In this document: piece by piece, positions 1 to 64,000 of the stretch | How positions within the stretch are numbered: position 1 is the first letter of the stretch | Layout: the number at the start of each line of letters is the position of its first letter | Assembly: GCF_001870675.1 (NCBI RefSeq) | Contig: NZ_MEHT01000007.1 | Coordinates: 62,001-126,000, forward strand | Direction: 5' to 3' | DNA length: 64,000 nucleotides | Origin: Roseinatronobacter thiooxidans | Lineage (GTDB): Bacteria > Pseudomonadota > Alphaproteobacteria > Rhodobacterales > Rhodobacteraceae | Position numbers and translations under genes: made by a program | The notes under the pieces: model-generated | What the model was told of the DNA's origin: nothing | Seen by the model: only the letters and a program-made list of their open reading frames with translations | Database searches by the model: none

Positions 1-599
1 AGCGTGGCGACAAGCCCCGCTCCGGGGGCCTCATTGTCTTGCTTATAGCCGATGCGGATGGACAGTTTCTCGGCGCCGATGTCGAAATTGAACGTGTAAT
101 CCCCCTCGACCGGCTGGAAGGGCGAGACATAGAAAATCTTTTGCGCGGCCAGCGTATCGCTGCCCTGAATGACCGCGTGATCGGGCTTGACGCATAGGTA
201 GGAATGGCGGTCGCCATAGGTGTTGTTCACCTCGGCGATGACCACACGCAGCCCGCCTTGCGCGTCATGGCACAGCCAGAAACTGACAGGGTTGAACAGA
301 TGGCCCAGCACGCGCGGCTGCGTCAGCAGATAGACCGCGCCATCGGTAATCTCCGCCAGCTGATGCGCGGCCAGCACCTCGCGCACCCAGACAGCGCCCC
401 GCCCTTGGCCGGGCGCGCCGCCATGGTCGCGGTCACTCAGGCTGGCGATGTTGCGCCGGTTGCGTGACAACAGGCGCGGCGGGTGCAGATCGGCTTCGGC
501 ATCGAATAACACATAATCCACCGCATAGGTGAAGGTGTTGGTGATCGGCCCGCGCCGCCCGTGAAATGTCTGGCCTGCGATATGGTCTATAACACTCAT
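1..599 (-). CDS. DUF1365 domain-containing protein, 3' end cut by window edge
   Basis: The minus strand reads from an ATG at 599 without a stop to the window edge, giving about 199 residues of a protein usually near 250. The start reads MSVIDHIAGQTFHGRRG, followed by a tyrosine-rich stretch, the motif SRNRRN, DRDHGG and LTQPRVLGHLFNPVSFW, which are hallmarks of the DUF1365 family. The ATG overlaps the stop of the upstream FAD oxidoreductase by four bases (ATGA), so the two are translationally coupled. The same pair flanks rpoE-chrR in Rhodobacter, where it belongs to the singlet-oxygen response. The biochemical role is not established; a link with membrane-lipid modification (cyclopropane fatty acid or furan lipid genes often lie next) is known from neighbourhoods only. 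Confidence 0.88.
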   Translation of the reverse strand, partial: MSVIDHIAGQTFHGRRGPITNTFTYAVDYVLFDAEADLHPPRLLSRNRRNIASLSDRDHGGAPGQGRGAVWVREVLAAHQLAEITDGAVYLLTQPRVLGHLFNPVSFWLCHDAQGGLRVVIAEVNNTYGDRHSYLCVKPDHAVIQGSDTLAAQKIFYVSPFQPVEGDYTFNFDIGAEKLSIRIGYKQDNEAPGAGLVAT

Positions 600-1894
600 G
601 CTGCTGCCAGTTTCTTGGCGCGCTCTTCCATCGCGCGGGCCACATCGACCGCGCTGGCAAAGCCGTCTTCATGAAAGCCATTGCGCATCCATGCGCCGCA
701 AAACCATGTCCGGTTGGTGCCGTTGAAACCGCGAATGGTGTTCTGCGCCTCCAGCGCGGCCATGTCATAGACAGGGTGCGAGAAAGTGTAGGTGTCGTAA
801 ATACATTCTTCGCGCACAGGGTGGTTCGCGTTCAGCGTGATGAACATGGGGTCATCCTGCGGGATGGGTTGCAGCGAATTCATCCAGTAACTTAGCGAGA
901 TGCGCGCGCGGTCTTGTGGCCCGCGTTCGGTATAGACCCAGCTGGACCAGCATTTGCGCCGCTTGGGCATGAAATCGGTGTCGCAATGCAGGATCGCATC
1001 GTTGGGCTGGTAGGTTACTGCGCCCAGCGCCTGCGCCTCGGCGCCTGTGGGGTCGGCCAGCAGGCGCAAGGTCACGTCGGAATGGGTGGCGAAGATCACC
1101 TCGTCAAACTGTTCTTCCTCGGCCCCTTCAACCTTGACCCAGACCCCCATTGGCCCGCGCCGCACCGATTGCACGGGCGTGGCGCTGCGCAGGGTGACGC
1201 CCGCACGTTCCAGATAGGCTTGCAAGCGGCGCACATATTCCACCGATCCGCCCTGCACTGTGTACCATTGGTGCTGCCCCTCATAGCCCAGCAGCGCATG
1301 GTTGCGGAAGAAATCCATCATCGCATGGGCAGGAAAGTCGAGGATTTTCTGCGTAGGCGTGGACCAGATCGCACCGGAGAAGGGCAGCAAATAGCGCTCT
1401 TTGAACCACGCGCCCGTGCCCAGCTTTTGCAACAAGCCGCCAATACTCAGGCTTGGGTCGGCCTGACTGATGGCAAGGCCGTTTTTGTTGAAATGCATGA
1501 TGTCGCGGATCATGCGCCAGTAGCGCGGGTTGGCCAGATTCTTGCGCGTTGCAAATATTTCATCCAGACCCGAGAGCGAATATTCAAACCCGCCCCCGTC
1601 AAAGGACGCACCGAAAGACATGTTCGATTTCGCCACTGGCACATCCAGCTTGTCAAACAATGCGGTCAGATAGGGGTAGTTGGTATAATTGAACACGATA
1701 AAGCCTGTATCCACAGGCTGGTCGCCATGTTTGCCCGCATGAATTGTGCGTGCATGCCCGCCAAAACGGGGTTCAGCCTCGAACAGTGTGACACGGTGTC
1801 GCTGCGACATGAGCCATGCGCTTGCCAGCCCAGAGATACCTCCGCCAACGATTGCAATTCTTTTGGCGGGGGTATCGATCAGTTCAAATGGCAT
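596..1894 (-). CDS. FAD/NAD(P)-binding amine-oxidase-like oxidoreductase (COG2907 type)
   Basis: 432 residues. An N-terminal Rossmann dinucleotide-binding motif (IVGGGISGLASAW, about residues 15-27) is followed by an acidic residue at the end of strand 2 and the GG-H-A motif (FGGHARTI), as in flavin amine oxidases. The C-terminus carries a second FAD contact (WFCGAWMRNGFHEDGF). The closest family is the 'predicted NAD/FAD-binding protein' that sits beside rpoE-chrR in Rhodobacter and is induced by singlet oxygen. Its substrate is unknown; a fatty-acyl or lipid substrate is an inference from neighbours. A clear ribosome site (AAGGAG, 7 nt before the ATG) fixes the start at 1894, and a TGATCC-N18-TAACC promoter lies about 25 bases further up. 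It is divergent from rpoE. Confidence 0.9.
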   Translation of the reverse strand: MPFELIDTPAKRIAIVGGGISGLASAWLMSQRHRVTLFEAEPRFGGHARTIHAGKHGDQPVDTGFIVFNYTNYPYLTALFDKLDVPVAKSNMSFGASFDGGGFEYSLSGLDEIFATRKNLANPRYWRMIRDIMHFNKNGLAISQADPSLSIGGLLQKLGTGAWFKERYLLPFSGAIWSTPTQKILDFPAHAMMDFFRNHALLGYEGQHQWYTVQGGSVEYVRRLQAYLERAGVTLRSATPVQSVRRGPMGVWVKVEGAEEEQFDEVIFATHSDVTLRLLADPTGAEAQALGAVTYQPNDAILHCDTDFMPKRRKCWSSWVYTERGPQDRARISLSYWMNSLQPIPQDDPMFITLNANHPVREECIYDTYTFSHPVYDMAALEAQNTIRGFNGTNRTWFCGAWMRNGFHEDGFASAVDVARAMEERAKKLAAA

Positions 1895-1926
1895 GCAGCC
1901 ACTCCTTGTTGGTCTTGTGTTGTTGA

Positions 1927-1955
1927 GGTTACGCGCCGCAGGAAAGGGCGGATCA
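1927..1955 (-). promoter_or_regulatory. RpoE-type promoter for the FAD oxidoreductase-DUF1365 operon
   Basis: On the minus strand TGATCC (1955-1950) is separated by exactly 18 bases from TAACC (1931-1927). This matches the Rhodobacter group IV sigma-E promoter form TGATCC-N18-TAA. A transcript would begin about 25 bases upstream of the ATG at 1894. Confidence 0.65.
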
Positions 1956-2003
1956 TTCCGAAAAAGATGTCATTTCCATGTCGATTTTTTTCTGCTGCCA
2001 AAG

Positions 2004-2032
2004 TGATCCGCTCTCGGAAGTGTCGCGTAATG
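2004..2032 (+). promoter_or_regulatory. RpoE-type promoter for rpoE-chrR
   Basis: TGATCC (2004-2009), an 18-base spacer, then TAATG (2028-2032). The spacing and -35 hexamer equal those of the divergent promoter at 1927-1955, consistent with autoregulation of rpoE. Its position means translation cannot start at the upstream in-frame ATG at 1978. Confidence 0.7.
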
Positions 2033-2145
2033 TTGACATGTTCGATCTTATGCCCAAACCCCAGACTTCTCGACAAGCCGGATTGGCTGCGCGTATGGTA
2101 ATGCCAGAGCGCGAGGAACGTCGTCGTGGGAAAAGGCAGTCGGCA

Positions 2146-2688
2146 GTGAATGCACAAAACGGAGCGAAATGGGTTGCCCTTCTCGAAAAGGTTGCGACAC
2201 ATCAGGATACAGATGCTTTCACAGAGTTGTTTGATCATTTTGCACCAAGGGTCAAAGGCTTTTTGATGAAATCCGGGGCTGATCATGCAGTTGCGGAAGA
2301 ATGCGCGCAGGATGTGATGGTCACAGTGTGGAAAAAAGCCGCGCAATTCGACCCTGCGCGCGCAAGCGTGGCGACATGGATTTTCACCATCGCCCGAAAC
2401 CGGCGCATCGACATGTTGCGCCGCGACCGCAGGCCAGAGCCTGAAGACTTGACCTGGGGACCGGAAGCAGAGCCAGACCAACTGGACGTGATGAGTTTGC
2501 AACAGGAAAGCGAACTGCTGATTTCAGCCATCGCCAGCCTGCCCGAAAAACAACGCGTCATGATCGAACGCGCGTATTTTGGCGATTTGACCCATAGTGA
2601 AATCGCAGATGAAACAGGATTGCCGCTAGGCACGATCAAATCCCGCATCAGACTGGCGCTTGAACGTTTGCGCCATTCGTTGAGTTGA
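2146..2688 (+). CDS. rpoE: RNA polymerase sigma factor RpoE (singlet-oxygen response, ECF type)
   Basis: An ECF sigma factor of 180 residues from the chosen start. Region 2 covers about residues 25-100 (FDHFAPRVKGFL, then WIFTIARNRRIDMLRRDR) and region 4 about 125-178, with the helix-turn-helix LTHSEIADETGLPLGTIKSR. It closely resembles Rhodobacter RpoE, which directs transcription of genes protecting against singlet oxygen. The GTG at 2146 is preferred: AAAAGG lies about 9 bases upstream, the product length fits the known protein of about 179 residues, and the predicted promoter at 2004-2032 excludes the ATG at 1978. ATG codons at 2095 and 2101 would add 15-17 residues and cannot be ruled out. 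chrR follows 14 bases after the stop. Confidence 0.92.
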   Translation: MNAQNGAKWVALLEKVATHQDTDAFTELFDHFAPRVKGFLMKSGADHAVAEECAQDVMVTVWKKAAQFDPARASVATWIFTIARNRRIDMLRRDRRPEPEDLTWGPEAEPDQLDVMSLQQESELLISAIASLPEKQRVMIERAYFGDLTHSEIADETGLPLGTIKSRIRLALERLRHSLS

Positions 2689-2702
2689 GGAAAGCGACCA
2701 CC

Positions 2703-3368
2703 ATGATTACCCACCACCTGAGCGACAAATTGTTGATGGCCTATTCGGCAGGCACCCTGCCCGAAGCGTTCAATCTGGCGGTCGCCACCCATATCGCCAT
2801 GTGCGACGAATGCCGCGCAAGGCTGGCAAGCTATGATGCCCTTGGCGGCGCAGTGCTGGAAGGCATTGCAGATGACAGTGCCACGATAAGCGCGCCATCC
2901 CTTGCCGCGACCCTGTCGCGCATCAAGGCGCAAGAGCCAATGGAAAGACCCTACGCCGCCGCCACCACCACCCAACCGGCAGAAGGATGGACCCTGCCAG
3001 AGCCGCTGCGCAGCTATGTCGGCGGCGATATTGAAGCGGTGAAATGGCGCAGCGTTGGCGGCGGTGTGCGGCAGGCGCTGATCCCCACATCCGAGAATGC
3101 AACAGCCCGTCTGCTGTATATCCCCGCAGGCAGCGCTGTGCCCGATCACGGCCATCATGGCATGGAGTTGACATTGGTGTTGCAAGGCGCCTTTGCCGAT
3201 GAAGAGGATTGCTTCAGCCGCGGGGATATCGAGATTGCCGATGAAGGCACCGAACACCAGCCGGTCGCGCAAGCGGGTCTGGATTGCATCTGCCTTGCAG
3301 TGACGGATGCGCCCCTGAAGTTTCGCGGCCTGCTGCCGCGACTGGCGCAGCCTTTCTTGGGTATTTGA
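2703..3368 (+). CDS. chrR: Zinc-dependent anti-sigma factor ChrR (anti-RpoE, cupin domain)
   Basis: 221 residues. The N-terminal zinc anti-sigma domain has paired histidines at 4-5 and the HxxxCxxC signature (HIAMCDEC, about residues 30-37). It binds RpoE and keeps it inactive. The C-terminal cupin domain (about residues 100-205) carries the metal ligands in PDHGHHGMELT and a later His (GTEHQPV). In Rhodobacter this domain is needed for release of sigma-E on singlet oxygen. ATG 2703 is chosen over the upstream TTG at 2685, which overlaps the rpoE stop. The stop codon lies inside an FnrL-like box that serves the next gene. Confidence 0.93.
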   Translation: MITHHLSDKLLMAYSAGTLPEAFNLAVATHIAMCDECRARLASYDALGGAVLEGIADDSATISAPSLAATLSRIKAQEPMERPYAAATTTQPAEGWTLPEPLRSYVGGDIEAVKWRSVGGGVRQALIPTSENATARLLYIPAGSAVPDHGHHGMELTLVLQGAFADEEDCFSRGDIEIADEGTEHQPVAQAGLDCICLAVTDAPLKFRGLLPRLAQPFLGI

Positions 3369-3378
3369 TACAGATCAA
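3365..3378 (+). promoter_or_regulatory. FnrL/FNR-type operator TTGAT-N4-ATCAA
   Basis: TTGATACAGATCAA is a perfect match to the FNR-family palindrome. It overlaps the end of chrR and lies 59 bases before the ATG of the AhpD-like gene at 3438, a plausible activator position. Binding is inferred from sequence. Confidence 0.65.
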
Positions 3379-3437
3379 GGCAGGCATGTCAGGGGTATGC
3401 GACTTCACATTCATCATTTGAAATGTGAGGACCGCCC

Positions 3438-3776
3438 ATGGACTACCCTGCCTTCATCGCCACCACCCGCGACCAGAACCGCGCACTGGCCAAAGCCCTG
3501 CCCGACACTATGAAAGGGTTTGGCAGCCTGTCGCGTGCTGTGAAGGAAGGCGGGGTGCTTGGGTTTAAGGAAAAGGAATTCGTAGCGCTTGGCATCGCCA
3601 TTGCAGTGCGCTGCGAGCCGTGCATTGCATTCCATGTGGAAGCGCTGGCAAAGGCGGGTGCCGCGCGCGAAGAGCTGTGTGATGTGCTGGCCATGGCCAT
3701 CCAGATGGGCGGCGGGCCTGCGGTGATGTATGCGTCCAAAGCACTGGATTGCTGGGACCAGTTGCAAGCGGCTTGA
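3438..3776 (+). CDS. Carboxymuconolactone decarboxylase family protein (AhpD-like)
   Basis: 112 residues, all in one AhpD-like helical domain. The redox-active CxxC and the following histidine are present (C59-E-P-C62, H66), the arrangement of AhpD-type peroxidase or disulfide-relay proteins, not of decarboxylases lacking the cysteines. A ribosome site (TGAGGA) lies 7 bases upstream of the ATG and is partly tied up in a short hairpin (CACATT/AATGTG around 3406-3427). A perfect FNR box lies further up, so induction under low oxygen is likely. A peroxide or thiol-redox role is inferred; the substrate is unknown. Confidence 0.88.
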   Translation: MDYPAFIATTRDQNRALAKALPDTMKGFGSLSRAVKEGGVLGFKEKEFVALGIAIAVRCEPCIAFHVEALAKAGAAREELCDVLAMAIQMGGGPAVMYASKALDCWDQLQAA

Positions 3777-3782
3777 CCTGAT

Positions 3783-3867
3783 TGTGCGGCTGCGCCGCAA
3801 GTCTATATGTCACCCCCTGCCCGTTCCGGGCCGGGGGTTCCGGTTTTGAGTATTTTTGGCAAGAAAA
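3783..3867. repeat. Hairpin plus GAGTATTTTT-GCAAGAAAATGA terminator-like repeat (copy 1)
   Basis: After the AhpD-like gene come a short GC hairpin (GCGGC/GCCGC), a C-rich/G-rich block, and then GAGTATTTTTGGCAAGAAAA (3848-3867). Copies with the same order (GC-rich hairpin, GAGTATTTT-type T tract, AAGAAAATGA) occur at 15157-15211 and 32430-32500, each directly downstream of a gene. It probably ends transcription. Confidence 0.55.
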
Positions 3868-3895
3868 TGAGGATAAGCCAGCGCATGCGGGAGAT

Positions 3896-3921
3896 AAAAA
3901 AACCCCGCCATGAAGGCGGGG
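3896..3921 (-). terminator. Rho-independent terminator of ccrM
   Basis: Read on the minus strand, a perfect 7-bp stem (CCCCGCC/GGCGGGG, 5-base loop) is followed by seven T residues. It lies about 55 bases past the ccrM stop. Confidence 0.85.
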
Positions 3922-3975
3922 CAAGTTGGCGTCCCGGCGGGTAACACAGGACACCGGCGGTAAACTGTGAAAGCG

Positions 3976-5184
<1,209 letters not shown>

Positions 5185-5193
5185 TCACGTAGG

Positions 5194-5814
5194 CTATGGA
5201 CACAAGATTTTGCGTATCGGGGCGAAGGAGCGTCTATGCTCTGGGGTTGGCCCCAAATCTGCTATGGCATTTTTGTGACGCTTTGTCGGATAGCCCGCAT
5301 TCTCGGCCCAGCCATAGCCGGGATAGCGCTGGTCCAGATCTGCCATGATCCGGTCGCGTGTGACCTTGGCAATAATGCTTGCGGCCGCAATCGACATGAC
5401 CTTGCCATCGCCCTTGACCACAGCTTGCGCGCCGCAAGGCAGGTCGCGCGGCAGGCGATTGCCGTCGATCAGCAGATGGTCGGGTGGGACAGGCAGTGCG
5501 GCAATGGCGCGGTGCATGGCCAGATAGGTCGCTTGCAAGATATTGATCTCGTCAATCTCGGCCGGGGTGGCATGGCCGATCCCGACAGTTGCACGCGCCA
5601 TGATCTGCGCGAACAGCAGCTCGCGCGCCGCGCCACCCAAGCGCTTTGAATCCTGCAACCCTTGCGGCAGATCATCGGGGTTCAAACGCACAGCCGCTGC
5701 GGTGACAGGGCCTGCCAACGGCCCGCGCCCCACCTCGTCCACGCCGACAATCCATGCGCATCCGCTGCGGGCAAGTTCCGTCTCCAGGCTGAAATCAGGG
5801 CATGATGCGGGCAT
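5194..5814 (-). CDS. rnhB: Ribonuclease HII
   Basis: 206 residues, normal for the family. The motif [15 protein letters not shown] (D26, E27) supplies two of the acidic metal ligands; LLIDGN and the KVTRDR segment near the C-terminus supply the rest. RNase HII removes single ribonucleotides and primers from RNA-DNA hybrids. The ATG at 5814 has AAAGGG upstream; an in-frame extension to 5868 lacks conserved sequence. It reads in the same direction as ccrM with a 114-base gap that holds the ccrM control region, a pairing common in Rhodobacteraceae. Confidence 0.94.
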
Positions 5815-5922
5815 GCGCCCTTTGTGCCAGAAAAAACGGCTGGAGCAAGCCCCGAGCACTGCAGACACAGACCTGCCGATGCGCCGCGCGGCGCATTCGA
5901 GCCTGCACCGGCGCGCAGCGGC

Positions 5923-6162
5923 TCAGCACTTGTGGTAAAGACCCGTTTTCGTGTTTTCGCAATAGCGCGCGATGACCGTATATTTGGGGTGCTTCTTGCC
6001 CCCGCCAAGCACGATTCCCACAATCGCCGCACCCACTGCGACCGCGACCCATTCCGACGCTTTTGCCTGCGTGGGTGCGGTTATCGCAAGCCCACCGACA
6101 AGCGCGCAAATACTGAGAGTGGTCGCCCCGCGCGTAGCGAGGCGGGTCAATAATCCAGTCAT
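5923..6162 (-). CDS. Small exported/membrane protein of unknown function
   Basis: 79 residues. An N-terminal hydrophobic segment (about residues 12-33, ending APTQAKA) looks like a signal peptide with an Ala-x-Ala cleavage site. A glycine-rich hydrophobic stretch (VAVGAAIVGIVLGGG, about 43-57) may be a membrane segment. The tail is basic with two cysteines and ends YHKC. The start is set by AGGAG 7 bases before the ATG at 6162; upstream residues in frame have no ribosome site. I do not recognise a family. An inverted repeat (AATCGCAC/GTGCGATT, 6185-6218) lies just upstream and could be an operator. Confidence 0.7.
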   Translation of the reverse strand: MTGLLTRLATRGATTLSICALVGGLAITAPTQAKASEWVAVAVGAAIVGIVLGGGKKHPKYTVIARYCENTKTGLYHKC

Positions 6163-6507
6163 GAAAAATCTCCTGTAGCCAAAAAATCGCACCCAAATGG
6201 TAACACAAGCGTGCGATTCGCCAAAATTCATTTTAACCTTTATGACCGGCGCAAAGGGGCGTTCGGATCATGCCGACCGCGCTCGGACGGTGCGAACCTG
6301 CACGCGTGCCCTTCGCGCTGCAGGCAATGTGCATTGTAAACGGTGACATGGCGGCCATGGATGTCCAATGTCTTGCGGCAATGCTGTGGCAGTCCGCGCG
6401 CAGGTGCTGGCGCCGACAGGCAAAATCGAGAGCGTGAAATCGAATAACACCAGCGGATCATGGCGCTGATATTGAATAACATTCACGAAGCTGGCACGGC
6501 TGCGCTT
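6163..6507. other. Intergenic region, no gene seen
   Basis: The gap lies between two divergent small genes. It holds the 8-bp inverted repeat at 6185-6218 near the left gene. Open frames here are short, overlap each other and lack ribosome sites, so none is called. Confidence 0.5.
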
Positions 6508-6801
6508 ATGAAACATGCTTTTCGCCTTTTCGCGCTTCTGGCTGGTCTGGCGCTTGCGGGGCAAGCCTCGGCCCAGTGTTACGCGGATTACAAAGCCAAG
6601 CAGGACAACCCGTTGCGCCTGCAATATGGTATCATCGAATTGCCGCAATCGGCCTGTGCTTCGGTTCAGGCCGCACGCGACTATGCCAAGCCTGTCATTT
6701 CACGAAGCGGCTGGACGCTGCTACAGATCGAGTCCATTTTCGAGCCATCCGAATTTCAACGCAGGAGCGCCAATGCCGGGGCCATCCATCTCCGCCAGTG
6801 A
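6508..6801 (+). CDS. Small secreted protein of unknown function
   Basis: 97 residues with a clear signal peptide (MKHAFRLF, hydrophobic core, then GQASAQ cleavage site at about residue 22). The mature part of about 75 residues is short, with two cysteines that could form a disulfide bond, and has a short phrase (LRLQYGIIELP) suggestive of a beta strand. No family is recognised. Its last 29 bases overlap the start of the next gene, in another frame, which indicates coupled translation and a shared role with that membrane protein. The in-frame ATG at 6460 would place residues before the signal peptide and is rejected. Confidence 0.75.
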   Translation: MKHAFRLFALLAGLALAGQASAQCYADYKAKQDNPLRLQYGIIELPQSACASVQAARDYAKPVISRSGWTLLQIESIFEPSEFQRRSANAGAIHLRQ

Positions 6802-7477
6802 CATCTCGCGGCTGGGCAGCCGCGCGGTTGTCTGGGGCATTGCCGCGATTGTGGGTGTGCTGGTGCTGACAGCGGTGCTGTTGTTTCTGAACCTGCCCGA
6901 TGCGGGTGCGTTCAATGCGCGGGTCGAACGGGTGTTTGTCGAGAATGCCGACCTGACCAGTCAGGCCGAAATCAAGCTGCTGGAAATTCTGGCGCAATCG
7001 GGCACGGCGTTTTCGGAAACGCTGGTATCTTACCGGATCGTGATTTTCGTGTTGCTGGTTTTTGCCACTGGGCTGTTGGTGACCTCGCTGGTTATGATTG
7101 TGCTGTTGATCACGCTGAACCGGCGCATGGCGATGGTTGAAAAGCAGGGGCTGCAAGTCTCGCAACTGGTGATCGAGCGGGCGACCAATTCGGTTGCGAT
7201 CAATGACATGGAATTCAAGCTGACCCCTGCGGCGGTGGAAACCCTGGCCGTGCTGGCAGAGGCCCGCATAGATGACGAGGTGTTGACGGGGGCCGCGATA
7301 GAAGCTGTCATCTCTGGCCGGTTGGAGGTGGATTGCGACGAGGCGGCAGGCGCGACCCGCATCAAACGCTTGCGCGATACGCTGGGGAACCAGTTGATCA
7401 GCGAGGTTCTGGTCAAGAATATCGCGCGGCAAGGATATATGCTGGCGATTGACAGCAAGGTGATCTCGCTGCGCTGA
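6773..7477 (+). CDS. Two-helix membrane protein with C-terminal winged-helix-like domain
   Basis: 234 residues. Two transmembrane segments (about residues 18-41 and 84-115) bracket a loop of roughly 40 residues. A basic LNRRM anchor puts the C-terminal 115 residues in the cytoplasm. The last 85 residues (LTPAAVETLAVLAEAR... RIKRLRDTLG ... IARQGYML) follow the pattern of an OmpR/PhoB-type winged helix, whose usual end is 'RLR-K-L ... RG-GY-L'. This resembles ToxR/CadC regulators turned around, with the DNA-binding part at the C-terminus. The assignment is from pattern only and the domain could instead be a divergent protein-protein module. GGAG lies 6 bases before the ATG. The upstream secreted-protein gene overlaps it by 29 bases. 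Confidence 0.72.
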   Translation: MPGPSISASDISRLGSRAVVWGIAAIVGVLVLTAVLLFLNLPDAGAFNARVERVFVENADLTSQAEIKLLEILAQSGTAFSETLVSYRIVIFVLLVFATGLLVTSLVMIVLLITLNRRMAMVEKQGLQVSQLVIERATNSVAINDMEFKLTPAAVETLAVLAEARIDDEVLTGAAIEAVISGRLEVDCDEAAGATRIKRLRDTLGNQLISEVLVKNIARQGYMLAIDSKVISLR

Positions 7478-7566
7478 AACGTCCCATCGCGCTGTTTCGC
7501 GCAAGCGCCCTTGCACCTTTCCCTTTGCGATGCCAGATATTGCACAAGTGAATAGGGAGAGATGCA

Positions 7567-9012
7567 ATGCTGGACAAACGCCAATTCTATATCAACGGCC
7601 AATGGTGCGACCCGGTAGCGGGCACCGATCTGGACGTCATCAACCCCTCGACCGAAGAGGCCTGCGCGGTCATCTCTCTAGGTGGCGCGGCGGATACCGA
7701 CGCGGCGGTAGCTGCGGCGAAAGCGGCCCTGCCCGGCTGGATGCATTCCGACCCTGCCGACCGGCTGGCGCTGGTGAAGCGCATCCTCAAGGAATATGAG
7801 GCGCGCGCCGAAGACATGTCGCAGGCCATCAGCATGGAAATGGGCGCACCGATTGACATGGCGCGCAGCTCCCAGACGCCGTCGGGCACATGGCATATCA
7901 GCAATTTCATCAAGGCGTTCGAGAAGGTCCATTTCATTGAACCCTTGGGCGATCACGCCCCCGACGACCGCATCATCCGCGAGGCGGTGGGCGTGTGCGC
8001 GCTGATCACACCGTGGAACTGGCCGATGAACCAAGTCTCGCTCAAGGTGATACCTGCGCTGCTGGCAGGCTGCACAATGGTGTTGAAACCCTCCGAGATT
8101 GCGCCGCTCTCCTCGATTGTCTGGAGTGAGATCATGGATGCGGCGGGCACGCCCAAAGGTGTCTATAACATGGTCAATGGCGATGGGCCGGGGGTGGGAA
8201 CGCAGCTATCTGGCCATAAAGATGTCGATATGGTCAGCTTCACCGGATCAACCCGCGCGGGCATTGCGATTTCCAAAAACGCGGCAGAAACGCTGAAACG
8301 CGTGCATCTGGAACTGGGCGGCAAGGGCGCGAATATCGTCTTTGCCGATGCCGATGAAAAGGCCGTCAAACGCGGCGCGATCCATTGCTTCAACAACACA
8401 GGCCAGTCCTGCAACGCGCCCACACGGATGCTGGTGCAGCGCGAGATCTATGACCAAGCCGTGGAAACCGCGCGCGAGCTGGCCGAGAAAACCGCTGTCG
8501 GGCCAGCCTCCGAGTCGGGGCGCCACATTGGGCCAGTCGTCAGTCAGGCGCAATTCGACAAGATACAGGATCTGATTCAGGCAGGTATCTCCGAAGGTGC
8601 GCGGCTGGTTGCAGGCGGGCTTGGCCGGCCAGAAGGGATGAATCGCGGCTATTTCGTGCGCCCCACTGTGTTTGCCGATGTGACGAATGAAATGACCATC
8701 GCGCGCGAAGAAATCTTTGGCCCTGTGCTGTCGATCATCCCGTTCGACGCGGAAGATGACGCAGTGCGCATCGCCAATGACACTGTCTACGGGCTGACCA
8801 ACTATGTCCAAAGCGAAGACGGCGCGAAACGCAACCGCATGGCACGCCTGCTGCGCTCTGGCATGGTCGAGATGAATGGCAAATCGCGCGGCGCGGGCGC
8901 CCCCTTTGGCGGGATGAAGCAATCCGGCAACGGGCGCGAAGGCGGTGTCTGGGGGATTGAAGATTTCCTAGAGGTCAAGGCCGTCTCGGGCTGGGCAAGT
9001 GATGCAGAGTGA
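7567..9012 (+). CDS. NAD(P)-dependent aldehyde dehydrogenase
   Basis: 481 residues, standard for the aldehyde dehydrogenase superfamily. Catalytic glutamate (LELGGKG, E249) and nucleophile cysteine (TGQSCNAP, C282) are both present, as is the NAD-site motif TPWNWPM and the FTGSTRAG turn. The enzyme oxidises an aldehyde to the acid in the cytoplasm; the sequence does not tell which aldehyde. GGGAGAG lies 6-7 bases upstream of the ATG. The HIT gene begins only a few bases after the stop, suggesting a two-gene operon. Confidence 0.93.
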   Translation: MLDKRQFYINGQWCDPVAGTDLDVINPSTEEACAVISLGGAADTDAAVAAAKAALPGWMHSDPADRLALVKRILKEYEARAEDMSQAISMEMGAPIDMARSSQTPSGTWHISNFIKAFEKVHFIEPLGDHAPDDRIIREAVGVCALITPWNWPMNQVSLKVIPALLAGCTMVLKPSEIAPLSSIVWSEIMDAAGTPKGVYNMVNGDGPGVGTQLSGHKDVDMVSFTGSTRAGIAISKNAAETLKRVHLELGGKGANIVFADADEKAVKRGAIHCFNNTGQSCNAPTRMLVQREIYDQAVETARELAEKTAVGPASESGRHIGPVVSQAQFDKIQDLIQAGISEGARLVAGGLGRPEGMNRGYFVRPTVFADVTNEMTIAREEIFGPVLSIIPFDAEDDAVRIANDTVYGLTNYVQSEDGAKRNRMARLLRSGMVEMNGKSRGAGAPFGGMKQSGNGREGGVWGIEDFLEVKAVSGWASDAE

Positions 9013-9019
9013 GGGCATG

Positions 9020-9403
9020 ATGAACGACACATATGACGACCAGAACATCTTTGCCAAAATCCTGCGCGGGGAAATCCCGTGCAACAAGGTGCATGAAACC
9101 GAGCATAGCCTTGCCTTTGCCGATATCGCCCCGAAAGCGCCCCATCATGTGCTGGTGATCCCCAAGGGGCCATATGTCTGCTACGATCATTTCGCCCGCA
9201 GCGCCACAGACGCGGAAATCGTGGATTACACCCGCGCCATAGGCGATGTCTGCGCGCAATTGGGCGTGGCACAAAGCGAGGGCGGACATGGTTACCGGAT
9301 GATCTCGAATGCCGGTCCCGATGGGGTGCAGGAAGTGCCACATCTGCATGTGCATATCCTTGCAGGGCGCAATATCGGGCCAATGGTGATGATGCGCCCT
9401 TGA
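9020..9403 (+). CDS. HIT family nucleotide-binding protein
   Basis: 127 residues. The signature HLHVHIL near the C-terminus is the histidine triad that binds and hydrolyses nucleoside phosphoramidates or dinucleoside polyphosphates. The N-terminal IFAKILRGEIPCNKV and HHVLVIPK stretches are typical of the HINT branch. Two adjacent ATGs (9017, 9020) follow GAGGG; 9020 has the better, though still short, spacing. It follows the aldehyde dehydrogenase at once and precedes tRNA-Cys. Confidence 0.92.
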   Translation: MNDTYDDQNIFAKILRGEIPCNKVHETEHSLAFADIAPKAPHHVLVIPKGPYVCYDHFARSATDAEIVDYTRAIGDVCAQLGVAQSEGGHGYRMISNAGPDGVQEVPHLHVHILAGRNIGPMVMMRP

Positions 9404-9441
9404 CGCGATAGGCGCGAGTGCATAATCAGGCGCGTGAAGGC

Positions 9442-9515
9442 GGCGAGTTGGCGGAGTGGTTACGCAGCGGATTGCAAATCCGTGTACAGGAGTTCGATTC
9501 TCCTACTCGCCTCCA
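9442..9515 (+). tRNA. tRNA-Cys (GCA)
   Basis: A complete cloverleaf: acceptor GGCGAGT pairs with ACTCGCC, anticodon loop TTGCAAA reads GCA, T arm AGGAG-TTCGATT-CTCCT. The discriminator is T(U73), an identity element for Cys, and CCA is encoded (9513-9515). It lies beside an integrase remnant, so it probably served as an attachment site. Confidence 0.96.
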
Positions 9516-9576
9516 GAAATATCAAACACTCATCGGGACCAGCCAAACACAGAATCAGAGTGTTTCAAAACCTGTT

Positions 9577-9720
9577 TCAACTTTCCTGTTCTGGCTTCGT
9601 TTTGTTCCCCCGCGCTTGCGCGCAGAGTGCCTGCACCTTCTGGCGCTCGGCACTGGCATAGTTCGCAACCATGGCCACTGTGTTGTGGCCGATGAGTCCC
9701 ACCGCACCAATGCAAACACC
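9577..9720 (-). pseudogene. C-terminal remnant of a tyrosine-recombinase (phage-type integrase)
   Basis: On the minus strand about 50 codons end with GLIGHNTVAMVANYASAERQK and a basic tail. This pattern matches the end of tyrosine integrases, where LGH-S-xxM...Y carries the catalytic His and the nucleophile Tyr. The rest of the enzyme is missing upstream (toward 9980). Its position just after tRNA-Cys, reading toward the tRNA, is the usual place of an integrase in a tRNA-borne island. An in-frame ATG at 9765 exists, but a functional short protein is unlikely. Confidence 0.6.
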
Positions 9721-9980
9721 TGATTGCGCAACGCCTGTTTCATAAATGGCAGCGTTTTCGCACAAGCGGAAAAAAGGAAGTGATGCTGCACCTGCATCTA
9801 CGACCTTTTATCAACTTCCAACTGGCAAAAGCTGAATTATTGTCGGGGTGCGCGACAAAAGAGCGCGCAATCGGCAGCGTTGACTGTCTGTATCACACTG
9901 CATGTGTTTTTTCTTTTTTTCACATTGGATCAGATAGTGACGCTTAGTCAGGGGGATACCCCATCAAGGGAGGTGCTGAA
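9721..9980. other. AT-richer intergenic region upstream of the sugar dehydrogenase
   Basis: No supported gene. Base composition is visibly richer in A and T than the flanking core genes (for example the T-rich run near 9907-9921). A strong ribosome site GGGAGGTG at 9967-9974 belongs to the next gene. The region probably holds the promoter of the acquired dehydrogenase. Confidence 0.45.
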
Positions 9981-11261
9981 ATGAAACTACCATCAAGAAA
10001 ACTACCTATCGCTGCAATCATGGCCACATCTATTGCAGCAGTTGTACCAACGGCTTCGCTTTCTGACGGCCACGCGCCAAGTCTGAGCCATACCACCGTT
10101 TTGACTGGCTTGGATAACCCTTGGGACATGGCCTTTCTGTCAGACGGGACGATGTTTTTCACCGAGAAATGCCTCGGTCTGTCGGTCAAATTGCCAGATG
10201 GGGACGTGAACAAACTTCTGGGGATGGTCGATACTTCCGACTATGCCAGCACGGCTGACGATCTGTTCTGCGAAGGTCAGGCAGGGATGATGGGCGTTGC
10301 TGTCGATCCTGAGTTTGATGACAATCGCTTCCTCTATGTCTACTCCACGTCCAGCATGACAGCGCCCGGCACCAATCGCCTGATGCGGTTTACTGTTAAT
10401 GAAGACCTGTCCGGCGTGGCAGACCGTACAGACTTGATTGACAGCGTGCCCTACAAGCCTGAAGCAAGCGACCAGCCGTTTGGTGGTCCGGGCGCGCATA
10501 ATGGCGGGCGGGTTCGGTTTGGGCCTGACGGATATCTATACCTTACGACAGGTGATATTCACGGCGCCGAAGTCCCTCAAAGTCCGACACTGCTTGGGGG
10601 TAAGGTGATCCGTATCGACCGTGACGGAAATGCCGCCGAAGGCAACAATGCGCCAGACGGCTTTGACCCGCGCATCTATACCTATGGGCATCGCAATGTT
10701 CAGGGCATCGCCTTCCATCCTGAAACTGGACAAGCGATTACCGCAGAGCATGGACCATGGCATTCTGATGAAATTACCGCACTCGTGCCCGGTGGAAATG
10801 GCGGCTGGGATCCGCGTCCCAATATGGCAGGGCGTGGTGAGTGTCCCGATGGCTACTGTGGATACGAGCCTGTGCAGATGGAAGCGCTAGACCCAGAAGA
10901 ACGCGCAGCCTACATGCCGATGACAGATTTTGTCACTTACCCCGACGCCATGCCTCCGGCATGGGATAATAACGGGCTGTCGCAAGGCACATCTTCTGCT
11001 GTCTTCTTGACCGGCGATCATTGGGGAGCATGGAATGGCCGCATGGCCGTTGGCCTCATGGGTATTGGTTTCGGCGGAACGCCAGTTGGGCAACGCATTG
11101 ACCTGATTCACATGGCAGAAGACGGCCTTTCAGTCCATGATGTCATGGAGATGCCACTCCCTATGGGATCAGGTCGTTTCCGGTCGCTGGTGCAGGGGCC
11201 AGATGGCGCTCTTTATGCTGCGATTGATGAGGGAGACATCTTTCGTATTATGGCAGAGTGA
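9981..11261 (+). CDS. PQQ-type glucose/sorbosone dehydrogenase family protein, secreted
   Basis: 426 residues. A signal peptide ends near residue 29 (PTASLSDGHA). The mature protein is a six-bladed beta-propeller of the glucose/sorbosone dehydrogenase family: LDNPWDMAFLSDG, GLMGVAVDPEF-type blade (here GMMGVAVDPEFDDN), GAHNGGRVRFGPDGYLYLTTGD, and YGHRNVQGIAFHPETG. GAHNGG and YGHRN hold residues that contact PQQ or the active-site calcium in the family. Such enzymes oxidise sugars in the periplasm and pass electrons to a c-type cytochrome; one follows at 11429. The start has a strong GGGAGGTG site. Codon use is less GC-rich than in neighbours, pointing to transfer. The exact substrate is unknown. 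Confidence 0.88.
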   Translation: MKLPSRKLPIAAIMATSIAAVVPTASLSDGHAPSLSHTTVLTGLDNPWDMAFLSDGTMFFTEKCLGLSVKLPDGDVNKLLGMVDTSDYASTADDLFCEGQAGMMGVAVDPEFDDNRFLYVYSTSSMTAPGTNRLMRFTVNEDLSGVADRTDLIDSVPYKPEASDQPFGGPGAHNGGRVRFGPDGYLYLTTGDIHGAEVPQSPTLLGGKVIRIDRDGNAAEGNNAPDGFDPRIYTYGHRNVQGIAFHPETGQAITAEHGPWHSDEITALVPGGNGGWDPRPNMAGRGECPDGYCGYEPVQMEALDPEERAAYMPMTDFVTYPDAMPPAWDNNGLSQGTSSAVFLTGDHWGAWNGRMAVGLMGIGFGGTPVGQRIDLIHMAEDGLSVHDVMEMPLPMGSGRFRSLVQGPDGALYAAIDEGDIFRIMAE

Positions 11262-11268
11262 CGCTCCT

Positions 11269-11302
11269 CCCCCCGTATGGCGACACTGCGATGCGGGGGG
11301 CT
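11269..11302. terminator. Hairpin after the sugar dehydrogenase gene
   Basis: CCCCCCGTAT and ATGCGGGGGG can pair (one mismatch) around a 13-base loop, just past the stop at 11261. No U-run follows, so termination is uncertain. Confidence 0.35.
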
Positions 11303-11366
11303 GTCCTGATCTTGTCGACACGCCCTAACTTTTGACGGATGCCTCTGCATCTCAATCTAAAAATGC

Positions 11367-11400
11367 CATTCGGTGCTGGTAGAAATATCAGCGCCGAATG
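11367..11400. repeat. 12-bp imperfect inverted repeat upstream of cytochrome c
   Basis: CATTCGGTGCTG (11367-11378) and CAGCGCCGAATG (11389-11400) pair with one mismatch around a 10-base loop. It lies 28 bases before the cytochrome ATG and could be an operator or a leader hairpin. Confidence 0.45.
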
Positions 11401-11428
11401 CGCTGAAAATAACCAAGGGAACTAAATC

Positions 11429-11806
11429 ATGAGAAGTCTTGCCAGCATTACAGCCATGTTTGTGTTTGTAATGCCTGCCTTTGCAACTGAAAGCGCCAAG
11501 CCTGCGGCAGTCGCCATAGAACAGTCTGGCCAGCCGGATGGGGTATTCGAGGCCGTGGATATGGACGCCGGCGCGGTGCTATATGCTGACGGATGCGCGC
11601 AATGTCATGGTCGTGCGGGACGGGGAATGGCAAGCTTTCCATCACTTAAGGGAAGAGACACGGACTACATCTCGAACAGGCTGGAACGATATCGTGCGGG
11701 AGAATCGATTGGTCCGAATTCCGCGTTGATGATGCCCGTCTCAGCGGAATTATCCGACGCGGAGATCGCAAACCTCGCGGCCTTTATCTCTGAAGACTTC
11801 AGATAA
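11429..11806 (+). CDS. Periplasmic c-type cytochrome (class I)
   Basis: 125 residues. A signal peptide ends about residue 19 (VMPAFA). One haem site, CAQCH (C56-H60), and a downstream methionine in LMMPVS (about residue 101) give His/Met ligation. AAGGGA lies upstream of the ATG. It is in the same direction as the PQQ-type dehydrogenase, 167 bases upstream, and is the likely electron acceptor, carrying electrons to the respiratory chain. A hairpin follows the stop. Confidence 0.9.
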   Translation: MRSLASITAMFVFVMPAFATESAKPAAVAIEQSGQPDGVFEAVDMDAGAVLYADGCAQCHGRAGRGMASFPSLKGRDTDYISNRLERYRAGESIGPNSALMMPVSAELSDAEIANLAAFISEDFR

Positions 11807-11812
11807 CCCGAT

Positions 11813-11832
11813 GCCACATTTTTTAATGTGGC
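11813..11832. terminator. Hairpin after the cytochrome c gene
   Basis: GCCACATT and AATGTGGC form a perfect 8-bp stem with a TTTT loop, 6 bases after the stop. No T-run follows on the plus strand, so it may act as an mRNA end or a bidirectional pause. Confidence 0.45.
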
Positions 11833-11909
11833 GCTTGGCACTCCGAACTGGCAGCCGCTGCCCTGTAGCACCCGAAGGGCGATCTTCTCGCACATGCGCT
11901 GGCAGGCGC

Positions 11910-11932
11910 GCCGTGGCCCGGCGGGCCACGGC
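11910..11932 (-). terminator. GC-rich hairpin downstream of bhcD
   Basis: GCCGTGGCCCG and CGGGCCACGGC are perfectly complementary (11 bp), 8 bases past the bhcD stop. It is the probable end of the bhcABCD transcript, though no T-run is seen. Confidence 0.5.
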
Positions 11933-11940
11933 ACTGGCGT

Positions 11941-12903
11941 TCAGAAGTCGATCTTCTGCGCCAGCCCGCGCTCGATGGCAAGCGCCACGGCGCGTGACGC
12001 GACCGCAAGATCTTGCAGCCCCACACCTGTGCCGTCGAATACTGTAATTTCTTGCGCGTCACGCCGGCCGTGATGGGTGCCGTTAATGACTGCGCCAATC
12101 TCGACAATCGCATCGGCATGCAGAATGCCCGCGCCAACGGCATGCTGCGCCTCGCCAATGCTGATGGATTGTGCCACCTCATCGGTGAATACTGTGGCGC
12201 GCGTCAGGATCGCGGGGTCAAGTTCCTGCTTGCCCTTGGTGTCAGTGCCCATACAGGCCAGATGGGTGCCGGGGCGGATATGGGCATCTTGCAAAATCGC
12301 ATCGAAACTGGAGGTGATCGTGATAATCACATCCGCTTGCGCGCCCAGCTGGTCCAGATCGACGGCTTCAAAAGGCAGGCCCAGCTCTGCTGCCGTCTCG
12401 GCCAGACGCGACAACATGTCGGGGTGCAGGTTCCAGCCGATCACGCGGTCAAACTGCCGCTGGCGCACCGCCGCGCGCATCTGGAACGCACTTTGGTGGC
12501 CCGCCCCCACCATGCCCAGCACTTTGGCATCCTTGCGGGCCAGATGTGCAATCGAAATGGCAGACGCCGCTGCGGTACGCAGCGCGGTCAGCAGATTGCC
12601 GCCAACGATTGCGGTGGGCTTGCCGCTGTCCTGGTCGAACAGATAGACCGTGCTCTGGTGGTTGGGGATGCCGCGATCCGCATTTCCGGGGAAATACCCA
12701 CCTGCCTTGACACCCAGCAGCGCGCCGACACGGTCCAGACCGGACTTGAACCCGTATTGCCGCCCCGCGCCCAAAGCCTCGCGCACGACAGGGAAATTAT
12801 AGGCATCCCCGCGCGCCATTGCGGCGAAACTGGCCTCGATCGCGTCAAAGGCAGAGTGTTCATCGACAAGATCGGCAATAACGGATTCCGGAACGATCCA
12901 CAT
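11941..12903 (-). CDS. bhcD: Iminosuccinate reductase BhcD (ornithine cyclodeaminase/mu-crystallin fold)
   Basis: 320 residues. The N-terminal part (KAGGYFPGN, HQSTVYLFD) and the Rossmann motif VLGMVGAGHQSAFQM (about residues 128-142) place it in the ornithine cyclodeaminase/mu-crystallin family. Beside bhcA-C it is the iminosuccinate reductase of the beta-hydroxyaspartate cycle: it reduces iminosuccinate with NADH to L-aspartate, which regenerates the amino donor for BhcA. It is the last gene of the minus-strand operon. The 100-base gap to bhcC contains two strong hairpins. The identification rests on family plus complete operon context. Confidence 0.93.
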   Translation of the reverse strand: MWIVPESVIADLVDEHSAFDAIEASFAAMARGDAYNFPVVREALGAGRQYGFKSGLDRVGALLGVKAGGYFPGNADRGIPNHQSTVYLFDQDSGKPTAIVGGNLLTALRTAAASAISIAHLARKDAKVLGMVGAGHQSAFQMRAAVRQRQFDRVIGWNLHPDMLSRLAETAAELGLPFEAVDLDQLGAQADVIITITSSFDAILQDAHIRPGTHLACMGTDTKGKQELDPAILTRATVFTDEVAQSISIGEAQHAVGAGILHADAIVEIGAVINGTHHGRRDAQEITVFDGTGVGLQDLAVASRAVALAIERGLAQKIDF

Positions 12904-12933
12904 AAGGTGGTCCTTTCAGTTTGGTCACAACAT

Positions 12934-12998
12934 GGCCCCGGACATGATCCGGGGCCTCTCGGTCAGGCAGCCCAGAGGTCCCGGGTCAAGCCCGGGAC
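12934..12998. repeat. Two palindromic hairpins between bhcC and bhcD
   Basis: GGCCCCGGA/TCCGGGGCC (12934-12956, 9 bp) and GTCCCGGG/CCCGGGAC (12978-12998, 8 bp, loop TCAAG). The second unit resembles palindromes dispersed in many alphaproteobacterial genomes. They may stabilise the bhcABC part of the message or partly terminate before bhcD. Confidence 0.55.
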
Positions 12999-13006
12999 TG
13001 CGCCGC

Positions 13007-14170
13007 TCAATACGCTTTGCCGCGCGCCGATACTGGCCAGAGCGTCTCGACCTTGCCACCGCGCACGCCCACATACCAGTCATGGACATTGCAGGTCGGG
13101 TCGCAATGGCCCGGCACAAGGCGCAGTTTGTCATTGACCTGAAGCACATTGCCCAGATCTTCGACCACCCCATGCTCGTCCGAGCATTTCACATATGTCA
13201 CATCCGTGCGCCCGAAGATCACAGGCAAGCCGCTATCCACCGATTGCGCCTTGAGCCCCGCATCGACAATGGCCTTTCCGGGCTTTGCACGGCTCATCAC
13301 CGATGTCAGGATGAACAGCGCGTTTTCCCATTCGCCCTGATCAATGCGCTTGCCATCCTTGTCCAGAATGCGCCCGTAATCGGCATCCATAAACGCATAA
13401 GACCCGCATTGCAGCTCGTTATACACGCCCGAGGTGCTCTCGAAATAATAGCTGCCTGTGCCGCCGCCGCCCACGATGTCACAGTCCAGCCCCTCAGCCT
13501 TCAGCGTGTCGACCGCATCCTTCACCTGCGCCACGGCGAGTGCGATCTTGGCCTTGCGGTCCTCATAGCTGTCCATATGCTGCATGGCACCCTGATAGGC
13601 TTGCAACCCTGCGAATTTCAGCCCCGGTGCGGCGTCAATCGCGCGGGCAATCTCGACCACAGCAGGCGTTGTGGTCACACCACAGCGCCCCGCGCCGCAA
13701 TCAATCTCGACCAGACATTCGATCTGGGTGCCGTGGCGGGTTGCCGCCTCTGACAGATCTGCAACATTGGCCGGATCATCCACACAGCAGATCGTGCGCG
13801 CGCCCAGCAGCGGCATGCGTGCCAGCCGGTCGATCTTGGCCGGGTCACGCACCTGATTTGACACAAGAACATCCTTGATGCCCCCGCGCGCAAAGACCTC
13901 GGCCTCACTCACCTTCTGGCAGCAAACCCCACAGGCCCCACCAAGGGACTCTTGCAGTTTCGCAACATCAACCGATTTATGCATCTTGCCATGCACGCGG
14001 TGGCGCATGCCATGCGCTTTGGCGTAATCGCCCATTTTCCTGATGTTGCGCTCCAGCGCGTCCAGATCAAGGATCAGACAGGGCGTCTGGATATCGCCCT
14101 CATTCATTCCCGGCAATGCAGGCACGTCATAGCCCACTTCCAGCCCGTCAAACTTGGTTGGTGCATTCAT
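13007..14170 (-). CDS. bhcC: beta-hydroxyaspartate aldolase BhcC (PLP, DSD1-like)
   Basis: 387 residues. A PLP alanine-racemase-fold barrel occupies the N-terminal two thirds (TPCLILDLDALERNIRKM; VHGKMHKSVDVAKLQ with the PLP lysine near residue 62). The C-terminal metal-binding motif is VPGHCDPTCN. Enzymes of this type act on beta-hydroxy-D/L-amino acids. In this operon the aldolase condenses glycine and glyoxylate to (2R,3S)-beta-hydroxyaspartate. The stop is separated from bhcD by two hairpins, and bhcB lies 15 bases upstream. Confidence 0.94.
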   Translation of the reverse strand: MNAPTKFDGLEVGYDVPALPGMNEGDIQTPCLILDLDALERNIRKMGDYAKAHGMRHRVHGKMHKSVDVAKLQESLGGACGVCCQKVSEAEVFARGGIKDVLVSNQVRDPAKIDRLARMPLLGARTICCVDDPANVADLSEAATRHGTQIECLVEIDCGAGRCGVTTTPAVVEIARAIDAAPGLKFAGLQAYQGAMQHMDSYEDRKAKIALAVAQVKDAVDTLKAEGLDCDIVGGGGTGSYYFESTSGVYNELQCGSYAFMDADYGRILDKDGKRIDQGEWENALFILTSVMSRAKPGKAIVDAGLKAQSVDSGLPVIFGRTDVTYVKCSDEHGVVEDLGNVLQVNDKLRLVPGHCDPTCNVHDWYVGVRGGKVETLWPVSARGKAY

Positions 14171-14185
14171 GATCTCAGCCTCCCC

Positions 14186-15157
14186 TTATTTCGTGATCCA
14201 TGGCAATGTGTCCATATCGACATTGCCACCAGTGATAATGACGCCGACACGCTTGCCGGCAAAGACTTCGGGGTTCTTCAGGATCGTGGCCAGCGGCACA
14301 GCACAGCTTGCCTCGATCACAATTTTCATGCGCTGCCATGTCAGCTTCATCGCATCGATGATTTCCTGCTCGGACGCGGTCAGAATATCGGTCACATGGT
14401 GCGACACGAAATGCCATGTCAGGTCTTTCAGCGGCACTTTCAGCCCGTCCGCAACCGTCACCGGCGCGTCATCGGCAATGATATGGCCCGCCTTGAAACT
14501 GCGATAGGCATCATCGGCCTGTTCCGGCTCGGCGGCGTAAATCTTCACATGCGGCGCAATATTGGACAGGGTCAGGCAGGTGCCCGACACCATGCCCCCG
14601 CCCCCGATGGGTGCGATCACACACTCCAGCCCCTCAACCTGCTCCATGAATTCCTTGGAACAGGTCGCCTGCCCTGCAATCACGCGCGGGTCGTTATAGG
14701 GGTGCACAAACTCCGCCCCTGTTGCGGCCTGCACCTGCGCAAACACCTCTTCGCGCGATGTGGTGGACGGCTCGCATTCGGTAATGATCCCGCCATAGCC
14801 CCGCACTGCATCTTTCTTGGCTTGCGGTGCTGTGCGCGGCATCACCACATGGCACGGAATCCCCCGCCGCCCTGCCGCATAGCTCAGCGACAGCGCATGA
14901 TTGCCACTGGAATGCGTGGCCACCCCTTTGGCCGCTATCTCGTCAGACAGCCCAAAGACGGCATTCGACGCCCCACGCACCTTGAACGCGCCCGCTTTCT
15001 GGAAATTCTCGCATTTGAAGAACAGCTCTGCCCCCGTCAGCGCATTGAAATACTCTGATGTCAGAACCGGCGTGCGGTGGATATAAGGCGTGATCCGCGC
15101 ATGCGCGGCCAGAACATCGTCATAGGTCGGGATATACATATCTGTCATGTCTTTCAT
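14186..15157 (-). CDS. bhcB: beta-hydroxyaspartate dehydratase BhcB (PLP fold type II)
   Basis: 323 residues. It belongs to the threonine dehydratase/serine racemase family: the PLP lysine lies in KAGAFKVRGA (about residue 58), SSGNHALSLSYAA binds the substrate carboxylate, and GGGGM (about residue 190) binds PLP phosphate. It removes water from beta-hydroxyaspartate to give iminosuccinate, the substrate of BhcD. The ATG at 15157 is preferred because GAGGA lies 5 bases upstream; this site comes from the conserved tail of the terminator-like repeat that precedes the gene. In-frame ATGs at 15148 and 15139 are alternatives. Confidence 0.93.
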   Translation of the reverse strand: MKDMTDMYIPTYDDVLAAHARITPYIHRTPVLTSEYFNALTGAELFFKCENFQKAGAFKVRGASNAVFGLSDEIAAKGVATHSSGNHALSLSYAAGRRGIPCHVVMPRTAPQAKKDAVRGYGGIITECEPSTTSREEVFAQVQAATGAEFVHPYNDPRVIAGQATCSKEFMEQVEGLECVIAPIGGGGMVSGTCLTLSNIAPHVKIYAAEPEQADDAYRSFKAGHIIADDAPVTVADGLKVPLKDLTWHFVSHHVTDILTASEQEIIDAMKLTWQRMKIVIEASCAVPLATILKNPEVFAGKRVGVIITGGNVDMDTLPWITK

Positions 15158-15211
15158 CTCGTCCTCATTTTCTTGCGGGAAAATACTCCGGGGTCCGGGG
15201 CAGCGCCCCGG
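15157..15211 (-). repeat. Terminator-like repeat between bhcA and bhcB (copy 2)
   Basis: Read on the minus strand: CCGGGGC/GCCCCGG hairpin, then GGAGTATTTTCC and GCAAGAAAATGAGGA. The order matches the copies at 3783-3867 and 32430-32500. Here its 3' end supplies the bhcB ribosome site, so it may tune the ratio of bhcA to the downstream genes. Confidence 0.55.
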
Positions 15212-16402
15212 TTACGCCGCTTCCGCCAGCGCGGCATTTGCAGATTTGCGCAAATAGTCTTGGGCCGCCGCCACCCCCGAGCCAAGCTGCACCTTCCAGC
15301 CCAGATCGGCCATGCACATCTCTGCCGTGGCCAGCCCCGACAGCAACATCACATCGCTCAGCATGCCCAGATGGCCGATGCGGAACACCTTGCCCGCAAC
15401 CTCGCCCAGGCCCACACCAAAGGCCACACCATATTTCGTGGCCGCCAATTGCACCAGTTCCGTGCCATCGCAGCCATTGGGCACCACAACGGCGGTCACA
15501 GTGTCGGAATACAGATCAGGCGTGGCAGCGCAGGGGGACATGCCCCATGCCGCGACCGCGCGGCGCGTGGCTTCAGCCAGACGGTGGTGGCGGGCATAGA
15601 CATGTGACAGCCCTTCATCCTCCAGCATCTCGATGGACTTTGCCAGCCCTGCAATCAGCCCGACTGCGGGCGTATAGGGGTACCCCCCCGCAGCATAGGC
15701 TTTCAGCATATCGCGGAAATCGAAGAATGTGCGCGGCAGGGTTGCGCTGTCCATTGCCCGCAGGGCTTTGGGCGACACACCAAGAATTGCCAGCCCCGCA
15801 GGCAGCATGAACCCTTTTTGCGAACCTGCAACCGCAATATCCACGCCCCACCCCGCCATATCGAACGGCATCGAGCCGATGGAAGACACGCCATCCACAA
15901 ACAATAACGCCGGATGGCCCGCCGCATCCAGCGCGCGGCGCAGCCCCGCAATATCGGATTTCACACCTGTCGCGGTTTCATTATGGGTGGCCAGCACGGC
16001 TTTGATGCTATGAGAGGTATCGGCCCGCAAAGCGGCCTCCATCTCGGCCAGCGGGATGCCCATCCCCCATGGGGCCTCGATCACCTGCACATCCAGCCCG
16101 TGGCGTTGGCACATATCGATCCAGCGATGGCTGAACATGCCAAACCGCGCTGTCAGAATCCTGTCACCACTGGACAAGCTGTTGGTAATGGCCGCTTCCC
16201 AGCCGCCAGTTCCGGTAGAGGGCAGAATGATGACTTCGCCTTGCTGCATTCCCAGAACGCGGCGAATGCCAGCTACCGCAGGCTTGAACATCCGCGCAAA
16301 TGCAGGAGAGCGGTGATCCAGCGTGGGAATGTCGCAAGCTTTGCGGATTTCTTCGGGAATATTCGTCGGACCCGGAATAAAGACAGGGTTTTGCGCAGAC
16401 AT
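15212..16402 (-). CDS. bhcA: L-aspartate:glyoxylate aminotransferase BhcA
   Basis: 396 residues, a class V aminotransferase of the serine-glyoxylate/alanine-glyoxylate type. GPTNIPEEI starts the fold, LPSTGTGGWEAAITN binds PLP phosphate, VDGVSSIG holds the aspartate that pairs with the PLP nitrogen, and the Schiff-base lysine is in GSQKGFM (about residue 194). It transfers the amino group of aspartate to glyoxylate, giving glycine and oxaloacetate, the carbon output of the cycle. It is the first gene of bhcABCD, divergent from bhcR across a 175-base AT-rich control region. Confidence 0.94.
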   Translation of the reverse strand: MSAQNPVFIPGPTNIPEEIRKACDIPTLDHRSPAFARMFKPAVAGIRRVLGMQQGEVIILPSTGTGGWEAAITNSLSSGDRILTARFGMFSHRWIDMCQRHGLDVQVIEAPWGMGIPLAEMEAALRADTSHSIKAVLATHNETATGVKSDIAGLRRALDAAGHPALLFVDGVSSIGSMPFDMAGWGVDIAVAGSQKGFMLPAGLAILGVSPKALRAMDSATLPRTFFDFRDMLKAYAAGGYPYTPAVGLIAGLAKSIEMLEDEGLSHVYARHHRLAEATRRAVAAWGMSPCAATPDLYSDTVTAVVVPNGCDGTELVQLAATKYGVAFGVGLGEVAGKVFRIGHLGMLSDVMLLSGLATAEMCMADLGWKVQLGSGVAAAQDYLRKSANAALAEAA

Positions 16403-16459
16403 AGTTTTCTTCTCCCCCTTGATTTAGCTGCACATTATCGCGCCCGCTCCCTCAGTGCA

Positions 16460-16490
16460 ATTTTTTTGAAATTATTTTTTACAACGCGAA
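16460..16490. promoter_or_regulatory. Candidate BhcR operator between bhcA and bhcR
   Basis: The AT-rich centre of the divergent promoter region holds GAAAT-T-ATTTT (16468-16478), a near palindrome similar in layout to IclR-family boxes, embedded in T-runs. Operator function is inferred from position and form only. Confidence 0.4.
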
Positions 16491-16577
16491 AAAAGTCAGT
16501 TACCCTCTGACAGTATTGCCTAATTTGTTTTTCACCACTTGAAAGCTTTGTTGTGATTCTGAAAAAAGCGAGGGACT

Positions 16578-17390
16578 ATGGCAGAAACGAAACCCCGCGG
16601 TCGCCCCCGCGCCTTTCACGACAAGACCGAACAGAACACCGTCCAGTCGCTTGACCGCGCCTTGGGAATTTTGCGTGTCCTCTCCGAAAGCAGCGGTCTG
16701 ACGCTGACAGAACTTGCACAAGCCGCGCATCAATCGCCCGCGACAGTCTACAGGGTGCTGAGCACCTATCAGACCCATGGCATGGTCGAGTTGGAAGCAC
16801 AGGGGCAGCGTTGGCATATTGGCGCGGGCGCGTTTCGCATCGGCTCTGCGTTCTTGCGGCGCACCAAGCTGGCAGAACGCGCCCGAGAGGCGATGCAAAC
16901 CCTGATGCGCGAAAGCGGCGAGACGGCCAATCTGGGGGTCGAGGAACAGGACGAAGTGTTATTTCTGACGCAGGTGGAAACCCATGAAGCGATCCGCGCC
17001 TTCTTTCCGCCCGGCACGCGCAGCCCGATGCATGTCTCGGGCATCGGCAAGGCATTGCTGGCCTATTACCCGCCCGCCCGCGTGGCGCGGATCACGGCAC
17101 TGGGCCTGCCGGGGTTCACGCCTGCCTCGCTGACCGATGCGGCGCGGCTGGAAAACGACCTGACGCGCACGCGCGCGCGGGGCTATGCGATCGACAATGA
17201 GGAACGCACCGAAGGCATGCGCTGCATCGCCGCCCCCATTTTCAACGCCCATGCCGAGCCGGTGGCGGGCCTGTCCATCTCTGGCCCTGTGTTCCGTCTG
17301 TCACTGGAACGCGCCCGCGAGATGGGCGAACTGGTCCGGCGCGCAGCGGCGGGCGTGACAGAGGCAACGGGCGGACGGGTGCCAGAATAA
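16578..17390 (+). CDS. bhcR: IclR-family regulator BhcR
   Basis: 270 residues. The N-terminal winged helix (about residues 25-85; ALGILRVLSESSGLTLTELAQAAHQSPATVYRVLSTY) and the C-terminal IclR effector domain (about 100-260, with MHVSGIGKALLAY and GLSISGPVFRL) are complete. In Paracoccus the homologous regulator adjacent to bhcA activates the cluster and senses glyoxylate; the same job is inferred here. AGGGA lies 4-5 bases before the ATG. The divergent layout with bhcA allows one operator to control both. Confidence 0.9.
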   Translation: MAETKPRGRPRAFHDKTEQNTVQSLDRALGILRVLSESSGLTLTELAQAAHQSPATVYRVLSTYQTHGMVELEAQGQRWHIGAGAFRIGSAFLRRTKLAERAREAMQTLMRESGETANLGVEEQDEVLFLTQVETHEAIRAFFPPGTRSPMHVSGIGKALLAYYPPARVARITALGLPGFTPASLTDAARLENDLTRTRARGYAIDNEERTEGMRCIAAPIFNAHAEPVAGLSISGPVFRLSLERAREMGELVRRAAAGVTEATGGRVPE

Positions 17391-17818
17391 GGGTGGCGTG
17401 TGGGAGAATTTGAGGGCTTTGGGGCCATTGGAAAGGTGACCCAAGCCGCGCAGCGTCGGGCCTGCGGCCCTCGATTCCGCGCGAACAGCTGAAAAGTCCC
17501 ACATTGCAGGCTTTCCATCTTTTACGAGCAGAGCGCCAAACGATAACCCGCACCCCTGCCGGAGTGACAGACCTTATGCGCCCCGCGCGGAACAAAGGCG
17601 CGAAGCGCCGCCGCGCATCGCCGGGCCGCACCATCGGCACGGCGATTTGGCTGCCTCAAGCGCAAAGCCTTGATCTTTCGCGGATTTGGCAGGCATAAAG
17701 TGCTATAGCCCAAAGCATGCATCGCCGCACCGCGGCCCGACGCTGCGTGGCTTTGCATCAAAAGGTCAGCGTCCGCAAAGTCCAGCACGCCCGACAGCCC
17801 CCATAAAGCCTGCGCAGA
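17391..17818. other. 428-bp intergenic region made of dispersed repeat modules
   Basis: No gene is supported. The segment 17450-17482 (GCCGCGCAGCGTCGGG, then CCTGCGGCCCTCGATTCCGC), the long module 17581-17757, and 17790-17816 all recur in the other repeat-rich gap at 37209-37849. The short frames that cross it are low in ribosome sites and follow the repeats. Confidence 0.6.
17581..17757 (+). repeat. Dispersed ~180-bp intergenic repeat, copy A
   Basis: Roughly 85 percent alike by eye to the reverse complement of 37605-37784. Shared landmarks in order are CCGCGCATCGCCGGGCCGCA, GGCACGGCGATTTGG, CGCGGATTTGG, CATAAAGTGCTATAGC, and ATCGCCGCACCGCGGCCCGA. Both copies lie between genes. Confidence 0.75.
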
Positions 17819-19627
17819 TCACCCTTCGGCCTTCTCTGCCAGCGCCAGCCATTCTTCCTCGGCGGCCGCCAGCGCGGATTGGCGCGCGGCAATCGCCTCG
17901 GTCGCTTTGCGGAATTTCACCGGCTCGCGGGTGAACAGTTCGGCATCCGCCAGCAAACCCGCCAGTTTCGCAATCTCCGCTTCCAGCCGTGCAATCTCGG
18001 CGGGCAGTTTTTCCAGCCGGTGCGTCTCGGTATAGCTTAGGCCGGATTTGGGCTTTGCCTTGCCCTTTTCTTTCATGCGCGGGGCGGGGGCCGCCTGTGC
18101 GGCCACGGGGGCTGCGGTATCGGTGCGCTGCGCCTGATAATCCGACCAGCCACCCGCATAGGCGGTCACGCGCCCCTCGCCCTCGAACACCAAGGTGGTC
18201 GAGGCGATGCGGTCGATGAAATCGCGGTCATGGCTGACCAGCAGAACCGTGCCGTCAAACTCGCTTAATATATCCTGCAACAGGTCCAGCGTTTCGACAT
18301 CCAGATCATTGGTCGGCTCGTCCAAGACCAGCAGATTGGCCGGCTGCGCCATGATCCGCGCCAACAGCAGCCGCGCACGCTCGCCCCCTGAAAGCGAGCG
18401 TACTGGCGCGCGCGCCTGCGCCTCGTCAAACAGGAATTCCTTGAGGTAGCCCACCACATGCTTGGGCGTGCCCCGCACCATCACCTGATCGGATTGCCCC
18501 GGCACCCGCATCAGCGGGTCGCCCGTCAGGTTCTCCCAGAGCGAGGCATTGGGGTCCAGCTGCGCGCGGCTCTGGTCGAAAATCGCGGTTTCCAGATTGG
18601 TGCCGCGCCGGATCGTGCCCGAATCCGCCTCTTCCGCGCCGGTGATCATGCGCAGCAGCGTGGTTTTGCCTGCGCCATTGGGGCCAACAAAGGCCACGCG
18701 TTCCCCGCGCATCACCCGAAGCGAGAAATCACGCAGGATCACGCGCTCGCCATAGGCCTTGTGGACATGTTCCAGCTCGGCCACCAGCTTGCCCGACGGG
18801 GCGGCCGATTCCATCGCCATTGCAGCTGTGCCTTGGCGCTTGATCTGGCCCGCGCGTTCGGCGCGCAAATCCTGAAGCGCGCGCACGCGGCCCTGATTGC
18901 GCTTGCGCCGCGCGCTGATCCCTTCCACGGCCCAACGCGCTTCGGCCTTGATCTTGCGGTCAAGCTTGTGGCGCGCGTCATCTTCCTGCGCCCAAAGCGT
19001 GTCGCGCCACTCCTCGAACCCGTCAAATCCGGCCTCGCGGCGGCGCACCTGCCCACGGTCGATCCACAAGGTCGCACGGCTGAGCGCGCGCAGGAAGGCG
19101 CGGTCATGGCTGATCAGCACAAAGGCCGCGCGCGTCTCGCGCAGGCGCGCTTCCAGCCATGCAATGGCGTAGATGTCCAGATGGTTCGTCGGCTCGTCCA
19201 GCAGCATCAATTCAGGCGCTTCGGCCAGCAGCTTCGCCAGCGCCGCGCGCCGCCGCTCGCCGCCCGAGGCGCTTGCAGGGTCAAGGCTGGCATCAAAATC
19301 CAACCCCTCGGCGGCCATGTCGATCCGGTACGTCTCGGCAGGGTCAAGGTTCTGGGTGGCATATTCGCCCAAAGTGGCAAAGCCCGTGAAATCCGGGTCT
19401 TGCTCCATATACCCCACAGTGACCCCGGGCGAGAGGCTGCGCGCGCCCTTGTCGGTCTCGACCAAGGCCGCCATGACCTTCATCAAGGTAGACTTGCCAG
19501 AGCCGTTGCGCCCCACCAGCGCCACGCGGTCGCCCGATTGAATGACCATGTCCAGCCCGTCAAAGACAGGATTGCCGCCATAGGTCAGCGAGATATTCGA
19601 AAGTTGCAAAAGAGGTGTTTGTGCCAT
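17819..19627 (-). CDS. uup: ABC-F family ATPase, Uup-like
   Basis: 602 residues from the ATG at 19627 (upstream in-frame residues fall in a palindromic element and are rejected). Two ATP-binding cassettes: first Walker A GRNGSGKST (about 39-47) with SGGERRR and LLDEPTNHLD; second Walker A GPNGAGKTT with SGGERAR and VLDEPTNDLD. A C-terminal coiled coil (about 530-602, charged Glu/Lys/Leu heptads) is the DNA- or ribosome-binding tail of Uup. No membrane segments are present, so it is a soluble ABC-F protein acting on ribosomes or DNA structure, not a transporter. Confidence 0.92.
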   Translation of the reverse strand: MAQTPLLQLSNISLTYGGNPVFDGLDMVIQSGDRVALVGRNGSGKSTLMKVMAALVETDKGARSLSPGVTVGYMEQDPDFTGFATLGEYATQNLDPAETYRIDMAAEGLDFDASLDPASASGGERRRAALAKLLAEAPELMLLDEPTNHLDIYAIAWLEARLRETRAAFVLISHDRAFLRALSRATLWIDRGQVRRREAGFDGFEEWRDTLWAQEDDARHKLDRKIKAEARWAVEGISARRKRNQGRVRALQDLRAERAGQIKRQGTAAMAMESAAPSGKLVAELEHVHKAYGERVILRDFSLRVMRGERVAFVGPNGAGKTTLLRMITGAEEADSGTIRRGTNLETAIFDQSRAQLDPNASLWENLTGDPLMRVPGQSDQVMVRGTPKHVVGYLKEFLFDEAQARAPVRSLSGGERARLLLARIMAQPANLLVLDEPTNDLDVETLDLLQDILSEFDGTVLLVSHDRDFIDRIASTTLVFEGEGRVTAYAGGWSDYQAQRTDTAAPVAAQAAPAPRMKEKGKAKPKSGLSYTETHRLEKLPAEIARLEAEIAKLAGLLADAELFTREPVKFRKATEAIAARQSALAAAEEEWLALAEKAEG

Positions 19628-19675
19628 GGCCGCGATATAGGCGCGTGTGCGCGGCAGGGAAAGGGGAATTCGCAG

Positions 19676-19768
19676 CCCATGCGCCCCTGCCCGCAGATGA
19701 CCAGCGGCGCGGCGCAGCCGCGACGCGGGGGTGGGTGGGTGGGTCATCTGCGGGAAGGGGCGCATGGG
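19676..19768. repeat. Composite element 1: 27-bp inverted-repeat arms around a hairpin and a G4 motif
   Basis: Arms 19676-19702 and 19742-19768 pair in 26 of 27 positions. Inside lie a 6-bp hairpin with loop GCA (19708-19722) and the G-quadruplex pattern GGGGG-T-GGG-T-GGG-T-GGG (19727-19743). The right arm ends directly at the stop codon of the minus-strand gene at 19769. The same architecture recurs at 20079-20159 with different arm sequence. Confidence 0.8.
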
Positions 19769-20062
19769 TCAGCGCTGGCGCCCGGCCCGCCAGTCCAGCA
19801 CGGCCGCAATCACAGCCTGAATTGCCACAAGATAATCCTGATCCGAGGGCAGAGGCTCAGAAACAGGCTGGCGCGCCAGCGCAACGCTCATCAACGTCCC
19901 GTTGCCAAGGCGCGGATGCACCACCCCAAGCGCCTTGCGGCAACAATCGGCGCAATGGGCCTGATACAGCATCTGCTGCATCACGCCCTGCCACTGGTCC
20001 TGTGGATGGGCCAGCATCACACGCGCTGCCGCGCGGATATCGCCCTGCGTGATCTCACGCAT
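19769..20062 (-). CDS. Small conserved protein after the GTA operon, unknown function
   Basis: 97 residues. No signal peptide or membrane segment. A cysteine-rich centre (HCADCCRKAL, about residue 45) and the C-terminal VAIQAVIAAVLDWRAGRQR helix are the visible features. It is the first gene beyond orfg15 in the same direction and is bracketed by the two composite elements. I recall similar small proteins following orfg15 in other Rhodobacteraceae, but no function is known and it may simply be a neighbour. An ATG at 20062 is used because the longer in-frame start would run through the element at 20079-20159. Confidence 0.65.
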   Translation of the reverse strand: MREITQGDIRAAARVMLAHPQDQWQGVMQQMLYQAHCADCCRKALGVVHPRLGNGTLMSVALARQPVSEPLPSDQDYLVAIQAVIAAVLDWRAGRQR

Positions 20063-20078
20063 CCCCGCCCCCGCCAGA

Positions 20079-20159
20079 CGCCCCCGCGCGCAGGCGGCAA
20101 GCAAACCGGCGCAGCCGGTTTGCGGGGGTGGGCGGGCGGGCCGCCTGCGCGCGGGGGCG
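20079..20159. repeat. Composite element 2: 20-bp inverted-repeat arms around a hairpin and a G4 motif
   Basis: Arms 20079-20098 and 20140-20159 are perfectly complementary. Inside are a 10-bp hairpin with loop GCA (20101-20123) and GGGGG-T-GGG-C-GGG-C-GGG (20124-20140). It begins 2 bases after the orfg15 stop. The arm sequence is unrelated to element 1 while loop, order and G4 are kept. Confidence 0.8.
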
Positions 20160-20161
20160 CG

Positions 20162-23100
20162 TCACACCCCGATCTCCAGCCGCGCAAAGGGGCCGGGACC
20201 AAACACATCCGACACTTGCGCCACTTCCAGCGCGAAACTGCCCTCAACCCCGTCCTGCACTTGCGCAAGGCTGGAATACACGAACTCTGGCGCGTCACAA
20301 TCCACCGCGCGCAGCACCGCGCCACCCTTTCGCACCTGCACAACATAGCGCTCATAGGTTTCCGACAGCGGCACCTCTGCCGCGCCCCAGCCATCGCCGC
20401 CGCGCCGCGTGCGCCGCACCCATGTCAGATGCACATCCCCCAACGCATCCCACCGCGCGCGCAGATGCGCAGGCCGGTAGGGCCGCAACCCCACCCCCTG
20501 AAACACCGCGCTGATATCGCGCTGGCTGGGGTCACCCAGCGGGCGGCTGGCAGGCCCTATGCGGTAGCCCCGCTCCAGCCCCAGCGCATCCAGCGGCAGG
20601 GCGATCTGCGCCAATGCGCTATCCACCATCACCACCAGCGCCCCCGGTGCCCAGACCTGCGGCATCACCCCATCCGTGCCGTACTGGCCCCGCAGACGCA
20701 GCCGCAGATCATACAGGCCCGGTTCAATCAGTTCCGCCTCCGCAAACTGGAACAGCTCCCACAGCACCCCATCCCCGATCGCCATCAGATTGGCCCCGCC
20801 CAGCACGGCGGCAGGCGGCGCAGATGCCAACTGCCCCGACAGCATCCGCACCCGCAACGCAGGCCCCCGATCCCACAGCCCCGCGCCTGCGGCAAACAGC
20901 GCGGTCTGGCTTACGCCCAGCCGCGCGGGCTGTGCAAGCAGCGCTTCCAGTTCAAACATATCCGGCGCGGCTTGGTGATGCACTGCCACCACCCCCGGCC
21001 AGGCCCGCGCAGACACGGCCAGCCACGGGTTTTGCGCCACCTCCTCGCCGGTGATCAGGGGCAGGTCCAGAAAGACAGGCTGCACCGGCGCGGGCGCGGG
21101 GCTGCGCATCAGCGCAGACCCGGTGCGCGCTGTGTCGCCCCACGCGTAGGGCGCATCCTCGACGCGCGTGGCCTCGAACGCGCGCCCGCCTGCAAGGGTT
21201 GCGCGGTCGATCCGCCACAGCGCCGCGCCCGCCCCCATATCCAGCGCCACTACATCGCCCGCGCCCAACCCGCGCGAGGGGGGCACAGCAAACCGCGCCG
21301 TGTCGCGCGCAACCCGCGCCTGCGCCAGCCAGCGTTCCGCAATCAACACCCCCTCGCCCCCTGTCAGCACCAGCGGCAGGTCAGAACCCGAGGCGCGGCG
21401 CTCACTCTCGCCCGGAAAGCTTGCCTCGGCCACGCGCATCTCGAAATCCGCGCCCTCCTCGACATAGCCCAGCCGCACGCGCCCCGAGACTTCCGCCTCT
21501 GGCGCGCGGATCACCACCAGATCACCGCTGTCGTTGCGCACCAGATCATCCGGCCCCAGATGCGCCACCGCGCGCCCGTTGCGCATCTGGAAAATCAGAC
21601 GGCCCTCGCGCTCTACCGCTTCGACGCCATAGGCCAGCATCAGCGCCTGCAACATCGCGCGCGGTGCCTCGGTCGAGGGCATGGCAAAGCCGCGCACCAC
21701 CCCATGCACGCGGCGGGTATCGACATCTGCAAGACCTGCGCGCGCGCAAATCTCGGCAATCACCGCGTCCAGCGGCTGCGCGCTGGCGCGCCCTATAATC
21801 CAGTGCCCGCGCGCCCAGTTGGCCCCGTCCGACCACAATGCCTGATTGCCCGGAAACCACGGATAGGGCCGCGCATCCCATGCCCAGACATGCGCGCGGT
21901 CCATATCGACCATACGCCCGCCATAAATCTCGGAAATCGGGTTATGCGCAGGCTCTGCCCAATAGGCATTCACCGCACGGATATATTGCATCTGGATCGC
22001 ATCATCGCGCCACCCGCGCGAGAAATAGGGCACAAAGGATTCCGATGATTTCGGGTCCAGAAATACATTGGGCTGGTTCGTGCCCCGATCTATTGCCGCA
22101 CAGCCGTATTCGGTAAACCAGAATGGTTTCGAGCGCGGCACCCATGCCGTCGGGCTGGACGCACGCACGCCCCCCACGCGGTCATGGTGGTCATTCTCCC
22201 ACCAGCCGCGCAAATCCTTGTAGCGCCAGATCCAGTGTTCCTGCCAGTCCGAGCTGTCGGCAATCGGCGTGCGGTTCTGCATCCGGCGGTCGGTTTGCGT
22301 GGCATAGAACCAGTCAAACCCCTCGCCCCCCGCCACATTGGCGCGCAAATACTCCAGATTATGCACATCGCCCCAGCCCGCATCCAGATGGTCCGTGCCA
22401 TCGCGCCAATCCGACAGCGGCATGTAATTGTCGATGCCGATGAAATCGATCATGTCATCCGCCCAAAGCGGGTCGAGATGGAAGAAACGGTCGCCCTGCG
22501 CCGTGATATAGCCGAAATATTCCGACCAGTCGGCGGCATAGGTCAGTTTCACCTCTGGCCCCAATAGGGCGCGCACCTCGGCGGCCAGCGCGATCAGGGC
22601 GGCCACAGCGGGAAAGCTGTTGCCCGCGCCGCGAATCTGCGTCAGCCCCCGCATTTCAGAGCCGATGCAAAACGCATCCACCCCGCCCGCCGCCTTGCAC
22701 AGCGCGGCCTGATGCAGGATGAATCGCCGGTAGCGCCAGTCTGACGGGCCGGAATAGGTGATTTCCCCATCCGCGATGGTGAAATCACTGGCCTGCGCCG
22801 TGCCGAAGAACGCCGCAACCTCGGCGCTCGCGGCCTCTGTCCCATCAGCGCTGCCGCTTTGGCCCGGGGCTTTGGTGGTGGTGATGCGCCCGCGCCATGG
22901 CAAAATGGGCTGGTCTTCTGCATCAGACCACGGGTCGGGCAGGCCGTTTTCGGGCAGGATTTCCATCAGGATGAACGGGTAATACACCACCGCCTGCCCC
23001 TGCGCCTTCAGCGCCGCGATGGCCTGCAAGACCGAAGCATCAGAGGGCGTGCCGCCATAGACAGGGCGGCCATTCAGGCGGGGGATTTCGGGCGTATCAA

Positions 23101-24079
23101 GCGCACCGCGCCCCGCGACGGACCAAGGCTGATCCGGCGCGGTCCGGTCGGAATATTCGACCTTGGGCGCAATCTCGCACAGGCCCGCCCGCAAGTCAGA
23201 CCCGAACCAAGACACAATCAACAGGCTGGATTGCACATGCGGCAATTCCCGCGCCAGCGCCTCCAAGGACGCGGCAATATCCGTTAACCCTGTGGCCGAA
23301 TTCAGGTTCATGGGCTGCGTGTCCGCATGCGGCAAAGCGTCAAAATCGCTGTCTGTCGCGCGCACATAAACAGGGCTGCTTGCCAGCGCAAAATCACCAG
23401 AGCCGGGCATCACCGCCACCGCGCGCAGATGATCACTCAGCGATTGGGGCGTGTCGCTTTGGGTGTTGCGGATCACCTCGAAACTCAGTTGCGGGACGCG
23501 GTTGCCGAACTCGCCCAGCTCCAGATCCTCGATCACCAGATAGGCCACACCGCGATAGGCCGGCACCCGCCCTGCCCCCTCAAGCGCTTCAATCAGCGGG
23601 TCGGGAAGCTGGTCTTCCCCGCCGTGATACAGGCGAAGGTTCAAATCTGACGGGGCAAGTTCCTGCCCATCCGCCCAGATGCGCCCGACCCCAAGGATCG
23701 GCCCTTCGCATAGTGCAACCGCAAGCGACACCGAATAGCTGAATTCCCTGACACGGGGCCTTCTGACAATCTTGCCGCCCCCGCCCCGCGTGGTCACGCT
23801 TTCGCGGAATGCGCTGGCCCAGATCACCTGCCCGCCCAGCCGCACGCGCCCCCAGACGCGCGGCACCGGCGCGCCTTCGCTGGCCCCTGTCAGGCGCAGC
23901 CGGTCGATCCGGCCATGCTCGATTACCTGAGAGCCGCCGCCCATCAGCCGCTGGTCGATCACGCGCCCCAAAGTTGCGCCCACCGCGCGCCCGATCACCA
24001 TGCCCGACAAGCCCAGAACCGAGCCGCCAAAACCGGACCCGACCGCCGCGCCCACTGCTGAAAGCACCAAGGTTGCCAT
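20162..24079 (-). CDS. GTA orfg15: tail-tip megatron protein with TIM-barrel domain
   Basis: 1305 residues, the family's usual length. A glycine-rich hydrophobic N-terminus (about residues 1-45) is followed by phage-tail beta domains, a glycoside-hydrolase-like TIM barrel (GTA_TIM, about 430-740; FIGIDNYMPLSDW, YGCAAIDRGTN), a second tail-protein domain (about 770-1000; VRLGYVEEGADF) and a C-terminal host-recognition-type region. In the R. capsulatus particle this protein forms the tip of the tail beneath the hub and helps penetrate the recipient envelope. It is the last gene of the cluster, with a composite IR/G4 element right after its stop. No frameshift is seen. Confidence 0.95.
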   Translation of the reverse strand: MATLVLSAVGAAVGSGFGGSVLGLSGMVIGRAVGATLGRVIDQRLMGGGSQVIEHGRIDRLRLTGASEGAPVPRVWGRVRLGGQVIWASAFRESVTTRGGGGKIVRRPRVREFSYSVSLAVALCEGPILGVGRIWADGQELAPSDLNLRLYHGGEDQLPDPLIEALEGAGRVPAYRGVAYLVIEDLELGEFGNRVPQLSFEVIRNTQSDTPQSLSDHLRAVAVMPGSGDFALASSPVYVRATDSDFDALPHADTQPMNLNSATGLTDIAASLEALARELPHVQSSLLIVSWFGSDLRAGLCEIAPKVEYSDRTAPDQPWSVAGRGALDTPEIPRLNGRPVYGGTPSDASVLQAIAALKAQGQAVVYYPFILMEILPENGLPDPWSDAEDQPILPWRGRITTTKAPGQSGSADGTEAASAEVAAFFGTAQASDFTIADGEITYSGPSDWRYRRFILHQAALCKAAGGVDAFCIGSEMRGLTQIRGAGNSFPAVAALIALAAEVRALLGPEVKLTYAADWSEYFGYITAQGDRFFHLDPLWADDMIDFIGIDNYMPLSDWRDGTDHLDAGWGDVHNLEYLRANVAGGEGFDWFYATQTDRRMQNRTPIADSSDWQEHWIWRYKDLRGWWENDHHDRVGGVRASSPTAWVPRSKPFWFTEYGCAAIDRGTNQPNVFLDPKSSESFVPYFSRGWRDDAIQMQYIRAVNAYWAEPAHNPISEIYGGRMVDMDRAHVWAWDARPYPWFPGNQALWSDGANWARGHWIIGRASAQPLDAVIAEICARAGLADVDTRRVHGVVRGFAMPSTEAPRAMLQALMLAYGVEAVEREGRLIFQMRNGRAVAHLGPDDLVRNDSGDLVVIRAPEAEVSGRVRLGYVEEGADFEMRVAEASFPGESERRASGSDLPLVLTGGEGVLIAERWLAQARVARDTARFAVPPSRGLGAGDVVALDMGAGAALWRIDRATLAGGRAFEATRVEDAPYAWGDTARTGSALMRSPAPAPVQPVFLDLPLITGEEVAQNPWLAVSARAWPGVVAVHHQAAPDMFELEALLAQPARLGVSQTALFAAGAGLWDRGPALRVRMLSGQLASAPPAAVLGGANLMAIGDGVLWELFQFAEAELIEPGLYDLRLRLRGQYGTDGVMPQVWAPGALVVMVDSALAQIALPLDALGLERGYRIGPASRPLGDPSQRDISAVFQGVGLRPYRPAHLRARWDALGDVHLTWVRRTRRGGDGWGAAEVPLSETYERYVVQVRKGGAVLRAVDCDAPEFVYSSLAQVQDGVEGSFALEVAQVSDVFGPGPFARLEIGV

Positions 24080-24096
24080 GCGTCACTCCATTCAAA

Positions 24097-24525
24097 TCAA
24101 AGGCTTGAGGGAAAGGCGAAGCGCGCCACGATGCGGCGCGCCCAAGGGGCCGACAGGGGCGCTTCAACCACACCTGCGCGCGGGCAGGCATGGATGAAAC
24201 GCGCCCCACCCGCGCATTGAATGCCCAAATGTTTTGCCAGCGCGCGGCTTTGCAGACGAAACAGCAAGACCTGCCCATCTTCCGCCACAGGTGCTGGCAG
24301 CAGATGGCGCGCCAGCGCCTGCCACAACTGCTCGTCCCCGCTCGCCTCGGCCCAACTGGGGGAATAGGGCGGCAGGGGTTCGGGTTCGGTGCCGTAATGC
24401 GCGCACCAGATGCCACGGATCAGCCCAAGGCAATCCGCACCCGCGCCCAGTCTGGCCGCGCGGTGGTGATAGGGCGTGCCAATCCAAGCCCGCGCTTGCG
24501 CCACAATGTCAGATCGCCCGCTCAT
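24097..24525 (-). CDS. GTA orfg14: NlpC/P60-type tail peptidase
   Basis: 142 residues. The catalytic Cys lies in GADCLGLIRG (about residue 32) and the His in ARFIHAC (about residue 111), the order of NlpC/P60 cysteine peptidases. In the GTA tail it is thought to cut peptidoglycan peptides during DNA entry. Its ATG overlaps the orfg13 stop by four bases, and orfg15 starts 17 bases later. Confidence 0.94.
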   Translation of the reverse strand: MSGRSDIVAQARAWIGTPYHHRAARLGAGADCLGLIRGIWCAHYGTEPEPLPPYSPSWAEASGDEQLWQALARHLLPAPVAEDGQVLLFRLQSRALAKHLGIQCAGGARFIHACPRAGVVEAPLSAPWARRIVARFAFPSSL

Positions 24526-25397
24526 CCGCGACGCGCGCCGCCATCATTGGGCTGGCCCGCCTTGGGATAGGCCATCAGCCAGTCTTCGCCCGGAATATCC
24601 GGAAAGCCCCTGAAATTCAGCAGATTGTCGAATTTCAGGCGGCAGGTTTCGGCCTGTTTGTCGCATCCCACCTCCAGCCGGACCAGATCGCCCACTGCAA
24701 GCGTGGCGCGGATCGCATCCCACAGCGCGATGCGCCGCATGCCCCCCGCATCGCGGTCTTCGCGGATATGGCCCACCAACCCCGCCGCCTGCCCGTCCAG
24801 CACCACAAGCCGCCCTTGCGCGAACCAGCCCTGTGCAACCGCGTCAAGCGGGGCAAAAGTGAAATCCTGCCCGCCCGTCACTGACACAATCTGCGCCTGT
24901 GCGGAATATCCCGGCGCATCCAGATCGACCTTGCACGCCCCATCCCCCAGCACGGCCGCGCAAGCGGCGTGATAGACCCGCCCGCCCTGCTGGCCCAAGG
25001 GTTCCGACAACCCGCGCAATTCGGCGCGGAATGCCCCGCCTGCGCGCGTGATCTCGCCCAGGCTGCCGCGAAAGATGACGCGGCGTTGCGCCGTGTCGGC
25101 CCAGTTCACCTCCCATATCCGCAAGCATGCCCCGTCATAGCGCCCCGCCATGATGTCGCGCTCGGTCAGGCCCGCGTCGCGCAGCGCGCCCACGGCCTCG
25201 GAATTGTCCACCGCAAGGCCCGTCACCTGTTCCAGCGCGCGCGCACTCAATCCTGCGCCCGCGCGAAACTCCACCCCCTCAAAGGCCAGATCGCGGTCAT
25301 GGTCGGTAAATCCCAGCCTCAGCCCGTCCGCGCGTGTCACTTCCCACGCGCGCGCAATGGTTGTGGCCCCAGTGGCCAGATGTTCGGCAAGGCTCAT
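24522..25397 (-). CDS. GTA orfg13: baseplate hub protein (DUF2163)
   Basis: 291 residues. Two DUF2163 segments are visible. Four cysteines near the middle and end (YHAACAAVLGDGACK; VGCDKQAETCRLKFDN) are positioned like those that bind an iron-sulfur cluster in the hub of the R. capsulatus particle. The C-terminal NLLNFRGFPDIPGEDW is highly conserved in tail hubs. The gene is coupled to orfg12 upstream and orfg14 downstream by ATGA overlaps. Confidence 0.94.
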   Translation of the reverse strand: MSLAEHLATGATTIARAWEVTRADGLRLGFTDHDRDLAFEGVEFRAGAGLSARALEQVTGLAVDNSEAVGALRDAGLTERDIMAGRYDGACLRIWEVNWADTAQRRVIFRGSLGEITRAGGAFRAELRGLSEPLGQQGGRVYHAACAAVLGDGACKVDLDAPGYSAQAQIVSVTGGQDFTFAPLDAVAQGWFAQGRLVVLDGQAAGLVGHIREDRDAGGMRRIALWDAIRATLAVGDLVRLEVGCDKQAETCRLKFDNLLNFRGFPDIPGEDWLMAYPKAGQPNDGGARRG

Positions 25398-26026
25398 ATC
25401 CGCACCTCGACCACAGGCACTTTGGGCAATTCACCCGCCTTGAAGCTGGCAACCGAAATCTGGATCAGGTCTGTGTCAAACCGCACCGGCACGTCAAATT
25501 CAAACCCCGCCTGCACTTCGGCGCCTGCATCGGGGGGGCGGTTAAAGGTGATCTGGCCCGATGCCGCATCAACCGTGTAATCCACCCCCAGCGTCAGTTC
25601 ATCGCGCCCGATGGCCGCCAGCACCGACCCCGCGACAGGTTTTGCAACCTCGCGCCAAAAGGTTTGCGCGCCAGAACTGTAGGCCTTGCGCAACTGAAAC
25701 ACGCGCGTGCTGCCATCGCCCACCCCCAAAAGCTGGTCATAGGCTGTAACAGGCTTGGACGCGGGCGCAGAGCGGTAATCGCCCCAATCCTTCCAGCGAA
25801 ACGCATGCAGCATGCCTTGGCGCGCTTCAAAAAACGCGACCAGCGCTTCCAGATCATCCAGCGCGCGCAGGCCCATGCCTGCATCATAGCGCCTGCGCGA
25901 TGCCGCCCATGGGGTGTTGCGTTCCTCATGCCCGTTGGCAAGCTCGACAATTTCGGTGCGCCGCTCTGGCCCGCCCAAAGCGCCAAAACTCAGATTGGCG
26001 GGAAAGCGGATATCGTGAAAGGCCAT
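25394..26026 (-). CDS. GTA orfg12: distal tail protein (DUF2460)
   Basis: 210 residues. MAFHDIRFPANLSFGALGGPERRTEIVELANGHEERN-type start, split here as FHDIRFPANLSFGA and ELANGHEERN, is the DUF2460 signature, followed by DDLEALVAFFEARQG. The family forms the distal tail ring joining tube to hub. It lies 14 bases after the tape-measure gene and overlaps orfg13 by four bases. Confidence 0.94.
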   Translation of the reverse strand: MAFHDIRFPANLSFGALGGPERRTEIVELANGHEERNTPWAASRRRYDAGMGLRALDDLEALVAFFEARQGMLHAFRWKDWGDYRSAPASKPVTAYDQLLGVGDGSTRVFQLRKAYSSGAQTFWREVAKPVAGSVLAAIGRDELTLGVDYTVDAASGQITFNRPPDAGAEVQAGFEFDVPVRFDTDLIQISVASFKAGELPKVPVVEVRI

Positions 26027-26040
26027 GTCCTACCCCTATG

Positions 26041-26652
26041 TCAGCGATTGCGGTTGCCCTGCGCCAGAAGCCGGCCCATCTGCGCCGCGATCTGGGTTTG
26101 AGAGCGTTGAAAGCCCGCCACATCGGGCGTCTGGATGTTGAAGGTCACATTCACCGCCTGCCCCCCGCCCGCCGCGCGCACGCCCAAACGCCCGTCAGGG
26201 CCGCGGGACAGTGGCATAATCGCCTCTGGTCCCGCCTCGCCCATCAGGCCCATGCCGCCGCGCATGGGGAATGCTGTGGCCTGAGAGATGACACCGCCCT
26301 TGGCAAAGGGCATGACCCGCCCCATCGCCCCTGTCACCCCTTGCGCCAAAAGGCTGCCAAAGGCGTTTTGCACAGGTTTCATCGCGGTGTTATAGACGCT
26401 GCTGACCATCGTTTGCGCAATGCCGCGCAAGGCATCTTGCAGGCGCATGCCGTCAAAAATCACGCCGTCAAAGGCCCGCCGCAACCCGCTTGAGAAGCTG
26501 CGCGACAGGCTGTCCACCTCGCGCGCCGTGAATGTCAGGTTGCGCCCCAGCCCCGCCAGTTCGCTGTCAAATTCCGCCACCAAACCTGTGGTCTGGCCAA
26601 GGCGGTGTTCCAGCGCGGAAATCTGCGCCTCAAGATCGCTCAGATTGGTCAT
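26041..26652 (-). CDS. GTA orfg11: tape-measure protein
   Basis: 203 residues, very short for a tape measure, as expected for the short GTA tail. The N-terminal third is a predicted coiled coil (LEAQISALEHRLG). The middle (ALRGIAQTMVSSVYNTA, FAKGGVISQATAFPM, GEAGPEAIMPLSRGPDGRLGV) matches the lambda-type tape-measure C-terminal domain. It sets tail length and is released during DNA injection. Start overlaps the stop of orfg10.1 by four bases. Confidence 0.93.
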   Translation of the reverse strand: MTNLSDLEAQISALEHRLGQTTGLVAEFDSELAGLGRNLTFTAREVDSLSRSFSSGLRRAFDGVIFDGMRLQDALRGIAQTMVSSVYNTAMKPVQNAFGSLLAQGVTGAMGRVMPFAKGGVISQATAFPMRGGMGLMGEAGPEAIMPLSRGPDGRLGVRAAGGGQAVNVTFNIQTPDVAGFQRSQTQIAAQMGRLLAQGNRNR

Positions 26653-26849
26653 TGTCTTTTGCCTTTCACAATGTCGGGGTAGCGCGCGGACAACGCATCC
26701 AGCCGCGCGCGGGTCAGGGGGCCGGGCGCGCCGTCCAGCCCGGCCATGATCATCAGTTCCGCAGGGGTCAGCGCCCAGAAATCGCGCGGGTGCAGGCGCA
26801 AATCGCGCAGGCCAAGGCGCATCAGCGCGCGCCAGTCAAACGCAGTCAT
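26649..26849 (-). CDS. GTA orfg10.1: small tail-assembly chaperone-type protein
   Basis: 66 residues. It reads FDWRALMRLGLRDLRLHP and FWALTPAELMIMAG, the pattern of the rcc01693-type tail-assembly protein. Together with orfg10 it occupies the place of the G/GT chaperone pair of lambda-like phages, upstream of the tape measure. ATGA overlaps link it to both neighbours. Confidence 0.9.
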   Translation of the reverse strand: MTAFDWRALMRLGLRDLRLHPRDFWALTPAELMIMAGLDGAPGPLTRARLDALSARYPDIVKGKRQ

Positions 26850-27160
26850 GACGGCGGGGTGAAGGCGCGCGCCAGCAGTTCTGCCGCAACCCGCGCCGCA
26901 CCATGAATGCCGCCCGCAATATCGGCGCGCGTCAGATCAGCCGCCTCGCCCCGCCAGCCGCCGCCGCGCAGCCCCGCCACGATCAGCGCCAGCACATCGC
27001 GCGACGAAAAGCGCCCCTGCTCGAACCGTTCGACCAGCGCCAGAAGCGTATCCTCGCCCATCGCCGCTTCCAACTCGGCCAGCGCGCCAAGGGTCAGGCG
27101 CAAGGTATGGGGCTGGCCATCGATCAGCAGCGTGACTTCGCCTGCGTAAGGATTGCCCAT
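26846..27160 (-). CDS. GTA orfg10: tail-assembly protein (GTA-specific family)
   Basis: 104 residues. NPYAGEVTLLIDGQPHTLRLTLGALAELEAAMGED is the start of the GTA 'gene transfer agent family protein' of this position (given in parts: GEVTLLIDGQPHTLRLTLGA; LAELEAAMGED). It lies between the tail-tube gene and orfg10.1 and probably helps load tail-tube subunits on the tape measure. Confidence 0.92.
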   Translation of the reverse strand: MGNPYAGEVTLLIDGQPHTLRLTLGALAELEAAMGEDTLLALVERFEQGRFSSRDVLALIVAGLRGGGWRGEAADLTRADIAGGIHGAARVAAELLARAFTPPS

Positions 27161-27164
27161 GCGC

Positions 27165-27578
27165 TTAATCCGCCACGAAACTCAGCTGCCCCGCCGAGGC
27201 GAGCGATAACTCGAACGTTGCCTCGCCATTATGGCTGCCAGCGTAATCAAGGCCGGTAATCATGAACGGCCCTTCGACAATGCCGAAATCGGGGATGATG
27301 ATCTGGAAATCCGGCGTCTCTCCGTTGAAGAAAATCGCGCGCGCGCGTTCATCCGTGCCCGCATCGCGGAACACGCCAGCGCCGGAAATAGCGGCAGATT
27401 TCACCCCCGCACCGCCCAGCAATTCGCGCCACCCCCCCGCTGATGACAGCGAGGTGACCTCGACCGATTCCGCGTTGAAACTGACCCGCGTGGCGCGCAG
27501 GCCCGCCACCGTTTCAAACTGCCCGTCACCTGTCATATCGACCTTTACCAGCAAATCCTTGCCATTCTGTGCACCCAT
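27165..27578 (-). CDS. GTA orfg9: major tail-tube protein
   Basis: 137 residues with the TP901-1-type major tail pattern: NGKDLLVKVD, LRATRVSFNAESVEVTSL, GWRELLGGAGVKSAAISGAG, and FQIIIPDFGIVEGPF. It forms the hexameric rings of the tail tube. The ribosome site GAGGAGGG upstream of the ATG is one of the strongest in the cluster, fitting high copy number. Confidence 0.94.
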   Translation of the reverse strand: MGAQNGKDLLVKVDMTGDGQFETVAGLRATRVSFNAESVEVTSLSSAGGWRELLGGAGVKSAAISGAGVFRDAGTDERARAIFFNGETPDFQIIIPDFGIVEGPFMITGLDYAGSHNGEATFELSLASAGQLSFVAD

Positions 27579-27604
27579 GGGGCCACCCTCCTCAAAGTTG
27601 AAAA

Positions 27605-28015
27605 TCAGTCATCCTCGACGCGCGCGCGAAAGCGCAGGTCAATGCGGCGGGTCTGGTCGCCCTCCAGCTTGCGGGCCTCGGCGCGGTCGAACCACAGCGC
27701 CACCAGACGGCCCCGCGACAGGGTCAGCGCCGGTGCCTCCAGCACCTCGCAAATCCGCGCGGCCACCTGTTTGGCGGCCAGAAAGCCGCTGGCATTGCTC
27801 AGCACCGAAATGCTCAGCCGGTGTTCGGCCCCGTGGCCTGTGGTGTCCGAGCGGTCAAAGACCTGCTCGACCCCGATCAGCGCATAGGTTGCAGGCGGGG
27901 TTGCGGGTGGGATCGCGTCATAAATTGCGCCCCCCAGCAGCGCAGACAGCGCAGCATCTGCCGCCAGCGCCTGAAAAATCGCGGTTTGCAGCGCAGGTGC
28001 AAGGACATAGCTCAT
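27605..28015 (-). CDS. GTA orfg8: tail terminator/connector protein (DUF3168)
   Basis: 136 residues. ALQTAIFQALAADAAL and GAIYDAIPP with VLSNASGFLAAKQVAARI are DUF3168 hallmarks. The family caps the tail tube where it meets the head. Coupled to orfg7 by an ATGA overlap. Confidence 0.93.
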   Translation of the reverse strand: MSYVLAPALQTAIFQALAADAALSALLGGAIYDAIPPATPPATYALIGVEQVFDRSDTTGHGAEHRLSISVLSNASGFLAAKQVAARICEVLEAPALTLSRGRLVALWFDRAEARKLEGDQTRRIDLRFRARVEDD

Positions 28016-28353
28016 GCCGGAAGCTCCTCTTGGGCGGTGCAGATCAGGTAGCGGCCCTGCGCATCGGCCTCGGCCACTGCCAGAATGCGGAAAACCCGCG
28101 CCCCTTCGGTAAAGCGCTGGTCAGGGCGGGGGCGACGGTCAGTGCCATGCGGGGCGCCGCGCACCAGAATGCGCAGCCGCACCTCGCCCAAGGGGCCAAG
28201 GCTGGCAAACCGCTCGCGCCCTGCCCCTGCACGAATTTCGGCCCAAACCGTGCCAAGTGCGTGCCATTGCGTGACAAACCCGCCTGCCCCATCGGGGGCG
28301 GTGACAGGCGTTTCCAGCACCAGCGCGCGCGTCAGATTGGGCGCGGCCTTCAT
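28012..28353 (-). CDS. GTA orfg7: head-tail adaptor (head closure) protein
   Basis: 113 residues. LETPVTAPDGAGGFVTQWHALGTVWAEI, in the parts LETPVTAPDGAGGF and WHALGTVWAEI, follows the phage head-tail joining family (PF05521). It seals the portal after DNA packaging. ATGA overlaps with orfg6 and orfg8. Confidence 0.93.
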   Translation of the reverse strand: MKAAPNLTRALVLETPVTAPDGAGGFVTQWHALGTVWAEIRAGAGRERFASLGPLGEVRLRILVRGAPHGTDRRPRPDQRFTEGARVFRILAVAEADAQGRYLICTAQEELPA

Positions 28354-28937
28354 GCCCGCCCCCCAAGGCGCAGATCGCGCCAGCGTTCCAGTAGGGCGGC
28401 CACACCAAAACCCATCTCGGGGCTGCCGCCCGCCTCGCGCCCCTCATAGGATTGCGCGGCCAGCAACAGCACGGCTTGGCGCAGATCGGCGGGAATGTCC
28501 GACCACTGCGCGCCAAAGCCTGCGGAAAACGCAATCACCACCGCGCCGCCAGATGGAATCGTGGGCAATGCACTGCCTGCCGCTTCCAGCCGTGGACGCC
28601 AGCCATCGGCATCCAGCCGGTAGCGCGCGGGGTCAACCAGCCCCTCGGCCCCGCCAGCATCAAGCAGCGTGACACTGTCTATCGCGGCCACAGGGGCAAG
28701 GGGCAAGGGCTGTCCACAGCTGTCGCGCCAGCGCGACAGGCGCAGGCTATAGCCCCGCAGGAACAAGGCCCGCGCCACGCGCCCCTCGACCACGGCAATG
28801 GCCGCGCGCAGATATTGCTCTAGCAGCGCGTCTTGCGTGGCCTCATCGGCAAAGCCCGAGGACAGGCGCAGATGCGCGCGCAACTCGGCCAGCGGCAGGG
28901 CCGCCGCAGGAATGGGGGTGATCTCGGTCAGGGTCAT
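28350..28937 (-). CDS. GTA orfg6: head-tail connector (adaptor) protein
   Basis: 195 residues from the ATG at 28937, which has GAGG upstream. ELRAHLRLSSGFADEATQDAL and LEQYLRAAIAVVEGR give the helical HK97 gp6-like connector start. The middle PLPLAPVAAIDSV and the C-terminal IPADLRQAVLLLAAQSYEGRE are typical. It follows a 150-base gap after the capsid gene that is full of inverted repeats. Confidence 0.93.
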   Translation of the reverse strand: MTLTEITPIPAAALPLAELRAHLRLSSGFADEATQDALLEQYLRAAIAVVEGRVARALFLRGYSLRLSRWRDSCGQPLPLAPVAAIDSVTLLDAGGAEGLVDPARYRLDADGWRPRLEAAGSALPTIPSGGAVVIAFSAGFGAQWSDIPADLRQAVLLLAAQSYEGREAGGSPEMGFGVAALLERWRDLRLGGRA

Positions 28938-28966
28938 ATCAACCTCGCGCAGATGTTCAGGAATTT

Positions 28967-29076
28967 GGGTGCCCCGCCACGCCCGGCCCGCTTGTGCGGG
29001 GCTAGGGGGCAAGACCAGTCAGGCCGGGCCATGTTGCAGCGGGGCACCCGCCCTGCCCCGCGCAACCGCACAGGGC
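28967..29076. repeat. Nested inverted repeats between capsid and orfg6
   Basis: Outer arms GGGTGCCCCGC (28967-28977) and GCGGGGCACCC (29039-29049) pair perfectly over 11 bp. An inner pair GCCCGGCC/GGCCGGGC (28981-28988, 29022-29029) nests inside, and a third stem GCCCTG/CAGGGC (29050-29055, 29071-29076) lies beside it. On the minus strand this follows the capsid stop at 29088. Confidence 0.7.
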
Positions 29077-29087
29077 AGGAATCACCA

Positions 29088-30317
29088 TCAGCTGGTGCCG
29101 AATTTCAGCAGTTTGATCGCCTTGAAATCCGACACATCCCCGCCCACGCGCTTGGTGGCATAGAACAGGACATGGGGTTTGGCGCTGAACGGGTCGCGCA
29201 GCACGCGCATATCGGGGCGTTCGGCAATGGTGTAGCCGCTGGCAAAATCGCCAAAGGCAATCGCCGTGCTGTCGGGCGCGATATCGGGCATATCTTCGGC
29301 CACAAGCACCGGATAGCCCATCAGGCGCGCAGGCTCGCCCGCCGCCAGCCCGTCCGACCACAGGAAACGGCCATCGGCATCTTTCATCTTGCGCACCGCG
29401 CCTGCGGTTTTGGAATTCATCACAAACACTGCATTCGCGCGGTAGGTCGCGCCCAGCGCATAGACCAGATCCACAATCGCGTCAGACGCATTGGCGCTGG
29501 CAAAATCGCCCTGCGCCCCTGTGGCGATATAGCCCAGATGGCCCCATTCCCACAGCTCATCCTCGATCAGGTCATGGGTCAGAAACCCGCGCGGCTTGTC
29601 CAGACCATCGCCATGGATGAACGCCGCCGCCTCTGCCCGCGCGAATTTGGACGCGATGCGGTTGGCCAGCCACCCTTCCACATCGAACGCGCTGTCATCC
29701 AGCAGGCGCTGGCTGGCCTTTGGCATGGCGGCCAATTCGTGCAGCCGGATCGGAATACGGTCAATGGTGGGGCTGTCAGAGGGGGCAACACTGCCCTGCT
29801 CTGTGGCCCACCCAGAGGACACATCGGTATGATCCACCAGCACATCAAAGGATGTCGCCTCGACCGTGACCACACTGGCAATCGCGCGGATAGACGCGGT
29901 CGCATGCAGCACGCCCCGAATGACAGATGCGGTTTCAGGGTCCACCAGATAGCCCCCTTCGGCGGCCATTTGCGTGTTCAGGCCCTTGGCCTCCAACTCC
30001 AGCCCGCGCAGCGGGCTGTCATCGCCCGAGCGCAGATAGGCGTCAAATGCCTTGTGATGCAGGGTGGCACCTGCCTCGGCGCGGCTTAATGTCGGGCGGG
30101 TGGTGGACAGGGCAGTCTTGCGATCCAGCATGGTCAGTCGCTCTTCATGTTGTGAAAATTTCTGGGTGATTTCGGCCTGAAAGGCGTCGAATTCTTGGGA
30201 AAAGCCGTGCATCGCGGCTTTCAGTTCAATCTCGGGGGCCAAAACGGGGGCCAGATCAGGGGCCATGGGCGCAGCCGCGCCGCTCTGGCCCGCTGCGACA
30301 GGCGCGGGTCGGGTCAT
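29088..30317 (-). CDS. GTA orfg5: HK97-type major capsid protein
   Basis: 409 residues. The N-terminal delta domain (about 1-105) is helical and charged (HGFSQEFDAFQAEITQKF) and is normally removed by the orfg4 protease. The mature part shows the HK97 fold landmarks GLNTQMAAEGGYLVDPE, FDVLVDHTDVSSGW, and AAAFIHGDG with GFLTH. AGGAG lies 7 bases before the ATG. It is the most abundant particle protein and is followed by the nested hairpins. Confidence 0.95.
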   Translation of the reverse strand: MTRPAPVAAGQSGAAAPMAPDLAPVLAPEIELKAAMHGFSQEFDAFQAEITQKFSQHEERLTMLDRKTALSTTRPTLSRAEAGATLHHKAFDAYLRSGDDSPLRGLELEAKGLNTQMAAEGGYLVDPETASVIRGVLHATASIRAIASVVTVEATSFDVLVDHTDVSSGWATEQGSVAPSDSPTIDRIPIRLHELAAMPKASQRLLDDSAFDVEGWLANRIASKFARAEAAAFIHGDGLDKPRGFLTHDLIEDELWEWGHLGYIATGAQGDFASANASDAIVDLVYALGATYRANAVFVMNSKTAGAVRKMKDADGRFLWSDGLAAGEPARLMGYPVLVAEDMPDIAPDSTAIAFGDFASGYTIAERPDMRVLRDPFSAKPHVLFYATKRVGGDVSDFKAIKLLKFGTS

Positions 30318-30408
30318 GTCAATCTCCTGCTTGGGGTGGGTAAAGGGTGATCAGGGGCAGGTTAGTCGGTTCTGCCCAAGATCCGGTGAATACAGCGCAC
30401 GCTGGCGC

Positions 30409-30939
30409 TTACAGGCGCGCAACATGCGCGCGCGCGGCCCGCAATTGCGCGGTCATCGCGCCCAGATCGCGCAGAATGTCGGATTTGCGGGTGATGCGCG
30501 CCTCGGCCTGCATGGGGAATGTCACCAGACTGACCTCCCACAACTCCAGCTCGATCAGCTTGCGCCCGCCCCCCGGCACGGCTTCGGCGCGCAGGGTGCG
30601 GTAGCCGATGGACAGCCCGTCCACCGCCCCCGCCTGAAGCAGCGCGCGCGCCTCGCGCGCCCGCGCCACATCGGGCAGCAAACGGCCCGCCACGCGCAGC
30701 CCGTGCCCGTCTTCCGCCACCTCATCCCAGATGCCGATGGGTTGCGCGGGGTCATGCTGCCACAGCATGCGCACCTTGTCGCCGCGCGCGGCCATCCGCG
30801 CCAGCGCGCCCGCATAGGCCCCGGGCAGGACCGTGTCGCCGCCCTTGTCACGCGCGCCAAAGACGCTGGCATATCCCGCAATCCGGTGCCCCTCCAGCAG
30901 GGCCAGTTCGGCTTGTGGCGGGCTGAATTTGTATTCCAT
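30409..30939 (-). CDS. GTA orfg4: HK97-type prohead protease
   Basis: 176 residues. IAGYASVFGARDKGGD and LPGAYAGAL with MLWQHDPAQPIG (catalytic His) and VDGLSIGYRT (catalytic Ser) are the motifs of the prohead serine protease. It trims the capsid delta domain during head maturation. AAGGA lies just upstream of the ATG. Confidence 0.94.
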   Translation of the reverse strand: MEYKFSPPQAELALLEGHRIAGYASVFGARDKGGDTVLPGAYAGALARMAARGDKVRMLWQHDPAQPIGIWDEVAEDGHGLRVAGRLLPDVARAREARALLQAGAVDGLSIGYRTLRAEAVPGGGRKLIELELWEVSLVTFPMQAEARITRKSDILRDLGAMTAQLRAARAHVARL

Positions 30940-30951
30940 GCAATTTTCCTT

Positions 30952-31194
30952 TCACTGCAAGGCACTGGCCAGCGCCAGCGCGCCATGTGACAGCACCCCT
31001 GCGACCACGCCGAACACCGCCAGCCACAGCCGCTTTTCCAACCGCTCGACCGCTGTTTCCAGCCGCATCATGCGAAATTCCAGCGCTTCCTTGCGCGCCT
31101 CGAACACGCGTTCCTGCGCATCAATCCGCGCCTGTGCGGCCTCGAAACTGTCATACAGGTAGCGCGAGCCGCCCACGGCCCTGCGCGCGCTCAT
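30952..31194 (-). CDS. GTA orfg3.5: small head-formation membrane-type protein
   Basis: 80 residues. A charged helix (FEAAQARIDAQERVFEARKE, coiled-coil-like) precedes a C-terminal transmembrane segment (LWLAVFGVVAGVLSHGALALA). This is the rcc01685-type gene between portal and protease, needed for head formation in the model GTA. ATG overlaps the portal stop by ATGA, which fixes the start. Confidence 0.9.
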   Translation of the reverse strand: MSARRAVGGSRYLYDSFEAAQARIDAQERVFEARKEALEFRMMRLETAVERLEKRLWLAVFGVVAGVLSHGALALASALQ

Positions 31195-32405
31195 GCGCCC
31201 TCGACATGGGGCGGCAGGCCCAGAAGGGCGCGTTTCTCGGCATCGGTCAGGAAACTGGCCTCGCCGACGCGCCGCCATTGCTGTTCACGCTCCACCGCCA
31301 ATGCGGGCACCTGGTCCAGATCGGGTTTCAACTCCACCGCGCCGGGAATGAAGCCTGACAGCCAATGCGCCACACTTGCCGTCACCCGCAGTGCCATTGG
31401 CAAAACAGTCAGGCGGTAAAAACCGCGATTGGCCTCCTGGTAATTGGCATAGGTCGCGTCCCCCGGAATGCCCAGCAGCATGGGCGGCACCCCGAAGGCC
31501 GTGGCAATCTCGCGCGCGGCCGCTTCCTTGGTTTTCTGGAATTCCATGTCAGAGGGGGAAAAGCCCATGGGCTTCCAGTCCAGCCCCCCTTCCAGCAGCA
31601 TCGGGCGGCCTGCATTGCGCGCACCTGTGTGATGCGCTTCCATCTCGGCTTGCAGCCGCTCGAACTGCTCGGTGCTCATGCTGCCCTGCCCCCCCTCGCC
31701 GCGATAGACAATCGCACCAGAGGGGCGCGCGGCATTGTCCAGCAGCGCCTTCGACCAGTGGGACGCGGCATTATGCACATCCACCGCGCGGCGCGCGGCC
31801 TCCAGCGGCGACAGGCCGTAATGGTCGTCTTGCGGGTGAAAGCTGCGGATATGGCAGATCGGGGCCGCGCCCTCGCGCATGTGAAAGCGGTGCTTTGCCG
31901 CGCCCACACTATAGTCATAGGCCACAGGCCAGCCATCGGCGCCGGGCACCACCCGCATCCGGTCAGAGCGCAGCACATGCAATTCGCGCACCATTCCACC
32001 TGCATCCTGCACCGCTTCCAGATAGGCATTGCCCGACAGCAACAACTGCGCATACAGCGCCTCGAAAAACTCGGCCCGCCCCTGTGCGGGGTTGGGACGG
32101 GTGACCAGCTCCAACACCGGATGCGCCTCATAGCGGCGTTCGCAATCTTGCAAGATCAGGGGCAGCGCGCTCGCGGCCTCGGAAATCAGCCGCACCGCCC
32201 GAAACCCGACCGGATTGCCCAGAAACCCGGCACGGGCCAGCGACACCTCGTCGCGCGCATGCCACGCCGCCCCTGCCACACCATAGGCGGCAGCCTTGCC
32301 GGTAATCCGCCCCGCTGTCAGCGGCCCGACAGCCGAGGCTTTTGCCGCGCTCTCGCGCAGTATCGCCTGTTCCGGAGGGCTTGCCTTGCGCAGAAATTCA
32401 AACAT
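31191..32405 (-). CDS. GTA orfg3: portal protein (HK97 family)
   Basis: 404 residues. NPVGFRAVRLISEAASALPL, PNPAQGRAEFFEALYAQLLL with GNAYLEAV, and ATAFGVPPMLLGIPGDATYANYQEA form the standard SPP1/HK97 portal pattern (quoted in parts). It forms the dodecameric ring through which DNA enters and leaves. The terminase gene lies upstream across a gap holding a terminator-like repeat. Confidence 0.95.
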   Translation of the reverse strand: MFEFLRKASPPEQAILRESAAKASAVGPLTAGRITGKAAAYGVAGAAWHARDEVSLARAGFLGNPVGFRAVRLISEAASALPLILQDCERRYEAHPVLELVTRPNPAQGRAEFFEALYAQLLLSGNAYLEAVQDAGGMVRELHVLRSDRMRVVPGADGWPVAYDYSVGAAKHRFHMREGAAPICHIRSFHPQDDHYGLSPLEAARRAVDVHNAASHWSKALLDNAARPSGAIVYRGEGGQGSMSTEQFERLQAEMEAHHTGARNAGRPMLLEGGLDWKPMGFSPSDMEFQKTKEAAAREIATAFGVPPMLLGIPGDATYANYQEANRGFYRLTVLPMALRVTASVAHWLSGFIPGAVELKPDLDQVPALAVEREQQWRRVGEASFLTDAEKRALLGLPPHVEGA

Positions 32406-32429
32406 GAAAAACTCTCTCCATCACTGCCC

Positions 32430-32500
32430 CTTTCATCCTTGGAAAAATATCCTCGGGGGGTGCGGGGGGCAGACAGCCCCCCGCCTGTTTCAGATGTTCA
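32430..32500 (-). repeat. Terminator-like repeat inside the GTA operon (copy 3)
   Basis: On the minus strand: GCGGGGGGC/GCCCCCCGC hairpin, then CCCCGAGGATATTTTTCC and AAGGATGAAAGGGG. This is the same order as the repeats at 3783-3867 and 15157-15211. It lies between terL and the portal gene and could lower expression of one part of the operon relative to the other. Confidence 0.6.
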
Positions 32501-32546
32501 CGCCATCTCGCCCTTAGCCTAGCCAAAACCTGTAAAAACACTGCTA

Positions 32547-33968
32547 TCACAGCGTACGCACCATCGGGCGCGACCAGTTGGCGGCGGGGCCAAGGATCAG
32601 GTCCTGCACTGCCCAGACCAGCGCATCCACGCGGTCGGGGCTGCCTGTGCCGCGGTAGCCCTGCGCGGTCATCTGCATCATCTGGTCTTCCAGCGCGCCC
32701 AAGCGGTCCGCATGCGCGACCCGCCCCTGTTCATAAAGCGCCGCCACAGGCTCTGCCCGCGCGGCCTTGCCGCGCGCGGCATGCACAGCGCGGTAGGGCA
32801 CCAGCGGGTCAATCTGGCGCAGCACTTCGGCCACCAGATCGCCGCCCTGATTGACCTCGGCCACGATCCGGTCGGCCCCGTGGCGCGCGCGCGCCTCCAG
32901 TGCGGCGCGCGCCCATGCGCTGGGAGAGGCGGCGCGCAGGCTGGCATCTTCCAGCACATAGGCGCGCCACTCCTGCGGCGGGCCTTCGGTTACGGCCCCC
33001 ACAACCACGATCCCGCACAGGTCCGATCTGGCGCCCGAACTGACCGCAGGGTCGACCGCGACCACCACGCGCGACAGCGTGGGCACCTCGGCCACCCGCG
33101 CGCGTTCCAGCAAGGCCATCGGCCAAAGCGTGCCTTCGGTATCTTCCACCAAGACCCCATCCAGTTCCTGCCGCTCCAGATATGATCCGCGATAGCGCGC
33201 ACGGATTTCTTCCAGAAAGGACGGGGCCAGCCATGCGCGGTTGGCCTCGGTCGCGGCATGGGTCATGACGGTCGAGGGGGCGCGCAGGATGGATTTCAGC
33301 GTGGATTGCGCGCGCGGGGTGGTGGTGATCAACTGGCGCGGATGCGCGCCCAGACGCAGCGCGAATTGCAGCATGTCCCAAGCCTCGGCGGCTTTGGGCC
33401 ATTTCGCCAGCTCGTCGCACCATGCCGCGTCGAATTGCGGGCCGCGCAGCGCTTCCGGGTCCGAGGCCGAGAAGCATTGCGCAATCGCGCCATTGGGCCA
33501 GACAAGGCGGCGCTTGGTCGCTTCCCATTGCGGCAGGCGGTCAGGGGGCGAGCAGGCCAGAATGCCACTGTCGCCAAACACCATCACATCGCGCGCCTGA
33601 TCATAGGTTTCAGCCACCAGCGCCACGCGGCGCGCGGCCCCTGCATCATGGGGCCGCGCCCCTTCGACCTGTGCGCGCACCCATTCCGCGCCCGCGCGCG
33701 TCTTGCCCGCCCCGCGCCCGCCCAGACAGACCCAACTGCGCCATGCCCCTTCGGGGGGCAATTGGTGGGGGGCGGCCCAGAATTCAAACAGCCATGGCAA
33801 TGCGGCCAATGCGCTGTCACTCAGAGTGTCGAGGAATTCCGTCACCGTCCCGGGCGGCGCGGAGGCAAGAAATTCGGCGGGTGATTTCCTCTCTTGCGGC
33901 GCAGAGGTCAAGGACGGTGCCGCTGGCGGCGTCAACACCTTTGAGTTTCTGTAACTGGGCACGTTCAT
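32547..33968 (-). CDS. GTA orfg2: large terminase (packaging ATPase/nuclease)
   Basis: 473 residues from the ATG at 33968 (GGAGA 9 bases upstream). Walker A GGRGAGKT (about residue 84), Walker B FDAAWCDELAKW, and C-terminal nuclease acids (VVAVDPAVSSG, DRIVAEVNQGGD, DRVDALVWA) are all present. It cuts and packages host DNA in head-sized lengths. The first 50 residues overlap the end of orfg1 in another frame by about 150 bases, so the true start may be further in; the conserved part begins near residue 35. Confidence 0.94.
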   Translation of the reverse strand: MNVPSYRNSKVLTPPAAPSLTSAPQERKSPAEFLASAPPGTVTEFLDTLSDSALAALPWLFEFWAAPHQLPPEGAWRSWVCLGGRGAGKTRAGAEWVRAQVEGARPHDAGAARRVALVAETYDQARDVMVFGDSGILACSPPDRLPQWEATKRRLVWPNGAIAQCFSASDPEALRGPQFDAAWCDELAKWPKAAEAWDMLQFALRLGAHPRQLITTTPRAQSTLKSILRAPSTVMTHAATEANRAWLAPSFLEEIRARYRGSYLERQELDGVLVEDTEGTLWPMALLERARVAEVPTLSRVVVAVDPAVSSGARSDLCGIVVVGAVTEGPPQEWRAYVLEDASLRAASPSAWARAALEARARHGADRIVAEVNQGGDLVAEVLRQIDPLVPYRAVHAARGKAARAEPVAALYEQGRVAHADRLGALEDQMMQMTAQGYRGTGSPDRVDALVWAVQDLILGPAANWSRPMVRTL

Positions 33969-34161
33969 GGTAAGCAATCTCCAAGGCTTTGCGCAGGCTG
34001 CGGAATTCTTCGGTCAATTCCTTTCCACAGGCTGGTGTGATGTCATCATAGCTTTCCAGCACCCGCGTCAGCCGCGAGATGCTGATATTGAGAAGCCGCT
34101 CGGAATAAGACACCATGTTTTCCGGTGTCGGCCCGCTGGGCGGGCGGTTTTCTGTGGTCAT
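33817..34161 (-). CDS. GTA orfg1: small terminase subunit
   Basis: 114 residues. A predicted helix-rich protein with NMVSYSERLLNISISRLTRVLES, given here as VSYSERLLNISISRLTR, and coiled-coil stretches (EFRSLRKALEIAYHERAQLQ). This matches orfg1-type TerS of Rhodobacterales. It recruits DNA to the large terminase. It is the first gene of the cluster and overlaps terL by about 150 bases. Confidence 0.85.
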   Translation of the reverse strand: MTTENRPPSGPTPENMVSYSERLLNISISRLTRVLESYDDITPACGKELTEEFRSLRKALEIAYHERAQLQKLKGVDAASGTVLDLCAAREEITRRISCLRAARDGDGIPRHSE

Positions 34162-34358
34162 GTGCTGTTGCCTGTCCTCATGTCGCCCCGCACAAGCGCC
34201 TTTTGGCCGAAACGGCACAAAAGCCCGGTCAGGCGGCCCGGACAGAATAGCCCAACAGGTTAAAGGAAGTGGTCAGACAGCGTGCGCTGCCCCTGCGCGG
34301 TCGTCATCCGAGGGGGGACGCACCCTGCGCGGCTCTGCACCTTAAAGTGCGGGTTCCT
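34162..34358 (-). promoter_or_regulatory. Presumed GTA promoter region
   Basis: The 197 bases between the SLC13 gene and orfg1 must hold the GTA operon promoter if it is not read through from upstream. No sigma-70-like pair or TTAA-N7-TTAA box was found here. A small palindrome GCACCTTAAAGTGC (34337-34350) sits close to the end of the permease gene. Confidence 0.35.
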
Positions 34359-36191
34359 TCACAGCGGCCAGAACAGCGGAATGAAAAACGCCACCGTGGG
34401 GGCCATCACGAAATGCATGGGCAGGCCCACCCGCAGGAAATCGGTGAATTTATAGCCCCCCGGCCCGTACACAAGCGTGTTGGTCTGATATCCGATCGGG
34501 GTTGCAAAGGCCGCCGATGCGCCCAGCATCACGGTCACCACAAGCGGGCGCGGGTCGATCCCCAGCGCAAACCCAAGGCTGATGACAATCGGCGTCAGAA
34601 CCACAGCAACCGCGTTATTCGTAACCAGTTCGGTCAGGGTCAGGGTCAGGATATAGACGCTCAGGATCAGGAAAAACGGCGACAGGTCCAGCAGCAAGGG
34701 CAAGGCGGCGGTCACGATCACCTGCACCGCGCCCGATGCCTCCAGCCCTGCGCCCACCCCCAGCATGGCGAAAATCAGCGCAAGCAAGCGCCCGTCGATG
34801 AAGCTGAATGCCTCATCCGCATCGATGCAGCGCGTCAGCAGCACCACCGCCACCCCAAGAAAGGCCATTGGCGCGATGGGCGCAATGCCCAGCGCCGAGA
34901 TCGCCACAATCGCGGCCAGAACCGCAATGACAATCGGCGCATGGCCCCGCCGGTAGGCGCGTTCTGTCGGTTTGGTAATATCGGCCAGATTCATATCCTG
35001 TGCCAGTCGCGCGATATCTTCGGGCGCGCCTTCCAGCAGCAGGGTATCGCCCACGCGCACCACCAGATTTTCAATATTCGTGCCGATATTCTGGTTGCGC
35101 CGATGCACGGCCAGCGGATAGACGCCATAGCGCCTGCGCAGCCGCATGCCGCCCATGCGCCGCCCCACCATATGCGAATCGGGCGAGATCAGCACCTCGA
35201 CGGTTGTTGTCTCGACCGAGGACAGCCGGTCCACATCGCGCTGCGGGCCGATAAGATCGGGGTCTTCGGCCTCCATTTTTTCGACCTGGGTCACATCGGG
35301 GTTTTTCTTCAGCCCCAGCACTTCGGAAATCTGGGTGCGCAAAACCACACGGTCGCCCGCCTGCAATTCGATATCTGTCATTTGCCCCCAGCGCAGCGAC
35401 GCATCGCCGCGCAGCACATCGATGACGCGCGCACCTTCGCGCTTGAAAATATCAACCTCGGACAGTTTCAACCCGATCAGGCGCGATTCTTCGGGAATGG
35501 CCACTTCAGTGAAAAACTTGGTGCGTGACCTGTCCGAGAGAAGGTCACTCATGGATTTGCGCTCTGGCAGCAGGTGGCGGCCAATCAGGGCCAGATATGT
35601 CACCCCTGCAAAGGCCATGATGATGCCGACCTTGCTGATCTCGAACACAGTGAACGGGGCCAGCCCATTGGCGCGCGCCACACCATCGACCAGCAGATTG
35701 GTCGAGGTGCCCAAAAGCGTCAGCGTGCCCCCCATGATTGACAGGTAGCTTAGCGGGATCAACACCTTGGAGGCGGATGTGCCCAACGTCTTGGCCAGCT
35801 GGATGAAGACAGGGATCATCACCACCACAATGGGGGTATTGTTGACAAAGGCCGACATGGCCAGAACTGTCAGGGTCAGGGTGATCAGGGTCAGGATCGG
35901 GCGGGTTTCGACATTGCCGACAGCGGCTTGGGTGATCCAGTCCAGCGTTCCGGTGCGCACCAGCGCGCCCACGATGATGAACAGCGCCGCAATCGTCCAG
36001 GGTGCGGGGTTGGAAAAGGCGGTCAATGCGGCATCGACAGGCAGAATGCCCAGCACAAGCATGGCCATCGCCCCGCCAATGGCGGTCACCTCGACCGGAT
36101 ACACTTCGCGCATGAAAGATATGAACATCCCGAGCACGATCAGCAAACCGATAACGGCCTGCGTGGTCTCGCCAAGTTCAATTCCGAACAT
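34359..36191 (-). CDS. SLC13/DASS-type anion permease with two TrkA-C domains
   Basis: 610 residues. Twelve or so membrane segments flank a soluble middle. The motif NTPIVVVMIP and the helix-break GTSTNLLVDG in the first half, and TNNAVAVVLTP with GYQTNTLVYGPGGY in the second half, are the substrate/Na sites of this family. Two TrkA-C (RCK_C) regulatory domains lie at about residues 220-290 and 310-390. Members move dicarboxylates, sulfate or related anions; the substrate cannot be set. It is directly upstream of the GTA operon on the same strand. Confidence 0.9.
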   Translation of the reverse strand: MFGIELGETTQAVIGLLIVLGMFISFMREVYPVEVTAIGGAMAMLVLGILPVDAALTAFSNPAPWTIAALFIIVGALVRTGTLDWITQAAVGNVETRPILTLITLTLTVLAMSAFVNNTPIVVVMIPVFIQLAKTLGTSASKVLIPLSYLSIMGGTLTLLGTSTNLLVDGVARANGLAPFTVFEISKVGIIMAFAGVTYLALIGRHLLPERKSMSDLLSDRSRTKFFTEVAIPEESRLIGLKLSEVDIFKREGARVIDVLRGDASLRWGQMTDIELQAGDRVVLRTQISEVLGLKKNPDVTQVEKMEAEDPDLIGPQRDVDRLSSVETTTVEVLISPDSHMVGRRMGGMRLRRRYGVYPLAVHRRNQNIGTNIENLVVRVGDTLLLEGAPEDIARLAQDMNLADITKPTERAYRRGHAPIVIAVLAAIVAISALGIAPIAPMAFLGVAVVLLTRCIDADEAFSFIDGRLLALIFAMLGVGAGLEASGAVQVIVTAALPLLLDLSPFFLILSVYILTLTLTELVTNNAVAVVLTPIVISLGFALGIDPRPLVVTVMLGASAAFATPIGYQTNTLVYGPGGYKFTDFLRVGLPMHFVMAPTVAFFIPLFWPL

Positions 36192-36350
36192 AAGCGTCTC
36201 TCCGTGCCCTATGCGCCTGAATATGGCCGTTGCCCTTTGTGTTTCGCATATTCTGAAACAGATGCAAGCGCACCTTGGGCAAGGTACGCGTCAGCGGGGG
36301 CAGGATCAGGGCAGGGGTGCACAAGAAACAGACAGGCGCGGCGCGCCGTG

Positions 36351-37208
36351 TCAGCTTTGGGTGGCTGGGGTCAGTGCAGGAAGATCGACCGGCGCAGGCC
36401 CTGCTTGCGGCAAACGCCCGCCCAGACGCACCATCTCGATGCGCGTGCTTTGGCCGGTGCGGTCATCCGTTTCGATATAGGTGCCCGACACAGTGGCCGC
36501 GCCTGTCGCAGGTTCGAACCGCGCGCGCGGCATGCCGGTGATAAAGCGGCGCATGGGTTCATCCTTGTGCATGCCGATCACGCTGTCATAATCGCCGCAC
36601 ATGCCTGCATCGGTGTGATAGGCCGTGCCACCGCCCAAGATTTGTGCATCTGCCGTGGGGATATGGGTATGCGTGCCCACCACAAGGCTGGCGCGCCCGT
36701 CGCACCAATGGCCCATGGCGTATTTCTCGGATGTGGCCTCGCAATGGATGTCGATGATCGCGGCCTGCACCATGCCGCCACGCGGATGGGCGCGCAACAC
36801 CGGATCAATGGCCGAAAACGGGTCGGAATAGGGCTGTTTCATGAACACCTGCCCCAGCGCCTGCGCCACCAGCACCCGTCGCCCGCCCGGCGCATCATAG
36901 ACCCGCGACCCCAGCCCCGGCGCACCGGATTTGGCGAAATTCAAGGGCCGCAGGACGCGGGGTTCATTGGCGATAAACTCGCGCATGGGGCGTTGGTCGA
37001 AAGCATGATCGCCCAGCGTGATGCAATCGGCCCCCGCCTCTAGCAGCGCTTTGGCATGATCGGGGGACAGGCCCATGCCGCCAGTGGCATTCTCGCCATT
37101 GACGACCACGAAATCCAGCCGCCACGCAGCCCGCAACATAGGCAGATAGGCGGCCACTGCCGCCCGCCCTGCCCGCCCCATTACATCGCCCAGAAACAGT
37201 ATTCGCAT
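36351..37208 (-). CDS. YmdB-type metallophosphoesterase (TIGR00282 family)
   Basis: 285 residues. Metal-binding motifs in order: FLGDVMG, VNGENATGG, TLGDHAFDQ, DIHCEATSEK, and GTHTHIPTAD. This is the YmdB family of dinuclear metal phosphodiesterases, some of which hydrolyse 2',3'-cyclic nucleotides or act with RNase Y. It lies in the same direction as the SLC13 gene with a gap of about 160 bases. The specific substrate in this organism is unknown. Confidence 0.92.
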   Translation of the reverse strand: MRILFLGDVMGRAGRAAVAAYLPMLRAAWRLDFVVVNGENATGGMGLSPDHAKALLEAGADCITLGDHAFDQRPMREFIANEPRVLRPLNFAKSGAPGLGSRVYDAPGGRRVLVAQALGQVFMKQPYSDPFSAIDPVLRAHPRGGMVQAAIIDIHCEATSEKYAMGHWCDGRASLVVGTHTHIPTADAQILGGGTAYHTDAGMCGDYDSVIGMHKDEPMRRFITGMPRARFEPATGAATVSGTYIETDDRTGQSTRIEMVRLGGRLPQAGPAPVDLPALTPATQS

Positions 37209-37362
37209 GGGCTATGGCTTAGGCGTCCCGCGCGGCAGGGGCAAGATGAAAACCGACGCGGCACACATATCGGGCCTTGCAGCAAGGGCCTTGGCGATGC
37301 GCGCGCCTGCCCGACAGAAGATCATCAAAAGGCTTTTCAGACTTACACTGCGCCGGGATATA

Positions 37363-37578
37363 GGGCCGCAGGCCCGCCGCGCCTTAAAGGGCCATGCTGC
37401 GGCATGGTGATCTGCGCAGGCTTTGTGGGGGGCGATGGTTGGTGAGGGGGGACATATCTGCCGTTCGCGGACACTTTGCGCGGAACAAAGGGCCGCAGGC
37501 CCGCCGCGCCTTAAAGGGCCATGCTGCGGCATGGTGATCTGCACAGGCTTTGTGGGGGGCGATGGTTGGTGAGGGGGG
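37363..37578. repeat. Tandem 89-bp units at 127-bp spacing
   Basis: 37363-37451 and 37490-37578 are identical apart from about one base (GCGCAGG versus GCACAGG). Each begins GGGCCGCAGGCCCGCCGCG and ends GGTTGGTGAGGGGGG. A related fragment in the other orientation ends the gap at 17790-17816. Confidence 0.85.
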
Positions 37579-37604
37579 GGCTTTCCGGACCTTGCAGTTC
37601 CGAG

Positions 37605-37784
37605 TGCAAAGCCGCGCAGCGTCGGGCCGCGGTGCGGCGATCCTCGCCCCCTGCTATAGCACTTTATGCTGGCCAAATCCGCGATAGATCGAGGCTTTGC
37701 GCGTAGCCAAGCCAAATCGCCGTGCCGTGGGTGCGGCCCGGCGATGCGCGGCGGGCCTGCGGCCCTCGATTCCGCGCGTGGGGC
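37605..37784 (-). repeat. Dispersed ~180-bp intergenic repeat, copy B
   Basis: The reverse complement of this stretch aligns to 17581-17757 along almost its whole length, with shared blocks around CGGCACGGCGATTTGG and CATAAAGTGCTATAGC. Confidence 0.75.
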
Positions 37785-37849
37785 TACACCTGACCAGCCG
37801 CAAAACCTTATAGGACAAGCCCTTGAAACCTCCACGCCAAACCGCCCCC

Positions 37850-40075
37850 TTAATCATGCGTATGGGTCAGTTCGGGCACGTCATGCGCGCCTGCCGATCC
37901 GCGCCCCGAAAGGGACGGGTTTTCCATGAAGAAACGGTGGCAGTTGAACAAGCGCCGCTCGTCGCCTTCGGCGGGCAGGGTGCGCAGGGCGGGGCCTTCG
38001 GGCTGGATAATCCAGCTTTGGGCCTCATCCGCCAGATTGGCGGCCATGATCTGGCCCACGATCTGCGCCTTGACAGTGGGGTTCTGGATTTCGACCAATG
38101 TTTCCACCCGCCGCACCAGATTGCGCCCCATCCAATCGGCAGAAGAAATGAACACCCGCGCCTGATCGGACGGCAGCCCCGCGCCATTGCCGAAACACAC
38201 GATCCGTGAATGTTCCAGAAACCGGCCCACCACGGATTTGATGCGGATATTCTCGGACAGGCCGCGAATGCCGGGCCGGATGCCGCAAATCCCGCGCACC
38301 ACCAGACTGATCTTCACCCCTGCGCGAGAAGCCGCATAAAGCGCGTCAATCACATCGGGATCGATGATCGAGTTCATCTTGGCCCAGATTTCGGCAGGCC
38401 GCCCGTTGCGCGCGGCCTCTGCCTCGGCGCCGATCATCTGCACCAGCGACTGTTTCAGCGTCAGCGGCGAGATGGCAAGGTTTTCCAGACGCGCGGGTTC
38501 TGCATAGCCCGAAAGGTAGTTGAACACCCGCGTTGCATCGCGCCCAAGTGCTGCATCGCAGGTGAACAGCGACAGGTCGGTATAGATGCGCGCCGTAATC
38601 GGGTGATAATTGCCGGTGCCCCAATGGGTATAGGTCACCAGCCGGTCACCTTCGCGGCGCACGACTGTGCTGATCTTGGCATGGGTTTTGTAATTCACAA
38701 ACCCGTAGACAACATGCGCGCCCGCGCGTTCCAGACGGCGCGACTGGCGGATATTCGCGGCCTCGTCAAAGCGGGCCTTCAACTCGACCAATGCGGTCAC
38801 GGATTTGCCCGCCTCTGCCGCTTCGCACAGCGCGGCCACGATGGGGCTGTCGCGCGACGTGCGGTAAAGCGTCTGGCGAATGGCCAGCACATCAGGATCG
38901 CGCGCGGCCTGTTCCAGAAACCGCACCACCATGTCGAATGTCTCATACGGGTGGTGCAGCAGCATATCTTTCTGGCGGATCGCGGCGAACATATCGCCAT
39001 GATGGTCTTGCACACGTTCCGGCACGCGGGGGGTGAAACCGGGCCAAAGCAGATCGGCGCGTTCCTCCAGCACCAGTTCTTTCAGGGTCGAGATGCCCAT
39101 GATCCCGTCCACCTCGATCACGTCAGCCTCGGGGACGCGCAATTCCTCCATGACAACATTGCGCAGGCCCGGCGGTGCGCCCGCCGAGACTTTCATGCGC
39201 ACCACTTCGCCCCGGCGGCGGCGTTTCAGCGCCACTTCAAATTCGCGCACAAGGTCTTCGGCCTCTTCCTCGACTTCCAGATCACTGTCGCGCAGCACCG
39301 AGAAGGTGCATGCACCCAGCAGCGTATAGCCGGGAAACAGGCTGTCCATCTCGGCCAGAATAAGCTCTTCCATCGGCACCACGCGGATAGGGTTGGAGCC
39401 GACACGCACAAAGCGGTCAATCTGGCTGGGAATGGGCACCAGCGCATCCAGCTTGCGCCCGCGCTTGTCCTGCAATTCCAGCGCCAGCGAAAACCCCGCA
39501 TTGGGGATGAACGGAAACGGATGGGCGGGGTCAATCGCCAAGGGCGACAGCACCGGAAACACATTGTTCAGGAAATGGGTGTTCAGAAACGCGCGGTCGG
39601 TTTCTGTCAGGTCCAGATGCGACAGGATGACAATACCCGCATCGGCCAGCATGGGCCGCAGCACAGACCAGATTTCCTGCTGGTAATCCATCAGCCGCCG
39701 CGCATCTTCATGGATCAGGACCAGTTGTTCGGCAGGTGTGCGCCCGTCATCGGACAACGAGACATTGCCCGCGCGCGCCAGTTCGCGCAGGCCCGCCACG
39801 CGCACTGTATAGAATTCATCCAGATTGGTGGCCGAAATCGACAAAAACCGCACCCGCTCCAGCAAGGGCACGCGCGGGTTCATGGCTTCTTCCAGCACGC
39901 GCCAGTTGAAGGCCAGCCACGACAATTCGCGGTTGAAGAATCGCTCTGGGCCGTTCGGGTCGAAATCGGGGACATCCAGCGCGGCGGGGAAAGGGGCGTT
40001 CAGGAAATCGGCCGATGCGCCCTGCGGCAAGGCAACGGACGGGTCGGGCATGGCGATGGTGCGCGGGTCTGACAT
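37850..40075 (-). CDS. ppk1: Polyphosphate kinase PPK1
   Basis: 741 residues. The N-terminal domain starts [19 protein letters not shown]. The two catalytic-domain histidines lie in [10 protein letters not shown] (the phosphorylated histidine) and LEHSRIVCF. The C-terminal [17 protein letters not shown] is a family signature. It makes polyphosphate from ATP reversibly. It reads in the same direction as hdaA and the META-domain gene, an order usual in Rhodobacteraceae near hdaA. Confidence 0.96.
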
Positions 40076-40133
40076 GACAGGGGTTACCGTATTTTATAGG
40101 TGAATTGCGCGGGTGCGGGGCATGCCATCAGGG

Positions 40134-41078
40134 TCATCGCCGCGCCCGCAGCACAGGGGTTCCGGCTGCAAACAGGGTCAGGCGTCCTGCCTCGGGGTCA
40201 AGGATGAATTGATCCACCTTTGGCAAGACCGTGTTAAAATGCTGTTCCTGATCGCCCAAGCCTTCGGGGCAGGCCATGCGCGTGCTGGCCAGCCGCCCGA
40301 AAGACACAATGCCGCCGTGGCGACGATAGCCGCCAATCAGCCGGTTGCACCCCACAGAGGCGCTCATGCGGCCATCAGGGTAGAAGACCAGTTCCGTGCG
40401 CGACGGGAACAGGGTGGGCCGATCCTCGATCGCGCTGATATTCCAGACGCCTTCGGTAATATCGGCCTCGGGCCGGATCAAACGGCACTCGGACAGTTCC
40501 GCGCCGTCAATGCGCAGCACGGCAGAGTCTTGCTTCAAATGGATCGTGGTGGCGGGGTTGTCGGCATCGGCATAAAGTTCGCCAGAGGCCGCCACTTGCG
40601 GCTGCATCGTAATCAGTTGTTCATTCAGCCGGATGCGCAGGGATTCGGGCATGAAGCCGATTTCAATCAACTGGTTGCCACAAGACAGCAATGCGGCAAA
40701 GCCCATCGGCGGGATGCGCGCGGCGCGCAGCGGTCCCAACTCTACCGGATGCGCGCCCGCTGCAATGCTGACAGGCTCGCTCAGCCAAAGCGCATCATCC
40801 AGACCGCGCAGCCCGACCCGCAGGACCAGTTCCATATCTACAGGGGCATCGATGGCAAAGGTGAAAGGGCTTTGGCGCCCTTCGGTCAGATCGCGCGCGA
40901 TTGCGACAGTGCTATCCTTCGCATCGCTGACATCCAGCAGCAGCACCATGTCATCTGGCAGGGCCATGCGTTCCAGCACAGTGACCTGCCCCGAAACCTC
41001 GCGCAAATCGGTGGCGGCGGCGGACTGGACAAGCAAGGGCAGGGCAAAACTCAGCAGGGCAGACATCCAGCGCGACAA
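40134..41078 (-). CDS. Exported YbaY-MliC-META three-domain protein
   Basis: About 314 residues. After a signal peptide (hydrophobic core SALLSFALPLLVQSAAA) come a YbaY-type domain (VSGQVTVLERMALPDDMVLL), an MliC-like lysozyme-inhibitor-type domain (LLSCGNQLIEI to LSECRLI), and a META/HslJ domain (WNISAI, VGCNRLIGGY, RMACPEG). Such a fusion suggests an envelope-protection or lysozyme-inhibition role. The start is set as a TTG at 41078 because GGAGG lies 5 bases upstream; ATGs at 41093 and 41066 lack such a site. It lies between ppk1 and hdaA. Confidence 0.82.
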   Translation of the reverse strand: MSRWMSALLSFALPLLVQSAAATDLREVSGQVTVLERMALPDDMVLLLDVSDAKDSTVAIARDLTEGRQSPFTFAIDAPVDMELVLRVGLRGLDDALWLSEPVSIAAGAHPVELGPLRAARIPPMGFAALLSCGNQLIEIGFMPESLRIRLNEQLITMQPQVAASGELYADADNPATTIHLKQDSAVLRIDGAELSECRLIRPEADITEGVWNISAIEDRPTLFPSRTELVFYPDGRMSASVGCNRLIGGYRRHGGIVSFGRLASTRMACPEGLGDQEQHFNTVLPKVDQFILDPEAGRLTLFAAGTPVLRARR

Positions 41079-41160
41079 GGCAACCTCCGGCATCAAAAGG
41101 GACTGGAACAGCTTAAGAGTGTGCCTGTTATGACACAAGCTGCAATCCCCTCAGCCCCCT

Positions 41161-41847
41161 TTATTCCAGATCAAATGACGATTGCATGACATCTGCGGCA
41201 AGATTGCGCGAAATGGGTTTCTTGCGGGCCAAGGCTTCTGCGTCCAGTTGGGCGACAATGGCCTGCGCCCCTGCAAGCGAGCGTTCCATTCTGGGCAGCA
41301 GGAAGGGGATCAGATTGTCCGGAATGCGCACCTGCCGGTCGGCAAACAGCTTGGTCAGTACGGCGGCCAGAAGCGTGTCATCGGGGGCGGCCAAGGGGAC
41401 ATGCGCGCAGGCGGCCAGACGAGAGGCCAGATCGGGCAGGCTTAGCCCCCAATCGCGCACCGGCAGGCGCGCGGCCAGCAACAGCCGCCCGCGCTGCTCG
41501 GCCAGCATGTTATGCAGGTGAAACAGCGCGGTCTGCCCCTGCGCCGTGCGCGCAACGGCGGCAGCATCGTCAATGGCAACCGCCCCGCCGCGCGCCAGTG
41601 CCGCCAGATCGGCATGCGCCAGCGCATCGCCCTGCATCAGTGTGGCGCCTGTCTCGGTGGCCCAGATATGCAGCAGATGGGTTTTGCCAGACCCTTCCGG
41701 CCCGCCCAGCATCAGCTTGCCCGCAGGCCATTCGGGCTGATCCAGCATCGCCAGCGCCCGCGCATTGCAGGGCGCGGGAACGAAACTGTCCCGCGTGTGG
41801 CTGGCGGGCAGGTCAAGCGGCATATGGATCTGGGTGGGGCGGGGCAT
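41161..41847 (-). CDS. hdaA: DnaA-regulating AAA protein HdaA
   Basis: 228 residues. A short AAA+ module: Walker A GGPEGSGKTHLL (about residue 48), a degenerate Walker B AIDDAAAV, and arginine-rich sensor helices. It resembles DnaA domain III without the DNA-binding domain, as in Hda/HdaA, which turns DnaA-ATP into DnaA-ADP after replication start. Its ATG overlaps the stop of the AI-2E permease gene (TGATG), so the two are coupled. Confidence 0.92.
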   Translation of the reverse strand: MPRPTQIHMPLDLPASHTRDSFVPAPCNARALAMLDQPEWPAGKLMLGGPEGSGKTHLLHIWATETGATLMQGDALAHADLAALARGGAVAIDDAAAVARTAQGQTALFHLHNMLAEQRGRLLLAARLPVRDWGLSLPDLASRLAACAHVPLAAPDDTLLAAVLTKLFADRQVRIPDNLIPFLLPRMERSLAGAQAIVAQLDAEALARKKPISRNLAADVMQSSFDLE

Positions 41848-42932
41848 CAGCGGTGGTCATCTTCCTGCGGGGGCGCGTCTGTCATCGACTCGCGGTAAAG
41901 GCTGCTGGCCTGATACTGCGCCAGACCAAAACGCACCAGCACCCCGATTGATGCCGCCAGCGGCACCGCAATCAGCATGCCGGTAAAGCCGAACAGCATG
42001 CCAAAGGCCGAAATAGCGAAAAGCAGCCAGACCGGATGCAACCGCACCGAATTGCCCACAATGCGCGGCACAAGAATATTGCCTTCCAGTATCTGGCCCA
42101 CCACAAAAATGGCAACAACCGCCCCGATACTGGCCGGTTCCCCCCAGAACTGCCACAGCGCAACCCCGATGGCCAGCACCCCGCCAATGATCGCGCCAAT
42201 ATAGGGCACGAAGGAAATCAGCCCTGCGACCACACCAATGGCCAGCCCGAATTGCAGCCCCACCAGCCCCAGCGCGGTCGCATAGTAAGCGGCCAGAATC
42301 AGGCACACTGTCACCTGCCCCCGCACGAATCCGGCAATCGAGCGGTCGATCTGGCCTGCCAGATCGCGGATCACCGGCGCATGCTGGCGCGGCAGCAGAT
42401 CATCCGCGCCCCTGACCACGCGCGGCCAGTCCAACAGCAGGTAGAATGCCACCACAGGGGTGATGACCAGAAACACAATCGCACTGACCAGCCCCGAGAC
42501 AGAGCGCCACACCCCTTGCGCCAGTGCGGCACCGCGTTCACGGATCGCCTCGCCCATCGCGGCCAATGAACCTTGCAGCGCGTCTTCGACGCCCTGCAAA
42601 TTGGGAAAGCGCGCGCTGAGGAACTGTTGCAGCCGTTCCAGCAATTCCGGCGCGGCCTGGGTGAATTGTACCGCCTGTGAAATGACCGACGGAATAATCA
42701 GCAGACCTGACAAGACAACGCTTCCAATCGCCACCAGCATCAGAACCGACACCGCCAGCGCGCGCGGCAGCCCTGCGCGGGTTAGTTTCGTGACCAGCGG
42801 GTTCAGGAAATAGGCAATCGCCGCGCCGGTGACAAAGGGCAGCAGCGCATCGCCCAGCACCCATAGCACAGCCGCGAAGCCAAGCGCGGCCACAGCCCAG
42901 TAGCGCAGTTGCAGATCAGACGACATCGCCAT
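41847..42932 (-). CDS. AI-2E family transporter (membrane permease)
   Basis: 361 residues. Eight predicted membrane segments typical of the family. Motifs include FVTGAAIAYFLNPLVTKL near the start and FVPYIGAIIGGVLAIGVAL in the second half. Members export signals or small solutes (AI-2 is one proposed cargo), or act as Na+/H+ antiporters; the role here is open. The ATG at 42932 has AAGG upstream; 42926 is an alternative. It is co-transcribed with hdaA. Confidence 0.9.
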   Translation of the reverse strand: MAMSSDLQLRYWAVAALGFAAVLWVLGDALLPFVTGAAIAYFLNPLVTKLTRAGLPRALAVSVLMLVAIGSVVLSGLLIIPSVISQAVQFTQAAPELLERLQQFLSARFPNLQGVEDALQGSLAAMGEAIRERGAALAQGVWRSVSGLVSAIVFLVITPVVAFYLLLDWPRVVRGADDLLPRQHAPVIRDLAGQIDRSIAGFVRGQVTVCLILAAYYATALGLVGLQFGLAIGVVAGLISFVPYIGAIIGGVLAIGVALWQFWGEPASIGAVVAIFVVGQILEGNILVPRIVGNSVRLHPVWLLFAISAFGMLFGFTGMLIAVPLAASIGVLVRFGLAQYQASSLYRESMTDAPPQEDDHR

Positions 42933-43008
42933 GATACGACCTTGTTGCCTTTTCCCTGCTATCGCGCGCCACGGCGCGGCTGGCAAGGATGATCTGCGTG
43001 CCCTGCCC

Positions 43009-43431
43009 TTACAGATTCATATGCCGTGCGCGCGCGCCACGCTCAATCGCGGCCGCATGCAGCCGGTCGATCCGCAATTCGAACCGGATTTCTTCCAGCA
43101 GGCGCAATTCGGGTTGCGCCAGCTTGCCATCGGCGGCGGCCACATCGCAGGCCAGCGCATAGGCGGTTTCATGCAGCTTTTCCGGCAGGCTGTCGCGGAT
43201 CAGGCCGAACAGCGCGTCCAGCCCGTCATCTTCCTCGAACAGGTCGAACACGGTCTGCGCCACTGTCTTGATGCGGTCTGCGTCATATTCGGCAAAAATG
43301 GGCAGGTGATTGACCAGCGCCTGAATGGCCACCAGTTCGGCTGTATCAAAATGCAGATCAGCCGCAGAAACTGCGATCATGACAGCAACAAGACTGTCTT
43401 GCGGGGAAAGCGGGTGGGGCTGGGGGCGCAT
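43009..43431 (-). CDS. TerB-like protein
   Basis: 140 residues, all helical. AVMIAVSAADLHFDTAELVAI and ALACDVAAADGKLAQPELRLLEEI show the paired acidic TerB repeat (D/E near AAxD). TerB proteins are linked to tellurite resistance and envelope stress, but stand-alone copies often have unknown jobs. GAAGGA lies 7 bases upstream of the ATG. The longer reading frame beyond 43431 is not coding. Confidence 0.85.
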   Translation of the reverse strand: MRPQPHPLSPQDSLVAVMIAVSAADLHFDTAELVAIQALVNHLPIFAEYDADRIKTVAQTVFDLFEEDDGLDALFGLIRDSLPEKLHETAYALACDVAAADGKLAQPELRLLEEIRFELRIDRLHAAAIERGARARHMNL

Positions 43432-43536
43432 TTCATGTCCTTCGGGATGGAATTGCCCATAGATTATTGACGCGGGCGCGCAGGGGCAATAGGAAGCGGG
43501 GCTGATATTTACCCCCCACAGAGAAGTGACACCGCC

Positions 43537-45156
43537 ATGTCCCTGATGCGCGACGCTGCCCAAAACTCCAAAGCCTGGCCGTTTGAAGAGGCCCGCAAAC
43601 TGGTTGCGCGCTATAAGGGCAAGATGCCGGAAAAGGGCTATGTGCTGTTTGAAACCGGCTATGGCCCCTCTGGCCTGCCGCATATCGGCACTTTTGGCGA
43701 AGTGGCGCGCACCACCATGATCCGCCGCGCCTTTGAAGAAATCAGCGATATTCCGACCCGTCTGATCTGCTTCTCGGATGATGTGGACGGCATGCGCAAA
43801 GTGCCCGAAAATGTGCCCGACCCTGTGGCCCTGCGCGAACATCTGCAAAAGCCGCTGACCTCGGTTCCTGATCCGTTCGGCACGCATGAAAGCTTTGGCC
43901 ACCATAACAACGCCATGCTGCGCCGGTTTCTGGACACGTTCGGGTTTGAATATGAATTCATCTCGGCCACCGAGTTCTACAAATCCGGCCAGTTTGACGA
44001 GGTGTTGTTGCGCGCTGCAGAACGCTATGACGAGGTTATGGAGGTGATGCTGAAGTCCTTGCGCGACGAGCGCCAGCAGACCTATTCCATCTTCCTGCCC
44101 ATCCACCCCGAAACGGGCCGCGTGCTATATGTGCCGATGAAGCATGTAGACGGCAAGAACGGCACCGTCACCTTTGATGACGAAGACGGGCGCGAATGGA
44201 CGCTGCCGGTTACGGGCGGCAATGTGAAACTGCAATGGAAGCCCGATTTCGGCGCGCGCTGGGCCGCCCTCGATGTCGATTTCGAGATGTATGGCAAGGA
44301 CCATTCCACCAACACGCCCATTTACGACCGCATCTGCGAAATCCTTGGCGGCAAAAAGCCCGAGCATTATGTCTATGAGCTGTTCCTTGACGAGAATGGC
44401 GAGAAGATCAGCAAATCCAAGGGCAACGGCCTGACGATTGACGAATGGCTGACCTATGCCAGCACGGAATCGCTGTCGTATTACATGTTCCTGAAGCCGC
44501 GCACGGCCAAGCGCCTGTCTTGGGATGTGATCCCCAAGGCGGTGGATGAATACCACCAGCAATTGCGCGCCTATCCCGACCAGACGCCGGACCAGCAGGC
44601 CGCCAACCCTGTCTGGCACATTCATGGCGGCCAGCCGCCTGCCTCTGGCATGGTGGTCAGTTTCTCGCTGCTATTGAACCTCGCATCCGTCGCGCGGGCA
44701 CAGGACAAGGCCACACTGTGGGGCTTTATCCGCCAATACGCGCCCGAAGCCGCGCCAGACACCCACCCCGATCTGGATCAGGCGGCAGGGTTTGCCGTGC
44801 GCTATTTCCACGACTTCGTGGCCCCGACCCTGTCTTTCCGCGCCCCCACGGACGCAGAGCGCGCGGCACTGGCAGAGCTTGCCACCACCTTGCGCGAGGT
44901 TGCCCAAACGGGCCAGGTGCCTGCCGCCTATGCCGGCACGCTGGAGGCGCTGGATGACGAAGCCTTCATGACCATCGTGCGCGACACCGGCAAGGCGCAT
45001 GGGTTCGACTCGCTGCGCGACTGGTTCAAGGTGCTGTATGAAGTGCTGCTTGGGTCATCTCAGGGGCCGCGCTGGGGCAGTTTCATCGCCCTTTACGGCG
45101 TGGCGGAAACGGTCGCGCTGATCGACAAGGGGCTGGCGGGCGAGTTGGGCGGCTGA
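43537..45156 (+). CDS. lysS: Lysine--tRNA ligase, class I
   Basis: 539 residues. The HIGH-type signature GLPHIGTF (about residue 46) and the KMSKS-type KISKSKG (about residue 290) show a class I enzyme, the archaeal-type LysRS found in alphaproteobacteria in place of the bacterial class II form. It charges tRNA-Lys. The start follows AGAAG. A 34-base hairpin (CCTATGGG/CCCATAGG, 45167-45200) lies right after the stop. Confidence 0.96.
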
Positions 45157-45166
45157 CTTCATGGCA

Positions 45167-45200
45167 CCTATGGGTAGCGGGCGGCGCCCCTGCCCATAGG
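45167..45200. terminator. Hairpin after lysS
   Basis: CCTATGGG and CCCATAGG pair over 8 bp around a GC-rich core (GGGCGGCGCCC). No T-run follows. Confidence 0.45.
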
Positions 45201-45207
45201 CCCGAAG

Positions 45208-45237
45208 TGATCCAGTCACCATAGACATGCGTAGCAT
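45208..45237 (+). promoter_or_regulatory. Candidate RpoE-type promoter before the DUF4864 gene
   Basis: TGATCC (45208-45213), 18 bases, then TAGCAT (45232-45237), 20 bases before the ATG. The -10 part differs from TAA, so this is weaker than the rpoE-locus promoters. Confidence 0.35.
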
Positions 45238-45257
45238 TTCCATAAGGAGATGTGAGC

Positions 45258-45659
45258 ATGCGCCAGACCCTTCTTGCCCTGAGCCTGTCCTTGTCCCTCG
45301 GGACCGTTGCCTACGCGCAGGACAACCCCATAGCCACCACCATAACCGACCAGATCGCCGCCTTTCAGGCCGATGATTTTGACACCGCTTTCAGCTATGC
45401 CAGCCCCAATATCAAACGCCTCTTCGGCACTCCCCAGCGGTTCGGGCAGATGGTGCGTGACGGCTACCCCATGGTGCACCGCCCCGCCGAGGTCACATTG
45501 CTGGACCAGCGCGACATGGGCGGGCAAGTGGTGCAACGCGTCATGATCCGCGACCAAAGCGGGCGTTTGCATATGCTGGCCTACCAGATGGTCGAAACCG
45601 ATGATGGCTGGCAGATCAATGGTGTGCAACTGCTGCGCGCGCCCGAAACCGGTGCATAA
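45258..45659 (+). CDS. Secreted DUF4864 protein
   Basis: 133 residues with a signal peptide ending near residue 21 (GTVAYAQ). The rest (TTITDQIAAFQADDFDTAFSYASPNIKRLFG, in parts DQIAAFQADDFDTAF and SPNIKRLFG) matches DUF4864, a small alpha/beta fold related to NTF2-like proteins. The function is unknown. AAGGAGA lies 8 bases before the ATG at 45258, which decides the start over the GTG at 45252. An inverted repeat (ATAAGCG/CGCTTAT) follows the stop. Confidence 0.85.
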   Translation: MRQTLLALSLSLSLGTVAYAQDNPIATTITDQIAAFQADDFDTAFSYASPNIKRLFGTPQRFGQMVRDGYPMVHRPAEVTLLDQRDMGGQVVQRVMIRDQSGRLHMLAYQMVETDDGWQINGVQLLRAPETGA

Positions 45660-45801
45660 GCGCAGCGCACGCTCCGCTTATCAGGGTTTAACGGCTTTTT
45701 TGTAAATCTTGTCTGATCCGGCTGGCCTGTCGCGCGGCACTTCCCGCCCGCGCGCCCCGCCAACCGCTTGGCTTGGATCGTTTGACAAGAGGATTTCCAA
45801 C

Positions 45802-48090
45802 ATGAACATGGCCGTGACTCAGGGGGTGGCGCTGATGCCGCCGCCCTTCTCCAACGGGTTGAATGTCTGGTCGCAGACAACAGGGCGTCCGGGCACCGAC
45901 ACCTATGCCAGCGCCGCTTTCGCGGCCTTTGTGCCAAGTGACCCCGATTTCGGGGGGTGTCTGGAAATCCAGAAAGCCTTTGCAACCACCCGCCTGCGCT
46001 GGATGGGCGAGGTGCCGATCCAGCCGGGGCGCTATCTGCGCATCCGCGCGCGGATCAAAGCCATCAGCGGTGTGTTGCCCGATGTTGCAGTGGCAGCATG
46101 GGCGGGCAGCGCTGCTGGCACGCAGGTGGGCGGGCTGACTTCCACCGGCCCTGTCACAACCCTGACGCAATACGGCACAATCACCGAGGTTTCGGCGATT
46201 GTCGGCACTGGCGCACGCGCGGGTGTCGATATGGTCTGGCCGCTTTCTGTCGCATTCGCCCATTTCGGGCTGGACCTGACAGGGCCAACCGGCGGCGTGG
46301 TGCGCATTGATGATCTTGTCATCGAGGATGTCACCAGCTTTTACACCACAGATGTGTTGGGCGTGGTCGATGTGCGCGATTTCGGCGCGGTGGGCAATGG
46401 CACGGCCGATGACCGCCCCGCCTTTGCCGCCGCGATTGCAGCGGCGGGGGCGCGGTCGCTTCTGGTGTCGGACGGGGCCTATTTCATCGGATCGGACCTG
46501 ACGATTCCCATGCCTGTCGAATTTCGCGGCACATTGTCCATGCCCGCACCTGCGGTGCTGATTTTGCACAGGAATTTTGACCTTCCCAGCTATGCCGCAG
46601 CCTTTGGCACGGACGAGGCAGGCTTTCGCAAAGGGGTGCAGGGGCTGTTTCATACAAACCAGCATGTCACATTCGACCTGATGGGGCGGCGCGTGCTGCT
46701 ATCGGCGCCGGTTGATGTGTTTGCGCTGGCGGGTTTCGACAACACCTCATCACGGCGGATCATTGCGAACGGGCAACTTGATGCGGTTGAAAGTGCGCAA
46801 TGGGACACCCAGACCGTGACCCGCACAGCCAGCTATGCCCTGTCGCACCCCACGCGGCTAAGCAGCATTTCCAATGTCGCGGGGGTGCCGGTTGGCGCGC
46901 GGGTCAGTGGCGTGGGGGTCGGCCGCGAAGTCTATGTGCGCGCGCGCAGCACCGGCGCGGGGCGTGTCACACTTAGCCAGCCGCTGCATGGCGGGGCGGG
47001 CACGCAGCAATTCACCTTCGAGCGCTATCAATACATGCTCGATTTCTCGGGCTTCTCGGGGTTGCGCAATTTCGAGATGCATAATGTCGAATTTCGCTGC
47101 CGTGGCAGATGCTCGGCGGTTATGCTGCCCGAAGACGGGCGGATCATGCGTTTCATGAATTGCGATTTCGACCGCCCGCGCGACAGGGCCATCACCTCGA
47201 TCGGGTTGGGGTGTCAGGGCATATGGATCGACCATTGCCAGTTTCGCAGCTCTCAACAACCGCTGGATGCGCAGGATCGCACAGTCATTGCCTTCAACGT
47301 CAACGGCAATGACGCGAAAATCCGTAACAACCGTGTCGTGCTCTGGGCGCATTTCGGGGTGATGAACGGGTCTGGCCATATCATCTCGGGCAATCATTTC
47401 TTTGCAGGCGACACCCAGTCGCAAGGTATCCGGCAAGCAGGGCTGGTGCTGACCAACAAGAATTCCAAATCAACCTTTTCGGGCAATTACATTGACAACT
47501 GCTTTCTGGAACTGACCAACGAGCACGATTCAGAGCCGGAACACAGCACAGGGTTTTCGTTTGGCGGGCTAAGTGTCGAGGGCAATATTTTCTATGCCAT
47601 CGACGTGGCCCCTTGGTTCAGCTTTGTTGTGATCAAACCCTATGGGCCGGGGCATTTTCTGCAAGGGCTGATGATCTCGGGCAATGTGTTTCGCACCACA
47701 GGCGCGCGGATTGACCGCGCGGATAAGGTGGACACAACCTATGCTTCGCTTAATTTCGGCCGGTTTCGCAATGTGGTGTTCGAGAATAACGCCTATAACG
47801 GCATCGACTATCCTGCCGAAAGCCCGACCATTATCCTGCATGACCAGAATACCGACGCCAACAGCTGGACCATAAACACCGGCGACAAGCTGCCTTTCGG
47901 GGGCTGGGCGCGCACCGTGTCTTCTGTCGTGATGGAAACCGCCCCGCGCGATGCCAGCAACGCCATCCGCTATGACATGCCCTATGTGACGGTGCAGGAA
48001 GGTGTGAACAATGATCAGGTGCGGTTGCGCTGGCCGCAGGCCATGCGGGGGCGCGCGCTGGTGACAGTGCGGGTGGACCGCCCGCTATAG
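45802..48090 (+). CDS. Right-handed beta-helix protein, candidate detached GTA tail fibre
   Basis: 762 residues. The N-terminal 170 residues (LMPPPFSNGLNVWS, FGGCLEIQKA, GTGARAGVDMVWP, VRIDDLVIED) form a beta-rich attachment domain. A pectate-lyase/GH28-type beta-helix then starts with VRDFGAVGNGTADDRPAF and runs to about residue 700. This layout resembles the tail-fibre gene that lies away from the main GTA cluster in R. capsulatus (rcc00171). The link is from memory of that protein and from the presence of a full GTA operon in the same window. AGAGGA lies 9 bases upstream. It could also be a surface polysaccharide-degrading enzyme. Confidence 0.72.
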   Translation: MNMAVTQGVALMPPPFSNGLNVWSQTTGRPGTDTYASAAFAAFVPSDPDFGGCLEIQKAFATTRLRWMGEVPIQPGRYLRIRARIKAISGVLPDVAVAAWAGSAAGTQVGGLTSTGPVTTLTQYGTITEVSAIVGTGARAGVDMVWPLSVAFAHFGLDLTGPTGGVVRIDDLVIEDVTSFYTTDVLGVVDVRDFGAVGNGTADDRPAFAAAIAAAGARSLLVSDGAYFIGSDLTIPMPVEFRGTLSMPAPAVLILHRNFDLPSYAAAFGTDEAGFRKGVQGLFHTNQHVTFDLMGRRVLLSAPVDVFALAGFDNTSSRRIIANGQLDAVESAQWDTQTVTRTASYALSHPTRLSSISNVAGVPVGARVSGVGVGREVYVRARSTGAGRVTLSQPLHGGAGTQQFTFERYQYMLDFSGFSGLRNFEMHNVEFRCRGRCSAVMLPEDGRIMRFMNCDFDRPRDRAITSIGLGCQGIWIDHCQFRSSQQPLDAQDRTVIAFNVNGNDAKIRNNRVVLWAHFGVMNGSGHIISGNHFFAGDTQSQGIRQAGLVLTNKNSKSTFSGNYIDNCFLELTNEHDSEPEHSTGFSFGGLSVEGNIFYAIDVAPWFSFVVIKPYGPGHFLQGLMISGNVFRTTGARIDRADKVDTTYASLNFGRFRNVVFENNAYNGIDYPAESPTIILHDQNTDANSWTINTGDKLPFGGWARTVSSVVMETAPRDASNAIRYDMPYVTVQEGVNNDQVRLRWPQAMRGRALVTVRVDRPL

Positions 48091-48098
48091 CGCGCCGT

Positions 48099-48821
48099 TT
48101 ACCGCCAGAATTTCAGGCGCGCGATCAGGCCGGGCTGGCCGCCGCGCGTCTGTTCTGCATGGCGCTGTTGCACCGCGCGTTCAATCTCGCGCAGGATACG
48201 TTCGCGCTCGGCTTCGAAACGGGCCGAGTCGAGGTCGAAATAGCGCAGGCCATGTGCTGCGCAAAACTGTTTGATGTCAGCGCTGCGCCGGATCAGGCGG
48301 CGGGCGAATCGCAGCATTTCGTCATCTGACTTGCTTTGCTTGGTCCAACAGGCATTTTCCGCACGATAGGCCAGCAAATCGCGTTGCTTGGCTTCTGGTG
48401 TGTCGAACGCATAGCCAATGGCAAAAAACGCGATGCCGCGCGCATCGGCCCAAAGGGGCAATTCACAGGGCGCATCCATGATCCCTGTGCCATCGATCAG
48501 CACACCTTTGGGAAAGCGCAGCAGGATGCGGCGGTAGACATATTTCGCAATCCTGCGTTTCTCCCCCTCGGGGGCGTCCATATAGGTTTGGTTGCGAATC
48601 TGGTCGGTTCTCAGGTGGTAATACCCGCCCCGCAGCGCCACGCGCCGCGCCACTTTCGTCTTGCCGCAGCGCACGGCCCCACTGATCAGAACCGAAGGCA
48701 GATCGGGCCGTTGCGCCGCGCTGATTTTTTCAAACAGCCGGTCAAGGTAGCGGTCCAGCGCAACCTTGCGGCGCGCGGCATGTGCATCGGAAGGTGTAAT
48801 CTGCCGTGTCGATGGGGGCAT
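48099..48821 (-). CDS. P-loop kinase-like protein, unknown function
   Basis: 240 residues. A Walker A motif GAVRCGKTKVARR (about residues 48-60) starts a short nucleoside-kinase-like fold, with YYHLRTDQIRNQTY and LIDGTGIMDAP following as possible substrate and Walker B segments. The C-terminus is basic. The ATG at 48821 has AAGG upstream; an open frame continues upstream to 49076 without conserved sequence. It converges with the beta-helix gene (8 bases between stops). The role is unknown. Confidence 0.72.
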   Translation of the reverse strand: MPPSTRQITPSDAHAARRKVALDRYLDRLFEKISAAQRPDLPSVLISGAVRCGKTKVARRVALRGGYYHLRTDQIRNQTYMDAPEGEKRRIAKYVYRRILLRFPKGVLIDGTGIMDAPCELPLWADARGIAFFAIGYAFDTPEAKQRDLLAYRAENACWTKQSKSDDEMLRFARRLIRRSADIKQFCAAHGLRYFDLDSARFEAERERILREIERAVQQRHAEQTRGGQPGLIARLKFWR

Positions 48822-49401
48822 CGGCGGGCCGCCTTGAAAATTTCTTTGCACAAGTTTGCGCGCTCTGCCTGCGGGTTGCAAGCCCGTGCCGCGCGGGGGG
48901 GCGGTTTTCCCGGCCATCTGTGTGCCCCGGCCGCCCTGCCCCGCCGCTTGCGGTGCAGCACCGGACAAAAGCCACAGTCCGGCCACCGCGCCTGACATGT
49001 CTGACAAACTTGACAACACTGTTGACGAAAACGTGCGAATCAGTTTCTGTCTCTCAAGGGGGGCTTTGCTTTGCAAAAATTTCGCGGACTGTTTGCGCTG
49101 TCACATGAACCAGCCATCAGCAGGGTTTTCCCGTCTTGCACGAAATCCATTCACGCCACCCAAGGTGCAAAGCCTATGTTTTTGCACGAACTCTGCATTG
49201 CAGCGAAAATAACTTGACAAACTTTACCATCGATCTGTGAATAAATTTACAAGAAAAGCGTTTCTTTAAAAAAGTTACACTTTTCTTGACGAATGCGTTA
49301 TACAAGCGGCGGGGAAGTATGACGTCGCGTCATTCTGGACGTCACAAATTCATCGGGGCGGGGCGTAACGGGCCTACCACCCCGTTACTGGAGGAGCATT
49401 T
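48822..49401. other. 580-bp region upstream of acs, no gene seen
   Basis: The left third can be read as an N-terminal extension of the P-loop protein, without support. The right half is AT-rich and has four TTGAC(A/G) boxes (49010, 49022, 49214, 49286) and a TATACA (49299-49304). It likely holds the acs promoter and operators; no single sigma-70 pair with 16-18-base spacing could be fixed. Confidence 0.45.
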
Positions 49402-51348
<1,947 letters not shown>

Positions 51349-51353
51349 GAAAG

Positions 51354-52034
51354 ATGGCTGACACAATGACACAAACTGCTGTTTTGATCCTGCTTGGCCC
51401 TCCGGGGGCAGGCAAGGGCACGCAAGCCCGTATGCTGGAAGAGAAATTCGGTCTGGTGCAACTCTCGACCGGCGATTTGCTGCGGGCGGCTGTGGCTGCG
51501 GGCACGGATGCGGGCCAACAGGCCAAAGCCGTGATGGAAGCGGGCGGGCTGGTCAGCGATGAAATCGTGCTGGCAATCCTGAAAGACCGCATGGCCGAGC
51601 CGGACACCCGCAAAGGCGCAATCCTCGACGGGTTCCCGCGCACGGCCAAACAGGCCGCCGCGCTGGACGCCTTGCTGGAGGAACAGGGCATGCGCCTTGG
51701 TGCCGCCATTTCGCTGGAAGTCGATGATGAAGCGATGGTCGAGCGTGTCTCGGGGCGCTACACCTGCGCAAATTGCGGCGAAGGCTATCATGACAGCTTC
51801 AAAAAGCCTGCGGTGGCGGGTGTCTGCGACAAATGCGGCAGTACCGATTTCAAGCGCCGCGCAGATGACAATGCCGAAACTGTTGGCGCGCGGCTGGCGG
51901 CCTATCACGAACAGACAGCACCGCTGATCACCTATTACGAGGGCAAAGGCGCGCTGAAACGCGTTGATGCGATGGGCGAGATTGACCGTATCGCGGGCGA
52001 TCTGGCAGCCATCGTGGCCGAGGTGACCGCGTAA
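51354..52034 (+). CDS. adk: Adenylate kinase
   Basis: 226 residues. P-loop GPPGAGKGTQA (about 15-25), the DGFPRT motif, and a zinc-type LID with four cysteines (CANC...CDKC). It balances AMP/ADP/ATP, and clears the AMP made by Acs, which starts only 5 bases upstream. The start is the ATG at 51354; the later ATG at 51366 is possible. Confidence 0.96.
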   Translation: MADTMTQTAVLILLGPPGAGKGTQARMLEEKFGLVQLSTGDLLRAAVAAGTDAGQQAKAVMEAGGLVSDEIVLAILKDRMAEPDTRKGAILDGFPRTAKQAAALDALLEEQGMRLGAAISLEVDDEAMVERVSGRYTCANCGEGYHDSFKKPAVAGVCDKCGSTDFKRRADDNAETVGARLAAYHEQTAPLITYYEGKGALKRVDAMGEIDRIAGDLAAIVAEVTA

Positions 52035-52153
52035 ATATCCGGGAAACCGGTTTGGCACCACTTTGGTGCCCCAATGCAAGCGTTTCGAGGAGCGGCGCGT
52101 TTGTAGACACTGAAGGAATGCCTGCGGGCATGGGACAGTGAATAAGAGAGGAA

Positions 52154-52174
52154 GCCGCCCCATGACGGGGCGGC
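52154..52174 (+). terminator. Hairpin between adk and the symporter pair
   Basis: GCCGCCCC/GGGGCGGC (8 bp) with loop ATGAC. It precedes the DUF4212 gene by 25 bases and has no T-run; it may be a leader hairpin or a partial terminator. Confidence 0.4.
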
Positions 52175-52199
52175 ACTGGAGGAAACTGGGAGACGTCAC

Positions 52200-52454
52200 A
52201 TGTCAGACAAATCGACGGACGACTACTGGAAGGCCAATGTGCGCATCATCACCATCTGCATGGTGATCTGGGCGCTTGTGTCCTTCGGGTTCGGCATCGT
52301 TCTACGCCCGCTTTTGGCAGGCATTCCGGTCGGTGGTACCGATCTGGGCTTTTGGTTCGCGCAGCAAGGGTCCATGCTGACCTTCATCGCGCTGGTCTTT
52401 TATTACCGCGGCTACATGAACAAACTCGATGCCGAGTTTGGCGTGGAAGAATAA
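52200..52454 (+). CDS. DUF4212 small subunit of the solute symporter
   Basis: 84 residues with two membrane segments (about residues 14-37 and 55-72). DYWKANVRIITICMVIW and GTDLGFWFAQQGS are DUF4212 hallmarks. The gene is a fixed partner of VC_2705-type sodium:solute symporters and starts directly upstream of one. Confidence 0.93.
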   Translation: MSDKSTDDYWKANVRIITICMVIWALVSFGFGIVLRPLLAGIPVGGTDLGFWFAQQGSMLTFIALVFYYRGYMNKLDAEFGVEE

Positions 52455-52467
52455 GGGCAGCTACGAG

Positions 52468-54234
52468 ATGGATCAATTTGTAATCAACCTTATCTTCGTT
52501 GGCGGCTCTTTCGCGCTATATATTGGTATTGCGATCTGGGCGCGCGCTGGCTCGACGGCGGATTTCTACGCAGCATCGCGTGGCGTCAACCCGATCGTGA
52601 ACGGCGCTGCCACGGCTGCTGACTGGATGTCGGCGGCAAGCTTTATCTCGATGGCCGGTCTGATTGCGGCTGTTGGCTATGGCAACTCGACCTTCCTTAT
52701 GGGCTGGACGGGCGGCTATGTGATTTTGGCCCTGCTGCTTGCACCCTATCTGCGCAAGTTTGGCCGCTTTACTGTGCCTGACTTCATCGGCGACCGCTTC
52801 TACAGCCAGACCGCGCGCCTTGTGGCCGTGATCTCGCTTCTGGTTATGTCGATCACCTATGTTATCGGCCAGATGACCGGGGCTGCGGTTGCATTCTCGC
52901 GCTTTCTGGAAGTTGACAGCACGACAGGTCTGTTCATCGCATCGGCAGTTGTTTTCTGCTACGCGGTTCTGGGCGGCATGAAGGGCATCACCTACACCCA
53001 GCTTGCACAATATGTCGTGCTGATCATCGCCTATACCATTCCGGCGGTCTTCATCTCGCTGCAGCTGACAGGCAATGCACTGCCACAGTTGGGTCTGTTC
53101 TCTACGCATACAGCGACTGGCCAGCCTTTGCTGCAAACGCTGAACGAAGTGCTGATGGAACTGGGCTTCAACGACTATACGGGCAACCACGGGTCAACCT
53201 TCAACATGGTGCTGTTCACCCTGTCGCTGATGATCGGTACTGCCGGTCTGCCCCATGTTATCATCCGCTTCTTCACAGTTCCGAAAGTGGCTGATGCGCG
53301 GACATCTGCGGGTTGGGCGCTGGTTTTCATCGCGCTGCTTTACACTGTTGCCCCCGCTGTTGGTGCAATGGCGCGTCTGAACATCATCACCACGCTGTAT
53401 CCTGATGGGGTGCAGGGCGAACCGCTGGCCTTTGATAACAAGCCTGACTGGATGCTGAACTGGGAACGCACAGGTCTGTTGCGTTTTGAGGACAAAAACG
53501 GCGATGGCCTGATCCAGTACTACAACGAAGCGAACCCGCCACAGCGTGCGATCGACGAAGGTTGGGAAGGCAATGAAATGGTGTTGTTCAACAATGACAT
53601 CCTCGTTCTTGCCAACCCTGAAATTGCCAACCTTCCCGGTTGGGTGATTGGCCTGATCGCGGCAGGTGGTCTGGCGGCAGCGCTGTCCACTGCGGCAGGT
53701 CTGTTGCTGGCAATCTCGTCTGCGGTAAGCCATGACTTGATCAAGTCGATGATCAATCCGGGCATTTCGGAAAAGGGCGAATTGCTTGCCGCCCGTATTT
53801 CGATGGCCTTTGCGATTGCGCTGGCAACCTATCTGGGCCTCAACCCGCCGGGCTTTGCGGCGCAGGTGGTGGCGCTGGCCTTTGGTCTGGCAGCGGCGTC
53901 GCTGTTCCCGGCCATCATGATGGGCATCTTCTCGAAGAAGATGAACTCAGCAGGGGCGATTGCAGGTATGATCGTGGGTCTTGGCTCGACGGTTCTGTAT
54001 ATCTTCACCTATCTGGGCTGGTTCTTCATCCCCGGCACCAACATGCTGCCGAACACACCCGATAACTGGCTGTTCGGTATCTCGCCACTCAGCTTTGGCG
54101 CTGTTGGCGCGGCGCTGAACTTCATCGCAGCCTTTATCGTGATGAAGATGTCGGCTCCGGTTCCGGCAGAGATCGAAGCGCTGGTGGAATCGATCCGCGT
54201 GCCGAAAGGGTCCGGCGCGGCCGTCGATCACTGA
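52468..54234 (+). CDS. Sodium:solute symporter, acetate-type (VC_2705 subfamily)
   Basis: 588 residues, about 13 membrane segments. GAATAADWMSAASFISMAG and GTAGLPHVIIRFFTVP are the sodium- and substrate-site motifs of the SSS family. Its place after acs and DUF4212 suggests it carries acetate or a related short-chain acid into the cell. The start at 52468 has AAGGG upstream. A 13-bp hairpin ends the gene. Confidence 0.93.
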   Translation: MDQFVINLIFVGGSFALYIGIAIWARAGSTADFYAASRGVNPIVNGAATAADWMSAASFISMAGLIAAVGYGNSTFLMGWTGGYVILALLLAPYLRKFGRFTVPDFIGDRFYSQTARLVAVISLLVMSITYVIGQMTGAAVAFSRFLEVDSTTGLFIASAVVFCYAVLGGMKGITYTQLAQYVVLIIAYTIPAVFISLQLTGNALPQLGLFSTHTATGQPLLQTLNEVLMELGFNDYTGNHGSTFNMVLFTLSLMIGTAGLPHVIIRFFTVPKVADARTSAGWALVFIALLYTVAPAVGAMARLNIITTLYPDGVQGEPLAFDNKPDWMLNWERTGLLRFEDKNGDGLIQYYNEANPPQRAIDEGWEGNEMVLFNNDILVLANPEIANLPGWVIGLIAAGGLAAALSTAAGLLLAISSAVSHDLIKSMINPGISEKGELLAARISMAFAIALATYLGLNPPGFAAQVVALAFGLAAASLFPAIMMGIFSKKMNSAGAIAGMIVGLGSTVLYIFTYLGWFFIPGTNMLPNTPDNWLFGISPLSFGAVGAALNFIAAFIVMKMSAPVPAEIEALVESIRVPKGSGAAVDH

Positions 54235-54251
54235 TCTGGCGCAAAGACACT

Positions 54252-54280
54252 GGCCTGCCCCCATGCTATGGGGGCAGGCC
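54252..54280 (+). terminator. 13-bp hairpin after the symporter
   Basis: GGCCTGCCCCCAT and ATGGGGGCAGGCC form a perfect stem with loop GCT, 17 bases after the stop. No T-run, so it may be a partial terminator before the regulatory genes. Confidence 0.55.
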
Positions 54281-54317
54281 GCCCAAGACCGGGACGGTGC
54301 AATCAGGACAGCATGAC

Positions 54318-56147
54318 ATGAGCGCTGCGACCCTCAAGGTTCTTGAATTTCTGCAAAGCGTACATCCGTATGATTCACTGCCGCAGGACGAGTTGGCGCG
54401 TGTCGCCAGTTGCTTCGACCGCAGTGAGGTGCCTGCCGGCACTGTCATCTATACCGAGGGCGACCCTGTCGCAGGTGTCTGGCTGGTCAAATCCGGCACG
54501 GTCGAGGTGACAGACACCAATGGCGCGCTGGTCTCGATCCTGAGCCCGCGCAATTCCTTTGGCGAACGCGGGCTGCTGCGCGAGGGCCGCGCTGTGACCA
54601 CAGCCACCGCCACCACCAATGCGGTACTGCTGTGCCTGCCGGGCGGCGAATTGCGCCACCTGATCGCCAATTTCCCTGCGTTCGAGCGGTTTTTCAGCCG
54701 CGGATCGCCCAGCGGCAAGCTGGGGCGGCAAAATGATCTGGCAACGCTGAAAGTGGCCGACCTGATGGCGCGCAAGCCTTTCAGTGCCACCCCCAACACC
54801 ACGGCGCAGGATGCCGCCAAAATGATGCGCGAGCATCGGATTTCCTGCGTGCCCGTGGTCGAGGGCGAAAAGCTGGTGGGCATTGTCACCACCCGCGATC
54901 TGTCGGGCCGTGTGCTGGCCGAAGGCCGCGCCACCGACACCCCTTTATCGCAGGTGATGACCCCCGACCCCTTGTCGCTGTCGCCGCAATCGCTGGGGTC
55001 CGATATTCTGCATATGATGCTGGAGCACCGCATCGGGCATTTGCCTGTGGTGCGCGATGGCAAGCTGCTGGGCATGATCACCCAGACCGACCTGACCCGC
55101 TTTCAGGCCATCAGCTCTGGCCAGTTGGTGCGCGATGCGGCGGTTTCTGACACTTATGCCGATCTGGCCCATGTGACCGAACGCATCCCGCAACTGCTGG
55201 TGCAGCTGGTGGGCGCGCATAATGCCCATGATGTGGTCACGCGCCTGATTACCGATATTGCCGATACTGTCACCCGCCGCCTGTTGAAACTGGGCGAGGA
55301 GAAGCTGGGGCCACCACCTGTGCCCTATCTGTGGGCGGCCTGCGGATCGCAAGGGCGGCAGGAACAGACCGGCGTCAGCGACCAAGACAATTGCATCATT
55401 ATAGATGACAGCGTCACCCCCGATGACATGCCCTATTTTGCCGAACTGGCGCGGTTTGTGTCCGACGGGCTGGATGCGGCGGGCTATTTCTATTGCCCCG
55501 GCGACATGATGGCGACCAACCCGCGCTGGTGCCAGCCGGTCAGGGCATGGCGGCGCTATTTCCAGGGCTGGATCAAGACCCCCTCGCCCGAGGCGCAGAT
55601 GCTGGCCTCTGTCATGTTCGACCTGCGCCCCATTGGCGGGCAAGTCAGCCTGTTTCGGGATTTGCAGGACGAAACCCTTGCCGCCGCTGCCAAAAACTCG
55701 ATCTTTGTGGCGCATATGATCTCGAACTCTATCAAGCATGCGCCGCCTTTGGGGCTGTTGCGCGGCTTTGCGACCATCCGCTCGGGCGAGCATAAGAACC
55801 ATGTCGATATGAAACTGGGCGGCGTTGTGCCTGTGACAGATCTGGGCCGCGTCTATGCCCTGCGCGGGCGGATCACGGCGGCCAATACCCGCGCGCGCCT
55901 GCTGGCGGCTGAGGAGCAAGGCATCATCTCTGTCTCGGGGGCGCGCGACCTGATCGAGGCTTATGACCTGATCGCCGATCTGCGGCTGGAGAATCAGGCC
56001 AGTCTGGTGCGCATGGGCCGCAAGCCTGACAATTTTCTTGCCCCCTCGGACCTGTCGGATTTTGAACGCAGCCATCTGCGCGACGCTTTTGTTGTTGTGC
56101 GCACCATGCAATCCGCAATCGGCCAGATGGCCGGAACTCTCGGCTGA
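54318..56147 (+). CDS. CAP_ED-CBS-DUF294 nucleotidyltransferase-like regulator
   Basis: 609 residues. An N-terminal cyclic-nucleotide-type sensor (about 10-125; GDPVAGVWLVKSGTVEV), a CBS pair (about 145-260), a DUF294 nucleotidyltransferase-like domain (ACGSQGRQEQ and SDQDNCIII), and a DUF294 C-terminal domain. In GlnD-like proteins this fold moves nucleotidyl groups; here the target is unknown. The gene is a usual neighbour of DUF4212-symporter pairs and likely tunes the symporter or acs by energy state. Confidence 0.91.
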   Translation: MSAATLKVLEFLQSVHPYDSLPQDELARVASCFDRSEVPAGTVIYTEGDPVAGVWLVKSGTVEVTDTNGALVSILSPRNSFGERGLLREGRAVTTATATTNAVLLCLPGGELRHLIANFPAFERFFSRGSPSGKLGRQNDLATLKVADLMARKPFSATPNTTAQDAAKMMREHRISCVPVVEGEKLVGIVTTRDLSGRVLAEGRATDTPLSQVMTPDPLSLSPQSLGSDILHMMLEHRIGHLPVVRDGKLLGMITQTDLTRFQAISSGQLVRDAAVSDTYADLAHVTERIPQLLVQLVGAHNAHDVVTRLITDIADTVTRRLLKLGEEKLGPPPVPYLWAACGSQGRQEQTGVSDQDNCIIIDDSVTPDDMPYFAELARFVSDGLDAAGYFYCPGDMMATNPRWCQPVRAWRRYFQGWIKTPSPEAQMLASVMFDLRPIGGQVSLFRDLQDETLAAAAKNSIFVAHMISNSIKHAPPLGLLRGFATIRSGEHKNHVDMKLGGVVPVTDLGRVYALRGRITAANTRARLLAAEEQGIISVSGARDLIEAYDLIADLRLENQASLVRMGRKPDNFLAPSDLSDFERSHLRDAFVVVRTMQSAIGQMAGTLG

Positions 56148-56163
56148 AAGGAAAAAACAGCTA

Positions 56164-56712
56164 ATGCTATTGGAATTTCTGGCAGTAATCGTGGCGGGGT
56201 TTGGCGGCGGCGGGACTGCCATGATCGTGAACCGATTCAGCGGTCGGCGCCTGCCGGAAGCCTTTACGCCCTTCAGCGTTGCTGCGGGCATGCTGGCTAT
56301 GGTCGTGTATCTGGAATATTCTTGGGCTGACCGCTTCGAGGCAGGATTGCCCGACGAGGTTGTGATCGTCAGCAAGAACCAGCAGCAATCGTGGTTCCGG
56401 CCATGGACCTATGTGGTGCCCCTGACCAACCGCATGATTGCCGTCGATAACCGCATCCGCCAGCGCAATCGGGACAACCCCGATCTGGTGCTGACAGGGG
56501 TTATTTTGCAGGAACGCTGGGCGCTGACAATGGGTTTTAAATCCATGTTCGATTGCGCCAATGCCCGGCGCGCCGACCTGACCGAAGGCACGAGACTGGA
56601 TGAAGGGGGAATTCCAGTCTCGGCAGAGTGGTACTCACTCGCGCCGGATGACCGTTTTCTGACAATCGCTTGTGGAGGAGGAGCGCATGGAGGAGTCGTC
56701 GGAGAAAGCTGA
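56164..56712 (+). CDS. Membrane protein of unknown function in the acetate module
   Basis: 182 residues. Two membrane segments (about 1-19, LLEFLAVIVAGFGGGGTAMIV; and 36-52). The rest is soluble, with WSFRP-like WFRPWTYVVPLTNRM and GFKSMFDCANARRADL. No family is recognised. The last 26 bases overlap the response-regulator start in another frame, so the two are coupled and likely work together. Confidence 0.78.
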   Translation: MLLEFLAVIVAGFGGGGTAMIVNRFSGRRLPEAFTPFSVAAGMLAMVVYLEYSWADRFEAGLPDEVVIVSKNQQQSWFRPWTYVVPLTNRMIAVDNRIRQRNRDNPDLVLTGVILQERWALTMGFKSMFDCANARRADLTEGTRLDEGGIPVSAEWYSLAPDDRFLTIACGGGAHGGVVGES

Positions 56713-57109
56713 TATCCTTGTTGTCGAGGATGAGGACAACATCGCCATCGCCCTGAACTATCTGCTGACGCGCGAGGGGTATAACCAGACGCGGCTGGCC
56801 ACTGGCGCAGGCGCGGTCGAGATGATCCGCACGCAAAAGCCCGATCTGGTGCTGCTGGATGTCATGCTGCCCGAAGTTTCGGGCTATGAAATCTGCCAGA
56901 CCGTGCGCGCGGACCCGGAATGCGCCGATGTGCGCATTCTGATGATGACCGCGCGCGGATCAGCAATGGAGCGGCGCAAGGGGCTGGCCATGGGGGCGGA
57001 TGGTTTCATCTCGAAACCGTTCGAGTTGAAGGAATTGCGCGAACAGGTGCGCAAGATTCTGGCTGGTGATCTGGACACAGCGCCGCATGAAGGAATTGCG
57101 GATGCTTGA
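56687..57109 (+). CDS. Receiver-only response regulator
   Basis: 140 residues, a CheY-type domain with no output. Acidic pair E14/D15, phosphorylation aspartate D58 (VLLDVMLPE), T88, and K110 (SKPFE) are all present. The ATG at 56687 follows GGAGGAGGAG. The next gene encodes a sensor that lacks the phosphorylatable histidine and overlaps this one, so its partner kinase is unclear. Confidence 0.92.
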   Translation: MEESSEKADILVVEDEDNIAIALNYLLTREGYNQTRLATGAGAVEMIRTQKPDLVLLDVMLPEVSGYEICQTVRADPECADVRILMMTARGSAMERRKGLAMGADGFISKPFELKELREQVRKILAGDLDTAPHEGIADA

Positions 57110-59198
57110 ACGCCTGAGCCTGCGCATTCGCATTTTGCTGTTTTTCGTGCTGCTGGCTGTCGGGGCTGTCGCGGCGATGATGGCGGGCGGCTGGCTGGTG
57201 CTGTCGCGCAGCGAGGCGCCGGGCCTTGCGGGGCCAATGCTGCAGGCCGGCATATTGGGCGGGTTCCTGATTGTGTTTCTGGTCACCGGCATCTGGTATC
57301 TGTTCGACACCCATGTTGCGCGCGCCATTGACAGCCTTGCCAACGCCATCCGCACCCGCGCCCATACCGATGTCAGCGATGATATCGGGCGCGAGAAGGA
57401 CCGCGCCAGATATCTGGGCGATCTAGCCCCTGCCGCCTCCGAGATGACACGCTCGCTGGCGCAGACCCGCTCGGCGCTGGCGGAATCGGTGGCGCGCGAA
57501 ACCTCGCGCCTGTCTGCCGAGAAAGCGCGGCTGGAAAAGCTGCTGGCCGATGTGCCTGTGGCGGTGTTGCTGTGCACTGCCGATTACCAGCTGGCCTTTT
57601 ACAACGGGCAGGCCGTTACCATTCTGGAAGCGGGCGGTGCCCCCGGACTGGACCGCAACCTGCTGGATTACCTGCGCGAAGGCCCTGTGCGCCACGCCTA
57701 TGAACGCCTTAGCAAACTCAACGACCCCGATGCCGCATCGGACCTGATCTGCGCCACAACCGGCACGGGCCGCCTGTTGTCAGGGCGCATGCGCGTGTTG
57801 CGGCGCACTGACAATATCCAGCGTCCGGGCTTTGTGCTGACCCTGCGCGACGTGACCGCAGACCTTGCCACCCATGCCGCGCGCGAGGCGCTGCTGGACG
57901 AAGTGTTTGACCGTGTGCGCAGGCCCGCTGCAAATCTGCAAACCGTCATTGGCGTCATCTCGGAAGATGCCGGTATGGCACAGGCCCAAGACCTGATGGC
58001 CGCGCTTTTGTCAGAGGTGCAGACCCTGACCGCCGCCATCACCGATCTGGGCAAGCGCTATGACGAAGGGCGCAGCGACTGGCGGCCCATGGGCCAGACC
58101 CGTGCCCAAGACCTGATGGACGGGGTCAGCGCCCAATTTGCCGTGCTGGGGCTGGAGATTGAAACAGACGGTCCCGACCTGATGCTGACCTGTGACGGGT
58201 TTGAACTGGCCCTGTTCTTCCGCTGGCTGGGCGAGAAGCTGGCCAAAACCGGACATGGCGGCAATTTCCGCCTGTGTCTGGCCGAAGAAGACGGGCCGGG
58301 CGCTGTCTTCGATATGATGTGGCAGGGCGAGGCGCTGCCTGTGGGCGTGCTGGATGACTGGCTGGCAGAGCCGCTGGATGCCGACCTGCCCGACCTGACG
58401 CCGCGCGCGGTGCTGAATGCGCATGCCACCGAAGCCTGGACAGAAACCCGCGCCGATGGCTGGTTTGCTGTGCGCATGCCCATACCCAATGCCCGCCGCG
58501 CCACCCGCAGGCCCGCCCCGATTGACCGCGAAGTGGTCTATGATTTCGACCTGCTGTCCAAGGAACGCAACGCCGAAGTGCTGGAAAGCCGGCTTGAAGA
58601 CCTGACCTATGTGGTTTTCGACACCGAAACCACGGGCCTGACCCCCTCTAGCGACGAGATCGTGCAAATCGCTGCGGTGCGTCTGGTGAACGGCAGGCGC
58701 GTGCGGCGAGAGGTGTTTGACACGCTGGTAGACCCCAAACGCGCCATCCCCCAAAGCTCGACCGAGGTGCATGGCATTACCGAAGATATGGTCAAGGGTG
58801 CGCCCACAATGGCCGAAGCGGGGAAGCGCTTTCACGAATTTGCGCGCGGTGCGGTGCTGATTGCGCATAACGCGCCCTTCGACATGGAATTTCTGCGCCG
58901 CCATGAAAAAGATATTGGGGCAAGTTTCGATCATCCGGTGCTGGATACGGTTTTGCTGTCGGCTGTCGTCTATGGGCAGTTGGAACAGCATTCCCTGGAC
59001 GCGCTGACAGCACGGCTGGGCATTACCATTCCAGAGGAAGCGCGCCATACCGCCATCGGCGATACTGTCGCCACAGCCGATGCGTTCCTGAAGCTGATTC
59101 CCATGCTGAAGGCGCGCGGGCTGAACACCTTTGGCGATGTCCTGACCGAAGTGCGCCGCCATGGCCGCCTGCTCAAAGACCTCAACACCAGCTCCTAG
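57102..59198 (+). CDS. Membrane sensor (degenerate histidine kinase) fused to a DEDDh exonuclease
   Basis: 698 residues. Two membrane segments (about 11-34 and 48-67), a HAMP-like linker, a PAS-like domain (about 135-190), then a DHp-like helix reading EVFDRVRRPAANLQ where a histidine would be expected but is missing, and a worn ATPase-like domain. The C-terminal 190 residues are a complete DEDDh 3'-5' exonuclease: FDTETTGL (D507, E509), IAHNAPFD, and HTAIGD (H649, D654). Exonuclease genes are known beside acetate symporter genes; a fusion with a pseudo-kinase is striking. The ATG at 57102 has AAGGA upstream; 57087 is possible. Confidence 0.85.
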   Translation: MLERLSLRIRILLFFVLLAVGAVAAMMAGGWLVLSRSEAPGLAGPMLQAGILGGFLIVFLVTGIWYLFDTHVARAIDSLANAIRTRAHTDVSDDIGREKDRARYLGDLAPAASEMTRSLAQTRSALAESVARETSRLSAEKARLEKLLADVPVAVLLCTADYQLAFYNGQAVTILEAGGAPGLDRNLLDYLREGPVRHAYERLSKLNDPDAASDLICATTGTGRLLSGRMRVLRRTDNIQRPGFVLTLRDVTADLATHAAREALLDEVFDRVRRPAANLQTVIGVISEDAGMAQAQDLMAALLSEVQTLTAAITDLGKRYDEGRSDWRPMGQTRAQDLMDGVSAQFAVLGLEIETDGPDLMLTCDGFELALFFRWLGEKLAKTGHGGNFRLCLAEEDGPGAVFDMMWQGEALPVGVLDDWLAEPLDADLPDLTPRAVLNAHATEAWTETRADGWFAVRMPIPNARRATRRPAPIDREVVYDFDLLSKERNAEVLESRLEDLTYVVFDTETTGLTPSSDEIVQIAAVRLVNGRRVRREVFDTLVDPKRAIPQSSTEVHGITEDMVKGAPTMAEAGKRFHEFARGAVLIAHNAPFDMEFLRRHEKDIGASFDHPVLDTVLLSAVVYGQLEQHSLDALTARLGITIPEEARHTAIGDTVATADAFLKLIPMLKARGLNTFGDVLTEVRRHGRLLKDLNTSS

Positions 59199-59285
59199 CG
59201 CAAAGCGGCTGGGGCCATTGACCATGCGCTTTGGGCCGGGGCCACGCGCAACAGCACTGAGGTTTTTCAGGCTGCGTCAGGCCCC

Positions 59286-59300
59286 TTAACCGATACTTAA
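59286..59300. promoter_or_regulatory. CtrA-type box TTAA-N7-TTAA
   Basis: TTAA (59286-59289), seven bases, TTAA (59297-59300). This is the full CtrA recognition layout of alphaproteobacteria. It lies 54-68 bases before the PAS protein ATG. CtrA control is inferred. Confidence 0.55.
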
Positions 59301-59353
59301 GAAATATCCCCTATTCTGGTCTGGCCAGTTCCGGTTCACTCAGGGGGTCAAGA

Positions 59354-61030
59354 ATGACGCAGGCCGCATTATTGGGGATCACCATCTGCCTGACTTCGGC
59401 GCTGGTCGTGCTGGGCGCACTTGCAATTTTCACAGGGCTGTCGCGCCCCAAACGTGCTGCGGACATCCGGTTTGATGCAACCGATCACGATGTGGTTTTC
59501 ATTTTCCGCGAAAGTGAACTTGTCGATGGCTCGGATGCCGCGCGCGCGCTTCTGGCCACGCTGCCTGTGCCGGAACACACCCTTGCCAAACCTTCTGATC
59601 TGGCGGTTCTGATGCAGTATCTTTGCGCGCGCTTTGCCGGTGTACAGGAAAAACTTGGCACGCTTGCGCATTCGGGCGGGTGGGATTTGCCCTCTCATAC
59701 CGGCGACGGGCTGATACTCCGCGCGCGGTTTCACAAAGGACTGACACAGTTGCGCCTGACCGATACCTCGGATGACGGGGCGTTGCTGGTGATTGACCGC
59801 CTTAGCCATGATGCGCAGCAAAAAGAACTGAAAACCCTGCGCGCTGTGGTGTGCAACCTGCCAACACTGGTTTGGAAAACAGATGAATATGGCAATATCA
59901 TCTGGGCAAATGCGGCCTATATCGGCGCACTTCGTGGTGTTGAAGGGGCTGATCTGGCACTGGTCTGGCCCCTGCCTGACCTGTTTTCCAACACCACCGC
60001 GCAGACCGAAGACCGCCTTGCCTTCGAGAAACAGGGCCGGACCCACTGGTTCGCGCATAGCCAGATCGAAGATGGCGGGCATGTCACCCATTTCGCAACC
60101 CCGATAGATGCCGCCGTGCAATCCGAAGCGGCACGGCGCGAAACTGTCCAGACCCTGACACGCACCTTTGCCTGCCTGCCCATCGGGCTGGCGCTGTTCG
60201 ATGCAGACCGGCGCTTGCAGGTTTTCAACCCTGCGCTGGTCGATCTGACAGGGCTAGAGCCGCTGTTTCTGGCCGCGCGCCCCAGTTTCGAGCAGGTTTT
60301 ATACGCCATGCGCGAAAACCGCATGCTGCCAGAGCCTAAAAACTTCAATTCATGGCGCGCTGACATTCTGGACATGGAGAAAGCGTCGGAAAATGGCAGC
60401 TACGCCGAAGAATGGTGTCTGGAAGGGGGGCGCACCTATCTTGTTACCGGACGCCCGCAACCCAACGGCGCCATTGCCCTGTTCCTTCAGGACATCACGA
60501 GTGAGGCGACACTGGCGCGCAGCTTCCGCGCCGAGATTGAAACCGCGCATAAGGTTCTGGACCGGCTGGATGAGGGAATCGCCGTTTTCAGCCTAAGCGG
60601 GCAGGCAGTGCTGGCAAATGCAACCTATGTCCGGCTGTGGCAAACAGACCCTTGCGCCGATCTGGCCGATGCGGGCCTGTCACAGGCGCTGGCCCAATGG
60701 GCAGCGCGGTGCGAGCCGACACAATTCTGGGCGCGCCTTGCAGAATTCATCTCCACGCAGACGGGTCAGGACCAGATCACCGGCACCATTGCCTTGCGCA
60801 CGGGTCTGCCCCTGAATGTGACCGCCAGCCGCGTCAGCGGCGGCAGCCTGATGCTGCGCTTTCAAGATGCCAGTGCCGCCGCTGCGCATGCGCATTCTGA
60901 CAGGCTGCGCCGCCCCGATCTGGCTGGCCCGCCCGCCGATGACATGGACCAAGACGCGCTACCGCCCCCGCCGCTTGCGCCCCGCAAACCCCGCAGCGCG
61001 CGCCATACCGGCACCAGATTGCGCGCCTGA
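59354..61030 (+). CDS. Membrane-anchored PAS-domain protein without kinase domain
   Basis: 558 residues. An N-terminal membrane segment (about 5-27), then a series of PAS-like domains (about 160-260, 275-385 and 405-515; WKTDEYGNIIWANAAYI and GLALFDADRRLQVFN show the pattern). A proline-rich tail ends the protein. No histidine-kinase or GGDEF domain is seen, so it may work as a DivL-like scaffold or sensor partner. A CtrA-type box precedes it. Only 35 bases separate its end from cobQ, which converges. Confidence 0.82.
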   Translation: MTQAALLGITICLTSALVVLGALAIFTGLSRPKRAADIRFDATDHDVVFIFRESELVDGSDAARALLATLPVPEHTLAKPSDLAVLMQYLCARFAGVQEKLGTLAHSGGWDLPSHTGDGLILRARFHKGLTQLRLTDTSDDGALLVIDRLSHDAQQKELKTLRAVVCNLPTLVWKTDEYGNIIWANAAYIGALRGVEGADLALVWPLPDLFSNTTAQTEDRLAFEKQGRTHWFAHSQIEDGGHVTHFATPIDAAVQSEAARRETVQTLTRTFACLPIGLALFDADRRLQVFNPALVDLTGLEPLFLAARPSFEQVLYAMRENRMLPEPKNFNSWRADILDMEKASENGSYAEEWCLEGGRTYLVTGRPQPNGAIALFLQDITSEATLARSFRAEIETAHKVLDRLDEGIAVFSLSGQAVLANATYVRLWQTDPCADLADAGLSQALAQWAARCEPTQFWARLAEFISTQTGQDQITGTIALRTGLPLNVTASRVSGGSLMLRFQDASAAAAHAHSDRLRRPDLAGPPADDMDQDALPPPPLAPRKPRSARHTGTRLRA

Positions 61031-61065
61031 TGGAAAGGGTAAGGACCACAGCCGCGATTGCACCG

Positions 61066-62511
61066 TCAGCGCGCCGCCGCCAGCACGCCCGCCACATCGA
61101 TATGCGCCTCGACATGGTCGGCCAGAGCATCCAGCGCCTGTGCGACCAGCGTGCCATGGTTCAGTCCGCCTGCGGCAATGCCCAGCCCTGCCAGATACTG
61201 CGCACGAAACCTGTCGGACGCGAACAGCCCGTGCAGATAGGTGCCGGTGATCCGCCCGTCGGGGGAAATCGCACCTTCCTGCGCGCCGCCCACATGGGCG
61301 AAGGGGCGCGCGCGGTCGGGGCCTGTGGTGCGCCCGATATGGATTTCATAGCCCGCCACCTCCAGCCCTGTGGCCGCGTGCTGCGCCTGCACCCGCGTCA
61401 GGCGCTTGTCGGGCGTCATGGTCGTCTCGACCTCCAGCAGGCCCAGTCCCGCCATGTCACCGGCTGGCCCCTCGATCCCGTCAGGGTCGCGCACAAGCTG
61501 GCCCAGCATCTGATACCCGCCGCAAATGCCCAGAACATGCCCGCCGCGCCGGATATGGGCCTGCAAGTCTATATCCCAGCCCTGAGCGCGCAAAAACGCC
61601 AGATCGCCGCGCGTCGATTTCGACCCCGGCAAAATGACCAGCCGCGCATCGCCCGGAATTGCCGCGCCCGCGCGCACGATCACCAGATCGACATTCGGCT
61701 CACTTGCAAGCGGGTCCAGATCGTCGAAATTGGCAATCCGCGAAAAGGCCAGACAGGCGACCTTGACGCCGCCGCCTGTGGGCGCAGAGGCCAGATCCTG
61801 CGCATCCTCGGCGGGCAGCAGATGGGCGCGGTCAAACCACGGCACCACACCAAAGCCGCGCCAGCCCGTGCGGGCCGCGATATAGTCATATCCGTCATCG
61901 AACAGGCGCGGATCGCCCCGAAACTTGTTGATGATGAACCCCGCAACCATGGCGGCATCATCTTGGTCGATCACGGCCTGCGTGCCCACCACCTGCGCAA
62001 TCACGCCGCCCCGGTCTATGTCGCCCACCAGCACAACCGGCACATCTGCCGCGCGCGCAAAGCCCATATTGGCAATATCACCCGCCCGCAGGTTCACTTC
62101 GGCCGGGCTGCCTGCCCCTTCGACAATGACCAGATCATGGGCCGCGCGCAGCCTTTGGAAACTGTCCAGCACCGCCCCCATCAGCTGCGGCTTCAGGCGC
62201 GCGTAATCGCGCGCCATTGCGGTGGTCAGGCGCTTGCCTTGCACAACAACCTGTGCGCCACGCTCGCTTTCGGGTTTCAGCAGGACGGGGTTCATATCGG
62301 TCACCGGCTCCAGCCCGCAGGCCATGGCCTGCAACGCCTGCGCGCGCCCGATCTCGCCGCCATCGGCGGTGACAGCGGCATTGTTCGACATGTTCTGCGG
62401 CTTGAACGGGGCCACACGCAGCCCCCGCCGCACGGCCGCGCGACACAGCCCTGCGACAAGCATGGATTTCCCCACATTCGAGCCGCAACCCTGAATCATT
62501 ATGGCTGTCAT
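61066..62511 (-). CDS. cobQ: Cobyric acid synthase CobQ
   Basis: 481 residues. An N-terminal P-loop-like synthetase domain ([16 protein letters not shown]) and a C-terminal class I glutamine amidotransferase domain with catalytic Cys in [11 protein letters not shown] and His in GTYLHGLF. It amidates four side chains of adenosyl-cobyrinic diamide in cobalamin synthesis. No cobalamin riboswitch could be recognised in the short upstream gap. Confidence 0.96.
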
Positions 62512-62617
62512 ATCCTAACCCACCTGCACCGCTTGCGGCGAAACACTGCCTCGGCGCACCCGAAAAGAGAAGCGGCGAATCTCTCGCCTGCGCCGCGTCC
62601 TGCATATCTGGAAAAGT

Positions 62618-62701
62618 TGGTGCGGGTGGTCGGAGTCGAACCGACACTCCTTGCGGAAAGGGTGTTTGAGACCCTCGCGTCTACCATTCCGCCACACCCG
62701 C
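62618..62701 (-). tRNA. tRNA-Leu (CAA)
   Basis: On the minus strand: acceptor GCGGGTG/CACCCGC, anticodon stem AGGGT/ACCCT around CTCAAAC (anticodon CAA), a long variable arm (TTCCGCAAGGAG), T arm GTCGG-TTCGACT-CCGAC, discriminator A, and an encoded CCA. Confidence 0.95.
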
Positions 62702-62934
62702 ACAACTTGCGCGTCTTTAGCGCGGAATTTTCCCCTCTGCAACTGGTCAAACGCGGCTTGGCGCAGATTTGCGACAGGTGTCAATCGGTCAAAACCCATG
62801 AAGATTGACCTTTTCCAAGAAATAGCTTATGAGCCGTGCCTGTGCTGCCTTTGGGTGGCATATCCGCTCGCGGGGCGTAGTAGCAAAGCGTCCCTGAACC
62901 GATCGCGGCCCGATGCCGTATCAAATGGACGCAT

Positions 62935-64000
62935 ATGACCCAATTCTCTGATCTGAAGCTGGACCCGAAGGTCCTGAAAGCCATTGCCGAAGCTGGCTAT
63001 ACCACGCCGACCCCGATTCAGGCGCAAGCCATACCCCACGCGCTTGAAGGGCGCGATGTGCTGGGAATCGCGCAGACCGGAACAGGCAAAACTGCCTCTT
63101 TCACGCTGCCGCTGATCACGCGTCTGGGCCGTGGGCGCGCGCGCGCGCGTATGCCGCGCAGCCTTGTGCTGGCGCCCACGCGCGAGCTGGCCGCGCAGGT
63201 GGCCGAGAATTTCGACACCTATGCCAAACACACCCGCCTGACCAAGGCGCTGCTGATCGGCGGCGTGGCCTTTGGGGAACAGGACAAGCTGATTGACCGC
63301 GGTGTGGATGTGCTGATTGCCACACCGGGCCGGTTGCTGGACCATTTCGAGCGCGGCAAACTGTTGCTGACCGGCGTTGAAGTCATGGTTGTGGACGAAG
63401 CTGACCGTATGCTGGATATGGGGTTCATCCCCGATATTGAACGCATCTTTGGCCTGACGCCCTTTACCCGCCAAACATTTTTCTATTCGGCCACAATGGC
63501 CCCCGAGATCGAGCGGATCACCAACACCTTCCTGTCAAACCCCGCGCGGATCGAGATTGCGCGGCAGGCCACTGCGTCTGAAACCATAACGCAGGAACTG
63601 ATCGAGCTGCCCGCCACGCGCCGCGATGGGGCCGCCAAGATCAAGCGTGAAGCCTTGCGCGCGATTATCGAAGCCGAAGGCGACAAGCTGGAAAACGCGA
63701 TCATCTTTTGCAACCGCAAGGTCGAGGTGGATATTCTGGCCAAGTCGCTGACCAAGCACAAACTTGACGCGGCCCCCATTCATGGCGATCTGGACCAATC
63801 CTTGCGCACCCGCACGCTAGAGCGGTTTCGCGCAGGCGAATTGCGCCTGCTGATCGCGTCGGATGTGGCGGCGCGGGGGCTGGATGTGCCTTCGGTCAGC
63901 CATGTGTTCAATTTCGACCTGCCATCGCACCCTGAAGATTATGTGCACCGCATCGGGCGCACAGGGCGCGCAGGGCGTTCGGGCAAGGCAGTGTCGCTGA
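62935..64000 (+). CDS. DEAD-box ATP-dependent RNA helicase, 3' end cut by window
   Basis: 355 residues visible. Motifs in order: Q motif (TPTPIQAQAI), I AQTGTGKT, Ia PTRELAAQ, II VDEADRM (DEAD), III SATM, IV IIFCNRK, V SDVAARGLDV, VI HRIGRTGRAGR. RhlE-like by the short N-terminus. It unwinds RNA duplexes, often in cold adaptation or ribosome assembly. A 230-base leader lies between tRNA-Leu and the ATG. Confidence 0.95.
   Translation, partial: MTQFSDLKLDPKVLKAIAEAGYTTPTPIQAQAIPHALEGRDVLGIAQTGTGKTASFTLPLITRLGRGRARARMPRSLVLAPTRELAAQVAENFDTYAKHTRLTKALLIGGVAFGEQDKLIDRGVDVLIATPGRLLDHFERGKLLLTGVEVMVVDEADRMLDMGFIPDIERIFGLTPFTRQTFFYSATMAPEIERITNTFLSNPARIEIARQATASETITQELIELPATRRDGAAKIKREALRAIIEAEGDKLENAIIFCNRKVEVDILAKSLTKHKLDAAPIHGDLDQSLRTRTLERFRAGELRLLIASDVAARGLDVPSVSHVFNFDLPSHPEDYVHRIGRTGRAGRSGKAVSL

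Follow-up and report, generated by a model that had tools for sequence, protein, structure and literature searches.

REP and BIME elements are extragenic palindromes associated with RAYT transposases, and intrinsic terminators are hairpins of free sequence that follow stop codons. The elements described here, called G4-hairpins, share with the former the nature of extragenic palindromes, however most of their arms have no family sequence and no Y1 transposase is present in two copy-rich genomes. They differ from intrinsic terminators as well, because the two elements of the analysed window have no T-run and the pattern of arm mismatches points to the template strand. Intergenic quadruplex motifs with a hairpin alternative, located near gene ends, have been reported as rPQS in Methanomicrobiaceae; in the accessible part of that report a C-rich tract pairs with the G-runs and hairpin and quadruplex compete (PMC8044849), whereas in the G4-hairpins arms of free sequence enclose an unpaired G-run. 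The BoxC/PIT motifs of E. coli are also intergenic single-strand DNA folds with a G-rich part, but they are presented in the available text as triplexes with a shared homopurine strand (PMC4666352), in place of the mixed-sequence arms and quadruplex motif seen here. GGGAATC repeats of Xanthomonas and Nostoc are likewise G-rich, occur near stops and between aligned genes and are rare between divergent genes; as far as the accessible text of the report goes, they are tandem heptamers found on the sense strand near stops (PMC4692102), in contrast to G-runs that lie mostly on the template strand within free-sequence arms. Finally, the targets of diversity-generating retroelements comprise a DNA hairpin near the stop in which stem structure counts over stem sequence, as in the present case. 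Unlike the G4-hairpins, they have 7-10 bp stems and GRNA loops, are tied to a retroelement and carry no quadruplex motif in the part of the report available (PMC3240598).

No description of an element of such a design was found among the top-ranked papers of the open-access literature searched. The G4-hairpins also fail the membership tests tried for known palindromic elements. The function of chromosomal quadruplexes in bacteria is hard to settle from counts of G-rich motifs. Here covarying arms, a four-run threshold, the choice of spacers and strand-specific mismatches can all be read from the sequence, with many natural replicates. DNA quadruplex function thereby becomes testable in culturable relatives, and DNA-level tuning of genes inside operons could be revealed. 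If the interpretation given below is true, the comparison of genomes would be evidence that bacterial DNA is selected for its ability to fold into quadruplexes.

The two elements and their flanking genes

The window is a stretch of 64,000 nucleotides of Roseinatronobacter thiooxidans (contig NZ_MEHT01000007.1, positions 62,001 to 126,000), to which all coordinates refer. The two elements, their parts and the neighbouring genes are as follows.

17819-19627, - strand: ATPase gene downstream of element 1, which we take to be uup or Uup-like (Pfam: two ABC_tran stretches and ABC_tran_CTD)
19676-19768: element 1, arms of 27 nt, 96% complementary
19676-19702, + strand: element 1, 27-nt 5' arm of the G strand, inverted repeat with 19742-19768
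19704-19726, + strand: element 1, inner hairpin closed by a C(GCA)G loop
19727-19743, + strand: element 1, G-run GGGGGTGGGTGGGTGGG, exact match to the motif
19742-19768, + strand: element 1, 3' arm on the G strand, its first two G belonging also to the G-run
19769-20062, - strand: 97-codon gene between the elements, DUF7742 by Pfam, start from a home-made gene finder
20079-20159: element 2, arms of 20 nt, 100% complementary
20079-20098, + strand: element 2, 20-nt 5' arm of the G strand, inverted repeat with 20140-20159, covarying in orthologues
20099-20100, + strand: element 2, AA linker from arm to inner hairpin (AA or GA in all 17 alignment rows)
20101-20123, + strand: element 2, inner hairpin closed by a C(GCA)G loop (10-bp stem, loop GCA)
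20124-20140, + strand, the template strand of the flanking genes: element 2, G-run GGGGGTGGGCGGGCGGG, exact match to the four-run quadruplex motif
20140-20159, + strand: element 2, 3' arm on the G strand, its first G common to the G-run
20162-24079, - strand: GTA tail protein gene upstream of element 2 (Pfam: GTA_TIM, Phage-tail_3, Rcc01698_C)

On the + strand both elements have the same order of arm, short A linker, small hairpin with GCA loop, G-run and arm. They are palindromes around GGGGGTGGGYGGGYGGG, which is matched exactly by both G-runs, and the quadruplex motif (four G-runs of at least three, short loops) is likewise present in exact form in both. The original prediction of two composite elements with almost perfectly pairing arms, GCA loops and a perfect G-quadruplex motif was borne out, the GCA loops lying on the + strand. 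It also placed the elements 0-2 bases past the stops of minus-strand genes, correctly: element 1 directly adjoins the DUF7742 stop and lies 48 nt ahead of the ATPase start (an ATG read from the sequence, the gene finder having favoured an upstream start at 19765), and element 2 lies 2 nt from the stop of the GTA gene and 16 nt ahead of the next start. The assertion that the arms are unrelated between the two elements was only partly right, as their 87-nt blocks align without gaps at 72%; arms of most other copies are unrelated to each other at the threshold used. The gene-sense strand folds with z-scores of -8.7 and -5.2 in the two elements, and equally stable shuffles were 0 of 200 for either. 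With the settings used, their arm scores of 24 and 20 are the highest among 8 hairpins of the window, followed by 13. Elsewhere in the window (54252-54280) a perfect 13-bp hairpin with a 3-nt loop and co-directional genes on either side has no G-run and looks ordinary.

Several known identities were tried and rejected for the window elements. An intrinsic (Rho-independent) terminator is contradicted by the absence of a sense T-run longer than 3 after both elements, and a scanner restricted to loops of 3-8 found no site. Integron attC sites have the core sites RYYYAAC/GTTRRRY; none of the 30 GTTRRRY matches of the window falls inside either element. A search of 19400-20400 against Rfam families returned two hits below the gathering score, neither inside an element. 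A BoxC/PIT intrastrand triplex was dismissed too, the arms being of mixed sequence (judged by eye) with no homopurine strand shared by two hairpins.

Copies in the source genome and in relatives

Further instances of the design, looked for after the original prediction, were found in the same genome and in relatives. The G4-hairpin is not confined to the GTA operon; other copies in the source genome follow other genes, and one lies between phnI and phnJ. The pattern GGGNGGGNGGGNGGG has 11 matches in this genome of 3.5 Mb. All ten with T or C spacers lie in inverted repeats (arm scores 13 to 25), and the eleventh, which has a G spacer and lies inside a predicted gene, has no hairpin (score 6). 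The three-run motif GGGTGGGYGGG occurs at 9 sites of the genome, two of them near-identical, with a hairpin in 0 of 9 (scores 5 to 8). Since hairpins accompany all T/C-spaced four-run motifs and no three-run motif, the boundary is marked by the fourth run, the one that a quadruplex needs. A C-rich RNA loop as the driver was rejected on the same 0 of 9 three-run C loops and on the lack of U spacers at the GTA site (the position of element 2), where, read on the G strand, each of the 51 spacer positions of 17 orthologues is T or C. Three rows of that alignment (L226, L228, L229) have an imperfect G-run. The A-spaced form GGGAGGGAGGGAGGG was found in only 5 of 394 genomes of the family, against 37 for the T-spaced form, and a hairpin surrounds it in 0 of 5 (scores 4 to 8). 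Single-base pyrimidine loops agree with a stable quadruplex: in the accessible part of one report d(G3T)4 is anomalously stable, and the effects of loop bases on quadruplexes are context-dependent (PMC12650012).

In a sample of 60 genomes of relatives GGGTGGGTGGGTGGG is present in 27, the source genome included, and all 27 are among the 36 genomes of the same genus. By its GTA protein the window comes closest, among named records, to Roseinatronobacter, Natronohydrobacter and Roseibaca, with which it probably belongs, and to further Rhodobacteraceae. In the family sample, with about one genome per genus, it occurs in 37 of 394 genomes or 36 of 393 genera, so the exact T-spaced form is absent from most genera of the family. 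The class sample gave 2 of 385 genomes, namely the source genome and 1 of 380 outside the family, a near-absence that is to be taken as a rough comparison only, the sample being unmatched for G+C and genome size; the two copies of that single outside genome (L349, L350) have no arms (scores 7 and 6). Altogether 127 exact (GGGT)3GGG matches were counted in the genus (summed by hand), of which 96 were examined (7 of the source genome, 29 and 60 other stretches) and 31 left out (23 further copies of genome G015 and 8 near contig ends). For the rest of the family, 141 matches were counted in the sample (also summed by hand), from which 30 automatic loci and 40 further stretches were examined. One genus, represented by genome G097, has 72 exact matches, far more than the others, and nine places of it were examined (L194, L309-L316).

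Among 172 distinct copies an arm score of at least 9 was reached by 163 (94/100 in the genus, 69/72 in other genera) and a score of at least 12 by 145 (86 and 59), compared to 29 and 0 of 552 random places. These copies were collected by the T-spaced motif, and related ones are not independent. The nine copies scoring below 9 (L057, L061, L062, L120, L131, L132, L184, L185, L345) were kept in the counts; the armless L057, L061, L062, L120 and L131 lie near contig ends.

The arm sequences are diverse. At the threshold used 107 of the 163 copies share their arm sequence with no other copy, on which ground, with one subfamily as an exception, a REP/RAYT identity defined by a conserved palindrome was rejected. 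The other mark of that identity, the Y1 transposase, is absent from 7 of 9 genomes, including the source genome, G015 and G097, and present in G001 and G300. The exception is a single-linkage arm cluster of 25 copies with the core AGCGCC..GGCGCT which spans two genera. The arms of this dispersed subfamily are near AGCGCCC(T/C)CGGGCCGYGC (L055, L149, L155, L156, L158-L163, L165, L166, L312, L314-L316 and others), 14 of its copies lie between convergent genes and some stems resemble intrinsic terminators. A cluster of 9 includes the phnI-phnJ copy of the source genome (PhnI and PhnJ by Pfam). Arms of the GCGCGCCC type were seen in L047, which is this phnI-phnJ copy, and in L048, L058, L068, L071, L076 and L142, at 20-23 nt past a gene end and, in 6 of 7, at 11-14 nt ahead of the next start.

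The history of the GTA site could be followed in 26 loci assigned to the genus (L224-L247, L249, L250). A four-run motif is present in 15, two of which are cut by a contig end and one of which (L247) has no clear arms; the motif is damaged in 3 and missing in 3, and in 5 the contig ends before the site. L234 kept the arms and the inner hairpin and lost the run, as if the quadruplex part alone had been deleted, and L236 and L250 also lack the motif. Among 54 loci of other genera two contigs end too early, and the element was found in 1 of the 52 readable ones (L253, Rhabdonatronobacter). In several loci without the element a start codon lies no more than a few bases from the stop (for example L256, L263, L267, L268, L273). 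At the site of element 1, L232 carries the element reversed, on the sense strand between co-directional genes, where it overlaps the end of the predicted small gene, and in L253 the sense strand of the small gene carries the G-run, the next gene there being convergent. Draft contigs L224, L230, L233, L235, L238, L241 and L242 end just before or inside the GTA-site element, and the strong hairpin is a likely cause of these breaks through a stop in sequencing or assembly.

Pairing of the arms and the strand that probably folds

Covariation was read from a GTA-site alignment of 17 sequences. On the G strand 98.1% of the cells of the outer helix are paired; 13 of its 21 pairs changed on both sides and 8 are invariant. 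In the inner hairpin 7 of 10 pairs changed on both sides, with 73.5% of cells paired in fixed columns. The covariation score was reached by 0 of 500 shuffles. Together with the enclosing arms of 163 copies, these double changes uphold the earlier proposal of selection on structure. Counted on the C strand, the figures are nearly as good (96.2% paired, with 13/21 outer and 7/10 inner pairs changed on both sides), hence covariation alone picks no strand. In most copies the arms closely border the G-run.

The mismatches left in the arms are strongly asymmetric. On the C strand of all copies A.C was counted 102 times vs 8 for G.U, C.C 61 vs 5 for G.G, and C.T 46 vs 13 for G.A, with the same tendency in the genus (64:5, 33:2 and 25:8) and in other genera (38:3, 28:3 and 21:5). 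Read on the G strand, the prevailing types are G.T, G.G and G.A, the better tolerated DNA mismatches in order of stability. The bias has one direction in each context that contains mismatches, whether the C-run is in sense (++) or antisense (--) or the genes are convergent or divergent; in the ++ context alone A.C to G.U is 50 vs 2, and on these counts, too, an intrinsic terminator was rejected. When each element had one vote and only positions beyond 6 bp from the loop were considered, the result was 33:6 (55 ties) in the genus and 25:4 (40 ties) in other genera. No such bias is seen in 65 ordinary control hairpins after stops (A.C 7, G.U 12; C.C 1, G.G 5; C.T 9, G.A 8). Arm energies, which restate the mismatch counts, are better on the G strand in 115 of 122 mismatched copies with DNA parameters and in 102 of 122 with RNA parameters.

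The inner loops of 35 rows comprise 16 with C(GNA)G or GNA on the G strand, none with GNA on the C strand, 14 of another kind and 5 without a loop. Because element 2 and L075 each appear twice and the GTA site supplies 10 of the 16, only about six GNA sites are independent. Control triloops have GNA on either strand in 24 of 159 cases. GNA mini-hairpins are described, in the part of the report available, as extraordinarily stable DNA structures (PMC4686876). If a sense RNA hairpin were selected, the tolerated mismatches would be expected as G.U on the sense strand, which is not seen. The mismatch and loop patterns indicate the G strand of DNA, because RNA of the G strand is unexpected in ++ contexts, antisense transcription being nevertheless possible. 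It can be said that a structural family with a strand preference is highly probable on the comparative evidence; from the same patterns we infer that the G-rich strand of the DNA would be under selection to form a hairpin with a quadruplex cap.

Placement and proposed effect on transcription

As the original prediction had it for the two sites, the G-run lies on the template strand of the flanking genes. By orientation of the C strand, copies of the genus with an arm score of at least 9 are divided into 53 ++, 5 --, 30 convergent, 0 divergent and 6 incomplete cases, which means that in 53 of 58 co-directional cases the C-run is in the sense of the upstream gene and its template strand bears the G-run. 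Measured from the stop of a + gene, the median distance is 17 nt, with 62 of 85 copies within 30 nt; for the five reversed cases the end of the other gene is 1 to 15 nt away. Genes were called with a home-made finder that had been trained on the window, and 3 of 55 ++ cases, one of them element 1, fell within an open frame. Other genera have 34 ++, 11 --, 16 convergent, 7 divergent and 1 incomplete cases; with 11 of 45 co-directional copies reversed and 7 divergent, placement is looser there. Template-strand placement of the G-run is a bias and no rule. A second type of placement is suggested by some copies of other genera (L168, L321, L323, L330, L340), which are flanked by divergent genes and have 35-152 nt between them and the nearer start.

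The best explanation, still a tentative one given that it is drawn from sequence comparison, is that a quadruplex-capped hairpin extruded on the template G strand acts as a partial polymerase roadblock after the stop. The G-rich strand would form a long hairpin that has a highly stable parallel quadruplex as its loop and, in some copies, an additional small hairpin next to the quadruplex. Arm sequence is not fixed; only the pairing and the four G-runs with single pyrimidine spacers are conserved. Where a transcribed gene ends, supercoiling or opening of the strands would permit extrusion from duplex DNA, and the arms might supply the extrusion that a bare quadruplex lacks; in the accessible part of one study no bare quadruplex was seen to arise from supercoiling by itself (PMC7023247). 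Read-through might then be dampened, and the roadblock would set the level of the next gene, here the DUF7742 gene and the presumed uup-like gene, elsewhere in the genome phnJ and others. It is possible, though not to be assumed, that the folded template strand hinders the polymerase and lowers expression of the next gene. The original prediction had already suggested that the G-run could block RNA polymerase and insulate uup from the GTA operon. Family-wide, the G4-hairpins could, with similar reserve, serve as punctuation at the level of DNA, not RNA, in which the template strand folds after the stop and acts on the polymerase, the arms being free to change as long as the G strand folds. A template block would stop the polymerase before the 3' arm is transcribed, leaving no RNA-level role for the arms. 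The same study (PMC7023247), in its accessible part, found that transcription formed the (G3T)n quadruplex when the non-template strand was the G strand; template orientation may therefore be a way of avoiding the quadruplex or its damage.

The latter possibility leads to a DNA-topology or protein site, a supercoil sink or a target of a nucleoid protein or helicase, which would not act directly on the polymerase and whose template orientation would avoid co-transcriptional quadruplex damage. It is consistent with a G-strand preference independent of gene orientation, with frequent placement between convergent genes (30 of 94 in the genus) and with the available data on (G3T)8 in E. coli, for which the template orientation is far less mutagenic (PMC7023247); nevertheless it seems unlikely, as the strong template bias and the closeness to stops in the genus suggest a link to transcription. 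Similarly doubtful is an RNA-level 3'-end element, that is a hairpin of the sense transcript with a C-rich loop which terminates transcription or, in the manner of intercistronic hairpins, shields the upstream mRNA against decay from its 3' end. Copies that follow stops and have the C-run in sense would suit it, and the predicted folding energies of sense RNA of the window elements, short flanks included, are -77 and -72 kcal/mol. Stems resembling terminators are found in one subfamily (AAAGCGCC..GGCGCTTT), and the phnI-phnJ copy has counterparts at similar spacing in six other genomes, where it should be kept in mind that full termination between phnI and phnJ would silence the operon. However, the sense-strand mismatches A.C, C.C and C.U are the wrong kind for RNA even in ++ alone, no T-run follows either window element on the sense strand, three-run C loops are never in a hairpin (0 of 9), and no GTA-site spacer reads U or C on the sense strand.

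A mobile palindromic element, spreading as single-stranded DNA and landing in safe places after stops, would account for a GTA site that is occupied in most readable loci of the genus and in 1 of 52 readable loci of other genera, for the reversed element of L232, for the subfamily of 25 with similar arms in two genera and for 72 exact matches in one genome. It is distinctly unlikely in view of the 107 of 163 copies with unshared arms, the lack of a Y1 transposase in the source genome and in the copy-rich G015 and G097, and the very regular placement in the genus. Template switching is a known source of palindromes, and the G4-hairpins could be a by-product of replication, in which the polymerase stalls at the quadruplex and the new strand folds back and copies itself into functionless palindromes. 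The close bordering of the G-run by arms in most copies agrees with such an origin; it is very improbable all the same, because the copies outside the family (L349, L350) and the A-spaced runs (0 of 5) are armless, compensatory changes occur at one site across the genus and the elements are placed after stops.

The literature consulted on the RNA side yielded no paper on C-rich hairpin loops in Rhodobacter terminators (open-access literature). In the source genome one G4-hairpin between convergent genes (L008/L046, G000:C46 near 69947) is adjoined by a hairpin that resembles a bidirectional terminator, having a T-run at one flank and an A-run at the opposite one.
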